Positions 1 through 50,683 of a stretch of DNA of 50,683 bases are shown here, in pieces. Under the pieces are notes generated by a model, which was not told where the DNA came from, made no database searches, and worked only from the letters and a program-made list of their open reading frames with translations. This stretch comes from Stentor roeselii. Its lineage: Eukaryota; Ciliophora; Heterotrichea; Heterotrichida; Stentoridae. Numbering within the stretch: the stretch's first letter is position 1; each line of letters starts with the position of its first letter. The DNA lies in the NCBI GenBank assembly GCA_006503475.1, contig RSEH01000312.1, positions 1 through 50,683 of the forward strand, read 5' to 3'. A program made the position numbers and the translations under genes.

Positions 1-144
1 ACACCCTAACACCCTAACACCCTAACACCCTAACACCCTAACACCCTAACACCCTAACACCCTAACACCCTAACACCCAACACCCTAACACCCTAACACC
101 CTAACACCCTAACACCCTAACACCCTAACACCCTAACACCCTAA
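1..144. repeat. Telomere, CACCCTAA repeats
   Basis: About 18 tandem copies of the octamer CACCCTAA run from the first base to 144. The C-rich strand reads 5' to 3' inward, as expected for a left chromosome end. One copy near 73-80 is a 7-nt variant that lacks the T. The same repeat is known from the heterotrich ciliates Stentor and Blepharisma. The sequence changes abruptly to unique DNA at 145. Confidence 0.97.
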
Positions 145-2080
145 TTAATCTTCCTCAAATGAATATAACAATTCTTCATCAGTATATTCGTAATATCTTC
201 CGCTTGTAGGTTGGTGCCACCTTGATCATACCTTTATTCTTGAACGGAGCTCTCTTTTTCATCCTTATATATCTTATCATATTTATATGGCTTAATTTCA
301 AAAAATTAACTTTGAGAGCAAGACCAATACTCAAATTTTTAAACTTAAATCACTCTAAGTCAGTTAAGGTCTTTCAACACTAAAATAAAAGATTTCATTA
401 GTGATCTAAGCAGTTAAACGATGATTATAGTTAAATTCAATAGATTGCTAATAAATCGATCAACAAAAATCTAATCATCAAGCATAGTACCTGAAGAATA
501 TGGTAAATCGGTGTATTGATATCTTGTGCTCAGCAATTACTTAGCTCTATCTCATGTAAGTCTATCTTGAGGCATCTCAACTTTCCTCATATAAAAACAA
601 TAAATGTCAGTTTTTGGACAGTAGTAAAATTGATGCTTAAAGCTTGTTGAATACTTAAACATTTAAATTTGACTCCTTAATTCTAATTATTAATTTTACT
701 CAATAATTTTTAATAAGTAATGCTTAAGTAAAAAAAAAAATACCGATTCTAGCATTGGACGGTTGAAAACTTTTCAGATAATTTATCTGGTTTTTCATCA
801 TAATTCTTCCATAATATTAAAAAAGAACACAGTAAAAAATCCATTATGCTTTAAACTTATTCTTCCAATACCATTAGCATGAAACCCATTTCAAAATCCA
901 AAAGTATTATTGATTCGAATTAATTTAGCTTACTTTATATGTAAATTTCTCATAGTTTGTTATAATGAAACCAAAATTTGCAAAAAATTAACAAGATGAA
1001 ACTTTTTTGGTAAGAGAATAAAATTACAGGGAAGCCGAGTAGGAAGAACTAGTTTGAGTCAAAACAAAAGAATTTTACATATTTTGACAAATTTTTAATA
1101 TTAAAAAGATTAAAAATTGAAAAAGCTATTTAAAATTCGAATTTCAAAGCACCACCTGTCCATAATTAGTTTTTTAGATAAATCCACTTGTTAACAAAGT
1201 ATTCGAGTCGCAATTTGGAGAGCAGGAAGATTTAATCACGATTAAAGTATTCAATATAAGTTAATTCGTATATTTTTAAAATTTAATGATTTTAGTATAA
1301 GCTCCTAAGAGTCTTTTTAATTTTTCTCAGTTCTTCCAAGCGATGTTTACAATGACTGACATGTAAATAGGATTAATTAAAAATTTGCTGAGTACATTTG
1401 TATAATTAAAGGAATTGAAATATTTTATTCCTTTGTAATCATTCCTAAAATTCTTTAACCTATGGTCATCAGATGTGGTTTTCTGGCAATAGAATTTAAG
1501 ATAATTGAATTTTTAAAAAATCATTCGGCTAGTCAACTTAAAGTTTCACTATTTTGTCCTTTTTAGATACTGTGTAGCCGGAAGCATGAGCAGGAGAGAT
1601 TTATGGTTTTATCTTACGATACTGTAATATTTCAATCACCTTGCTTATAGTTTGCTTCTAAATCGTATGAAAATACCATTATTTATATAGGAATTTTTCT
1701 CAATTCACTAAAACAAAGCATAATTATGTATAATAATTCTGAAAAACAATAATCTGGCCAACAATTGAACATTAGTTTTCAATAATGATCGAGATGCTTA
1801 TTCGAGACAATCTTTCATCTAAAATATCCATTATAGAACTATCCGATTCCATCTTTACTTAATTTCAAGAAATTGGCTAATTTGTAATTTCATTCTTAAA
1901 ATCACTCTACCGAAAAAAATAATCAAAGATATTCTGCCTAATTTTAAATGTTGCTGAGCTTAATCTTGCTGCTAAAAGTTAGTAATTGAGGATTAGATCC
2001 TGAAAATAATTCGATAAAAATAATAATTAAGCCAATCTTACCTATAATCTTTGATTTAAATAGTAATTCTAATAATAAAT
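145..2080. other. Subtelomeric non-coding DNA with decayed coding traces
   Basis: AT-rich DNA without a convincing intact gene. Two minus-strand stretches look like decayed coding sequence. One (about 145-290) ends in a TAA that touches the telomere; its last residues would be YTDEELLYSFEED. The other (about 425-590) reads as protein broken by three stops. Nothing else is recognisable. Confidence 0.5.
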
Positions 2081-3706
2081 ATGGAATTCACTGTTTCTGA
2101 TCAAATTAAATCCGTCAGAAAAATGTTTGAAGGGCTTTTTTATCACTTCGGAATTCAAGATTTCATGATCAACACGATGGTTTCACAAACTGAACATTTT
2201 CGAGGATGCATTTTAGAAAAATTCGAAGGTTTGTTGAATGGTCCATCCGCAGATCAGATTTGCTCATTTAGAAAACTCGAAGGTCAAGTTGAACTGGTTT
2301 GTGATCTAGTTAAAAATGAATTAAAAGTTCATTCTCTCTTGAATGATTCTCCTTATTTTGCGAAAGTAGTTGGATTTTCTTTGGAAGAATCCACGGAAGG
2401 TAAATGCTCATACATTATTGCTCATCAAACTTATCCCTATAAGCTAGAAAATGTGATTAGTTTGAAGGTTGATCAAAAAGTACAAATTATTTTCAATTTA
2501 TTTAGAGGTTTGAATATCCTGAATGAAAAAGGATTGCTTCATGGAGCTTTGTCAGAAAAATTAATTACTTTTGATGAGCTCTGGATTCCCAAGATAAAGG
2601 CTGCAATATTTACTCAAAAGACTAATTTTCATGAACTTGAGAATTATTTAAACTATTTGCAAGATTTAATCAGTTCAGAGGAAGTTGACTCACAGTATTT
2701 AGCACCTGAATTGCTGCTTACTTTAAATGCAATACCGATTAACCAAATTGTTAAAATCTCAAGTCCTCAAAAATGTGATTTATTTTCAATGGGAATAATT
2801 TGCTGCATAATCTTAGGATATTCAAATATGCCTAAAAAAATCAATCTAAGCAGCTACCTACCATTGGATTTTGAAGTCCTGAAAACAAATTGTTTCAGCT
2901 TTGAAGAATTAAAGATAAAAAGTATTTTCAGTAAGCTGAGAAAAGAGATTTATATGAAATACATTGAATTAATGGATTTTGTCTCTAATCTTGATATAAA
3001 AAATATAGAAATCCTGCTCTGTCAAAGCCTTGAAACAGATTTTGTCAAGAGGGTCTTGACTTATAAATTAATTCCTAGCAAATCTTTTGAGGACGAACCG
3101 GTTGATGAATCAAAAAAAGAGTTAATACTTATACTTGCCAAAGAAACGATTCCAATCCTGATCAAAATTTTATCAGGCAAGTATTATGATGCACACAAGT
3201 TTCTAAATTCACTGCTTAACAGATATTTCGAAGATTTTCGAAAGGCATATGATATTTATTATTCTATCAAGTGTACAGACATAAATATTAAAGATTTAGA
3301 CGGTCTTGTGATTTTTTTCTACCACTTGTTTTCTGTCTTGATTACTGAAATTGAGTCCTTTGACAGTCTTAAAAGCCAAAAAAACATAGAAAATGCTATT
3401 CTAGTATACTTCAGAAATGAAATATATAAAAAATTTGAAAAATTCCCTGATTATGGAAATCAATTTGTGAGCTTTTTTGAAACTTTGCTGCTTTCTGAGC
3501 CGTTTACCAAGAACTACATTACTCAGTCTTTATTGATCTTCAAACTTAACGATTGGAATTATTTTTTCAGTTCAAGTCTACTTAATGAACTAAAATTCTT
3601 AAAGTTTACCTCCTGTTCTATTCTGTTTGATGAATTCTCCAAACTAATAAAAAGCCTATTGTACATAATATGCTACTCTCATTTCTTCCCGAAGGAAAAA
3701 GTTTAG
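2081..3706 (+). CDS. Pseudokinase-like protein, subtelomeric
   Basis: 541-aa frame with the fold signature of a protein kinase but degenerate catalytic motifs. HGALSEKLI at about residues 154-162 stands where HRDLKxxN is expected, no DFG is visible, and LAPELLL (about 207) and CDLFSMGII (about 232) match the APE region and helix F. It is therefore probably catalytically dead. The remainder (about 300-541) is helical and unrecognised. The start at 2081 has the context aataaatATG, which resembles most start sites in this window. The frame ends by running 37 nt into an open frame lying one base back that encodes an HExxH domain. The two may form one protein through a -1 shift, or the gene may be broken. 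The kinase-fold call is moderately secure; the biological role is unknown. Confidence 0.7.
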   Translation: MEFTVSDQIKSVRKMFEGLFYHFGIQDFMINTMVSQTEHFRGCILEKFEGLLNGPSADQICSFRKLEGQVELVCDLVKNELKVHSLLNDSPYFAKVVGFSLEESTEGKCSYIIAHQTYPYKLENVISLKVDQKVQIIFNLFRGLNILNEKGLLHGALSEKLITFDELWIPKIKAAIFTQKTNFHELENYLNYLQDLISSEEVDSQYLAPELLLTLNAIPINQIVKISSPQKCDLFSMGIICCIILGYSNMPKKINLSSYLPLDFEVLKTNCFSFEELKIKSIFSKLRKEIYMKYIELMDFVSNLDIKNIEILLCQSLETDFVKRVLTYKLIPSKSFEDEPVDESKKELILILAKETIPILIKILSGKYYDAHKFLNSLLNRYFEDFRKAYDIYYSIKCTDINIKDLDGLVIFFYHLFSVLITEIESFDSLKSQKNIENAILVYFRNEIYKKFEKFPDYGNQFVSFFETLLLSEPFTKNYITQSLLIFKLNDWNYFFSSSLLNELKFLKFTSCSILFDEFSKLIKSLLYIICYSHFFPKEKV

Positions 3707-4317
3707 AAGAATCATTAGAAATGATTATAAAAAATGCATACATAACAAAGCTCTTTCCAAGTGCTGCTGGTTTTAGTACTTACAATCGATTAGTGTTTAT
3801 AAATACAAACTTCCTCTGGAATCATTTTGACCAAGAATTTGCAGGAGATGTTAGGTATAGAGCTGCTATTTATATTACAATGTTACACGAATGTGCACAT
3901 CTGTTGAGGCGGTTTAATTTCAAGACTATTAAAGAGGCCAAAAACTCATGGACTCCACCAAATGATCAAGTTGACGAAAAGAAAACATTTGAAAGCAATT
4001 TTGAACTCATTGAAGACCTAAAAAAAATCAAAGGAGAATCTGGATTTAAAGCGGAACAAGACTTGTTTGGCACTGACATCAAGTTAATCACTTTACCTGC
4101 TGCCGAATATCTCAGAGACTTTGAGCCTACGACTAATCTTCAAGAGTTCAGAGTAAAATTCTGGGACTTTCAAATGCAAGAAACAAATTCTGTGATTGAA
4201 ATCAATCGTTCAAACTCAGAAAGACTTTCTCTTTTTAAATGTGCTTATGCTAGCCTTTCTCAATACCATGAACGAGAAGTACTTGAAACGAAGTCTAGAT
4301 TATTTAATATTGAATAA
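3670..4317 (+). CDS. HExxH metalloprotease-like domain, possibly 3' part of the preceding gene
   Basis: 215-aa frame with a zinc-protease-type motif HECAH at residues 73-77 in a hydrophobic helix (AIYITMLHECAHLLRR). GESG at about residues 122-125, followed by further acidic residues, could supply a third metal ligand. The arrangement resembles HExxH proteins of unknown function that I associate with ciliates; that is recollection, not a search. The frame is -1 relative to the upstream pseudokinase frame, and the open region of this frame reaches back only to 3634 (a TGA-TGA pair lies before it). The ATG at 3670 lacks the usual AT-rich start context. No 15- or 16-nt intron in the overlap would join the frames, since the join needs a length of 2 modulo 3. 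Whether it is a separate gene, a programmed frameshift product or a pseudogene half is open. Confidence 0.6.
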   Translation: MLLSFLPEGKSLEESLEMIIKNAYITKLFPSAAGFSTYNRLVFINTNFLWNHFDQEFAGDVRYRAAIYITMLHECAHLLRRFNFKTIKEAKNSWTPPNDQVDEKKTFESNFELIEDLKKIKGESGFKAEQDLFGTDIKLITLPAAEYLRDFEPTTNLQEFRVKFWDFQMQETNSVIEINRSNSERLSLFKCAYASLSQYHEREVLETKSRLFNIE

Positions 4318-4594
4318 GATTTAGTTATTAGAATGTGGATAAAATACTAATAAAATCGGAATAAATCATCTTCTGAGTTATCATTTACATGTAATGTTAG
4401 CTAGAAAACCTCTCTAAAACCTTCAATTTCAAATATATCCCAAAAATCCGAAAAGCCAAATCCCTTAAAGTTCATTAAAACTATTTCTAAACCTTAACCA
4501 TCTCTCCTTCCTTAGCCTTATTATGAAAATCTTTTGCCATACCGTAAAAATTTAAATGATCATTTATTAAATGCAATCAGAAGAGTGACCTTAG
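4318..4594. other. Intergenic, nothing recognised
   Basis: Short AT-rich spacer between the HExxH frame and the decayed TOG-domain region. I see no gene or RNA here. Confidence 0.5.
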
Positions 4595-6950
4595 GAGGTG
4601 CAAAACGTTGAACTTCGAAGAATTCCCATCAGAGCAAGTATGAAACCCACGAAAAGACCAACTTTAGGAGAAAAAAAGCGTTGTAACTTCGAAGAATTCC
4701 CATCAGAGTTTGGGGGTACAAATGGTTGAAATTCGACGAATACCCATCGGGCCAGGTATCAGTCCATCAAGAGGATCGGCACTCTGGGGGTTCAAAACGT
4801 TGAAACTTCGAAGAATACCCTTCAAGAACCTCTCGCAACGAAAGACCCTTGGGAACTAAAAACCCTTGGGACCTGACTGACGAGAACCTTGAAGAAGCTG
4901 GAGAACAAGGCTCAGGCCCTATCGAAAAATTTCTGGAGTCCAAGCCTTGAAAAACTGATCTAAGGCAGCAGATGATATTTTTCTTAAGATCAAGTCAAAA
5001 CCTTCAGCTTGTCGGTCTTTCAGTTGTTTTGGTCCAACTTCTCGCTGACTCTCATCCAAGGGTGCAGGAATAGTCTCTCTAAATTTTTAAGACTTTTTTA
5101 GAAAAGTTCTTGAAGTGCTTTTGATGCTAACTAAAGATTTCGTGAAAGTGATGATTGAAAAAGTCATGACCAGCACGAAGCAGAATTTAAAGACTTGTTC
5201 TCTGCTTTTGGTCTTTTACGAAATTCAGACTGCTGATGTCCAGAGCTTTACCTAAGATATTACTGTCTGTCTTGATTATAAACTGCCGAAGGTTCAGACT
5301 GCTAGAGTATTCTTAAGCACTTTTTTGATCAACCAGTTTGGGGTCGAGGTTTTCAAAACTTTTCTGCCTTTATTGAAAAATTCGCTGGTGTTTAGAAGCC
5401 AACTACCCCGAACTTAGTGATAAGAATTCAGGGGCTTTGCTAGACCTCTGAAAAAAACCTATCAAAGACAATAACGTGAATGTGATGGTCCAAGCATTGA
5501 AATCGGTTTGACTGTTATCGATAGGTTTGAGTAAATCATCCTAAATTCACAGTCGCCAGTTTTTTTAGTCTTTCTGGGGGAGTTAAGGGAAAAAAAAACC
5601 TTGATTTTTCAAGAAATCTTCACATAGCTGATAATCTTCATTTTCTCTATCTTTGGACAATCTGATGACTTGAAGAAGCTCTAAAGACAAGACGAACGCG
5701 CAAAAAACCAAGCTACTGCTTTCTCTTAAAAATTCGCTAAAAACCAGTCAAATTACCAGCTTGCAAAACCTTCGAAGGAAATCGCCCATATGGTCAAGAA
5801 AATCTCAGATGATAGTACCGCGAGTATCAGAAATGAAAGTTTTCATCTGCGTGTCTGCTCAGAAAAAGGTTTCCTAAATAAATCAACGCCGCATTCAAGG
5901 CTTTCCTCAAGCCAAGATGAAAAAGTTGAAAAAACTCGCAGCAGATGATCAAAGTGAAGAAAAAAATAACCTAAAAAACTAAAAAAACTTTGATGTTTAA
6001 GAAGAAGAAAAGTGCAGAAAGTTCAGAATGAGAAAAAAAGTTCCCCGAAGAAGAAAATAAACTGGATGATGAATATTTCATGGCTTCAGTCTCTCCTGAA
6101 AATGCTGAATCTGTACTTGTAGAAAGGTTGCCTAATCGAATATTGATAAATGAAAAAATTGAGTTGGAAGGATTAACAGGATGGCTTGCAGAAGTTGTTT
6201 GATTGGGTTAAGACCTTAAATAATTTGATCCCTGATATGCATGAAAATTATTTCGTATGGTATAGTCTAAGATTTACCCTTAGAGCAGATTTTAAAAAGA
6301 CTTCAAAGAAAACAACATGGCAGTGAACAAGTCCGCGCTAGACCTTCTAACCTTCATCAGAGAAGTGACAGAAATAAACCAAGAGTTCTGCTACGTGGTT
6401 TATCACCAGGAGTAATCAAGAAACTAGAAGACGGTAAACTAGTCAAGCCCTACACCCTTCGCCTTTCAACCTTTTCTGAGTCAGTAAGTCCGAAGTTTGT
6501 GGCAACTCATATCTTAAAATATAAGACACAACTATCACTAGCCTATTTTCAACTCAATTTCGAAAATTAAAAAACTTCAGATAAAGCAGGGGTATTATTG
6601 TTTTATTCTGACCTTAGAATCGGTTTCTGACTATTCCAAGCCTAACATTTTCACTGAATGTTGCACAATCCTCAGTCGCATCCTAATTAAATTTGGTCTT
6701 CACCAACTAGTGATTAGAGGCCTGCTCGATCTCTGCAAAGGTAACTTAGGCCAAGCGAACCCAGAGATAAAAAAATATTCTTCAAGTCTTTATGCACGAT
6801 TTTCAGCTTTATTAGCGAAGCACTAATACCTCTATTAAAGATATCAAGAGAGTTACCTTGAAAAGTATTCAAGAAGAACAGGACTGAATACTGGCAAAAA
6901 CCAATTTTCTACAGGTGAGAAGCGAAGAAGAAGAAGTTATGTATATTTAT
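4595..6950 (+). pseudogene. Decayed XMAP215/CKAP5-type TOG-domain gene
   Basis: This 2.3-kb block is clearly more GC-rich than its flanks and has no long frame, yet broken frames on the plus strand translate to TOG/HEAT-repeat protein. At about 5176-5400 a 70-codon stretch with one stop includes LLLVFYEIQTADVQSF, KLPKVQTARVFLSTFL and INQFGVEVFKTFLPLL. At about 5470 comes NNVNVMVQALKSV, a typical second-TOG HEAT motif. At about 5780 comes SKEIAHMVKKISDDSTASIR, then after a frameshift FPQAKMKKLKKLAADDQ, matching a TOG C-terminus. At about 6085-6410 SPENAESVLVERLP and NNMAVNKSALDLLTFI match the next TOG, and TILSRILIKFGLHQLVI follows at about 6660. TOG proteins are microtubule polymerases. Many stops of all three kinds and several frameshifts mean it is not rescued by another genetic code. 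Family call by eye. Confidence 0.72.
4601..4824 (+). repeat. Four degenerate copies of a ~33-nt element
   Basis: Near-copies built on cgttgaaacttcgaagaat followed by acccatc start at about 4601, 4676, 4720 and 4792, spaced 44-75 nt. In one frame they encode variants of NFEEYPS, so they may be a decayed protein repeat at the 5' end of the TOG-type pseudogene. Spacing is irregular, so this is not a simple satellite. Confidence 0.6.
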
Positions 6951-7852
6951 TTAAATTTCTTTTGATGACTAATGAGATTTATCATTTTCTGTTGATAGTT
7001 TCAATGGATAATTTGAATAAATTTAGAAATTTTACTTATATATTTATACTGTAAAATTTATATGCCTGTGATGAATGTATAATTTTATATATTTTCGTAT
7101 AGTTTGAATAAAAAAATTCTTGCTTAATTAATTCTAGTTGTAAATAAGTTTAAAGCCCTTACCTAATTGGATAATTTTTATAATGATAACTTGAAATAAA
7201 TTTTATATTAATTTTTGATGAATGCTAATATAAAATATACTTTCATCTAACTAAATTGGTGCCAAATTTAAAAATAAATTATACCGACCTTCGATACAAT
7301 TATAAAAAATAATTTTCCTTATAATATTCAAAATTGTTGAAGCTTTTGATATTTTGTATCAGGCTAGTCTTTATATTTAATTCTTAGTGATAGATAGCTT
7401 AAATATTTTAGCATTTAAAAGAATAAGAAATATATCTGAGATGATAATCAATTCTATCTCATTATTTCATCAGATATTTATTGTTAACCTGCCTAAAGAT
7501 CTAAAGGATTTATAATCAAAATCCTTAATAATAACTCTTCTTAATATCTAAAATTCCAATTTATTTGGACTTATGATAAAAATTTCTAAAATTTCCAAAA
7601 TACCCATTAGCCCAATACCCAAAACTATTCCATTTATAAACATGTTCTACAATTCAACAGTCCCAAGACCCATCTATCAAAATCCCTAAAAACCATCTCC
7701 AGCTCCATGCGATCTCTTTCCAAATCACTAAAACGATTCCCTGTACTCTCAAATAAAAATCATCCTCTAATAATCCTAAAAAACCCTAAGTCTTTTCCTA
7801 TCAAAAGTCAAACTTGATTCCATTCAAATCAATTAAATCCATCTTATAATTA
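6951..7852. other. AT-rich intergenic region
   Basis: Very AT-rich spacer between the decayed TOG block and the coiled-coil gene. A CCCTAA hexamer occurs at about 7784 upstream of the next start. No gene or RNA is visible. Confidence 0.6.
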
Positions 7853-10139
7853 ATGGATATACGCTGTTGTATCGAACCCTGCCCAGGCAGCCCAAAGTTC
7901 GGGACTCGCGAAGACAGAAGGCAAGTCTTCTGCATAGAGCATCAAAACACTCCCTTCAGTGACTCAAGTCAGTTCTACGAACGCATTCCTCTGGAACAAC
8001 TTCGGTCATCGACCATGGCGATGGCTGAAATGGGAAAACTCTCTAGCATGGTCACTGAAGTCATGAGGACTGGCAAGGGCATGTTCCAGGAAATATGTGA
8101 GAAACTCTGCAATATCACTGACGAACTTGCAAAGAGACAGCACGACTTACTTGAGATTGCTCAGAATGTCTCTCAAGAAAAATCGGCTGATGAAATCTCG
8201 AAACTTGGAGCTGTTGGAATCAAACTTAGAAATCGAGAAGCCTTTTCTAAATTGGTTGAACAGCACTTCTCCCAGCATGATGCCACAGTGGACTTTGCAC
8301 TCTTTTCTGAAGATATCAAGGGCATCAGAGAGCAACTTCAAGAAAGTAACAATCTCATTGGAATCGTCAGACAAGAAGCTGCTCAAGATAGAGAAGTTAG
8401 AGAAAATATCATGAAAAGAATGGACAATGCTGAAAACCAAACTCAAAATATCAGAAATGAATTAACTCAGCAAATTACTCAGTTGAGAGAAACGACACTG
8501 AAGAGAGAAGTACAACTTGCCAGCAAAGGCGATATTGACCGTATTAGAGATACTCTTATAGATCATCAATCAAGTATTGACTTAAATAGTCAACTAATTG
8601 AGCAATTAACCAAGTGTTGTGATAATATCAAGGATGGAGCCAATGTGCATAGTGAACAAGTGATTAAACTTGAAAACGATACCAAGTCCAACTTTGAAAT
8701 CCTGGCTCAGAAATATCAAGAATTCACTGCTCAACTAAACGCCAGTGTAGATGATTTCAAGGAAATTCATGCTCAGACCATTGCTGACCAAGAGCGAACC
8801 AGGGATGAAGCTTTCAAAAAAGCAACTGAAAGCATCAATACTGACTTCAGAGAAAAATCTGACAGAGATATTAACAGGATTAATGAACTTACAAGGAAAA
8901 TCAATGAAGATGCTAATCAAGCGATTTTGAGAGCTCAGACAAAAATCAGAGAGTTTGAGGTTGACTTCACCAGAAACATACGAAGAGAAATTGATGAGTA
9001 TAAAGAGTTCAAAAAGGCGGAAATTATCAGAATTGAGCAGGAAAGACTCAAGAAAATTGAAGATGATAGAATCGCTGAAGAAATGAGATTGGCTGAGTTG
9101 AAGAGAATAGAGGATGAAAGGTTAGCTGAGATAAAGAGACAGGAAGAAATCAAACAAGCTGAGTTAAAGAGGCAGGAAGAAATTAGGCAAGCTGAGATAA
9201 AGAGACAGGAACAAATAAGACAAGCCGAAATAAAAAGACAAGAAGATGAAATACAAGCTGAAATTAAAAGACAGGCTGATGCCAAAAAGGCCAAAGAAAT
9301 TGAAGATCAGCGTATGATTTACGAAGAGAAATTTAATAATTGGCCAATTGAGCAAAAAAGAAAACATTTTGAAACACTTAATCTTCAGAGTTATCAGAGT
9401 AATTTTACAGGGAATAATGCTCAATATGTGAAAGAAATCAGGATTTCTGATGATGGAAAATATGGATTTGTTTGTATTTGATAGCTAGGTAAGTTCAAAC
9501 AGATGGTATCTGAAATCAAGGTATTAAAACGAAAGATGGTACAAAATACTGAGGTATCAAAAACTTAAGATTGTGGATACTATCTAGGTATGGCAAATAA
9601 AGATAGTACATGCTACTGAGGTAGTTTACAATTAAGAAAGTAGATACTATCAAGGTATGAGAACTAAAGATGGTAAAGGTTACTGAGGTATTTAAAATTT
9701 GAGATCGTTGATACTATCTAGGTATGTGAACAAAAGGTGGTAAAGAATATGGAGGTGGTTTAAATTAAGGTCGTATACACCAAGTAGGTATATGACAAGC
9801 AGCAGGCTGTAAGAACCACAGAAGATGGTTCTAATTACTAAGCAGGCAGTAGAACTACTCAGGTATGAGTAAAAATGATCGTAGATACAATTAGCAGGTA
9901 GTATTTTCTAAGGAGGTATCAGTAACAAAGACCGTAGCATTAAACAGAAGGTTGTATTTCTAAAAAGGTATCAGTAATTGAGACTGTAGATCTAATTAGT
10001 AGGTAATTCCTACTTAGTGACTGTTTACAATTTGGAGACTAAGAAAGATGAGCTATGGCGTGACTGGCATACAAATGCAAAAGCAAGACAATGGAAAGAC
10101 AGGTACCCTGAGTGTGTGTTTCAAGAATGGGGATATTAA
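7853..10139 (+). CDS. Cys-rich/coiled-coil protein with WD-like C-terminus, intron-array gene 1
   Basis: The first exon (7853-9473) encodes a Cys/His cluster at residues 5-30 (CCIEPC...FCIEHQ, B-box-like), then a long coiled coil. Within it about residues 395-485 form a charged 11-residue repeat (variants of IKRQEEIRQAE). The exon ends in ISDDGKYGFV, the start of a WD-like strand. Read unspliced it stops at 9479 (TGA, then TAG). Removing a dense series of 14-16 nt GT-AG introns between 9474 and 10017 leaves 57 exonic nt, giving YDDYKNDRG, then about PGYAGTGKGLV. The reading continues as TVYNLETKK to a TAA at 10137-10139. The model is 599 aa. The tail RYPEC.F...GY is shared with the gene at 11553-12520, which supports the joined model. 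The parse of 9803-10017 is less certain than 9474-9802. Function unknown. Confidence 0.75.
9863..9894 (+). other. Nested intron pair (intron within intron), copy 1
   Basis: A 16-nt GT-AG segment (9869-9884) interrupts another after its sixth base. Removing it joins 9863-9868 to 9885-9894 and regenerates a 16-nt intron, gtatgaatacaattag. The same 6 + 16 + 10 layout recurs twice downstream, which makes chance unlikely. Confidence 0.65.
9916..9947 (+). other. Nested intron pair, copy 2
   Basis: The inner 16-nt GT-AG segment is 9922-9937. Its removal leaves 9916-9921 joined to 9938-9947, the 16-nt GT-AG unit gtatcacattaaacag. The layout is identical to copies 1 and 3. Confidence 0.65.
9968..9999 (+). 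other. Nested intron pair, copy 3
   Basis: The inner 16-nt GT-AG segment is 9974-9989. Its removal leaves 9968-9973 joined to 9990-9999, the 16-nt GT-AG unit gtatcaatctaattag. Confidence 0.65.
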
Positions 10140-11552
10140 GTAGTTGAAATTAATTTAGTTTAGATTATTAATCGAGGATTCCTAATTACTTACCTCAAGT
10201 TCCCTAGAAGGTTTGAGAAATCATTAAAATGATAAACTTAATTGATGATAGTAGAATATTTATGATACCAAAATTTCATTTATGCTAAGAATATGATTTA
10301 TTAGACTGACTTCTGATTTATTCTATTAACTCCAGTAGTCAGAGCAAATAAACTATTAATTTTCCTAATAAATCTAGTAGTATAAAATAACTAAAGATTT
10401 TAAAACTGAATCTTCAATATTTATCCTTGGTTTTTCGTTTTCTTTTTTGAAGTTAAACTTTTTTGAGTGGTAATGCCTAACTTTTGTTCATCATAAGATT
10501 TAATGGATCAATTTGAATTTCGCCATCATGATTTCTAATGAATTATGACGAAAATTAAGAGAATGGTTGCATCTCCTCTGAACATTATAATAAAGCATCG
10601 AGTTTACTTTTGATATTGCTAAATATTATAAAAATATTTTGAAACCTTTCTTCACTCCAGTTAAAGTTCAAATGTTTAATGTTGAAAGAATTAGGAAGAT
10701 TTTATTGTTCTATGTATAATCCATATCTATAATGACGTTTTTATAGTATTTTTTCATTAATTTGAAATATTTATGCTCTTTTTGATAGAATTAGCCTTGA
10801 GATTCTTATAAGGCATGAATAAGTGAATTTATTTACTTTATATCTAAATTTGAAATAGATTTCAGGGGTGAATCAAATTACAGAAGAATTAATTTGGGTT
10901 ATTATAAGAAATAATTAAATCAATCAGAATATATTTATCCTCAAGAAGTTTCTTAAAGTTTTCAGTGTTTTGTAGAACTCCAAGAATAAGAAAGTTATTA
11001 TTGAAGCTGATAGAAAAATCAATTCTCTCTCTAAAGTCCAATTATGCATGTCTTTGTATGAGGCTTGTTGATAGGTTGATACAATCAAGGAATTACTGAA
11101 GTACCTTGAACTTCATTTTGGAGTTGTAATGAAAAGAAAATCTGGTGTGAAATGAAATTTAAAGATGTTTTATGCTGATATGAGGAGTTATCTTATTACT
11201 TCTTGGTTAAAATTGATAATAGGATAACTCTTAAAATATTCATCTTGCTTCTTATTGATAATCTGTTTTAGACCACCGTTAGAAGTCACTGCAGTAACTT
11301 TTAAAATATTATGTTAATCTTTTATGTAAACTTATCGATAAAGGAATCCTCTGAATCCCAACTTTATTCTTTCATAGTTTCCTAAAATATTTTATTCGTA
11401 TTACTATTCAATAAATATCAAGGTGACTTTTTCATAATTTTTCTTTCCTTCAACTTGCTGTGATCATGTATTTGTTTATGAATAAATACCCTTATACTTT
11501 AATATAATTATCTATAAATTATTTAATACTTAATTCTAATTGGTTTCTAGAT
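10140..11552. other. AT-rich intergenic region with a possible coding remnant
   Basis: No intact gene. On the plus strand about 10905-11230 reads as roughly 105 codons with about five stops and protein-like runs such as KKVIIEADRKINSLSKVQLC and IKELLKYLELHFGVVMKRK. This suggests a decayed gene of unknown family. The rest is featureless. Confidence 0.4.
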
Positions 11553-12520
11553 ATGGCTATAAATATGTCCTGCAACTCAAGCAGTAGTTCAGATCCCTGC
11601 AAGGTTAAAGCTGAATGTATATGTAAAACTTGCAAGACTGATAACTTATTTTGTACGGATCATGGAAAACATCACTCAAATCACTCAAAACATCAAGTTG
11701 AGTTAATCAGTAACTCAGAATTGGAGCAAATTTGTATGAATAGGTTAAAGCAAGAAATTAAGAAATGTATTTCAAGGATAAGTGAAACTTCTAAGGAATC
11801 CATTTCTTTAATTAAACAAGTTACCATATCGACGATTAAAAACTTAAAGAAGCTGAATAGGGATGCAACATTTTTGAATCAATTTCAGATCTCTGATTTT
11901 GATCTTCAAGAAATTAAAGATCTAGAATTTGAGATTAAAGAATATTCATTCCAAATGAATACTTTTATTGAAAAGAAAATCGTAAACTTATTTTCTGATG
12001 TCTTTACCAAAAACCAACAAGTAAAAAAGAGCGAAGAGAGATTAAAAGGTTAACCATATGTAGGATTTCAAACTCTGAATAAAGAAGAGAAGTTTAGATT
12101 TTTTTGGGGAATTTCTCATAAATATTGGAGGACTGAAATCGGCTGCACAGAAGAAGAAGTTCAGAACTGGTATCAAGAACTACTATTTTCCAAAGATGGA
12201 AAATATTGTTTTTTCTGTAATCATTACTCAGGTAATATTCGAGAAAGATTGTAGCCTACATGAAGGGGGTAACCTTGAAGAAGGCCGTAACCTAGATTCA
12301 AGATAGTAACCTACAACGAAGATAGTAACCTTAATCAAAGGCGGTAACCTACATTTAGGTAAGGGATATAAAAGACTGTATCATCTAAGTAGTGGAAGTT
12401 TGGAACCTGAATACCAAGAAAATTGAGCTAGACACCGGGACCCCGAAAGATGACAAGACAAGAGAGTGGCTAGTTCGCTACCCGGAGTGTTGTTTCAGCA
12501 AGATGGGCTACTTTCTTTAG
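11553..12520 (+). CDS. B-box zinc-finger protein with WD-like C-terminus, intron-array gene 2
   Basis: A B-box-like zinc-binding region lies at about residues 16-50 (CKVKAECICKTCKTDNLFC, then DHGKHHSNHSKH). A helical region follows (about 60-165). A 15-nt intron at 12049-12063 (gttaaccatatgtag) hides a stop and leads to FQTLNKEEKFRFFWG. Then LLFSKDGKYCFF runs into intron array 12217-12392. Splicing gives YWGHNSDL, then EVWNLNTKK, then a tail with RYPECCFSKMGY and a TAG at 12518-12520. The spliced model is 265 aa. Start: 11553 is the first ATG, but 11565 has the better ataaatATG context and could be used. The C-terminal third is paralogous to that of the gene at 7853-10139. B-box proteins bind partners through zinc modules and coiled coils; the role here is unknown. 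Confidence 0.8.
12049..12063 (+). other. 15-nt intron, gttaaccatatgtag
   Basis: It removes the in-frame TAA that otherwise ends the B-box frame. The joined codon GGA continues the same frame into a region related to the upstream paralogue. Length and GT-AG ends match the heterotrich intron type. Confidence 0.85.
12217..12392 (+). other. Intron array 2: ten 15-16 nt introns, seven 3-nt microexons
   Basis: Introns: 12217-12231, 12232-12247, 12251-12265, 12269-12283, 12287-12302, 12306-12321, 12325-12340, 12344-12358, 12359-12374 and 12378-12392. All are GT-AG and exactly 15 or 16 nt. Microexons of 3 nt start at 12248, 12266, 12284, 12303, 12322, 12341 and 12375. Two intron pairs abut with no exon. 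Every intron falls after the first base of a codon, so eight successive codons (Y W G H N S D L) are each split. Unspliced, the block looks like a 19-bp tandem repeat (gtaacct...). The parse is unambiguous apart from the order of removal. Confidence 0.85.
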
Positions 12521-13082
12521 TTACTAATCATTAGATTTATATATATTAAAGACTTATCATCTACCTTTTTCATGTTTAATCTAATATAATGTAACCAATT
12601 TTAGGTCCTAGTTTTTATATGTTAGAATTTGATGGTAAAAGGCGCTATTTTAATTGCAGAGGTTTAAGAATTGTTGAATCGAATACAAATTCATAATCTA
12701 GTTGAAATAATAATTCTTCCTTTGTTTATGGGGATAGTAAAAATCTAAAGAAATATATATGTTTATGATTTTAATACTAATCTTAAATGATTTACTAATT
12801 TCTAATTAGGTTTTTGCCCATATTATGAAAATCTTTATCTTTTAATTTTTTTTAATGAGTGATTTTGAAATTAAAATTAGAATATATACTCTTCAAGCAG
12901 ATAAATCTAAGAATTTAACTATTGATATTCTAAAGGATACATTCCAAGCATCAAAGAATTTAAAAGTCCAAATAGATATATAGATATTTATCTAAATCCT
13001 TAAAATTTTCCAACTCTAAATATATATAAAGAATATCAAAACTCTAATGATAAACCAATTTCATTATATTCTAAATTTACTA
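12521..13082. other. AT-rich intergenic region
   Basis: Spacer between the second intron-array gene and the lipocalin-like gene. It marks the approximate inner edge of the sparse subtelomere. No gene or RNA is visible. Confidence 0.6.
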
Positions 13083-13679
13083 TTAAGGTTCAGGAAGACG
13101 ATCATTTGGAAGAGGATCTTCAGGAGCAGTAGGATAAGGTATACAAATATCAGGAACTTGTATCGTAAAGTAAAGATCATCATCAGTAAATCCTCGTTCA
13201 TGAGCAAGATGCAAGAAATTACTAAAGTCAAAATAAGGATCCACCGAATAAAACTCAATAAAATCTTTTCTAAAATCTTTCTCTGAGCTACAAAAGTAAA
13301 TCACGACATAAGTATCCAAATCAGTATCAATAAATGTTCCAGTAAGATTCAACCCTTCACCAGTCAATGTGAATTGTCCCCATTTACCTGGCTGAGGATC
13401 AAATTTAACATAAACCGCAGACTGATACTCAACTCCTTTAAGCGTCATGTAAATTACAGAATGCTCTGAAAACTGAGTTTCTTTCTCACTTGTTGTATAA
13501 ACACAGTCACCTACAGCCAAAGGGCCTACGTTGGATCTGACTACCTGGTAAAAAGGACGATAAAAGAAATCAATGTGGAAGGACTCGAGCCTCTTTTGAG
13601 GATGACATCTTCCGAAACGTCCTTCTTCCCAATTCCATGAGGAAGAAAGAGATAAAAGACTGAACAGTAGAAAAAACAT
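13083..13679 (-). CDS. Secreted lipocalin-like protein
   Basis: 198 aa. It opens with a hydrophobic signal peptide (MFFLLFSLLSLSSS), then GRCHPQKRLESFHIDFFYR and PFYQVVRS, which resemble the lipocalin start motif (GxC...FD...Y.G.WYEV.R), followed by GDCVYTTSEKE. A strand-rich region follows with Gly and Tyr/Phe-rich segments, and a Pro-rich end. Lipocalins are secreted or lumenal barrel proteins that bind small hydrophobic ligands. The family call rests on the N-terminal motif and is moderate; signal peptide and secretion are more secure. The gene is complete, with a TAA at 13083. It begins a run of three minus-strand genes. Confidence 0.7.
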   Translation of the reverse strand: MFFLLFSLLSLSSSWNWEEGRFGRCHPQKRLESFHIDFFYRPFYQVVRSNVGPLAVGDCVYTTSEKETQFSEHSVIYMTLKGVEYQSAVYVKFDPQPGKWGQFTLTGEGLNLTGTFIDTDLDTYVVIYFCSSEKDFRKDFIEFYSVDPYFDFSNFLHLAHERGFTDDDLYFTIQVPDICIPYPTAPEDPLPNDRLPEP

Positions 13680-14439
13680 TTTTTTTATGGGAAAAATTAG
13701 GGATTATCTAAAATTTATTAAGGATTGTTTATGAATTAGGGAATTTCTTGGAGGATGATGCTTGTTAGGCGCTTGTGATGCCGGAAGTAAGCTTTTTTAC
13801 TCAGAAAATATAGAAATAATTTAAGCATAATATCAATAGTTTTATTAACTCTTATTAGCCTCGATGAAAGAAATAGTTTCTAATGTTGATAATATAAAAT
13901 AATTAAAAAAATCTGTTAGAGTGACCTGATTGGGACTTCATCGGATATTTAAAAAATTATAGTATGAGTTTTATTCTAGGAATTATTATAATAGAGAGTT
14001 TTTAATATGTTTGGAATTTCAATGAACTATAATTAAACTACTGAGGTTTTAAAGGAAAATAATTTAAGCAAAATGTAAAAATGACTTTAGAGAAAGATTT
14101 TAGAAAAGAAATTACATTTTTCCTTAGATTTTTTTTATATCAAATAGTTATAAGGAGTAATAATGTCTTGAAAGAAATTATGCAAAATACTATAATAGTT
14201 TAATTATTTAAAATATAAAGATACACCTAAAATCAATCAGTGCTTATTCCCAGTTTAAGAATATATTTTTCAGCATCTTTATAAGAACGCTTATCCATTT
14301 CCAATAAAAACTCATTAATACCTTTTATCATCAAGAAAACACTTCAAACCATTCAACGAAACTTAAAATTTCACAGAAATCCATGATTATAATTTCTTCT
14401 ATTAAAATCTATCTGCATCTAAAAACAATATTTTCCTAA
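13680..14439. other. AT-rich intergenic region
   Basis: 760 nt upstream of the lipocalin-like gene and downstream of the transporter gene. No frame of note; presumed promoter and 3' regions only. Confidence 0.6.
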
Positions 14440-15924
14440 TTAATTAACTTCAGTTAATCTAATTTCATTTTTTAAACCAATATTCTCAAGAGGTTGCTCT
14501 TCAGGAGCATCAGGTTCATTAAGATCCTCGTTACTTTCAACTTTAAAAGCTTTCATCTCAATTAAAATCCTTTCTTTATCCTTTTCCTTAGTCTCAATCA
14601 AATCAAACGCACTGTAAAAAGTACCCAAAAACATGCACACCGCAAAAAACAAGAAACAACTTCCGATTCCAACACTTTCTGCAGCAAGAGGAAAGGTAAA
14701 AGTGATAATAACAGTCATCATCATGTTCACAACACAAGAAATTCCAAGAATCTGGTCGTTTAGAACTTCTCCAACGTAAATCCAAAGAGTTGATGCAAGT
14801 GAATAAGTAAAAAACAAGAAAAAAATAATCACAAAAGCTGCAGGCATGACTACCCCTGCATCAATGAACTGTGAAAATAATCCTAAAAGGAGAAGATCAA
14901 AGAAAAGAAGGATCTGGCCTGAGACAATCAGAGTTTTTCTTCCAAAGTACTTTAATAGAATAATGCTTAGCACGGCTGAGAATAGATTAACGATTCCCAT
15001 TATGACTGTCAACAATCTTGAAAGACTGAGTCCTCCTCCCAGTTCATTGAATATCTTTGTAGAATAAAAAATAATCGCAGCCATTCCTGAAAATTGGTTA
15101 ATCAAAGCAAGGGAAATTCCAACTCTCATCATTTTAAAAAACCTAGGTTGTCTAAAAAACTTACAAAATTCCGATTTCTCCTCATTCGAGCCAAATTTAG
15201 AAAGAATCTCTTTTTCAACCCTTTTCAATCCTTCTGCCTGGCCTTCCTGAGTGTAAGACAATGCAATAGACTGATAAGTGAGTTCCTTCATTCCCTTAGA
15301 CAAATAAAACTGTGGAGTGTCCAATTTCCAAAAGTACTTAAAATAAATAAACTGGTAAAAACAAACACAAGCTGGGAAAAGAAACATGAAAAGCCACCAA
15401 TTATTCATCGGGTCTGAATCAAAGTTGCTTGAAGGAAGTGCCAGGCCTAAAGTAAATGAAACAAGAAGGCCAAAATTATCAAAAATGACCATAATTGGAC
15501 CTACTTTACTCATCATCAACTCTGGAGTCACCTCAGAACAATAAATCGGAGAAATTGTGAAGAAGATGCCTGCACAGAACCCGGTTAATATTCTACCTAT
15601 TGCGAAAGTAGCAGTTAAAGGTATTACTAGAATAAAAGAGCCGAGGATGTAGAGAGTGTCTGTGTACATTATTGTTAAACGCCGACCGAAGCGCGAAATG
15701 AAGAAACCTGCAAGAGTTGTACCGATCAAGGCTCCTATTGGAACAAAAGTGCTGAATAAGGTTATGTAAAATGACTCGTTTTCACCCCAGTTTAATGAAT
15801 AGGAAATGTTCTGTTGACAGGTGTTAAAGATACCCATTGTGTAGAGATACAAGAAACAACTTAGGGATATGTGAATGTTCACTACCCAAAGTGATTTTTT
15901 TTTAAAATTCTCTGACTGATCCAT
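14440..15924 (-). CDS. MFS sugar-type transporter (12 TM)
   Basis: 494 aa with about twelve hydrophobic segments and a charged central loop, as in the sugar porter (GLUT/HXT) branch of the major facilitator superfamily. Visible family marks are RFGRRLTIMY after TM2, INQFSGMAAIIFYSTKIF in TM7 (the QQxSG...FYYS region) and KYFGRKTLIVSG after TM8. It probably moves hexoses or similar solutes across the plasma or food-vacuole membrane. Substrate cannot be told from the sequence. The cytosolic tail is acidic (about 450-494). The start has an AT-rich ataaataaATG context and the gene has no visible intron. Confidence 0.85.
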   Translation of the reverse strand: MDQSENFKKKSLWVVNIHISLSCFLYLYTMGIFNTCQQNISYSLNWGENESFYITLFSTFVPIGALIGTTLAGFFISRFGRRLTIMYTDTLYILGSFILVIPLTATFAIGRILTGFCAGIFFTISPIYCSEVTPELMMSKVGPIMVIFDNFGLLVSFTLGLALPSSNFDSDPMNNWWLFMFLFPACVCFYQFIYFKYFWKLDTPQFYLSKGMKELTYQSIALSYTQEGQAEGLKRVEKEILSKFGSNEEKSEFCKFFRQPRFFKMMRVGISLALINQFSGMAAIIFYSTKIFNELGGGLSLSRLLTVIMGIVNLFSAVLSIILLKYFGRKTLIVSGQILLFFDLLLLGLFSQFIDAGVVMPAAFVIIFFLFFTYSLASTLWIYVGEVLNDQILGISCVVNMMMTVIITFTFPLAAESVGIGSCFLFFAVCMFLGTFYSAFDLIETKEKDKERILIEMKAFKVESNEDLNEPDAPEEQPLENIGLKNEIRLTEVN

Positions 15925-16238
15925 TTATTTATGAAGATTTCAGGATAGTGAGGAATTTAGAAGAACCAAGTTGAAATTATTTTAAAACCTTCGTATACTA
16001 AAAAATCATAAAATTTATACTCATCACAAGGGTTCATTGTATTACCGAAGAAAAACTTATTTACTTATTCGAAAATATTAAATAAAAAAATCCTTCAAAT
16101 TAACCAAAGATAATCAATTCAAACACTTGATGACTACCAGATCATTATTGATAATAATCAATTCACATCAATAAAAAACTTCAAAGTTCAATTTAAATCA
16201 AATCTTAATAAACTAATAAATATCTCTTAATCCTTAAT
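15925..16238. other. Intergenic region
   Basis: 314 nt between the transporter start and the 3' end of the CFAP47 gene, both on the minus strand. AT-rich, no feature seen. Confidence 0.6.
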
Positions 16239-19200
16239 CTATTCAAATTTACTTTGAGACTCTTTCTGCGAAGTAATCGATTTATAAGTTCCTTCCATCT
16301 TAGACCTCTTGGGCGAGATATGTTTCATATTATCTCGAATGAAGTTTTTCTTGTTATTAGCCGGCAACTTGACTGGCTTATTATCAAGTCGTCCTCCCTG
16401 AACTTCAGGAGGCTGATAATGGGGATGAACTCCTTTAATCGTATAAATCCACCTCATATCATCAGTCTGAATAATGAGTCTTCCAATCTTAGCAGCTCCA
16501 TACTCATTAGGAGAAAAAGTCACCACAAACTGAGTCCCTTCCCTTCCAAAAGGTTCCAAAACGCCCTGAGTGGGCATGACCGAGAAGCAACTATTTGACT
16601 CAGGAGTGAAAAAAGCCTCAAACTCAGCAAAAGCCTTGAGTTGATTAGTCAACTTAAAAGCGACACTATGAGACTTATTGATTTGACTCTCTATAATAAT
16701 CGTATCATCCACATCAGGGTCAAGTGCTTCAAGCATAATGTTATACTTCCACCTTCCTCCAGAACTTTTATAAATAAGGAACTCAACAATCGTCTTAAAA
16801 GGACGAAGTGGTTCAAATCTGACAAGAAACTCTAAAGATTCATCAGGTGAAGAAATAATATTTTTAATAGGCTCGATCTTAAAGCTGTTATCGACGAGTC
16901 TTTGAAATTCTTTACTAGGAACTCTTATTTCATGAGTGAAATTTTCTTCTTCTGGAAGGTCTTCCAGGTCATGAAGGACAATGCTGAGAGGTTGTTCAAT
17001 TGTGTTTCGACATTTAGTCTTGTAGTTGAAGTCTCTTTGCTGTGAAGAGTTTTCAGTTATTCCTCGTATTGGGAACCTCCAGGCCAGGTCGTCTGTGATT
17101 GACACGACAAGAGTTGCCAGGGCCTCTTCCATTGAAACTGGTTGGAAACTGACAGGAATAAGCAACATGCCCAAAGGTCCAATGCTGAACTTGTTCCTTT
17201 TAACTAGAATGTTGAAGACTTCTTTACCTTCCAGTCCTAGATTCACAGTGATCACTTCTCTGAAAGGGTTTTTAAAAGTAACCTGAACTGAACTACTCTC
17301 TCCAATCGTCGCACTGACTTCCAAAGGCTCCATCTTAGTAGGAGGGACTCCTTTTCCTCTCAACTTATACTCCCAGTTTCCAAGAGTTGCACTTGTAAGA
17401 GTAATGACTCCATTTTCCACATGTTTCAAACTACTAGGACAATACTTAATAACTGCTTCAATTACCTCATACGGTGGAATCGCTACTTTTTCAGGAACCA
17501 GTTCAAAGTTGAGTGGGTTTGAAGAGTTATAATCTAAAATCGCTTCTTCAGCAGTAAGATTTTCTAATACAATCGTCTGGCTCTCAGTCCTTCCAAGTTC
17601 GCATTCAAAAAGCGGCAACTCAATCGGTTCAGGTGGAAGTGCATTAAGTTTAAGCTTATACCAAAACTCTCCAGTTTTTTCACTCATAAAGAAAATCGCG
17701 CCTTCTGACTCTCCTGGTATAAGCGGAGAAAAAACAAGTTCATAAACTCCCTGTTCTTTCGCAGCAACAAAGAAAAGATTATCACCAGTGAGTCCTTTCC
17801 CTTGAATAGTCACATCAAAAGTAGTATTTTCCGCAAAAGGGTTAAAAACCGTGATTTTCAATTCAATAGGCTTTCGACATTGAGTCATTAAAATTTTTTC
17901 ATCTTCAGGTTCAGGTTCAGCGGCTCTGATTTCAATGGTATACCAGTAGAACTTATTCAAAGGGTCATAAAAAGTAATAGCTCCTGTATACTGCCCGCTT
18001 TGAAAAGGCCTAATGACCAGTTCGTACTTTGCACGGCTTTTTGCAGGGACTGTTATTTCTGGGTCGCCTGAAGCATTTATCAAATCAGACTCGACGCGAT
18101 AAGTGATGGGGACTTCTGAGTTGTTCACCACTGGAATGAGATGAGTGCTTGTTTCTTTCACCCGGCAGTCTAAAATAATATGCTCCTCCGCGCGAGGCTC
18201 TTCACCGATGCCGCGCAAGTTAAACTCGTAGACCTCGCCAGTGGCAGCGACGTCGAGTACAAGTTTTCCTTTAACGTCGCAGGTCCATTGGGGCTTGAAG
18301 CTGACGGTGCACATGCCTGAGGACTTCTTCCTTACAATAAAATCTTTCGTCGCTGAGAAGTCTTTTGTGTCTTGGGTGAGAGTCACTTTGACTGACCAGT
18401 CTTTTTCTGAGTTGTTAATTATTGGAATGTCTTGTTTTGTTTCACTTCTTGCAAATGCGACTAGTTCTAAGTTTATCACGTTTCGTTTTGGTTTTACTGA
18501 AACTAACACGTCGTAGATCCGGATGTCAGTCTTTTTTGATGATGCCACTGTGATTTGACAGGGGTAGTCCCCTGGCGTCTTTGGAGCGAAGTTTAAGAGG
18601 AACTTGTTACTTCCTTCTGCGGCACTTGTTTGAGACCCGCTCGTGCGATTTGCAGGTTTTTTACTGGTGACAAGAGAAATTTCTTGTTTAATCACTTCTG
18701 AAACTTCTGAGTTGTCCAGGTTTTTACCTTTCGCTTTCATGTCTGATAAGGAAATCTGGGTTGGACCTGTGAAATAAGGCGAGTTGAGAGAAACTTCATA
18801 TAAAGTGTCATCTGACTGAAGTTTCCTTAAAATGTCATTTAAAGCTTCACGTTCTTTTGTCTTCTGAGAACTTTGATAACGCTCTTTACATTTAGACTTA
18901 GCAAATTCCAACGGCTTGTTCTTCGGGTCGACTGCGACGTTGATTTGAATGGAGTCTCCTAGTTCAACTTTTAAAACTGGAGGAATCTCAATAGGCTCCG
19001 GGTTTCCAACATTGGCATTAATCCTGTATTGAACTTCTCCAACTTTTTCATCACACAAGATAAGATCCGCTTTATAATTTCTCATCTCGAAAGGTAAAAA
19101 CTGAATACCAATAATACTACTAGAGCCTTTTTTCACCTTGACTTTTTCACTTTTAATGAAAAAAGGGTTAGGAAAAGTCAATCCAGGGGTCTCAGGAGGA

Positions 19201-22200
19201 GCTCCTTTCTTTTTCGCGACAGGTTTTTTCACTTCTTCTTGAATTACCAGAGAAATTGTGAATTCAGCTTCTTGGCCATAGATGTTCTTGACTTCGACTT
19301 CTTTGTTAAGTAGCTTGTAAAGAGGAGTTTCCATGTCGATTTGAGTTATCGTCTGAGGCGGCTTCACGTCTGAGACCAGCTCAAAAACCAACGCCGCGGC
19401 CTGGGCGCTGCCGTCATTTGACCTGTTGGTAAAGCTCAGCTTTGCTCTTTGCACAGGGGTCGTGACTCGACTTTGGAAAAAAACAGGGAACTGGACACTT
19501 TGCTTTGGAGGAATTGACAAACTTTCAGCTCCATCAATGGAAAAGTCAAGACTTCCTTCAATGCGAATCCAGTAGTTTATAGGTTTATTTGAAGTATTTG
19601 AAAGGTCTAGTTTTTTCTCGATTTTTTCACCTAAGGGGCAGGTGAAAGTGATTTTGCATTTAGGGATGTAATGAGGAAGGCCTTGGTAAAGCTGTAAACA
19701 AAATAAAACTATTTCTCGGGCACTTGGACGTGCAAGGTCTGTGGCAGTGAAATAAGAAGTCATTCCGATTTCTGAAAGTCCTGCGATGATTTTTTCACAG
19801 TTGAACATTCGCTGCTCTTCACTTGTGCAGTTTGTTTTTAAAGCTGTCAGAGCTTTGACTGAACCTGCATGTGACTGGATGACCGCTGCGAAGACAGTGC
19901 CGTCCATGATGTCTAAATCAAAATTGCTTATCTTTTTAGGAGTATGAGGATGCATCAGTGAGTAATGATGAGTCATCCATTTCAACAAAATACTTTCTGA
20001 TACTGAGTAAAGGTTCGATGACGTCATCCATGGCTCGATATTCGTCGCATCTCCTTCAATTCCTGGAATTGTTTTAAAACTTTTAGGAGTCACTCGGTTC
20101 AAGAGGTAAAGTTTTATTATTTGAAAGATAAGAGTGGTCCAAGAGTCCATCGACATGTAAGGCCAACGATGTTGGATTTGCTTTGGTTTCAATTGCAAGT
20201 CATTAGGTGTTGATTTGAGGTACTGGGAGAACTCCTGTTGACTCATCAAGAACTCTGGACGGACCGTGTTCAGCAAAGCTCCGAATTTCTTCAAATAGTC
20301 TAAAAGGTCTTCGTATTGCTTATAAAGAAGTTTAACCAGGTCTTTTTGAGATGTGTTCGGAACGACTTTCATCATCCCTGCAGGTGTCTTGCCACTCACT
20401 GCGTGGATCAAGTCGAACAACGGAGAGCCGAACTGGTTGATGAAGTCTTCTGGAAAATGACTTATTGGATTCGTTAAAATGTGATGGTTCATCCACCTTG
20501 TTAGATGTTCAAGTCCCTTGTCTAGCAGAGTCTGAGGAATCGGCTGGTACCCGACAATGCTTTTCGCTGACCTTGAATAAGCAGAACTCGCTGCTGAGGT
20601 CTTTGGACCTTCCCATTTCCCGGAGTACTCGTCTTGGTCAGAGTTTTCTTCATAAGCCACCCTTGTAGCTCCGTTGGAGTCAGTTTCGTAAGTTATGTCT
20701 TCTGAATGTCTCTGTATAAATGAAAAGATGGAAAGTAAAGAATTGTCAGTTGTCCCTGCAACTGGAATAAAAAATCGATTTCCTTCTGAATCGTAAAACT
20801 CTAGTTGAGAGGTAAATGAAAAAGGCTTGTCGTGGTTTAAAAGAACTTCTACTGTGATTTTTTGCTTGGTCGAGCCGAGGCTCGACCCGTCGGGGAAGTT
20901 AAGAGAAATGGGAATTTTTGCGATGTCTTTTGGAGTTCGGTATTTTAATTCTACGTTTTGGTAACCTTCGTTGTTTATTCGGAAGACTGATTTTGATGTC
21001 ACTCCTAAAGGAACCACTGGCAGGATCACGTAACGTCTGTCGAATGAAATCCTTGGAACTGCTCCTTCGCCTTTTAAAGTTAGAAATAAGTAAGCTTCTG
21101 TTGAGTTGTCAAGGAAAAGTTTTATCTTTTCTTCGTATTCCACTGGCTGAAGTGGGTTAAAACTTGCTCTTACTGTCACGGGCGCTGATGACTCTAGATA
21201 ACCTTCTGTGGGTTTTATTGTGAAGACTTTTGATGCCTCTGATGAGAGTGGCTCGAGGCGCCATCTTAGTGGCATTATGTCTGGGTTTGAGAAGACTATG
21301 TCTTTGTACTCTGGAAAAGTCTTCTCGATACCTGTGATGTATTTCTTTTTGAAGTCTACCACGCTTGGGTCTATCAAAAAACGAGGCTGAAGACCTTCGC
21401 CTGTAACTCGACGCACTAGGCTCTTGATCTGTTCACTTACTCCTGCCATTAGCACTGGTAAGTCGAAGAGGTAGGTCTCAGTGTCATTCGGAGTGAATTT
21501 CAATTGGAGGGTGACAGTTGTATTCGGCCCAAGATTCAATCTAAAAGTCCTTGCAACTTCTTCAGGTTCATCATCAGATTCTTCTTCCTGCATACCCGCT
21601 TCCTGTTTAATCTGTTCCAACTCATCATTTTCATCATGAGTAGCAAAAGGATTTTTTTTATCTCCAGTAGCAGGTACCAATATATTACTTTCATAAACTC
21701 CTTCAATAACCTTATCAGGAGGCAAAGATATTTCAAACTCTTCATGTTCAGCAAGGTTAATATAAAGCGAGCAAGCAATAGGACTATCATTAACGACGCT
21801 AAACTGCCGAACAGCACTGCATTTATAAGTGACTCCTCCAAAGTCAATATCCGGTTCAACAATATAAACAGTAGGAATAATCGCCTTGCCCACAACAGTT
21901 AAATTCAGCGGCTTGCCTCCCCTGATAACGACTTCCAAGTCACAGTGAATTTCTTTTTCTTCCATTGCACAGAACTCAATTTTCAAGCTAAGTCTTCCAT
22001 CTCCAGGTATTTTTCCTTTCATCGGACTAACACTTAGTTCATTCGGGCAGTTCTTAACATGGAAGACTGCAGTAGTCCTCAGCAAGTTCTTAATAACGAC
22101 AGGTTTTTCATGAGGAATTCCAATAGAAACTACTTCAAAATCGACTTGTTTTTGGGTAAAGACACATTTCGCTTCATTAAACTCACCTTTGCACTTAACT

Positions 22201-24866
22201 TCTAAAGTCGGACCATTTTGTACACGCATTTGAAGAATCTCTGCCTCGGCCTTGACACCACCAATGGCAGGAGTAAATTTCACATTCACAGTTTTGCTTT
22301 TTTTCGCTTCAATGACTTCTTCTCTTGGTTCTACTTCAAAGTTAGAGCCAGAAGGAATGATCCAAGTGAATTTAGTATCAGCAGTGCATACATTTTCAAT
22401 CAGAACTTTTTCAGTGAGACTTTCTTCCATATTTTCATCATCAAATGTAAACTTCAGCACATCTTTCGACAGTCTCAACTCAGCCTGTTCCATTTTCGCA
22501 GAGACTTTAAAATGAAAGGCATGTTCCTTGTTAATTTTATAAGTAACGACGCCATCTAGTACTTGATTCCTAGCAGAAAGTAAATTTATCTGAAAGCCTC
22601 CAGTCATTCCAGCAGGAATAACTAAAGAGTTAGGTTCAATCTTATGAATTTCTGCCATATTTGTTTCAAGTTCCACTAAAACATTCTGTTTCAATCCGTT
22701 AACAACAGAAAAATACTTACAACTCGAACTGCAAACAACGACTTTTCCGAAATCCATGACTCTTGGCCCTGCGCTTATAAACTGAAGTTCTTGTGCGGTG
22801 AGGACTTTACTGCACTCTCTTATTTCCACTTGTTTTCTAGGAACCTGGGAAAATGCGACTTCTTTGTACTTTTTTCGGTCTATCGCTTTTTTTCTTGCAT
22901 TTCTGATGGGACGGTCAGGGTCGTGGTTGTAAGACATTCCTTTCGCTGTCTCGTATAAACCGATTGACTTGTTCACGAAAAGCTGCTCGTCTGGACGGGG
23001 TAATCTTAAAACAGGCCCGGAGATTAAATTTTCAGACATTCCTAAATCAGGTTGTTTTGCAATGTCTTCGAATTTCATGTCGCCTTCAGTTTTTTTTGAT
23101 TTTTCTAGACGTTCTCTGCGAGATGCTCTTAAAAAGTCAACGTATTGCTTTTTTACGTAGTCCTGGAGAATTGCCTGGTCCACTTGAAGTGAATAATCAG
23201 TTTTTAAAGTCTCGACCTTTGTTTCTGACTTCCATTTTCCTTCCTTTTCATTCAGCGCATTGTAAATCTGCAAGTCGCTCACGTATTTTCTCTCAGGTTC
23301 AAAGTCCTTCGGAAGACTTTCAGTACCTCTTACAGGAAGTGTTTTTTTTTCAGTCATTCCTTCACATTTGGCGTAAAAATGAATCGGAAATTTATAAGCT
23401 CCTGAAACAAACTGCAAAAAAATCGAAGAATGGAAAATTCCGTAATTTTTCGGAGTGAAAGCGAAATTTAAGGTTTTTGACTGTTTTGGAAGCAACTTGC
23501 CCTGATCAGGGTCGACAGTGAATTGTGCGATTTTGCTGAAATTATAAGAAATTTCAAGAGCGTCATTTAAATTCTCGATTTTTACAGGAACATCTCGTCG
23601 ATCACCGATAGAGCAAGGAGGAAAGAAAATAGCATTTGAAGAGATTTTGATATTTGGAAAGACTGCTCGAGCCTGGAGCTGAAGAAGGAGTTTTTGGTCG
23701 ATTTCTCTGAATTTAAAGACCGCAGTGTAGAAGTAGTCAATCATACTTTCCACTGGATGAGAAAAGTTCTTTTCAGGGTTTCCTTCTTCCATCACGTTAT
23801 GTGCCCAGCCCTTGACGCGGTCAGGGACTTTACTATGACAGAAGAACTTGATGAGTACCTGGGAATAAGCCTCGACTATTCCAATTTCCGGTTCTGACCT
23901 CATGACTCTTTTGATTTCTTGTTTCGCTAGTTCTTGAGGAGTATGTGTCAGGTGTTGTTCATTTTCCACTTCTTCTTCTGAGCCTAAAATAAACTGAAGT
24001 GAAAAACTAACTGGGACTGGACCATTGTTGACTAAATACGCGACCATTTCTTTTACTTCTCCGTGATACATGTTTCCAAAGTTGAGACTATTAATCACTG
24101 ATAAATGTGCCCCGGTGTTGTCAGGGTCACTCACAGTCGGCATGATTTTTTCCAAGTTCGGCGCAACGACTGACATTTGGTGTTCAACACAAGTGCCATT
24201 CACGTCAATATGTCTTACTTTTTCCTGTCCATCTACAATGACTTCAACAGGACATCTGAAAATTCCGACCTCTCTAGGGTTGTAAACCATTTTCACAGTC
24301 ATTCTTTCATTCGCTGCCAAAGAGAACATGTCAGGTTCAATGTTAAGTTCAGGGCTTATCGACTTGTCAAAGTTCAAATTAACAGAGCCTTTACGACTTC
24401 CTTCGTTCTTGAAGGTCACAAGGCTCGTCTTCACTTTTCCGATACTTGTCAGACCCATGTTGACGAAAGGGTCGAATTGAATGTCGGGCGAAGGTTGATA
24501 CGCGTGCATCAGCAGGGTATAGCTGAAGTCTTCGGAAATTATGATCATCTCGTCGTGAAAGTTACCCAAATGGTCAGTTTCAAAGGAAATTATGATGTTT
24601 GTTTGAATTCCGCCCGCAATGGCTCCGAGGTTGTTGTACTCTGCCAGGAACTTTGAAGTCTTTGGAGGAACAAACCTGATACGTCGCACCCTTTGGCAAA
24701 GGTTTCGAACACTTACGGTTACCTCGTAGGTCTGGTCTGGCTCGATGTCTTTAAAGACGATTTCTGGAGGGAATACTTCTAATGCTTCACTTTTGGATAA
24801 GGTTCCTTGCTTTGATGATGAAGTCTTTTGGAACTTACCCGCGTAGGTTGTTGACCTAACTGACAT
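16239..24866 (-). CDS. CFAP47: CFAP47, ciliary central-apparatus protein
   Basis: A single uninterrupted 2875-aa frame. Most of it is tandem ASH/PapD-like immunoglobulin-fold modules, with recurring NNGPVPVSFSL, FxPxxxGxF and PxxxxxLxIxFxP patterns from residue 30 to the C-terminus. Unlike HYDIN it is of CFAP47 length (human about 3190 aa). Like CFAP47 it has a calponin-homology-type domain near residues 1625-1745 (ESILLKWMTHHYSLM through ATDLARPSAREIVLFCLQLY), preceded by a related helical region at about 1455-1560. CFAP47 is a component of the central pair apparatus of motile cilia; loss in mammals impairs sperm motility. Start context ctaataaATG. It is notable that no intron is visible in 8.6 kb. 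HYDIN-like or another ASH protein is the alternative. Confidence 0.85.
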   Translation of the reverse strand: MSVRSTTYAGKFQKTSSSKQGTLSKSEALEVFPPEIVFKDIEPDQTYEVTVSVRNLCQRVRRIRFVPPKTSKFLAEYNNLGAIAGGIQTNIIISFETDHLGNFHDEMIIISEDFSYTLLMHAYQPSPDIQFDPFVNMGLTSIGKVKTSLVTFKNEGSRKGSVNLNFDKSISPELNIEPDMFSLAANERMTVKMVYNPREVGIFRCPVEVIVDGQEKVRHIDVNGTCVEHQMSVVAPNLEKIMPTVSDPDNTGAHLSVINSLNFGNMYHGEVKEMVAYLVNNGPVPVSFSLQFILGSEEEVENEQHLTHTPQELAKQEIKRVMRSEPEIGIVEAYSQVLIKFFCHSKVPDRVKGWAHNVMEEGNPEKNFSHPVESMIDYFYTAVFKFREIDQKLLLQLQARAVFPNIKISSNAIFFPPCSIGDRRDVPVKIENLNDALEISYNFSKIAQFTVDPDQGKLLPKQSKTLNFAFTPKNYGIFHSSIFLQFVSGAYKFPIHFYAKCEGMTEKKTLPVRGTESLPKDFEPERKYVSDLQIYNALNEKEGKWKSETKVETLKTDYSLQVDQAILQDYVKKQYVDFLRASRRERLEKSKKTEGDMKFEDIAKQPDLGMSENLISGPVLRLPRPDEQLFVNKSIGLYETAKGMSYNHDPDRPIRNARKKAIDRKKYKEVAFSQVPRKQVEIRECSKVLTAQELQFISAGPRVMDFGKVVVCSSSCKYFSVVNGLKQNVLVELETNMAEIHKIEPNSLVIPAGMTGGFQINLLSARNQVLDGVVTYKINKEHAFHFKVSAKMEQAELRLSKDVLKFTFDDENMEESLTEKVLIENVCTADTKFTWIIPSGSNFEVEPREEVIEAKKSKTVNVKFTPAIGGVKAEAEILQMRVQNGPTLEVKCKGEFNEAKCVFTQKQVDFEVVSIGIPHEKPVVIKNLLRTTAVFHVKNCPNELSVSPMKGKIPGDGRLSLKIEFCAMEEKEIHCDLEVVIRGGKPLNLTVVGKAIIPTVYIVEPDIDFGGVTYKCSAVRQFSVVNDSPIACSLYINLAEHEEFEISLPPDKVIEGVYESNILVPATGDKKNPFATHDENDELEQIKQEAGMQEEESDDEPEEVARTFRLNLGPNTTVTLQLKFTPNDTETYLFDLPVLMAGVSEQIKSLVRRVTGEGLQPRFLIDPSVVDFKKKYITGIEKTFPEYKDIVFSNPDIMPLRWRLEPLSSEASKVFTIKPTEGYLESSAPVTVRASFNPLQPVEYEEKIKLFLDNSTEAYLFLTLKGEGAVPRISFDRRYVILPVVPLGVTSKSVFRINNEGYQNVELKYRTPKDIAKIPISLNFPDGSSLGSTKQKITVEVLLNHDKPFSFTSQLEFYDSEGNRFFIPVAGTTDNSLLSIFSFIQRHSEDITYETDSNGATRVAYEENSDQDEYSGKWEGPKTSAASSAYSRSAKSIVGYQPIPQTLLDKGLEHLTRWMNHHILTNPISHFPEDFINQFGSPLFDLIHAVSGKTPAGMMKVVPNTSQKDLVKLLYKQYEDLLDYLKKFGALLNTVRPEFLMSQQEFSQYLKSTPNDLQLKPKQIQHRWPYMSMDSWTTLIFQIIKLYLLNRVTPKSFKTIPGIEGDATNIEPWMTSSNLYSVSESILLKWMTHHYSLMHPHTPKKISNFDLDIMDGTVFAAVIQSHAGSVKALTALKTNCTSEEQRMFNCEKIIAGLSEIGMTSYFTATDLARPSAREIVLFCLQLYQGLPHYIPKCKITFTCPLGEKIEKKLDLSNTSNKPINYWIRIEGSLDFSIDGAESLSIPPKQSVQFPVFFQSRVTTPVQRAKLSFTNRSNDGSAQAAALVFELVSDVKPPQTITQIDMETPLYKLLNKEVEVKNIYGQEAEFTISLVIQEEVKKPVAKKKGAPPETPGLTFPNPFFIKSEKVKVKKGSSSIIGIQFLPFEMRNYKADLILCDEKVGEVQYRINANVGNPEPIEIPPVLKVELGDSIQINVAVDPKNKPLEFAKSKCKERYQSSQKTKEREALNDILRKLQSDDTLYEVSLNSPYFTGPTQISLSDMKAKGKNLDNSEVSEVIKQEISLVTSKKPANRTSGSQTSAAEGSNKFLLNFAPKTPGDYPCQITVASSKKTDIRIYDVLVSVKPKRNVINLELVAFARSETKQDIPIINNSEKDWSVKVTLTQDTKDFSATKDFIVRKKSSGMCTVSFKPQWTCDVKGKLVLDVAATGEVYEFNLRGIGEEPRAEEHIILDCRVKETSTHLIPVVNNSEVPITYRVESDLINASGDPEITVPAKSRAKYELVIRPFQSGQYTGAITFYDPLNKFYWYTIEIRAAEPEPEDEKILMTQCRKPIELKITVFNPFAENTTFDVTIQGKGLTGDNLFFVAAKEQGVYELVFSPLIPGESEGAIFFMSEKTGEFWYKLKLNALPPEPIELPLFECELGRTESQTIVLENLTAEEAILDYNSSNPLNFELVPEKVAIPPYEVIEAVIKYCPSSLKHVENGVITLTSATLGNWEYKLRGKGVPPTKMEPLEVSATIGESSSVQVTFKNPFREVITVNLGLEGKEVFNILVKRNKFSIGPLGMLLIPVSFQPVSMEEALATLVVSITDDLAWRFPIRGITENSSQQRDFNYKTKCRNTIEQPLSIVLHDLEDLPEEENFTHEIRVPSKEFQRLVDNSFKIEPIKNIISSPDESLEFLVRFEPLRPFKTIVEFLIYKSSGGRWKYNIMLEALDPDVDDTIIIESQINKSHSVAFKLTNQLKAFAEFEAFFTPESNSCFSVMPTQGVLEPFGREGTQFVVTFSPNEYGAAKIGRLIIQTDDMRWIYTIKGVHPHYQPPEVQGGRLDNKPVKLPANNKKNFIRDNMKHISPKRSKMEGTYKSITSQKESQSKFE

Positions 24867-25814
24867 TTATTAGAAGACTTTGGAAGTGGGGGTATAAAGA
24901 GGGTGATTTTTAGGAGATTGGAATTTTGGCGATTTTTTTGAATAAGGTTAGTGAATTTAAAGGTTTTTTTTAGGTTATTTTAGGATGGTATGTGATTATT
25001 TTTTTGGATATTTTTCGGTACTTTGATGGATTATTGATTTGGGATTAAGGAGTTAATTCACAGTAATTTTTTTCTTTTTATTTCAACTGGTTTAAATGAT
25101 CTAGATTTTTAGATTGAGTGAAATTATTGAATGAGGTTATTTTGAATTTTAGATCTCGAATAAATAGTTTTGATTTAGGATTTAAGTAAGAAATTTTAAG
25201 AAAATTTAAAATCTCTTCTTCTAAATCCAAAATTTAATATTAACTAGGATTTTTAAAAAAATGCTTGATAAGCACAAAAATATTTTTCTCGGTCCATTTA
25301 TGTTGGAGGAAAATTTTAGTATTCTTTGATAAAATCTTTCATTTGAGTATTTAACAACAGTTTCTTCATGAATGAAACCAAAAACCATGCCTAAGATACC
25401 CAGTAATATCAAATTTATCTTTTAAGGGAATGTTTAAATTTTTAAAACTGGTAAGCATCAATTTTAAGACAATATAAATATATATCCATAACATCAAGTT
25501 AATTTGAAGTTTTAATATTATTATTATTATCTCTACCAAAATCTATGAACGTCTTAAAAATTAATGATCATGACGCCAGTCAGAGAATTCGACAAAAACC
25601 AGTTTTTCCATCATAAAGATCCTAAAACTGCCATTATCAAATCTTGAGAAAATCGATTTTCTAGAATATTATATAAAATATCTTAACCCAAACAGTCCAA
25701 ACTTTCCAAGACTTTAGTTTAAAGTCTAAAAATAATCAACATCATAATCTAAATATCTGGTACAAACTAAAATAACTCTCTGTCGAATTTAATATGTATT
25801 CATAAACATTCAAT
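24867..25814. other. Divergent intergenic region between CFAP47 and Myb genes
   Basis: About 950 nt of very AT-rich DNA between two divergent genes, so it should hold both promoters. Only short chance frames are present, and I recognise no element. Confidence 0.6.
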
Positions 25815-26507
25815 ATGTCAAGACTCCACAGCAAGCATTGGCTAGCCGAAGTAATTTTTACTCAGGAAGACAATTTGCTTTCTTCACTCGTATCTGAACT
25901 CGGTTTAAAAAAGTGGTCACAAATAGCCGAGAGTATCAAGCAAGCGGGTTTCACAGCGAAAACAGGAAAGCAATGCAGAGAGCGTTGGTTCAACCAGTTA
26001 GATCCAGAGATAAACTCATCACGTTTCTCTTTAAAAGACCAAGACAGAATTTTTTACTACTCCGGAGTCTTCGGTCATCAGTGGTCAAGGATCGCGAAGA
26101 TGTTTCCAGGAAGGACTGAAAATTCGATTAAAAATTATTTCTACAGCACTGTGAGGAAGAATATCAGAAGAGTCAACAAAAGAATGGTCTTGGACAGGAA
26201 AATCGAAGGACCTATCAAGGACTTGGTCAAAGATCAACAAGTGTCTCAGCTGATCTTCTGCAACCCGAAGAAGTGTCTTAAAATTGCAGGAAAACTGGCT
26301 GAAGCCAAGAAGGAAAAGAAAGATTTGGACATGGCTCGAAGTTTGCATGATGAAGGACATTTTCATGAGGTGAAAATGGAAAATATGGATGACTTGCAGG
26401 ACACGGTCTTAGCGTTTCAGGCTTTTCAGGCTGAACAGTGGAAAATGTTTTATTATGCCTGTGGATTTCCTTTTGGGTTTGGAGCAGAAGTTCAAAGAAA
26501 TAGTTAA
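25815..26507 (+). CDS. Myb/SANT two-repeat DNA-binding protein
   Basis: 230 aa. Two Myb repeats near the N-terminus: residues about 8-58 (FTQEDNLLSSLVSELG, KKWSQIAESI, KQCRERWFNQLDP) and about 62-112 (FSLKDQDRIFYYSG, HQWSRIAKMFPGRTENSIKN). The second repeat has the usual W...GRT.N.IKN recognition helix. The first-repeat tryptophans are partly replaced, as in R2R3-type proteins. Such proteins bind DNA and regulate transcription in the nucleus. The C-terminal half is charged and then aromatic, without a known domain. Start context caatATG. Targets are unknown. Confidence 0.88.
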   Translation: MSRLHSKHWLAEVIFTQEDNLLSSLVSELGLKKWSQIAESIKQAGFTAKTGKQCRERWFNQLDPEINSSRFSLKDQDRIFYYSGVFGHQWSRIAKMFPGRTENSIKNYFYSTVRKNIRRVNKRMVLDRKIEGPIKDLVKDQQVSQLIFCNPKKCLKIAGKLAEAKKEKKDLDMARSLHDEGHFHEVKMENMDDLQDTVLAFQAFQAEQWKMFYYACGFPFGFGAEVQRNS

Positions 26508-26904
26508 GTATAATTATAATAAATAAATATGCGTTATATTCTTAGACCTTTTTAATTGTTCGACCAAAGTTTTACTCAGGCTTTTGGATTTTTGTGGGTC
26601 TGTTGAAGGAAAATGAACATCTTCTAGATCGGAACCGATTTTTAAATTTTCGAAAATTTTCAAAACTATTTGATTTTTGAAGATTTCTTCCTGAAGATTC
26701 CCTAAAACTATTAGTAAATTTATTCAAGTTTTCAGTGAAAATCCTCAAAATTTTAACCTTTCCATGATTCAAATGCACTTCTGATAACAAAATCCATTTT
26801 TCCTAATCCTTCAATCAAATCAGAAGATCTCTAAAGCCAAGTTCAAAAATTTAACAGTTCAAAAATCATTGAATTTTTAAAACCTAATAAATCTATTATC
26901 TATT
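26508..26904. other. Convergent intergenic region
   Basis: About 400 nt between the 3' ends of the Myb and eIF2D genes. A 72-codon minus-strand frame at 26572-26790 begins with TTG, not ATG, and no intron joins it to a start, so I do not call it a gene. Confidence 0.5.
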
Positions 26905-28764
26905 TCAAGCCAAATTCTTGACAACTATCACAGAAGCTGGCACCTTGAAAAAGTCAATCAAAATTTTTGGAAGTTTCTCAGAATGGTCTCCAAACATCTG
27001 CAGTTCATGCAAGATACAGTTTTTTTTTTCTGACTTAAGCACGCTGGAAGTGGCTGAAAAGGTTTTTTGACAAAGTGTCTGGAGTTCATCCATATCAATT
27101 AAATAACTATCACAACCTGCAACGTTCATGATTTTCCTATGCTTTCCCTTTCCTTTAGAAACTGTGATTGTTATTGAAGGCAAAGGCCCAAGCGTGATAA
27201 AAGCAGGTAAAAGTCCAGAAGAGTACTCAGCCAAATACCCTTCATTAAAAAGATTTCTTCCTTTGATGAAAAACTCTGACTTGTTGATTTCTTCTGAACA
27301 TTTCAGAGTTTTTTGCAGAAAAGCATCAAGTTTTACAGTCTTTTTACTACTTTCTAACCCTTTTCCTGCCAGGTACTTTGAAAGCAGTGAATTCACTTCG
27401 GACTTCTGAAGGACAACTCTTGGACGATCAGGTAGAACAAAACTAAAGAAATCATGAAACTCGTATTTTGGGACCAGTCCTGAAGTAAAAACGATTTTCG
27501 GGTAATTCAAAATTTTTTCCTCTTCTGAGGTTGATTCGATGTTTTTCATTTTTTTCACTATTGGGACGAAATCTTGAAGTAATTTATGAGACTTGTTCAT
27601 TGAAGTGATTAACTTGTGGTCGAAGTTCTTCGGTTTTTGATATTCAATGAGTCCTAACTTGCTTGCGTGTTGCAGGAATTTTCCGATTTTTTTGAAGGAT
27701 GTTTGGGAAAAGTCGAGAATGTATGAACGTTTGCAACGGTTCATGTAACTCAGAAGGGTACTCGGCTCTAATGGAAGGTCTTCTGCTGTTATTGCGACTT
27801 GAATACAGGTCAGAAAGATTTCTAAAATTATTTCATCCGGGCTTTGGTTTAGGAATGGTTTTTCTTCAGATGTTTTTAAAGATTCTGAGGGTTCTGAAGG
27901 GTTTGGGTCTTTGATTTCTTCGGAAAGGGTCTCAGATGCGCTTACTGCTGAAGAGTCCTGGTGGAATATCGCTGAACCAGGCACTTCATCAACAAGATCA
28001 ACTAAATTATTAGGGTTTTCATTTTTTTCAATTAAATTCAACTCTTTTTCAGAATTTTCTTTTATTTTTAGAGAGTTTTGAGAATTTTCAATTGTTTCAA
28101 TGATTTTTGGAATTTCATCGTTTATCTGGTTATCTTCTTTATTAGAAGGTGTTGAAATGATCTCTGTAGAGACTTCTGATTTTTCCTCTTCTTTACTTTC
28201 TTCTTGGGGCAAAAACTCTTTCAGGGGAATGACTTCATCAATGCAAAATCCTTCATTAGGGACATTTTGATGCAACATCCAAAGTTCGTCCATATAATGA
28301 TGAAGGACTTCAACACACTTTCCCTTACCTCCGCTCTGAGGCCTGCTGTCTGTCAAAAGGCCAACAGCCAAAGGCAAGTTTCCAACGATTGAAATTGAGA
28401 CAAGTGTCCCTGTTGCAAAAGATTCAATTATTTGTGACTTGTTCGCCACTCCAGGCCACATCAGGTCTGCGCCGTTTATGATGAAAGAACTGACAGGTGG
28501 CCAAATAAACACAGTAGGTAAATACTGCGGATTCTTCCAAATAAAGAAAATCGACGGAAAAAATCGATCAGCATCGACAAAGACCGGCACCCACCCTTCA
28601 AGATTTTCCTCAGAAATAATTTTAACTCTAGACCCAGACACAGAGTTGACCTTATACTTCGAATTCTTAGAAATGACTTCTCCATAAACCTTTCCCTGAA
28701 GTTTTTTCTTATCCTTCGAAGATAAAAGCGACTCTTTGCCCAAGCCGAGTTTTTTCTTGAACAT
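26905..28764 (-). CDS. EIF2D: Translation initiation factor eIF2D (ligatin)
   Basis: Domains in eIF2D order: N-terminal DUF1947/PUA region (about 1-170 from the chosen Met, with ADLMWPGVANKSQ), a long acidic low-complexity linker (about 185-300), an SWIB/MDM2-like region (about 430-500) and a C-terminal SUI1 domain (TITVSKGKGKHRKIMNVAG, GDHSEKLPKILIDFF). eIF2D binds 40S ribosomes, delivers or ejects tRNA and helps recycle 40S subunits. The frame opens at 28836, but I chose the Met at 28764. It gives MFKKKLGLGK, which resembles the MFxKxF start of the family, has the gttaaatATG context, and leaves 29 bp to the divergent neighbour instead of overlapping it. The linker is unusually Ser/Glu-rich. 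Confidence 0.9.
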   Translation of the reverse strand: MFKKKLGLGKESLLSSKDKKKLQGKVYGEVISKNSKYKVNSVSGSRVKIISEENLEGWVPVFVDADRFFPSIFFIWKNPQYLPTVFIWPPVSSFIINGADLMWPGVANKSQIIESFATGTLVSISIVGNLPLAVGLLTDSRPQSGGKGKCVEVLHHYMDELWMLHQNVPNEGFCIDEVIPLKEFLPQEESKEEEKSEVSTEIISTPSNKEDNQINDEIPKIIETIENSQNSLKIKENSEKELNLIEKNENPNNLVDLVDEVPGSAIFHQDSSAVSASETLSEEIKDPNPSEPSESLKTSEEKPFLNQSPDEIILEIFLTCIQVAITAEDLPLEPSTLLSYMNRCKRSYILDFSQTSFKKIGKFLQHASKLGLIEYQKPKNFDHKLITSMNKSHKLLQDFVPIVKKMKNIESTSEEEKILNYPKIVFTSGLVPKYEFHDFFSFVLPDRPRVVLQKSEVNSLLSKYLAGKGLESSKKTVKLDAFLQKTLKCSEEINKSEFFIKGRNLFNEGYLAEYSSGLLPAFITLGPLPSITITVSKGKGKHRKIMNVAGCDSYLIDMDELQTLCQKTFSATSSVLKSEKKNCILHELQMFGDHSEKLPKILIDFFKVPASVIVVKNLA

Positions 28765-28793
28765 ATTTAACACCCTAGAAGAGATGAATAAAT
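28765..28793. promoter_or_regulatory. 29-bp divergent promoter region
   Basis: Only 29 bp separate the start codons of eIF2D (-) and the gene at 28794 (+), so both 5' UTRs and core promoters must be extremely short or overlap the neighbour's coding sequence. It contains CACCCTA, the first seven bases of the telomere octamer, which may be coincidence. Confidence 0.5.
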
Positions 28794-29420
28794 ATGAAAA
28801 TCGGCGTTGGAGTAGGAGTATATGGAAGAGACACACAAGACACTCAACATTCCCTAATTACTGAAATCGAGTTAACCTTCAGCAAGCCTTTCTGTTCCCT
28901 CGAAATCAGTCTTAACGGCAACTCAGAAAACTTCAGCCTGAACTACAAGACAGAAAAGTTTCATTCAACATTAGAAAAATCTTTAAAAGAACGAGGTCTT
29001 GGAGTGTTAGACTTGACATCAATCAGCAACTTATACCATATAAAACTAGTAGACCACCTTTTATTCCACACAATAAAAAAAGGAATGCTTCTGGTCTCTT
29101 CCCTAGTCGCTTCTGAAATCCACTCTTTGAACCCTTTAGGAAAAATTCAAGACCTAGTCCGTGAAGCACATCACAGAGCGACTTTATTGACAGGAAAACT
29201 TGAGCATAAGTTTAAAAAACTCGTTAAAGTCGTTGATGAAAGCCAAATGCAAGTTTACGACCGTCTTCCACTGATCAAAAAGGCGAAAGACGAACTTCAA
29301 GACAATCTCCTTCGAAAGTACCTCCTTGTCGTCAACCAGTTGATTGAACTTCAGCGAAACGTCGAGCCTCCAAACACGCATCTCAGTCAACAAGTAGAGA
29401 GTTTCATTAAAAGTCTATAA
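28794..29420 (+). CDS. Conserved-looking protein of unknown function
   Basis: 208 aa, not recognised. The N-terminal third (about 1-75) alternates strand-like segments and begins MKIGVGVGVYGRD. The C-terminal two thirds (about 85-205) is predicted helical with heptad-like Leu spacing, ending in a charged amphipathic helix. No signal peptide, membrane segment or known motif is visible. It is divergent from eIF2D with a 29-bp gap, and 13 nt before the membrane-protein gene at 29434. Start context gaataaatATG. It is likely real because of codon use, start context and tight packing. Confidence 0.75.
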   Translation: MKIGVGVGVYGRDTQDTQHSLITEIELTFSKPFCSLEISLNGNSENFSLNYKTEKFHSTLEKSLKERGLGVLDLTSISNLYHIKLVDHLLFHTIKKGMLLVSSLVASEIHSLNPLGKIQDLVREAHHRATLLTGKLEHKFKKLVKVVDESQMQVYDRLPLIKKAKDELQDNLLRKYLLVVNQLIELQRNVEPPNTHLSQQVESFIKSL

Positions 29421-29433
29421 TCAATAATTAGAA

Positions 29434-30438
29434 ATGGGCGAAACTGATGACTGCTCGACGGAATCTTCAAATTCTTTCCAGTCTGGAGTGATTTCTTTGA
29501 TTTGGCTCATCATGGTGATTGTCTGGTATGCGAACTCCCGACATTTCAACTCGTTATTCGTAAACGCTTTGCATAAAATGATTGAAGCTACTGTCTTTAT
29601 CAAGTTCTTAGAAGTCTTTTTCTTGTTCATGGCGCAGGTTTCATGTGAGTCTAAAACATTTAAAGAGTATTGGAGCCTTGCTTATTCTTGCACCTTTTGT
29701 TTGAGTAATACTTTTATCTTCGTGACTTTTTTGCTGATAAGCAAAGGATTCTGCTACACGCGGGAGTACTTTGATAGAGAAGAAGTGAATAGTATCGCAT
29801 TGGCGACAGGTGGAATTTACATCATTTTCAGTATTTATTTGATGGAACTAGGCTGGATCGTCATTCTTTTAATAGCGACAGTCTGCTACATGTGGAACCG
29901 GATCAATAGAAACTCTAATGACATGATTCTTTCTTTAAAACAAAAGATAACTCAAATGAGAAGAAGCAATTTAATCAACTCTTTGCCAGCAGTATCAAAA
30001 AAACTGTCAATGATTCAAAGTTTTTCTAATATTTTCCAGATTTACATGGTGATCTATGTTTTCACTTATATCTGGAGCACCTACTTGAAATTGAAAAGCG
30101 ATCATGATAAAATCGCTCTTCTCAACGCGGTGTCTGAAGGAAACGACTTGTTTGGCATTCTTGCCACTTGTTTGATTTTTTGGCCGAAGTTCAATGGACA
30201 GTTCTTCGACCTTGCTGAATTTGAAGGGCTGGAGGCAGGAAGAGGACCTTTAGAAATGCTTGAAAGTGACGGGAAAGGACTTGATTGTCTAACGGAAAAT
30301 GATTCAGTTTTTATTGTGAAGCAGCCTTTCTCACAAGGCGATGATTATGACAACTACCTCGTCGCCATGTCCATGACTTTGAGGTACCACAACCCGGCCC
30401 AGAGTGACCTTGAAGAACCTTTTATCAACGTGGTTTAA
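29434..30438 (+). CDS. Multi-pass membrane protein, unknown
   Basis: 334 aa with about six or seven hydrophobic segments: SLIWLIMVIVWYANS (about 20-38), EATVFIKFLEVFFLFMAQV (about 52-72), FCLSNTFIFVTFLLISKGF (about 88-108), ALATGGIYIIFSIYLMELGW (about 122-142), then WIVILLIATVCYMW, IYMVIYVFTYIWSTYL and LFGILATCLIFW. The C-terminus is a hydrophilic acidic tail. It could be a GOST-type 7TM protein (GPR107/TMEM87 family), because the first segments and the NSLFVNALHKMIEA-type loop look similar, but the lumenal domain of that family is missing and I am not confident. It begins 13 nt after the previous stop. Its own stop is 1 bp from the stop of the convergent coiled-coil gene. Confidence 0.75.
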   Translation: MGETDDCSTESSNSFQSGVISLIWLIMVIVWYANSRHFNSLFVNALHKMIEATVFIKFLEVFFLFMAQVSCESKTFKEYWSLAYSCTFCLSNTFIFVTFLLISKGFCYTREYFDREEVNSIALATGGIYIIFSIYLMELGWIVILLIATVCYMWNRINRNSNDMILSLKQKITQMRRSNLINSLPAVSKKLSMIQSFSNIFQIYMVIYVFTYIWSTYLKLKSDHDKIALLNAVSEGNDLFGILATCLIFWPKFNGQFFDLAEFEGLEAGRGPLEMLESDGKGLDCLTENDSVFIVKQPFSQGDDYDNYLVAMSMTLRYHNPAQSDLEEPFINVV

Positions 30439-30439
30439 A

Positions 30440-32410
30440 CTAATCAAAGTCCTCATAAAGATTATTAACTTTTTCATAGTCTTGTTGGAATTTATTTTCA
30501 AGAACTTTCTGTTGTTCTCTTACTTTTTCTCTTTCAATCTCAAAAATTTTTTCAAGTCTTTTTCTTTCGATTTGGTTCTCTACATGTGAAAGCATTTCTC
30601 GACGTTCGGCTTCTCTGATATCTTCTTCTTTTAGTAGTTTATTTAAAGCTTTTTTACTTTTTTTCTTGATGTTTTCTAGAACTTTTCTAGCTTCTGATTT
30701 CATTTTAGCCTTCGTGGCTTGGTGAGAAGGAGAGAAGGTCTGGGTGTTAGGAGTGAAGCCGTTGGAAGTTCTTGAAGAACTTTGAGTTGTTCTTCGTTTT
30801 TTCTTGTAAACTTTTGACCTTGTTGGAGACCTTCTGACGGGTTCGTCGTCTTCCAGGTTGAGATGTTTTTGAGCTGATAGGAATTTTTTCATCATTTGTT
30901 CTTTTTCCTTTTCCAGTTGTTTTTTCACTTCCAGTCGATGTTCATGCATTTTTTGCTTTTCCATCATTAGGTTAGCAGTTCTTTCGTCTTCCTCTTGGAT
31001 GCGCTTTTGAATCATCATTTTTTCGTATTCTTGTTTTTTCTGGATTCTTTTGATTTCGTCTTCTTTTTCTTTTTTGCAGATGTTTTTCCAGATAGTCATT
31101 CTTCTTGATTCTTCTTCTTGCTGGTCTTTTAGTTGTTTCAGTTTTTCGTCGTCTTTTCGCTGCTTATCACGAAAAGTTCGGACTTTTTCGAATTCGAGTT
31201 GTTTTTGTTTTTCGAGGACTTGAAGCCTTTCTTCTTCTTTTCTTCTGTCTTCAGCTTGTTTTCGCTCAAGATCTTTTTTCGCTTCTTTTTCGAGATATTT
31301 TTTGCGTTTTTCAGCATCGGCAATAGTTTTAAGAAAAACTCTTTTTTTTTCTTCCTGCATTTCGTTGTTATATTGAATGACCTGCTCAATTTCTTTCTTT
31401 TTCTGTTCAGCACGTTCCTTAGCTTCAAGTTTCATTTCATCCCTCATCTTTTCGAACTGCATTCTTTTCAATTCAGAGTTTTTTTGTTTTTCATGAAAGA
31501 TTTCAAGTCTTTCATGCATGATTTCCTCTAAATTCTTTTTGGCAGCATCAAGTCTTTTATTTTTTTCCTTTTGTTTGAAATCGTTGATTTTTTTTATTTC
31601 TTTTTGTTTCTTGTTCATAGCTTTAATGCGTTCCAAGTCCTTCATCTCCATCATCTGGCGTCTTTCTTCGACCCTGGCTTGTTGTTCCTTTAAAATTTCC
31701 TCAGCTTGAAGTTTCATTTGAATTTGTTTCTGCTTGATTTCCTCATCTCTTCTTTTCGCTTCCTTCATGCGTCTTTTTTCATCTTTCGCTTGTTTTTTGA
31801 TACGTTTTTGCTCAGCTTCGTATTCCTGCTGAAATAAAAGTTTTCTCTGTCTTTCAGCTTCTTCTTCCTTTTCTCTGAGCCTTGAAGCTTCTTCAAGTTT
31901 TTGCATTTCTTGTTCTTTCTTCATTTTTTCTAGTTCTCGTTGACGGTACTTGTCACGTTCTTTTGCTTTTTTGTCTCTTTCTTCAAAGCGCTTTTGAATA
32001 CTTTGCTTGATTTTTTCGTGTTCGAGCATTTGAGAAATTTCGATTTCTTGACGTTTTTTTAACTTTTGAAGTTGTTTCTCGTCTTCGTTGGACATGTAGT
32101 TTTGGGAGGATTTGTTGGGACTTGAGGATATGCTTCCGCTTTCTTGGAATATGTTTAAAAGGGTTCTTCGGTCTTTTTTTATGAGTTTTACGAATCGTTT
32201 TCGTTTTTCTTCTGTTCTTTCTAGAAAGGCTTCTATTATTTCTTCGTCGTCGATCTTTAAAAGCTTTTTTGCTTGCTTTTTAGTCATTATCAGCAGGTCT
32301 TTCGCTTCTAAGCCTTGACGTTTTAAGGCTTCTAACGATGTGGGACTGTCGATTAAGTGTCGCTTGTCTCTTGGGTCGAAATTTTCAATTGATATGTAGG
32401 GTGTTTCCAT
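30440..32410 (-). CDS. CCDC177-like coiled-coil protein
   Basis: 656 aa. A short N-terminal module (FDPRDKRHLIDSPTSLEALKRQG, residues about 10-33) resembles the FD...SPxSLEAxxRxG start of animal CCDC177-type proteins. A further helical piece follows, then a nearly continuous highly charged coiled coil (Lys/Glu/Arg/Gln-rich, about 105-530), a Ser/Thr/basic linker (about 535-590) and a second coil to the end. Function is unknown; long ciliate coiled coils of this kind are often ciliary or cortical, which is inference. No intron. Start context atcagttaaATG. Its 3' end abuts the convergent membrane-protein gene with 1 bp between stops. Confidence 0.75.
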   Translation of the reverse strand: METPYISIENFDPRDKRHLIDSPTSLEALKRQGLEAKDLLIMTKKQAKKLLKIDDEEIIEAFLERTEEKRKRFVKLIKKDRRTLLNIFQESGSISSSPNKSSQNYMSNEDEKQLQKLKKRQEIEISQMLEHEKIKQSIQKRFEERDKKAKERDKYRQRELEKMKKEQEMQKLEEASRLREKEEEAERQRKLLFQQEYEAEQKRIKKQAKDEKRRMKEAKRRDEEIKQKQIQMKLQAEEILKEQQARVEERRQMMEMKDLERIKAMNKKQKEIKKINDFKQKEKNKRLDAAKKNLEEIMHERLEIFHEKQKNSELKRMQFEKMRDEMKLEAKERAEQKKKEIEQVIQYNNEMQEEKKRVFLKTIADAEKRKKYLEKEAKKDLERKQAEDRRKEEERLQVLEKQKQLEFEKVRTFRDKQRKDDEKLKQLKDQQEEESRRMTIWKNICKKEKEDEIKRIQKKQEYEKMMIQKRIQEEDERTANLMMEKQKMHEHRLEVKKQLEKEKEQMMKKFLSAQKHLNLEDDEPVRRSPTRSKVYKKKRRTTQSSSRTSNGFTPNTQTFSPSHQATKAKMKSEARKVLENIKKKSKKALNKLLKEEDIREAERREMLSHVENQIERKRLEKIFEIEREKVREQQKVLENKFQQDYEKVNNLYEDFD

Positions 32411-34106
32411 TTAACTGATATTTATGATAGTTATGAACTTGTTTAAAGTAAAAGGATTTGAGAGTAGAAAACTTTGAGGGAAATTTTAAGGAATTATAGA
32501 GAAAGGATTTTGATTTGCATAAATGATTGAGATTCAATTGAGTTTATTTTAATTAAAATAGAAATTTTGTTTTTGTTTATAGACTTTGAATATGAATCAA
32601 TTTAAAAGTAACTGTTATTTATTAGTCAATTCTAATTAAGAAATTTTGATATTTAAATTAGAGCTTAAGTAATGTTTTCATTAATATATTTGAACCAAAA
32701 TTATGTTTTAATACTTTTAAAATAGTTAGAAATTAGTTTAATGCTGAAATTAAAAATAGTTGAACAAATCTCATAGTTTAAAAATATCAACTTTAATATA
32801 AACTAAAACCATTGGGTTTTAAATGGTTTAATTTTTTCTGTTTTTTTACAAGATTCAAGCGATTATTTTGGCTTATATTTATTCATTTTGGTATCGATTC
32901 ATAATCAATTTAAAGATTATATAACTAGTGATGAGAAAATATTAAAGAGTTGATGAAAAATTATCAAAAATTCTAAATATGTTCTCCAATGGAATAGATA
33001 CTAAATATTTTCGTAATACTTTCAATTTTAATGCATCTTAAAATTTTCTATTTAATAAAGATTTTATTGTAAATTGAAATAACACTTGAAGCGTGTATTT
33101 GTCTTCATATTGGTAGTTATTAATTAATAATTATTTTGCTGAAAATAAGTAACTTCAAATTAATTCCTCTTTTTATCAATTCATATTGTCATAAGCCCAG
33201 ATAATCTTGATAAGCTCACGCAATCTTAATCTCTTTTGGCATGTTACTAATTACTTAATATTTAAATTTTAAGTATTTTGGATGTAGCAGCATTGATAAT
33301 TAATAATAAAACTTTCCAGTACAGAAAATTCAATCGATGATGATTTAAAATCATTAACTGATCTTATCTTAAAAGGTAAGTATTTATCTAGTATAAAGAA
33401 TATATGCTTCTTGATATTCAATATAGTTAAATGAATAAAAAACCTATTTCAATCATTTTGATTTATATTTTAGATTTATGGAAAAGGAGTATAATTAAAT
33501 ATGAAAAGTATTAGATTTCCTTTTTTATTGATTCAGAGGGCAAATTTATAAATTCAAGGTAAAAGATTTTCTGAAATTAAATTAAATAAATTTAATATTG
33601 AATAAGAATCAATTTTAGATTGAAGCCTTACTTTGATTACATTTATGATTAAGACACAATATAGCTGAGCATTATAATATTATCAAAATTTTTATACTTC
33701 AAAGAATTTATAGTAGTTCCATGAAATCAAAAGAACTATTTGATTTTTTAGCTTTAATGGGATTGATTATTTTTAAATTTATTCAAAGATCTCCAGTACC
33801 ATAATTGTTTTTATTTTACTCGTAACTTAAACATTTCAAGTAATTTTTACTAACATCTGAAAATAAAAAACTAGTTAAATCTTAATAATTTCAAATCCAT
33901 TTATATTAATAATATTGATTATTATAGTTAAAATTCCTTAATAGTTTCTTCCAAAATTCTTTAATTGTTTTCAGTTTAATATCTTTTGTATTCTCTAAAT
34001 TCAAGATTAAAATTACCCTAATATTAATGAACAGAATTGCAAGAACTAATAATTTTAATAGCATCTAAATCTTTTAATTTTCCTTAATAACCCTTTTACC
34101 CAAACA
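32411..34106. other. Long AT-rich intergenic region
   Basis: 1.7 kb without an intact frame, RNA gene or repeat that I can recognise on either strand. It is the largest empty gap in the core part of the window. It lies upstream of the coiled-coil gene and downstream of the p24 gene. Confidence 0.55.
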
Positions 34107-34817
34107 TTAAAAAACTCTTCGATTATCTAATAAATTTTTGATATAATAAACCTGCCAGGCAGTGACAAGAATAATTCCAATACTTTCAATCAAAGAGAAC
34201 CAAAAAACATTTCTATTCGCCCCAGCAACAGTTTTATAGTGACTTTCCTGCCTTAAATTAGTAAACTGACTATCAACCTGAAAGTCCCTAACAGCTTTGG
34301 CAGCCCACATCAAATTCTTCTCAACAGGTGTAAGATGTTCAGAAGTAAGTACCGAACTAGTCGAATTTCCCGAATGATAAGCAAAAGTGACTACACTCGA
34401 AGCTAACACCTTCGTATTTCTGAATGTAAAACTATAAATTCCACTTCTCGTAATTAAAACCTTAAAAATCGCTTCTTTCGCAGATTTTCTCTCAAAAATG
34501 ACTTGTTCTTGCTGACTGGTGATTTGAAAGTCCATAGTTTTTTCAGCAGGTGAGTACAAGAACCAGTATCCTCTTATCTCAGTCGGGACTACATCAATAA
34601 CTGTGAAAAACTCTTCTTCCTGCCTTGAAGGTAGTTCAAACGTGACCATATCTTCAGGAGAGAAGTCTTTCATAATTTCATCCCATTCTTGCATATCTTG
34701 CCGATGTTCCTCTTCAGCATCGACAACTAAAGGAGCAGGTTGCAAGTCCTTCTGAGCTTTTTTTACCTTTTTAGCAGAAGCGAGTGCAGCAAGATAGCAA
34801 AATAGAAGTTTTAGCAT
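34107..34817 (-). CDS. p24/TMED family cargo receptor
   Basis: About 236 aa from the chosen Met. Signal peptide MLKLLFCYLAALASA, an acidic segment, a GOLD beta-domain (about 45-150, with GYWFLYSPAEKTMDFQ and SGIYSFTFRN), a coiled region (about 165-195) and one C-terminal membrane span (VFWFSLIESIGIILVTAWQVYYI) with a short basic cytosolic tail ending NRRVF. The tail resembles the FF/aromatic plus basic COPI/COPII signals of p24 proteins, which cycle between ER and Golgi and sort secretory cargo. The frame opens at 34871, but that would overlap the divergent gene. The Met at 34817 has the signal peptide and an ATTATAAATATG context. Confidence 0.88.
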   Translation of the reverse strand: MLKLLFCYLAALASAKKVKKAQKDLQPAPLVVDAEEEHRQDMQEWDEIMKDFSPEDMVTFELPSRQEEEFFTVIDVVPTEIRGYWFLYSPAEKTMDFQITSQQEQVIFERKSAKEAIFKVLITRSGIYSFTFRNTKVLASSVVTFAYHSGNSTSSVLTSEHLTPVEKNLMWAAKAVRDFQVDSQFTNLRQESHYKTVAGANRNVFWFSLIESIGIILVTAWQVYYIKNLLDNRRVF

Positions 34818-34848
34818 ATTTATAATGAAATAGTTTTCTTTCATATAT
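34818..34848. promoter_or_regulatory. 31-bp divergent promoter region
   Basis: Thirty-one AT-rich bases separate the p24 start (34817, -) from the hydrolase start (34849, +). Both start contexts are AT-rich (ataaatATG and catatATG). The promoter must be compact or lie inside coding sequence. Confidence 0.5.
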
Positions 34849-35790
34849 ATGAAAAATCTAAGTAAACTCATTATTCGACCTATTCGAGAAACTTACAACC
34901 CAGACTCAGACCTCGGTCCCAAGAATTTCATCTTAAAAGGAAAAGTTTACACAAGAAACGATTTAACCATCCTCAACTCTCGAGGACAGAAACTTCAATG
35001 CAGCTGGTTTTCCCCGAAATTTTCAGATAAAGAGTCACTCTTCTGCATTGTCTACTGCCACGGGAACTGTGGAAGCCGTTGTGATGCGATCGACATTGCA
35101 AAGGCTTTACTACCAATAGGAATAAGTGTCTTTGCTTTAGACTTCTCAGGTTCAGGTCTTTCAGAAGGTGAATTCGTGTCTTTAGGGTATTATGAGAGTC
35201 AGGACCTGAAAACAGTAGTGGACTACATTAAAAGCACGAAGAAAACTGTAGGAATCGGACTTTGGGGTAGGTCAATGGGTGCCGCTTGCAGTATTTTATA
35301 CGCTTCTAACGACCCGGACATCGGATTTTTAATCCTGGACTCGCCTTTCACCTCTTTACGAGAAGTTTCAGAGCAACTCATCAGCAGCTACAAGATTTTC
35401 CCTAAAAAACTCTTTGATGCGATTTTTTCAGGTGTTCGGCAGAGTATCGTGGACTATGCAAATTTTGACTTGCTTGAAGTAAGCCCGGTTCAACATATTG
35501 ACAAGTGTCATATGCCTGCTATTTTCTTGCATGCTACGAAGGACCAACTTGTAAGTGTCAGTCAAAGTCGAGAGTTGTATGAAAAGTACCCCGGGGATAA
35601 GTATTTGCTTGAATTGGGAGGAGGACATAATTCTACAAGACCTGCTGCCGTGTTGGAAAGGGTTGTTGAAATTTTAACGGATATCATTAATGCACCGAAT
35701 GGATGTCCTGAGGTTGTTGAAGAGGGAATGAAAACTATTCGTGCTGTTCCGCCGAGCTTTAGGACTAAGAGCTTTGAGAAAGATATTTAA
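34849..35790 (+). CDS. Alpha/beta hydrolase (serine, S33/BEM46-like)
   Basis: 313 aa. Oxyanion-hole strand YCHGNCGSR (about 70-78), FALDFSGSGLSEG (about 95-107), and nucleophile elbow GRSMGA with Ser142. An Asp follows in TKDQLV (D232) and a His in GGGHNSTRP (H260), giving a complete catalytic triad at the expected spacing. The family includes acyl-protein thioesterases of the ABHD17 type and other esterases; the N-terminal KLIIRPIRETY resembles ABHD-like proteins of ciliates and plants. There is no signal peptide, so it is probably cytosolic or membrane-attached. Substrate unknown. Divergent from the p24 gene. Confidence 0.88.
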   Translation: MKNLSKLIIRPIRETYNPDSDLGPKNFILKGKVYTRNDLTILNSRGQKLQCSWFSPKFSDKESLFCIVYCHGNCGSRCDAIDIAKALLPIGISVFALDFSGSGLSEGEFVSLGYYESQDLKTVVDYIKSTKKTVGIGLWGRSMGAACSILYASNDPDIGFLILDSPFTSLREVSEQLISSYKIFPKKLFDAIFSGVRQSIVDYANFDLLEVSPVQHIDKCHMPAIFLHATKDQLVSVSQSRELYEKYPGDKYLLELGGGHNSTRPAAVLERVVEILTDIINAPNGCPEVVEEGMKTIRAVPPSFRTKSFEKDI

Positions 35791-35913
35791 ATTAATTTGG
35801 AGTAGAAATAGAGGGTGAAGGAGTTTAGAGAGTTTGGAGGGATGAAAAAGGTTTTTTTGATATTTTTTCGATTTTAGAGTTTAACCATGATTTTCACTTG
35901 TGGAATAAAATAA

Positions 35914-37980
35914 ATGAGTCACTTGCGTCGAATCAATATCCTTGAAAAACACCTTTTAGGGAATTTGGAATTTACGAAGGACTCTTCTTTAGATGAGTAC
36001 AGGCTTAAAGGGCCTCAATTCTCAACTAAATCGTTTCATGACTTTTACTTTCAGGTCGGGCTTCAATACTATGAAGAACTCTATCCAGTCTTTCGAACAA
36101 CAAAAAGTCTTACTCACGATAATGACTTTCGATTGACCAGAAGCGAAAAAAGAAATAAAATACTTCAACAGATAATTGAATTAAAGCCAAAGCTAAATTT
36201 TACACGGTCGAACCACTTGGCTGACTCTTTAAGAGGTTTCATTTTCGGAAGGCTCCTTTTTGCTTACGGGATGCCTTTTTGTGTAAGATTAGGAGTTCAT
36301 AGTACTTTATTTATTGATGCTCTTCTAAGTCTGGGTACCGAAAAGCACTACCAGATCATTGATGATTCTTATGCTATAAAAGAATTCGGTTGCTTTGCAA
36401 TGACTGAGCTAGGCCACGGTTCCAACGTAGGAGGAATCCAAACAACAGCAACTTACATCCACGAGTCACGAGAATTCGAGTTAAATTCCCCAGAGAGTCT
36501 TTCAGCGAAATGGTGGATCGGAGGAGCATCCGAGACAGCATCATTCGGAGTGATTTTCGCTCAACTAATCCTAAAAAACAAGTCAAAAGGTGTTCACGCT
36601 TTCGTCGTCCGTCTTCGAGAAAAGTTCACCCACAAGTTACTTCCAGGAGTAACAATCGGTGACTGTGGAGACAAGTGTGAATTAGACGGTATCGACAACG
36701 GCTTTATAATATTCCACAAGTACCGAGTGCCTTACGACTCTTTATTAGACAAGATCTCATCAGTGACCTTAGAAGGCGAGTTCAAGTCAGTGATAGACAA
36801 GAAAGAAAAGCGCTTGGGTCGAATGCTTTCATCTCTGGTGAGAGGAAGGACTTCAGTGTCTTCAAGTTCAGAAGCGAATTTACGTCACGCCCTGACAGCA
36901 AGCATCAGATGGACGGCGACTCGAAAGCAGTTCGGAGCGCCTGGAAAGCCTGAAAGTCCAGTCCTGAACTACCAGTTGACTCGTAGTCGCCTCATGCCAA
37001 GCCTGGCCAATTTATTCGCAATCAACGCCGCTTGTGAAGTTATTTTTTTTAACTATGACCGAGTGAAAGACTTGATGAATAATGACCCTGAATGCCCTGA
37101 AGGCGTCGAGTATCATGCAATACTTTCTGCCTTCAAGGTACTCTCCTCTGAATGGGCTTTTAATGGCATTCATGAAGCCCGAAAGGCTTGTGGAGGGATT
37201 GGGTACTCAAGTCATAATCGACTTGGAGAGCTACTCGCACAGCAAGATGTTCATTTGACTTGGGAAGGCGATAATCATGTCCTTTTGCAGCAGACTAGCG
37301 GATTTATCATCAAACAGGTTCAAAAAGCTTTTCAAGGAAAGAAAATCGCTGTCAATTCTCTTAAGATCATTGAGTTAAATGTTGAACACTTGAAAGTAAA
37401 AAAAGCAGATGATGGCATTTTAAAGACTGATGAACTTCTAAAAGCGATTTTCATGGTTTTTAACGTCCTTTTGCATAAAAATTTAAATCGACTACAAGGA
37501 TCTGCTGCAACTGGAAAGAGTTTAATAGACACCTGGAATGGAAACCAGCCTTATTTACAGGAACTTGCCAGGTTCTTCGGAGTAGTTTTAATGGCAGAGC
37601 AGATGGTGAAAAGGCTAGAAACTGCTCAAGCTGAAGTGAAACAAGTCGCTGAAAAAGTAGTTCAGTTGTTCATGGTTGATAATATAGTAAAGCACGCTGG
37701 TGAATTAATCGCTTTTGGGTACTGTGGAAAAGAAGCTTATGAGAAATACGAGTCTTTTTTCAACCAGCTCTGTTTTGAGACCGGGGACTCAGCAGTAAGA
37801 ATAATAGACGCCATTGCAGATGAAGACTTCATGCACGGCATTCCCATCGGTCACAGTGACGGTCAAGGCTACCAGCGTCTTTGTTCTCAAATAGAAAGCC
37901 AAGCGGACTGTTACAAGGCAGCTCCCTGGACATCACTGACAAAAGAGCTTTTGGATTACAAGACGACTAATTACATTTAA
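35914..37980 (+). CDS. Acyl-CoA oxidase
   Basis: 688 aa, the usual length of the family. FAD/acyl-CoA binding region with GCFAMTELGHGSNVGG (about 158-173) and WWIGGASETASFGVIFAQL, a helical domain with RWTATRKQFG, and catalytic-type Glu451 in WEGDNHVLLQQ. A C-terminal helical domain follows. It catalyses the first step of peroxisomal beta-oxidation, making 2-enoyl-CoA and H2O2. The C-terminus, KTTNYI, is not a standard SKL-type PTS1, and I see no clear PTS2 at the N-terminus. Import may use another route, or the protein may not be peroxisomal. Start context aaaataaATG. Confidence 0.93.
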   Translation: MSHLRRINILEKHLLGNLEFTKDSSLDEYRLKGPQFSTKSFHDFYFQVGLQYYEELYPVFRTTKSLTHDNDFRLTRSEKRNKILQQIIELKPKLNFTRSNHLADSLRGFIFGRLLFAYGMPFCVRLGVHSTLFIDALLSLGTEKHYQIIDDSYAIKEFGCFAMTELGHGSNVGGIQTTATYIHESREFELNSPESLSAKWWIGGASETASFGVIFAQLILKNKSKGVHAFVVRLREKFTHKLLPGVTIGDCGDKCELDGIDNGFIIFHKYRVPYDSLLDKISSVTLEGEFKSVIDKKEKRLGRMLSSLVRGRTSVSSSSEANLRHALTASIRWTATRKQFGAPGKPESPVLNYQLTRSRLMPSLANLFAINAACEVIFFNYDRVKDLMNNDPECPEGVEYHAILSAFKVLSSEWAFNGIHEARKACGGIGYSSHNRLGELLAQQDVHLTWEGDNHVLLQQTSGFIIKQVQKAFQGKKIAVNSLKIIELNVEHLKVKKADDGILKTDELLKAIFMVFNVLLHKNLNRLQGSAATGKSLIDTWNGNQPYLQELARFFGVVLMAEQMVKRLETAQAEVKQVAEKVVQLFMVDNIVKHAGELIAFGYCGKEAYEKYESFFNQLCFETGDSAVRIIDAIADEDFMHGIPIGHSDGQGYQRLCSQIESQADCYKAAPWTSLTKELLDYKTTNYI

Positions 37981-37996
37981 TCTATAGTTTAATTAC

Positions 37997-40456
37997 CTAA
38001 TCCACTATTACCTGGTCCTCTTGCCCCTTGCTTCCTTGGCTGATGTCTTCAGAGTCTTCAGGGTCTTCAGGGTCTTCAAGGCCTTCAAGGCCTTCAGGGT
38101 CTTCAGGGTCTTCACTCATTTCTTCTTCCTCAACCTGCTCTTCTTTTTCCTCTTCAATCTTCTCATCTTGGGCCTCTTCTCCGAACTTCTTCAAGAAGTT
38201 ATCTTCCAACTCTCTCAAATACTTACTTCGAGATCTTTTCAACTCTCGGCCCTTTTCCCCTAAGGACTTCTTCAAGTTCATTTTTTCAACATCCTCTACT
38301 TCAGACCTTTCCGTGAAATGCTCCTGGTTCGCCTTCATCAAAGCTCTGACATGAGCAGCGACTGACAACCCGAGAGCCGAAACAGTTCCTCCTTTGATTC
38401 CGTATCCGCCTTCTAAAACAGAAACAACTCTTCCCTTACAACAAGTATTCGCAATTCTTATAACTTCTTCAGTGATCCAGCGAAAGTCATCTTCATCCAA
38501 ATCAACAAAGCCATGATTTATATCATCAAGTCCATGTGCATCAAAACCAGCAGATATTAAAATCAAATCAGGTGCAAAAGCAAGAAGTCTCGGAAAAACA
38601 GTTTTTCGATAATCTGTTTAAAACTTACATTTACGAAATGTGAGAGAGTCTGTCGCCTTTTGAAGTGGAATGTTGACTACACCTCCTGGGAATAAGTCTT
38701 CTCCAGTGCAAGCAGTTCCTGAAGCAGGGTAAAAAAAGCCATGACCTTCTCGACCATAAGCATGAGAAGAGATAAACAACACATTTTTCGCATCGTCTTC
38801 TGAGAGCCAGGGCTTGTAACTGTCGTATTCCAGGCAGCCTAGGGCCATAGGAAGGTTTAAAGGCATTTTTAACTTAGTAGGTCTCAGATTTCTCACAATT
38901 GCTTCAGTTCCATTGCCGTGATGGACGTCAAAGTCGAGAATTGCTACTTTTTGGACTAGTTTTGAATACATGTACTTCGAGTAAGCTGCACCGATTGACA
39001 CGTTGTTGAAAAGGCAGAAACCGTTCGAAGTTAAACTTGGGTCTTCTTCAGAGGACACTGCACCGAAAGGACCAACATGGTGACCTGGAGGCCGAACACA
39101 GCAGAAGGCGTTTTGGGTCAGGCCTTGTAATACTGAGTCTACTGCATCGATCACGGCACCTGCTGCGTGAAGAGCTGATTGGAAGGACTCTGAAGTGACG
39201 CGAGTGTCGACATCAAATCGACTTGGAAGGGATCCAGGAGTTAATTTTGAAATAAAATCTTGAAGTCTTTTTATGTATGAATATTCGTGAACTCGGATTA
39301 TATCTGCTATGCTCGCTGGATTTACTGAAACTTTCCAGGTTAAGTCTGAAAACTCGTCGGTCATTAAAGAACCTGCTGGACCGTTTGATATGTAGAAAGT
39401 TGGAGATTTTAATTGGGGTCTTGGAAAGGAATGGAAATTTGCATCGCTTTGGATTGAATGGTCGGGGTTTGATTCTAGAAGTTCTGAACAGAGGTGGACT
39501 TCGCTCTCGGGTAATGCTACTTGACTAACCCCACTATCCACGCCATCAACTCCCATTTTCATACTTATTCCACTAGAACATCCTAAAATCCTTTCAAGCC
39601 TAACAGGATTTTCAGGTTGCATCATTAAAAACTTGAACCAATCAAATCTTTTCCTAATATCCCCGGAGAACCCTGCATGTAAATAGCAGAGTTCATCAGT
39701 AAAAACCATAGTTTTATGAGAAGCCTTCGTTTTAATTCCATTAGTCGCAGCAAGAAACTCTTGATAAACTCCGCAATTTCTAGCGACTTCCGCTGGAGTC
39801 TGTTCAAATTCATTTAACTCATTAAGCATTTCCTCAAAAGCGAAAGACAAAAGTACTTCAAAGCAATCCCAAGCCGCTGCCCTGACAGCGACATGAATAG
39901 GTTTATCTCCTCTTGCATCATTACAAAAGAACATATCGCTTCCTCCTTCTTGAATGATAATCTTAAGACATTCAGGCTGATTATATTCGATAGCATAGTG
40001 AATAGGCATCTTTCCAGCGAAGTCTTTAGTTTCGAGTTTGATCCCTGCGGAGATGAAGGGAATGACAAGATCAGCAGGTCCATTCATGCAAAGCAAATGA
40101 AGAGCAGAGCGGCCCAGGCGGTCTCTTTGGCTGATGTCTTGTTTGTGATCAGCGAGGACCTGCACCATCTGAATGACAAGAGGTTGTTTTTCCTTGAAAG
40201 CCGCAAGAGACATGACGAGGTGGACAGGGTGAAGTCCTTGAAAAGTGACTTCTTGGTCTACATTCGTTTTAAGCAGCAAGTCCATGCAAGTAGGATGACC
40301 ATTTAATATGCTCAGCTGATAAGGAATCAACCCGTCTGAGTCCTTGTCAAACAAACTACGGGGGTCGAAGTCCTCACTTGTCAAGTAGGCCTCCAGATAA
40401 GCCGTGTTGCCTTCGATGCAAAGAGAACAGAGGTCGATTTCTATTACGCTTGACAT
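37997..40456 (-). CDS. Ankyrin-repeat / class II histone deacetylase fusion
   Basis: Two frames joined by a 15-nt intron (38614-38628) give 814 aa. Residues about 10-230 are ankyrin repeats (RDRLGRSALHLLCMNG, DFAGKMPIHYAIEYNQPECL, GDKPIHVAVRAAAWDC). Residues about 370-720 are an arginase-fold deacetylase with RPPGHHVGP (H459, H460), GFCLFNNVSIGA, ILDFDVHHGNGTEAI (D510, H512), ISAGFDAHGLDD (D634) and LEGGYG; all catalytic and zinc-ligand positions are present. The tail is acidic with tandem EDPEDPEGLEGLE-type repeats. Such enzymes deacetylate histones or tubulin; the ankyrin part suggests a protein partner. The stop is TAA at 37997. The gene starts 18 nt after the stop of DCAF7 on the same strand. 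Confidence 0.93.
38061..38116 (-). repeat. 9-bp coding minisatellite
   Basis: About six copies of a 9-bp unit (forward strand tcttcaggg or tcaaggcct) encode the acidic (E-D/G-P/L) triplet repeat in the HDAC tail. Such runs are prone to length change in steps of three residues. Confidence 0.85.
38614..38628 (-). other. 15-nt intron in the HDAC gene
   Basis: On the minus strand it reads gtaagttttaaacag. Without its removal the frame stops inside it (TAA). With removal, TFRK joins directly to YYRKTVFPRL, LAFAPDLILIS and AGFDAH, the expected HDAC order. It is the only intron I could demonstrate in the core region. Confidence 0.93.
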
Positions 40457-40474
40457 ATTGATATACTTACTAGT

Positions 40475-41464
40475 CTAAATTCTTATGTATTGAAGTCCAT
40501 TGTTCTGGACCATTCCTATTTCGTTGTTCGTGGACCAGAAAACGTTGAATACCTTGTCTGGAGCGTTGTAAACTAATGGGTTGTCTTTGTATTGGTTCAC
40601 TGATTTCATCGCGTCTCTTATCATCACTTGGTTGTCTTCTCCGGCTGTGCAGATCTGGTTAGTGTTGAATGACCAGCACATGCTGTTTACTCCTGAGTTG
40701 TGACCTTTTATCTCCATACTTGGATATGCTTGGGCTCGGATGTCCAGAAGGGTCACTGAGTTTGAGTCCATGTTTAATACCGCAAGGTAGTTTGGGTCGA
40801 TCTTGTTCCAGGCTACTCGGACTACGTATTGTTGACGAGGGTTTTCGTAGATTATACTGCATTGCTCTAGGCTTCGTAAGTCAAATTTACGGACTGAGCA
40901 GTCAGTACTAGCAGTGACAAATACATTAGGATCCTGTGAAAACGCGATATCATTGACTTCATGATTATGAGCAAGAATCTGTTTTTTAATCTGAGCTCTA
41001 TTAACATCCCAAATAGTACAAGTCTTATCAATACTACTAGTTCCTAAAGTCGAAGGATCCTTCGAAGACCAGTCAAAGCTAGTCAAAGCGCCATTATAAT
41101 CCTTATTTTCCTGATGAGGAAGTAATGCATTAGTGACTTCTAACTTATCCGAGTCACATTTCCAAATCCTTAAAGTATCACTGATAGTTGCGAAGATAGG
41201 GCAAGACATGTTCTGAACAGGAGACCACATAATTTTAGTTGCAGGGAAATGATGATCTGCAGAAGAAATCTTGACAAGTTTATTGAGTTCTGAGGAGTAA
41301 CTCAATAGTTCGATGTAGTTGTGATATGACTCGATGTAACTGCCCAGCAGCATGAAGCCCAGCCTGTCTGTGAATGAAAAAGAATAAGTTGGCCAGGCCG
41401 CTTTGTAGTCAAAAACTTCGTTTTGGTTACTTGTTCGAAGTTCTGGGTTTTCGGGAAATGACAT
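40475..41464 (-). CDS. DCAF7: DCAF7/WDR68 (HAN11) WD40 protein
   Basis: 329 aa, close to the 342 aa of human DCAF7, and made entirely of WD40 blades. Family-specific stretches are LGSYIESYHNYIELLS near the N-terminus, TKIMWSP, LTSFDWSSKDPSTLGTSS, IDKTCTIWDVN, LIAH-like ILAHNHEVNDIAFS and WNKIDPNYLAVLNMDSNSV. DCAF7 is a scaffold for DYRK/HIPK kinases and an adaptor for CUL4 ligases, found in cytoplasm and nucleus. Start context aaataaaatATG. No intron. The assignment to this family rather than other WD40 proteins is firm by pattern. Confidence 0.92.
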   Translation of the reverse strand: MSFPENPELRTSNQNEVFDYKAAWPTYSFSFTDRLGFMLLGSYIESYHNYIELLSYSSELNKLVKISSADHHFPATKIMWSPVQNMSCPIFATISDTLRIWKCDSDKLEVTNALLPHQENKDYNGALTSFDWSSKDPSTLGTSSIDKTCTIWDVNRAQIKKQILAHNHEVNDIAFSQDPNVFVTASTDCSVRKFDLRSLEQCSIIYENPRQQYVVRVAWNKIDPNYLAVLNMDSNSVTLLDIRAQAYPSMEIKGHNSGVNSMCWSFNTNQICTAGEDNQVMIRDAMKSVNQYKDNPLVYNAPDKVFNVFWSTNNEIGMVQNNGLQYIRI

Positions 41465-41778
41465 ATTTTATTTGGAGATTGGACTTGGTTGATAAAGGTG
41501 AAAAAAGAAATTGAGGTGAAGGAGTTTTTTATTTGGAATTTTGATTATAAGGATTTTAGGGATTTTTTATGATTTTTCTTATGGAGGGTGGGTTTGAAGA
41601 GTTTTTACTAAAATGGAAAATGCCATTTTTATATTCAAGTTAAAACTACCTTGTTGAATAATATATTTTTTTTTACTTTTTTCAAAAAGAACTCAGCTCT
41701 TCACTGAAAAGAACCTGGATTGTTGGAAAGACTTTAAAATTTCAAGTTTTTAGATGTTTCTTGGTTTAAAATTAGTTA
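41465..41778. other. Intergenic region
   Basis: 314 nt between DCAF7 and the small membrane protein gene. AT-rich, nothing recognised. Confidence 0.6.
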
Positions 41779-42081
41779 TTAGTTTAAAATTTTCTTATGA
41801 AGCAGTGAAAATATCGTGATAGCAGCTGAAATAATCACTGGAGAATAGAGTTTATTTGTTATCAAAACAGTTTTCAGCAATATTACCAAACTGCTTGTTA
41901 ACTTGCTTTTCGACATCAAGTTCATAAAAATGTAAAGATAAACTCCAGTCTTGATCATCTTCGTAAGACCAGTCAAGTGTTCAGCCAGTTCTTTAAAAAC
42001 GTTTTTTTTTCTAGTCTTACTTGGAAAATCGTCATCTTCTTCTAGCCAAGGCTCAGTTTCAACAATTTTCGGTAAAACCAT
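41779..42081 (-). CDS. Small membrane protein, unknown
   Basis: 100 aa, not recognised. The N-terminus is acidic and basic in turn (LEEDDDFPSKTRKK). Two hydrophobic stretches follow, about residues 45-70 and 78-93 (YSPVIISAAITIFSLL), and the end is short and basic. It could span a membrane twice. Start context aatataaataATG matches other genes here, and the frame is complete, but short AT-rich frames can arise by chance, so confidence is moderate. Confidence 0.5.
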   Translation of the reverse strand: MVLPKIVETEPWLEEDDDFPSKTRKKNVFKELAEHLTGLTKMIKTGVYLYIFMNLMSKSKLTSSLVILLKTVLITNKLYSPVIISAAITIFSLLHKKILN

Positions 42082-42368
42082 TATTTATATTTCTCCATTG
42101 AGAAATTTCCGTGATTTTCTCTTTATTGTCATTTTCAATTTTTTCCAAGTCAAGTTTCAGCCAAAAAAATTTCTTAAAAATAAAAATTCTTTGAAACATT
42201 TTCATTATATTTTATTCCTAATTTCTCAAAACCCTGAATTTTTGTTTTTTTCTCTCTTCAAAAGTCTTCATCTACTTCAATCCAATTATTTAAAACCCTA
42301 ATAAAAAATATCTGCAAAAATTTTATTATCAATCAATTTACCGAAGTCATTAATTGATCCAATAAACC

Positions 42369-42926
42369 ATGCTCTCGCTAACAAAACACTTAAACATCGA
42401 GAGCCCGAGCCTGAAGCCAATCTGCCGTCGATCTCACATCAAATACCTGCCAAAGCACGTTCTTCAACCTCGTAAGTCTCGTTACAGCCGAGGTCTTCTA
42501 AACTACCCTAAAGGCAAGCAATCAAGTTATTCACCAGTTTCAAGCATAAACTACAAAGACTTTTCCCTAATAAGCCTGGTCGAAAGTCTTCCACAAAAGT
42601 CTAAAAAGCGTCGACTGCCCCAAGACCAAGAAAACCCTCTTCAACCAGTTCCATCAAAGCTCCAGACTTATTCAATCCTTCCCCCAGTGCGAAGATCAGC
42701 GGACTACTTAAACGACAACGAAAAGTCAATCTCTAAAGCAGGTCACTTTAAATTGAAAAAATCTTACAACCAGTACCGACCCAAGGTCTTTCTGCCAGTT
42801 CTTAAACAGAAATGCGGAGAAAGTAAATATTTTAAAGTTCGGATGAACTTTTCAGAGCTTTCAAGTCCTTTAGAAGTTGATGATGACTGCAAGATTAACG
42901 CGTGGGAGAGAAGTGACTCTTCTTAA
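42369..42926 (+). CDS. Basic, low-complexity protein, unknown
   Basis: 185 aa, not recognised. Rich in Lys, Arg, Ser, Pro and Tyr (KPICRRSHIKYLPKH, QKSKKRRLPQDQENP), with no hydrophobic segment or known domain, so it is probably disordered and may sit in the nucleus or cytoskeleton; that is inference. Start context caataaaccATG. An AAACCCTAA sequence lies about 75 nt upstream. Its 3' end faces the RbBP5 gene 22 nt away. Confidence 0.65.
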   Translation: MLSLTKHLNIESPSLKPICRRSHIKYLPKHVLQPRKSRYSRGLLNYPKGKQSSYSPVSSINYKDFSLISLVESLPQKSKKRRLPQDQENPLQPVPSKLQTYSILPPVRRSADYLNDNEKSISKAGHFKLKKSYNQYRPKVFLPVLKQKCGESKYFKVRMNFSELSSPLEVDDDCKINAWERSDSS

Positions 42927-42948
42927 TATCTAATGAGTGTAACCATAG

Positions 42949-44103
42949 TTAACCAAAGCCCAGGCGGAAGATAAACTCGTCGTTTAAGGGCTCTTTGAAG
43001 TCTAGTTCAGTGCCTCGGCTGAACTCTTGGTCGAATTGGTCTTCTGGCTCGTCGTATTCGATGTTTCCGTTCTCGAGTTGAACGAAGTTTGGGATTCCGA
43101 GAGAGGTGCTCCATTTGTAGTTCTTGAAAAAGTTACCTGCGCTCCAGATCACTACAGCACCGGCTTGAGTCACTACTGAGACTACTGGGTAGATGTGAGT
43201 CGTTCTTGAGGTGCATAGTTGGGCTGCTGCACCTAGTGGCGAGTGCATATTTTTCGCAAGACTCACATTCGACTCCAAATCAAAAGTATCAAACATCTGA
43301 AGAGAATGAGATCCATTTTCATACGGACATCCAAGTACAAACCACGATTCCATATTCGGTACAGTAAAAAAGCAACTAGCAGCCCACCTTTTTTTTTCAA
43401 TACATTCAAAAATTTCTTTCGTTTTTACAAACTCAGGAGGTTTTTTCAAGTTAAAAACTCTTAAAGCACGATCACGAGCACTAACAAGAAACAAATTTTG
43501 AGAGTTACAAGTAAGTTCTCTGACAGGTGCTTGAAAAATACTTGTCACCTCCTGTCGATGAACAAGTGCCAGTTCCGCATCAAGCACATAAAAAACATTG
43601 CTAGGCGATGCAAAGAGGACTATTTGATTTTGACTGAAAACTCCGAACCACTCATGAACGTTTTGACTCGCGTCTTGTTTGATGGACTTGTGGGTCATTC
43701 CAGGAATAGAGTGCAAAACCACGTCGCATCTTCCTGAAATCAAAGCATTTGGCCATCGAATGTCCATAGAAATCACTTTGAAGTCAAATAAAGAGTGATT
43801 CGACTCTGAACCTTGAAGTTCAAGAGAGTAAAAAAGGTTGGCGTCTGTCAGAATAAGAGATTGACTCTCACAGTAACGTAAACGAAGAACTTTTCCTACT
43901 CTTGATGGCTTATGTCGCCATATTATGCTATGGGTGTAAAAGCAATGAAGCAGAACTGCACCTGATTGACAACCGATCAGTAGAAATTCACCGGAAGGTG
44001 AAAATTCTGCACATGTGCAACATTCGGACTTGGGAACGACTTCTGCATAGCTGTAAGGCTGAAGACGCTCTGTTTTGCCAAGTGAGATGTTAAGTCTTTC
44101 CAT
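42949..44103 (-). CDS. RBBP5: RbBP5/Swd1, COMPASS histone methyltransferase subunit
   Basis: About 384 aa from the chosen Met. WD40 propeller with CAEFSPSGEFLLIGCQSGAV, DRALRVFNLKKP and TQAGAVVIWS; the C-terminal segment LENGNIEYDEPEDQFD matches the acidic ENVEYEE...FD hinge of RbBP5, which contacts the Ash2L-SET module. RbBP5 is a core subunit of COMPASS/MLL complexes that methylate histone H3 Lys4. The frame opens at 44175, but the Met at 44103 (MERLNISLG) places the first WD strand at the same distance from the start as in the human protein (MNLELLESFG). The longer start cannot be excluded. Confidence 0.82.
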   Translation of the reverse strand: MERLNISLGKTERLQPYSYAEVVPKSECCTCAEFSPSGEFLLIGCQSGAVLLHCFYTHSIIWRHKPSRVGKVLRLRYCESQSLILTDANLFYSLELQGSESNHSLFDFKVISMDIRWPNALISGRCDVVLHSIPGMTHKSIKQDASQNVHEWFGVFSQNQIVLFASPSNVFYVLDAELALVHRQEVTSIFQAPVRELTCNSQNLFLVSARDRALRVFNLKKPPEFVKTKEIFECIEKKRWAASCFFTVPNMESWFVLGCPYENGSHSLQMFDTFDLESNVSLAKNMHSPLGAAAQLCTSRTTHIYPVVSVVTQAGAVVIWSAGNFFKNYKWSTSLGIPNFVQLENGNIEYDEPEDQFDQEFSRGTELDFKEPLNDEFIFRLGFG

Positions 44104-44245
44104 TTCTTTGAAGATGTTGAATGGTAATAGAAAATGTTTTTCTATTATTTTTATCAAAAGGAAATAATCTATCATATCTAAATCCTAAAAATTTCAAGTT
44201 TCTTGAAATTTGCAAGAAACTTCGTATTTTATAATCATTTAAACT

Positions 44246-46030
44246 ATGGAAAAACCGCCTACCTCAACAAAAGGACCAATTCCACAGCACAATTCTTTCT
44301 CCTTCCCTGAAATTCTCTTCAGTAGTTCATTCGATTCGGGGAATCTTCAAAAAGTAGAAAAGCTTTCCTCAAATCACTTCGCTCTTTGGGTATGTCCCGA
44401 CTGTTTCAACACTCAAAGCGAAAAAAGTTTCAGAAGCTGGTTTTTTTTCTCAGTCACTACAAAAGGTTGCAAAACTTTCACAATAAAAAACCTGAACCTT
44501 CAAGGAAAGCTTTTCAGAGACGGTATGAAGCCTTTATACAAAACCGAGTCTCAAGACTGGAAAAGACTCGAGTCTTCCTTGAACTGTGACGTGCGAGGTG
44601 AAGTAGGAAGTTACTTCGAAGTGACTTTTGTCTTCGATTTTCACCCTTTTCAAGACTCTCCAGTTTTCTTCGCATTTAGCTTTCCCTGGACCTACTCCGA
44701 CAGCCAGGCTTCAATGAAGTTGCTGAAGAATTTGACAGGTCTTGGATTTTACCTGCATGTTGGGTGTTTGGTGAGTTCTTTAGAGAAGCGAAATTGCGAG
44801 ATGATCACGATTTCAAGTGAAAAAGGGATTTTAAATGAAAGAGAAGAAGAAATTTCTGGACTTTTTGAAGATAATGACAGGCCTTTTAAGTTTTTCGGGA
44901 AAAAAATTGTTTTTGTATCGGCTCGGGTGCACCCTGGAGAAACTCCTTCTTCTCATGTGGTGAATGGAATGATTGAGTTTTTGTTAAGTGATGATGACCG
45001 TGCGAAGGTCTTAAGAGATTTGTTTGTGTTTAAACTGGTTCCTATGTTGAACCCGGATGGGGTGTATCGAGGGTATTATAGGACTGACACTCGAGGGCAT
45101 GACTTGAATCGTGTCTATGCCGAGCCGTCTTTGGCAAAGCATCCAACGATTTTTGCAGTCACTTCAGTCCTAAAGTATCATGGAGCCGACGTCTGGGCTT
45201 ATGTCGACCTACATGCGCATGTCTCAAAGCAGGGGTGCTTTGTTTATGGAAATTCTTTGGAATACCAGGATCAGGTCATGAATGTTTTATTTGCTAAAAT
45301 CATGTCGAATACTTGTCCTTGGTTTAATTTCGACTCTTGCTGCTTTTTAGATGAAAGTTGTAATAAGGAAAAGTATGGGAAAGATGGATGTGGAAGAGTC
45401 GTTGCTCAGAAGGTGTTGAACCTGGTGCATAGTTATACCTTGGAAGTTAATTATCACTCGAGTAAAGGGATCAACTCTGTTCAGGAGAACTCTGAATATA
45501 AAAATAGTGTTCTTGATGTTGGCACTTTTAAGGATATTGGCCAAATGGCTCTTGTGGGGCTTCTTTATTTGTCGGAAAAACATCCTTTTCCTATTGTTAA
45601 TGTCAATCAGATTAAACTTGAAACTGGAAAAATACTTGCGGAACTTCCTCAGTTCAGGAATAACCCTGAAGCTAGAAAAGCTTCGAAAAGTATTGAAAAT
45701 TTGAATAGGTTAATCAATTCCTCGAAGGATAATGGAAAAAAGTTCAAGTGTCGAATTGCTAATATTCTCATTGAGAAGAAAGCGAGGAGAAGTTTGAACT
45801 CTTCGACTCCTAATGCACTTCCACAGATACAGTATCCGCAGTTTATCAAGGATTTCGCTTTGAATAAAGGAAAAGAATTCAATACTAAAGTTGTTGTTTC
45901 TAATGAGAACTCTTTTCAAATACGGCCTAGGAACTCGAGTTTTGTGAAGAACAGAAGGTTTAAGAAAGTTAAGAAAATTAGCTTGAAAGTGCAGGATTTT
46001 AGTAAACACACAAGTTTTGTTATATTGTAA
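44246..46030 (+). CDS. AGBL5: Cytosolic carboxypeptidase CCP5 (tubulin deglutamylase)
   Basis: 594 aa M14-type zinc carboxypeptidase of the CCP5 branch. N-terminal domain with FSSSFDSGNLQKVEKL, typical of CCPs. Catalytic domain: SARVHPGETPSS (zinc ligands H229, E232), LVPMLNPDGVYRGYYRTDTRG, DLNRVYAEPS, DLHAHV (H323) and YTLEVNY with catalytic E400. All required residues are present. CCP5 removes the branch-point glutamate from polyglutamylated tubulin and so shapes ciliary microtubules. The basic C-terminal tail (about 480-594) is unrecognised. The CFAP47 gene 20 kb away is another ciliary gene, but no linkage is implied. No intron. Confidence 0.92.
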   Translation: MEKPPTSTKGPIPQHNSFSFPEILFSSSFDSGNLQKVEKLSSNHFALWVCPDCFNTQSEKSFRSWFFFSVTTKGCKTFTIKNLNLQGKLFRDGMKPLYKTESQDWKRLESSLNCDVRGEVGSYFEVTFVFDFHPFQDSPVFFAFSFPWTYSDSQASMKLLKNLTGLGFYLHVGCLVSSLEKRNCEMITISSEKGILNEREEEISGLFEDNDRPFKFFGKKIVFVSARVHPGETPSSHVVNGMIEFLLSDDDRAKVLRDLFVFKLVPMLNPDGVYRGYYRTDTRGHDLNRVYAEPSLAKHPTIFAVTSVLKYHGADVWAYVDLHAHVSKQGCFVYGNSLEYQDQVMNVLFAKIMSNTCPWFNFDSCCFLDESCNKEKYGKDGCGRVVAQKVLNLVHSYTLEVNYHSSKGINSVQENSEYKNSVLDVGTFKDIGQMALVGLLYLSEKHPFPIVNVNQIKLETGKILAELPQFRNNPEARKASKSIENLNRLINSSKDNGKKFKCRIANILIEKKARRSLNSSTPNALPQIQYPQFIKDFALNKGKEFNTKVVVSNENSFQIRPRNSSFVKNRRFKKVKKISLKVQDFSKHTSFVIL

Positions 46031-46642
46031 GTGATGGAATATTTTAATTATTAAGATAAGGGGACTCAGATTTATGGCTTTTGGGAGATTTTGGTTGTCA
46101 TTGTTTTATCGATTGAATTTTTTAATAATTTTTTGAGGATGTGCTAAGGAATTTAGAGGAATGTTTTGAAAATATTATTTTAAAATATATGAATTTTATG
46201 ATTTGTGTCAGGTGTTTTTAAAAGGGTTGGTTTATTTATATTTGATTGAAGATTAGATGGAGTTATGTTTCACTTATTTGAAAAAAAAAAGAGATATGAA
46301 ATCATACACAATTAAACTATTAAAATTTTTAATCACCAGCCTTACTTATGATTTATCAAGTTATTAAAAGTTATAAAGAAAATAGATTGACCAGAATTCC
46401 AAATAATCAAAGAGTTGAAGTGTTTTAGTGGACTAATAATATAAGTCCAAAGATCGCTTGACCCTCAGTGTTCTATAAACAATCTTCAAAAATTTCCAAA
46501 CTATTTTTAATTATATATAAGTTAATATGATAACTCTAACAGCTTTTGTTACTTAGGTAACAGCTGATGAAGTTTTGAATAGTTGTTAAATAAAACTAAA
46601 AACTAATCAGATATCAGAAAGTCCCTAATAAATAATTAAAAT
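46031..46642. other. Convergent intergenic region
   Basis: About 610 nt of AT-rich DNA between the 3' ends of CCP5 and the receptor gene. Nothing recognised. Confidence 0.6.
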
Positions 46643-49600
46643 CTAACTACTAATTGATATTGAATGATTGATAAAACTATTCTCACTAATCTGACTATGA
46701 TCATTTACCCTGTATTTGGATTCAGGTCGAATACGATTAAGATCTGGGCTGAATTGAAATTTAATCAAATCTGGGATAAGATTCGGTTCATCAGGAATAA
46801 AAACCTCTCTTGATTGTTCAGAGACCTTCAAACCTGTCACAAAAATAAAACACAATCCAATCAATAAAGCCAAAATCGAATACTTCCCTGATGGTATCAT
46901 TTCAAATGTTGTACTGATAAAGATTGCCCAAGAGCTCATTAAAAGACCAGTTATTTGATATCCAGATATTTTTTCGTAATTGAATGGTTTCATTCTCAAG
47001 GTGATGGCAGCCAAACAAAATAAAATTCCGCTTTGAAAATAACCACTCACAATTTTACTATACGGTTCTAAGTTAACTTTAATTAGCACAAGTAATAATT
47101 GACAAACGCTTAAAACTGATAAATATTTCGGGGTTGTCCCTAGTCTTAGACCTACTTGGATCGTTTGCCAAAAAGGTCTAAGAAAAGTTGATATTATCAG
47201 AAACAAACATAAGGAGATACTTGAGACGATTACGTAATTCAAATGTTTTCCCTCATAGCAATATTTTGAACAGTCTTTTGATAAAAATGAATCAGATATT
47301 TTGTTTGTCAGCCCTTCTTCACATTTATAAATATTCATTAACATTAAAATAAAAGGCATGAATCCGATGTGACCAAGAAACGGTAAAGCGTTTTCAATGA
47401 CTAGTTCTAAGTATCGAAGAACTTTTTTGAATTTTTTGATTATAACTATAGAAAAAACAACAGTAAAAGAATATATCAAAGTGAGTAAAATAAGCCACAT
47501 ATGAAAAATCCAAAATTGATTGTTTTTAAAGTCATAAAAAGTCGCTAAATCGAACCCTGCAAAAAAGTTAAACTTTCTTGAAATGCTGCTAATGATCCCG
47601 ATCTGAGGATCCAATGACAAGGTTTGAAAAAATTGGCAAATAAAGAAAAGTTGATAAATAACGTCTTGGTAGCTCGGAAGTGTCTTACTTTCTAATTCTG
47701 GGATAGGGTTATCAAAAAACTTCTGAGAGAAATATGCAACGATGATAGTGATTATCAAGAGGATGATTGAGAGAATATGAAGTAGAAGTAGTCCGTATTT
47801 CGACCTTTGTTTATGTTTTGAATAAACACACCCACTAATTGGTCTGTAGTTAGATGGAGAGGATGTTTCACCTGTAGCCCAGACTGGTTCATTGATCATT
47901 CGGGAAGCTAAAACAGAAAACTTGCTGAATGCAAGAAACAAGTTAAAGTCTATATCATTTTTGGTTTTGTTTATTACAACCTGATAGTAAATAGCCAACT
48001 CCATAGCTCTTGAGTTTTCATTTTGCTTAAAGAAAACATCTCCAGAGCATCCAGCAAATCTTTGATTTCTCATAGCTTCAATTAATTGAAAGGGATCTTC
48101 GAAGTCTTCTCCTTTTTTCATCAGATATTTGATACCATTACTTATTACCATAAAAGAATCAAACATATTGCACATGTTTATTATCGGAAAATATCTTTTC
48201 CTTAATTCTGATTCGATTTTTTGTCCAAAAGGTGTCTGGTACTCTAATGATCCAGGTACAAGGCTACCTTCTAAAATTTCCAATTGTTTTTTTCTGAAAA
48301 TTTCATTTTTTTCGTTGTCCGAGTAATAAAAGGTTACAATGGATAGGATTAATACGAGATCTCCTCTTCTGAGACCAACATCATAAAGTCCTTCGAGTAA
48401 CTGTCCAGGTGAGTTGATTAATATTACCATCACTCTGCAATTTGTGTCTCTTATATATTCAAAAATGTATTTGAACTTAGAAAAATCATCTCTTGTATAA
48501 TTTGATGGAATAAATCGATATTCAGAAGGATTAATTATTTTTAAACCCATTTTTTCATAATAACTAGAAAGAATTTCGAAACGCATTCTATCAAAAGTGT
48601 CATTACCTGAAATCACAATAATGTCATTCCATTTGAAAAATTTATACATAAAAAGTGAATTATAAAAAATGTTATTTGTATTCCCAGTCATTTTCAAGAA
48701 CTCTGGATAAGCTGTTTTGTTGTTCATAGATGTTAAGTAGGATAAAGTTGATACTTGAGGAATAGTTATATTCAAATTTTTAAGACTCAAATAATGAGCT
48801 AAGCCTGATTCAGTAAATAATCCAGATATAAAGGCGAGACCTAGATTTTTGGAGTGTTTTGATAAGCATGAGATGCACCATGGTAAGTCATAGTAAAGAT
48901 TTCCACAGTCTGTTGGAATAAACACATACTCAAAACCTTCAAGATCTTTATTCGAATTTTCTAATTCTGCTGCATAATGAGCCCCTTTAAATATATAAGA
49001 AGGTTTCGAAATAGAAATGTTATTTGCCTCTGAAGTTCCATTAGCTATCATTATTGGCAACTTTTTCTTAAGATTTTCAGTTGTTTTATTTTTATTATTT
49101 CCAGGAAAGACGATATCTTCTGTTATTAGTAAAGATTCTTTTAATTTTCCAACTTTTTGTTTTTTCCCATTTTTCACATTCGTGACGAAAAATTCTTGAA
49201 GACAAATGTTCTGATTGCAGATTTTATTGAAATCTTCAAAAGTAAAAGTGGTGAGTTGATTGATAATATAATTGATGATGTTTGTGTAAAATTGTTCAAT
49301 AGAATTTGCATCATATCCTACCTCATAAGCTATTTCGACAGAACCTTCAATATCAGTATTAAAATTTCCTAACCCAAACAAAAAGTAATTTCCATATTCT
49401 TCTAATTTCCTTAACTTCAATAGCCTTACACAAACCTCTAAAGATTCTCCTTGATCTAAAATAACGATATTTTTAGCACCAGTTGCTTTAATAAATCTTT
49501 TAATCATCGTATCTAAATCCCTTTCAGTAATATTGTTATCATAAATATATTTTTTAATTTGGGAATCTGCGAATGAATTACTTAAAATATCAACAATCTT

Positions 49601-50008
49601 TGAATTTTCCTCATTACTTGACGAAAGAATTGAAAAATTTTTCCATTCAAAAAATTTTATCAAAGAGATTAAAGCCTTGGCCTCTATTTTATTTGGCGGC
49701 AAAATGGAAAATCTTTGAGATGAGAGTTGAAAGTCTAAGGTCTTAGTTATTGTAAGATAAGGGACTTTTAAGGTACTTGAAATTGAGTCAAGAATAGGGA
49801 ACAGATTTGGGTCAAGGGAGATGTCAAGAATGAAAGAAAGAAAGTCCATTTCAGGTAGTTCAAAGGAGTCAGAATTACTTGGCAGAAATAGGGAAATGGT
49901 GTTGTTGAAACTCGATTTTAATCCTATCGGAGTCTTTGGACCGTAGACTAAAAGAGTTGATTCAAGTGATTGTGCGAGACTTTTCACACAAAATATGAAA
50001 AAAAGCAT
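46643..50008 (-). CDS. Large receptor with two Venus-flytrap domains and multi-TM region
   Basis: 1121 aa. Signal peptide MLFFIFCVKSLAQS, then two ligand-binding (ANF/periplasmic-binding-like) domains. Domain 1 (about 15-290) contains LIKFFEWKNFSIL and GAKNIVILDQG. Domain 2 (about 330-700) contains SLFMYKFFKWNDIIVISGN and NCRVMVILINSPGQ, and ends FAGCSGDVFFKQNENSRAMELAIYYQVV, typical for receptor ANF domains. From about 735 there are seven or more hydrophobic segments (YGLLLLHILSIILLIITIIV, MWLILLTLIYSFTVVF, LNYVIVSSISLCLFLIIST, FQSGILFCLAAITLRMKPFN). The membrane part does not show clear class C GPCR motifs and looks more like a ciliate-type channel or TRP-like region. It is probably a surface chemosensor; coupling is unknown. 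No intron. Start context ctgataaATG. Confidence 0.8.
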   Translation of the reverse strand: MLFFIFCVKSLAQSLESTLLVYGPKTPIGLKSSFNNTISLFLPSNSDSFELPEMDFLSFILDISLDPNLFPILDSISSTLKVPYLTITKTLDFQLSSQRFSILPPNKIEAKALISLIKFFEWKNFSILSSSNEENSKIVDILSNSFADSQIKKYIYDNNITERDLDTMIKRFIKATGAKNIVILDQGESLEVCVRLLKLRKLEEYGNYFLFGLGNFNTDIEGSVEIAYEVGYDANSIEQFYTNIINYIINQLTTFTFEDFNKICNQNICLQEFFVTNVKNGKKQKVGKLKESLLITEDIVFPGNNKNKTTENLKKKLPIMIANGTSEANNISISKPSYIFKGAHYAAELENSNKDLEGFEYVFIPTDCGNLYYDLPWCISCLSKHSKNLGLAFISGLFTESGLAHYLSLKNLNITIPQVSTLSYLTSMNNKTAYPEFLKMTGNTNNIFYNSLFMYKFFKWNDIIVISGNDTFDRMRFEILSSYYEKMGLKIINPSEYRFIPSNYTRDDFSKFKYIFEYIRDTNCRVMVILINSPGQLLEGLYDVGLRRGDLVLILSIVTFYYSDNEKNEIFRKKQLEILEGSLVPGSLEYQTPFGQKIESELRKRYFPIINMCNMFDSFMVISNGIKYLMKKGEDFEDPFQLIEAMRNQRFAGCSGDVFFKQNENSRAMELAIYYQVVINKTKNDIDFNLFLAFSKFSVLASRMINEPVWATGETSSPSNYRPISGCVYSKHKQRSKYGLLLLHILSIILLIITIIVAYFSQKFFDNPIPELESKTLPSYQDVIYQLFFICQFFQTLSLDPQIGIISSISRKFNFFAGFDLATFYDFKNNQFWIFHMWLILLTLIYSFTVVFSIVIIKKFKKVLRYLELVIENALPFLGHIGFMPFILMLMNIYKCEEGLTNKISDSFLSKDCSKYCYEGKHLNYVIVSSISLCLFLIISTFLRPFWQTIQVGLRLGTTPKYLSVLSVCQLLLVLIKVNLEPYSKIVSGYFQSGILFCLAAITLRMKPFNYEKISGYQITGLLMSSWAIFISTTFEMIPSGKYSILALLIGLCFIFVTGLKVSEQSREVFIPDEPNLIPDLIKFQFSPDLNRIRPESKYRVNDHSQISENSFINHSISISS

Positions 50009-50683
50009 TTATCAGAAAACAAATGCAAAAAATTGGAACGAGAATTTTAGATATTTTAACAAGTTAGTTTTATTAAAAAGGTTCAAATTTTTGCTTGAAG
50101 ACAGAAACCATAAATTTATGTATCTTGAATCTACCTTGGATAAAATCCAGCCCTTTTGGGCAAGATAGATCGGCAGACTTCTATTTTAAACAAATGTCCT
50201 AAGTAACATTCTATAAATATCTGGATTATCACTTAATTTAGATTTCATTTAAGTCTCCAAGTACTGCATTACCATTTCCCGCTCAATGAAGATCGAGAAG
50301 CTCTTTACTTAAGAAAGAATCAACTGGTTTTTCTGACTCTGGAAAAATTTCTGAGAGAATTATATTATCGTAGTTAGTGTGGGAGTCTAAAAAGTCAACA
50401 TCTGTGATTTTATATAAAATACTCAGTAAACTCGCTTAATTCAAGGCATTAGTCAGATTCTATTTCGAGATTGAATTTAAGCTCTTCCTCAGTTGAGCTG
50501 CGATGATCTTAAAACCTTCTTAAAAATCATTTCAATATATTATTGTCTGTATTTCTAAGAGGTAATGTTGCCTTATTTTAATAAAAATTCATATTGAAAT
50601 AGATATAATTCATCAATTTACATAGAATTGATTTTTCGTCCTATCCTTTAAGTTTTTATGTTTCTGTATCACAATTTAAGGAA
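50009..50683 (-). pseudogene. Right-edge region with a decayed coding remnant
   Basis: No intact gene. On the minus strand about 50130-50460 reads as protein-like pieces broken by stops and frameshifts: ASLLSILYKITDVDFLDSH, IILSEIFPESEKPVDSFLS, GNGNAVLGDLNEI and LSDNPDIYRMLLRTFV. Family unknown. It lies upstream of the receptor start and is not part of it. The right edge of the window may cut it off. Confidence 0.4.

Follow-up and report, generated by a model that had tools for sequence, protein, structure and literature searches.

We find that a 50,683-nt stretch of Stentor roeselii DNA (contig RSEH01000312.1, hereafter the window) very probably carries a real exon-intron array. The array belongs to a subtelomeric gene family of this Stentor-like ciliate, and its consecutive one-codon exons would code for the hairpin loop in a single WD40-like blade. 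Comparison within the genome gives good support both to the array and to its codon-by-codon coding; the splicing itself is predicted from DNA. An initial annotation had described a single block of tiny introns. Beyond that block, we identified a second array in the window and a genome-wide family, of which 60 blocks were analysed.

The window begins at a contig end made of CCCTAACA telomere repeats and contains two tandem genes of one family at 7853-10139 and 11553-12520, both on the + strand (Table 1). Gene 2 starts 1.4 kb downstream of gene 1, and its array lies 2.2 kb downstream of that of gene 1. In each gene a Cys/His-rich N-terminus is followed by a helical or coiled-coil region, and the C-terminal stretch spans about 80-100 residues. 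The first exon of gene 1 holds the Cys/His-rich N-terminus, the coiled coil and the first half of the blade (…ISDDGKYGFV). The open frame stops after …DGKYGFV in gene 1 and …DGKYCFF in gene 2 and reopens at …VYNLETKK and …VWNLNTKK, respectively, with short GT…AG segments filling the gap between the broken frames. An antisense or unspliced reading is rejected, as both arrays contain stops in every one of the six frames. No in-frame TGA was present in 19 long ORFs, which, like the telomere repeats and the 15-16-nt introns, fits Stentor. The coiled-coil coding part of gene 1 contains a 33-nt tandem repeat at 9124-9275 (TRF), a period close to the intron-intron-codon unit (33-34 nt) of the adjoining array, which may be coincidence.

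Table 1. Features of the two tandem genes and the contig end (positions in the window)
Feature	Position	Strand	Basis or content
Telomeric repeat (ACACCCTA)n at the contig end	1..144	.	TRF and CCCTAACA positions
Gene 1, first long exon	7853..9473	+	ORF list, TRF
Gene 1, array (block of the initial annotation), 31 predicted introns of 14-17 nt	9474..10017	+	exons of 0, 3 and 6 nt and one of 18 nt
Gene 1, last exon, …TVYNLETKKDELW…RYPECVFQEWGY and stop	10018..10139	+	sequence; tblastn matches to paralogues
Gene 2, first exon, Cys/His-rich N-terminus and helical region	11553..12048	+	ORF list, parse
Gene 2, ordinary single 15-nt intron GTTAACCATATGTAG	12049..12063	+	open-frame test, parse
Gene 2, second exon, ending …SKDGKYCFF and T	12064..12216	+	parse
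Gene 2, array, 10 predicted introns (15 or 16 nt) and seven one-codon exons	12217..12392	+	identical frame-free and frame-constrained parses
Gene 2, last exon, (L)EVWNLNTKK…RYPECCFSKMGYFL and stop	12393..12520	+	parse; paralogue matches

The three forward frames of the gene 1 block contain 15, 20 and 17 stops. GT-AG segments of 14-16 nt, taken without overlap, account for 85.5% of this block, compared with at most 50% in 300 order-1 Markov simulations and 27.8% in the best 544-nt tile outside both arrays; the best tile without overlap to the block reached 39.5% and contains the gene 2 array. An intron model based on length, six 5' positions and seven 3' positions was trained on the 60 family blocks described below, with neither frame nor stop information. 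It called 31 introns between 9474 and 10017, and leaving the window's contig out of training changed neither the intron count nor the peptides of gene 1 and gene 2. The coverage, the stops in all frames and the family-wide restoration of frame thus bear out the tiny-intron array that had been proposed here. Its count of about 32 introns comes close to the 31 called by both versions of the model, while the proposed intron share of about 90% was too high (466 of 544 nt, 86%). The exons had been described as mostly of 3 nt. In the frame-constrained parse this holds for 14 of the 30 junctions, but 12 (about 40%) have no exon at all, three have 6 nt and one has 18 nt. The first two thirds of the array consist of intron-intron-codon units, a run of which accounts for the 67/134-nt repeat reported by TRF.

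The first nine array codons of gene 1 give YDDYKNDRG, exactly as originally written, and PGYAG follows. The stable part of the reading is YDDYKNDRGPGYAG; at the corresponding position two related copies, C493 and C517, have YHDY. From about 9840 the frame-free parse is off by one base and finishes out of frame. The frame-constrained parse (…PGYAGSMSKNDRDQGYLVTVYNL…) retains the 18-nt piece and scores 4.1 log units below the frame-free one (90.7 vs 86.6). For these reasons the longer string PGYAGTGKGLV stands only as far as PGYAG and is, as a whole, one of several readings; the parse of the last third, after about 9840, is uncertain from DNA alone. An earlier and cruder parser had left the block in frame 2 with 8 stops. 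At 9849-9999, as in gene-1-like copies elsewhere, predicted 14-nt introns are followed by CAG, AAG or TAG, resembling NAGNAG acceptors.

The gene 2 array, which served as the main test case, is cleaner than that of gene 1 and is unambiguous: frame-free and frame-constrained parses coincide, also when the window's contig is left out of training. Its ten introns are separated by 0, 3, 3, 3, 3, 3, 3, 0 and 3 nt, giving two intron-intron junctions, and the one-codon exons ATT, GGG, GCC, ATA, ATA, GCG and ACT read YWGHNSD(L). The predicted spliced reading is DGKYCFF-YWGHNSD-LEVWNLNTKK, and over the array the predicted spliced gene reads DGKYCFFYWGHNSDLEVWNL. A 19-nt tandem repeat lies at 12287-12331.

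The 44.4-Mb genome has 136 places with a pattern of three introns and two 3-nt exons, whereas the reversed pattern occurs 16 times. A genome search with the gene 1 block gives 28 places, one of them the block itself, and the predicted spliced protein of gene 2 gave at least 75 genome matches. Eighty fetched loci were merged into 49 regions, to which 16 short regions were added. Together these held 63 C-terminal places, 60 of which have an upstream anchor and form the blocks analysed, C435, C486 and C235 being dropped. Each block is bounded by a conserved exon on both sides; 51 were found by homology and nine only through the intron pattern. C127, C477, C227, C23 and an array near 180000 on C92 lie outside this set.

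Within the 60 blocks the intron-only model predicts 888 introns of 14-18 nt, compared with 330-351 per set in 20 dinucleotide-shuffled sets. The 828 spacers comprise 520 of 3 nt and 192 of 0 nt, and 807 are multiples of three, whereas the corresponding shares in shuffled blocks are 3.1%, 3.1% and 41.6%. The frame to the downstream exon is restored in 53 of the 60 blocks (shuffles 11-26), and 46 are in frame and free of stops (shuffles 0-1). With the nine pattern-only blocks left out, 44 of 51 are in frame and 39 stop-free. The associated P values (1e-18 and 7e-15) are too small, because the blocks are paralogues and not independent. Seven blocks end out of frame, the gene 1 block among them, and seven more are in frame with stops. 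The trained model replaced a first parser with hand-set penalties, which penalised GTG and GTT starts as well as 14-nt introns. That parser was applied to 35 blocks with N and C anchors from the 49 merged regions; 33 were parsed (C473 and C39 gave no parse), and 14 of the 35 were in frame (frames 14, 14 and 7), 12 of them stop-free.

Arrays of this kind were also seen outside the set. In C227:501-3691 on the minus strand (L018) the first parser predicts 84 introns in a 3.2-kb stretch, and the array there comprises 33 units of 15+15+3 nt (33 nt each), with nearly constant introns and changing triplets. The array near 180000 on C92 (L077-L080) has a different C-terminal exon (…VYDAKSGKALTAFNQ…), so the one-codon layout extends past the 60 blocks. 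Among the genome matches listed, drawn from 75 and 150 scored candidates, none of this family ran through the loop without introns, the uninterrupted matches being long WD40-repeat ORFs. Thirteen pattern matches in viral contigs included no confirmed relatives.

We evaluated the codons that the frame-free parse yields. All 53 in-frame blocks are entered in phase 1. Array codon 1, whose first base comes from the upstream exon, is Tyr in every one of them, and codon 2 is Phe, Trp or Tyr in 41, whereas re-dealing the same triplets 1000 times gives 8.6 on average and at most 17. The array codons include 12 stops among 686, against 42.2 (26-58) when re-dealt, and the other two readings of the same exons contain 47 and 87 stops against 13. 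Array length is highly variable in the 46 fully open blocks, at 5-25 codons and 7-29 introns. The aromatic codon 2, the Tyr at codon 1 and the scarcity of stops are signs of selection acting at the amino-acid level, and we know of no way for untranslated repeats to produce such codon constraint. Together with the gene 2 array and the restoration of frame without knowledge of frame, this constraint on the microexons supports the earlier proposal that each residue in the loop of a WD-like blade has its own microexon.

An unlikely alternative to one-codon exons is that the array, once transcribed, leaves the RNA as a single long intron or a few of them, or stays in part, in which case the GT-AG spacing would be a minisatellite relic and the triplets would be untranslated. 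Near-identical repeat units do occur in many arrays (TRF), including the 33 units of C227 and four identical units in a row in C30, and in both of these some units have been copied together with their codon; the regular spacing therefore derives in part from duplication. Untranslated triplets, however, would not give frames restored in 53 of 60 blocks, few stops and an aromatic codon 2. Furthermore, a single intron of 140-600 nt would be foreign to a spliceosome of 15-16-nt introns as reported (PMC9505925).

A very unlikely reading is that the genes are pseudogenes or that arrays which once held one-codon exons are now decaying, with many copies, perhaps including gene 1, no longer making protein. 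The gene 1 block is out of frame in the frame-free parse, 14 of the 60 blocks have lost the frame or contain stops, and in C227 read in phase 1 each CTT followed by AGA would make a TAG, so that this copy may be dead or read otherwise. Against this, 46 of the 60 blocks are fully open and their codons are constrained, which argues that the family as a whole is not dead. Single copies may nevertheless be pseudogenes.

The predicted introns behind the one-codon reading comprise 462 of 15 nt, 310 of 16 (together 772), 95 of 14, 20 of 17 and one of 18 nt, counts that depend on the parse because in gene-1-like copies a 14-nt intron plus a NAG triplet is indistinguishable from a 17-nt intron in the DNA. 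They start with GTA in 824 of 888 cases, with another GT in 63 and with GC in one; the model required GT or GC and AG, not the A. An A at -6 or -7 is present in 814 of 888, a preference that is partly built in, as the starting model favoured A at -6. The consensus of the 16-nt class is approximately GTAACCTACATCGAAG. Heterotrich introns have been described as 15-16 nt long (PMC9505925, PMC11441545), and the 95 predicted at 14 nt fall below that range. In 22 of the 60 copies the frames at the junction of coiled coil and blade are joined by one 14-16-nt intron, 12 of these introns starting with GTT rather than GTA (compare 12049-12063 in the window).

These features bear on whether the segments are RNA introns at all. 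Ciliates delete internal sequences from macronuclear DNA (PMC9942806), and the segments could in principle be retained internal eliminated sequences, or be bypassed by ribosome hopping. We regard either as extremely improbable, since the segments begin with GT, end with AG, favour an A at -6 or -7 and have a predicted length of mostly 15-16 nt, all of which are spliceosomal marks, and since single introns of the same kind occur in ordinary genes, with at least 14 listed joins besides a histone-deacetylase-like gene. The last of these, named by eye, lies in the window, where an ordinary 15-nt intron GTAAGTTTTAAACAG at 38614-38628 on the minus strand links two ORFs.

The predicted introns share with those of Stentor coeruleus and Blepharisma stoltei, as reported, the GT-AG ends, a predicted length of mostly 15-16 nt, the GTA start and a branch-point A near position 10/11 (PMC9505925, PMC9942806, PMC11441545). 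For S. coeruleus, 8806 annotated introns are reported, 92.8% of them of 15 nt; 18% of genes have introns, mostly one, and the authors were unsure of genes with more than eight (PMC9505925). In contrast, in the 46 fully open blocks 7-29 predicted introns of mixed lengths lie in one loop, with one codon or nothing between them. Micro-exon genes (MEGs) of Schistosoma mansoni are likewise a family with tiny exons, mostly multiples of three, and variable proteins (PMC10526429). Their exons, however, are described as 3-81 bp, most often 15 bp, and their introns as 0.1-5 kb, against one-codon exons and 14-17-nt introns here, and their product as a secreted disordered protein, against a predicted coiled coil and one blade (PMC10526429). 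The present genes fall outside that class, as their exons fit it and their introns are of 14-18 nt instead of long.

At the ratchet points described in Drosophila a donor also directly follows an acceptor, and an insert is removed stepwise (PMC8605326). Those ratchets divide long introns and are reported to need a downstream cryptic exon (PMC8605326). In the present arrays, introns abut at 192 of 828 junctions and the predicted steps are of 14-17 nt. Introner-like elements and intron gain by tandem duplication resemble the arrays in that near-identical introns are multiplied within and between genes (PMC4457414, PMC4974935); in the present case, by contrast, all copies are confined to one loop of one family, one per codon and all in phase 1. 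A search of titles and abstracts, with the text of the S. coeruleus genome paper outside its scope, returned no description of one-codon exon arrays.

We compared a profile of 18 members, spliced as predicted, with the PDB. WD40 proteins ranked first, weakly (TUP1, E 0.047; SMU1, 0.16; RACK1, 0.25-0.31), and Pfam found no family above the cut-off in the spliced proteins, WD40 included, so the WD40 reading draws on weak profile matches. The alignment of family members contains the hairpin S-x-DG-[K/N]-[YF] … [LV]-x-V-W-[ND]-[LI]. Intronless WD40 repeats of the same genome read FSSDGNFVASGSDDKTVKVWNLKEKREEF within a long ORF, were uninterrupted in four of four fetched stretches and align well with the array flanks. 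In this alignment the seven array codons of gene 2 occupy the position of the seven-residue turn SGSDDKT. The predicted spliced flanks thus resemble one WD40 blade, and the array would correspond to its variable hairpin loop, codon by codon. Gene 1 and gene 2 each show one blade, not several closing a ring, and a single blade is not a propeller. Uninterrupted WD40 repeats also abound in very long ORFs of this genome, of about 2000-2500 aa, for example C339:262276, C27:122603 and C183:8861. Eight N-termini gave no match to the Pfam B-box zinc finger of B-box/TRIM-like proteins; PF00643 has 49 matches in the genome and none on the window's contig.

These data allow us to propose how such a transcript would be processed. 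One-codon exons, all in phase 1, would lie between predicted spliceosomal introns of about 15-16 nt, some being predicted at 14. The 0 or 3 nt between introns is far less than the span covered by a spliceosome, so the introns must leave one after another. Abutting introns would represent a longer insert removed in 15-16-nt steps, as at ratchet points. The most likely order is that of a zipper running 5' to 3', in which each removal would add one codon to the upstream exon and set the next GT at its end. The predicted product combines a Cys/His-rich N-terminus with a coiled coil and a single blade, and the loop of this blade would vary between copies in length and sequence. This layout suggests a recognition protein, in which single codons could be gained or lost without breaking the frame.

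We further evaluated how introns and microexons diverge. In unit pairs with 90-100% alike introns the exon likeness is 0.327 and 0.403 against 0.321 by chance, and within one array it is 0.429 and 0.396. Over the 32 comparisons of neighbouring units in C227, there are 18.3 differences per exon position and 2.0 per intron position. The paralogues C288 and C99 differ at 6 of 97 intron, 12 of 27 microexon and 69 of 180 flanking positions. In 13 of the 14 listed paralogue pairs with matching layout the introns are less diverged than the microexons, the exception being the closest pair, the near-duplicate C50-C513 (introns 5/91, microexons 1/39, flanks 8/180). Simple diversifying selection on the codons, which C227 and the alike-intron unit pairs might suggest, was rejected, because microexons differ between paralogues about as much as the flanking exons do. 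The unusual feature is therefore the likeness of the introns, which are homogenised or held to consensus while the codons drift apart.

The family is concentrated near contig ends. Among the C-terminal places in the first 49 regions, 43 of 47 lie within 20 kb of a contig end and 38 of 47 point away from it; on contigs longer than 60 kb, 24 of 28 places lie within 20 kb of the end against 7.4 expected. Telomere repeats are present at the relevant ends of at least C244 (the window's contig), C5, C36 and C70. By analogy, the variable loop, the coiled coil and the many copies near chromosome ends resemble recognition or surface-variation families. A tentative and rather doubtful extension of this analogy is that the array acts as a codon-shuffling device, in which near-identical introns would serve as homology patches and recombination and slippage would add, drop or swap codons in frame, keeping a recognition loop changing. 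If that were true, it would be exon shuffling at the smallest possible unit, with the introns homogenised and the codons free.

If RNA confirms the one-codon array, these genes would rank with the most finely divided coding sequences known. Such genes could have been missed, because read mappers and gene finders are unsuited to 15-nt introns around 3-nt exons. Spliced as predicted, they would mean that a spliceosome defines one-codon and even zero-length exons dozens of times in a row with introns of about 15 nt. This would exclude models of simultaneous recognition of neighbouring introns, and the arrays would provide a strict test for the recognition of tiny introns. For the family itself, the loop would represent coding variation organised per codon, with introns more conserved than exons.
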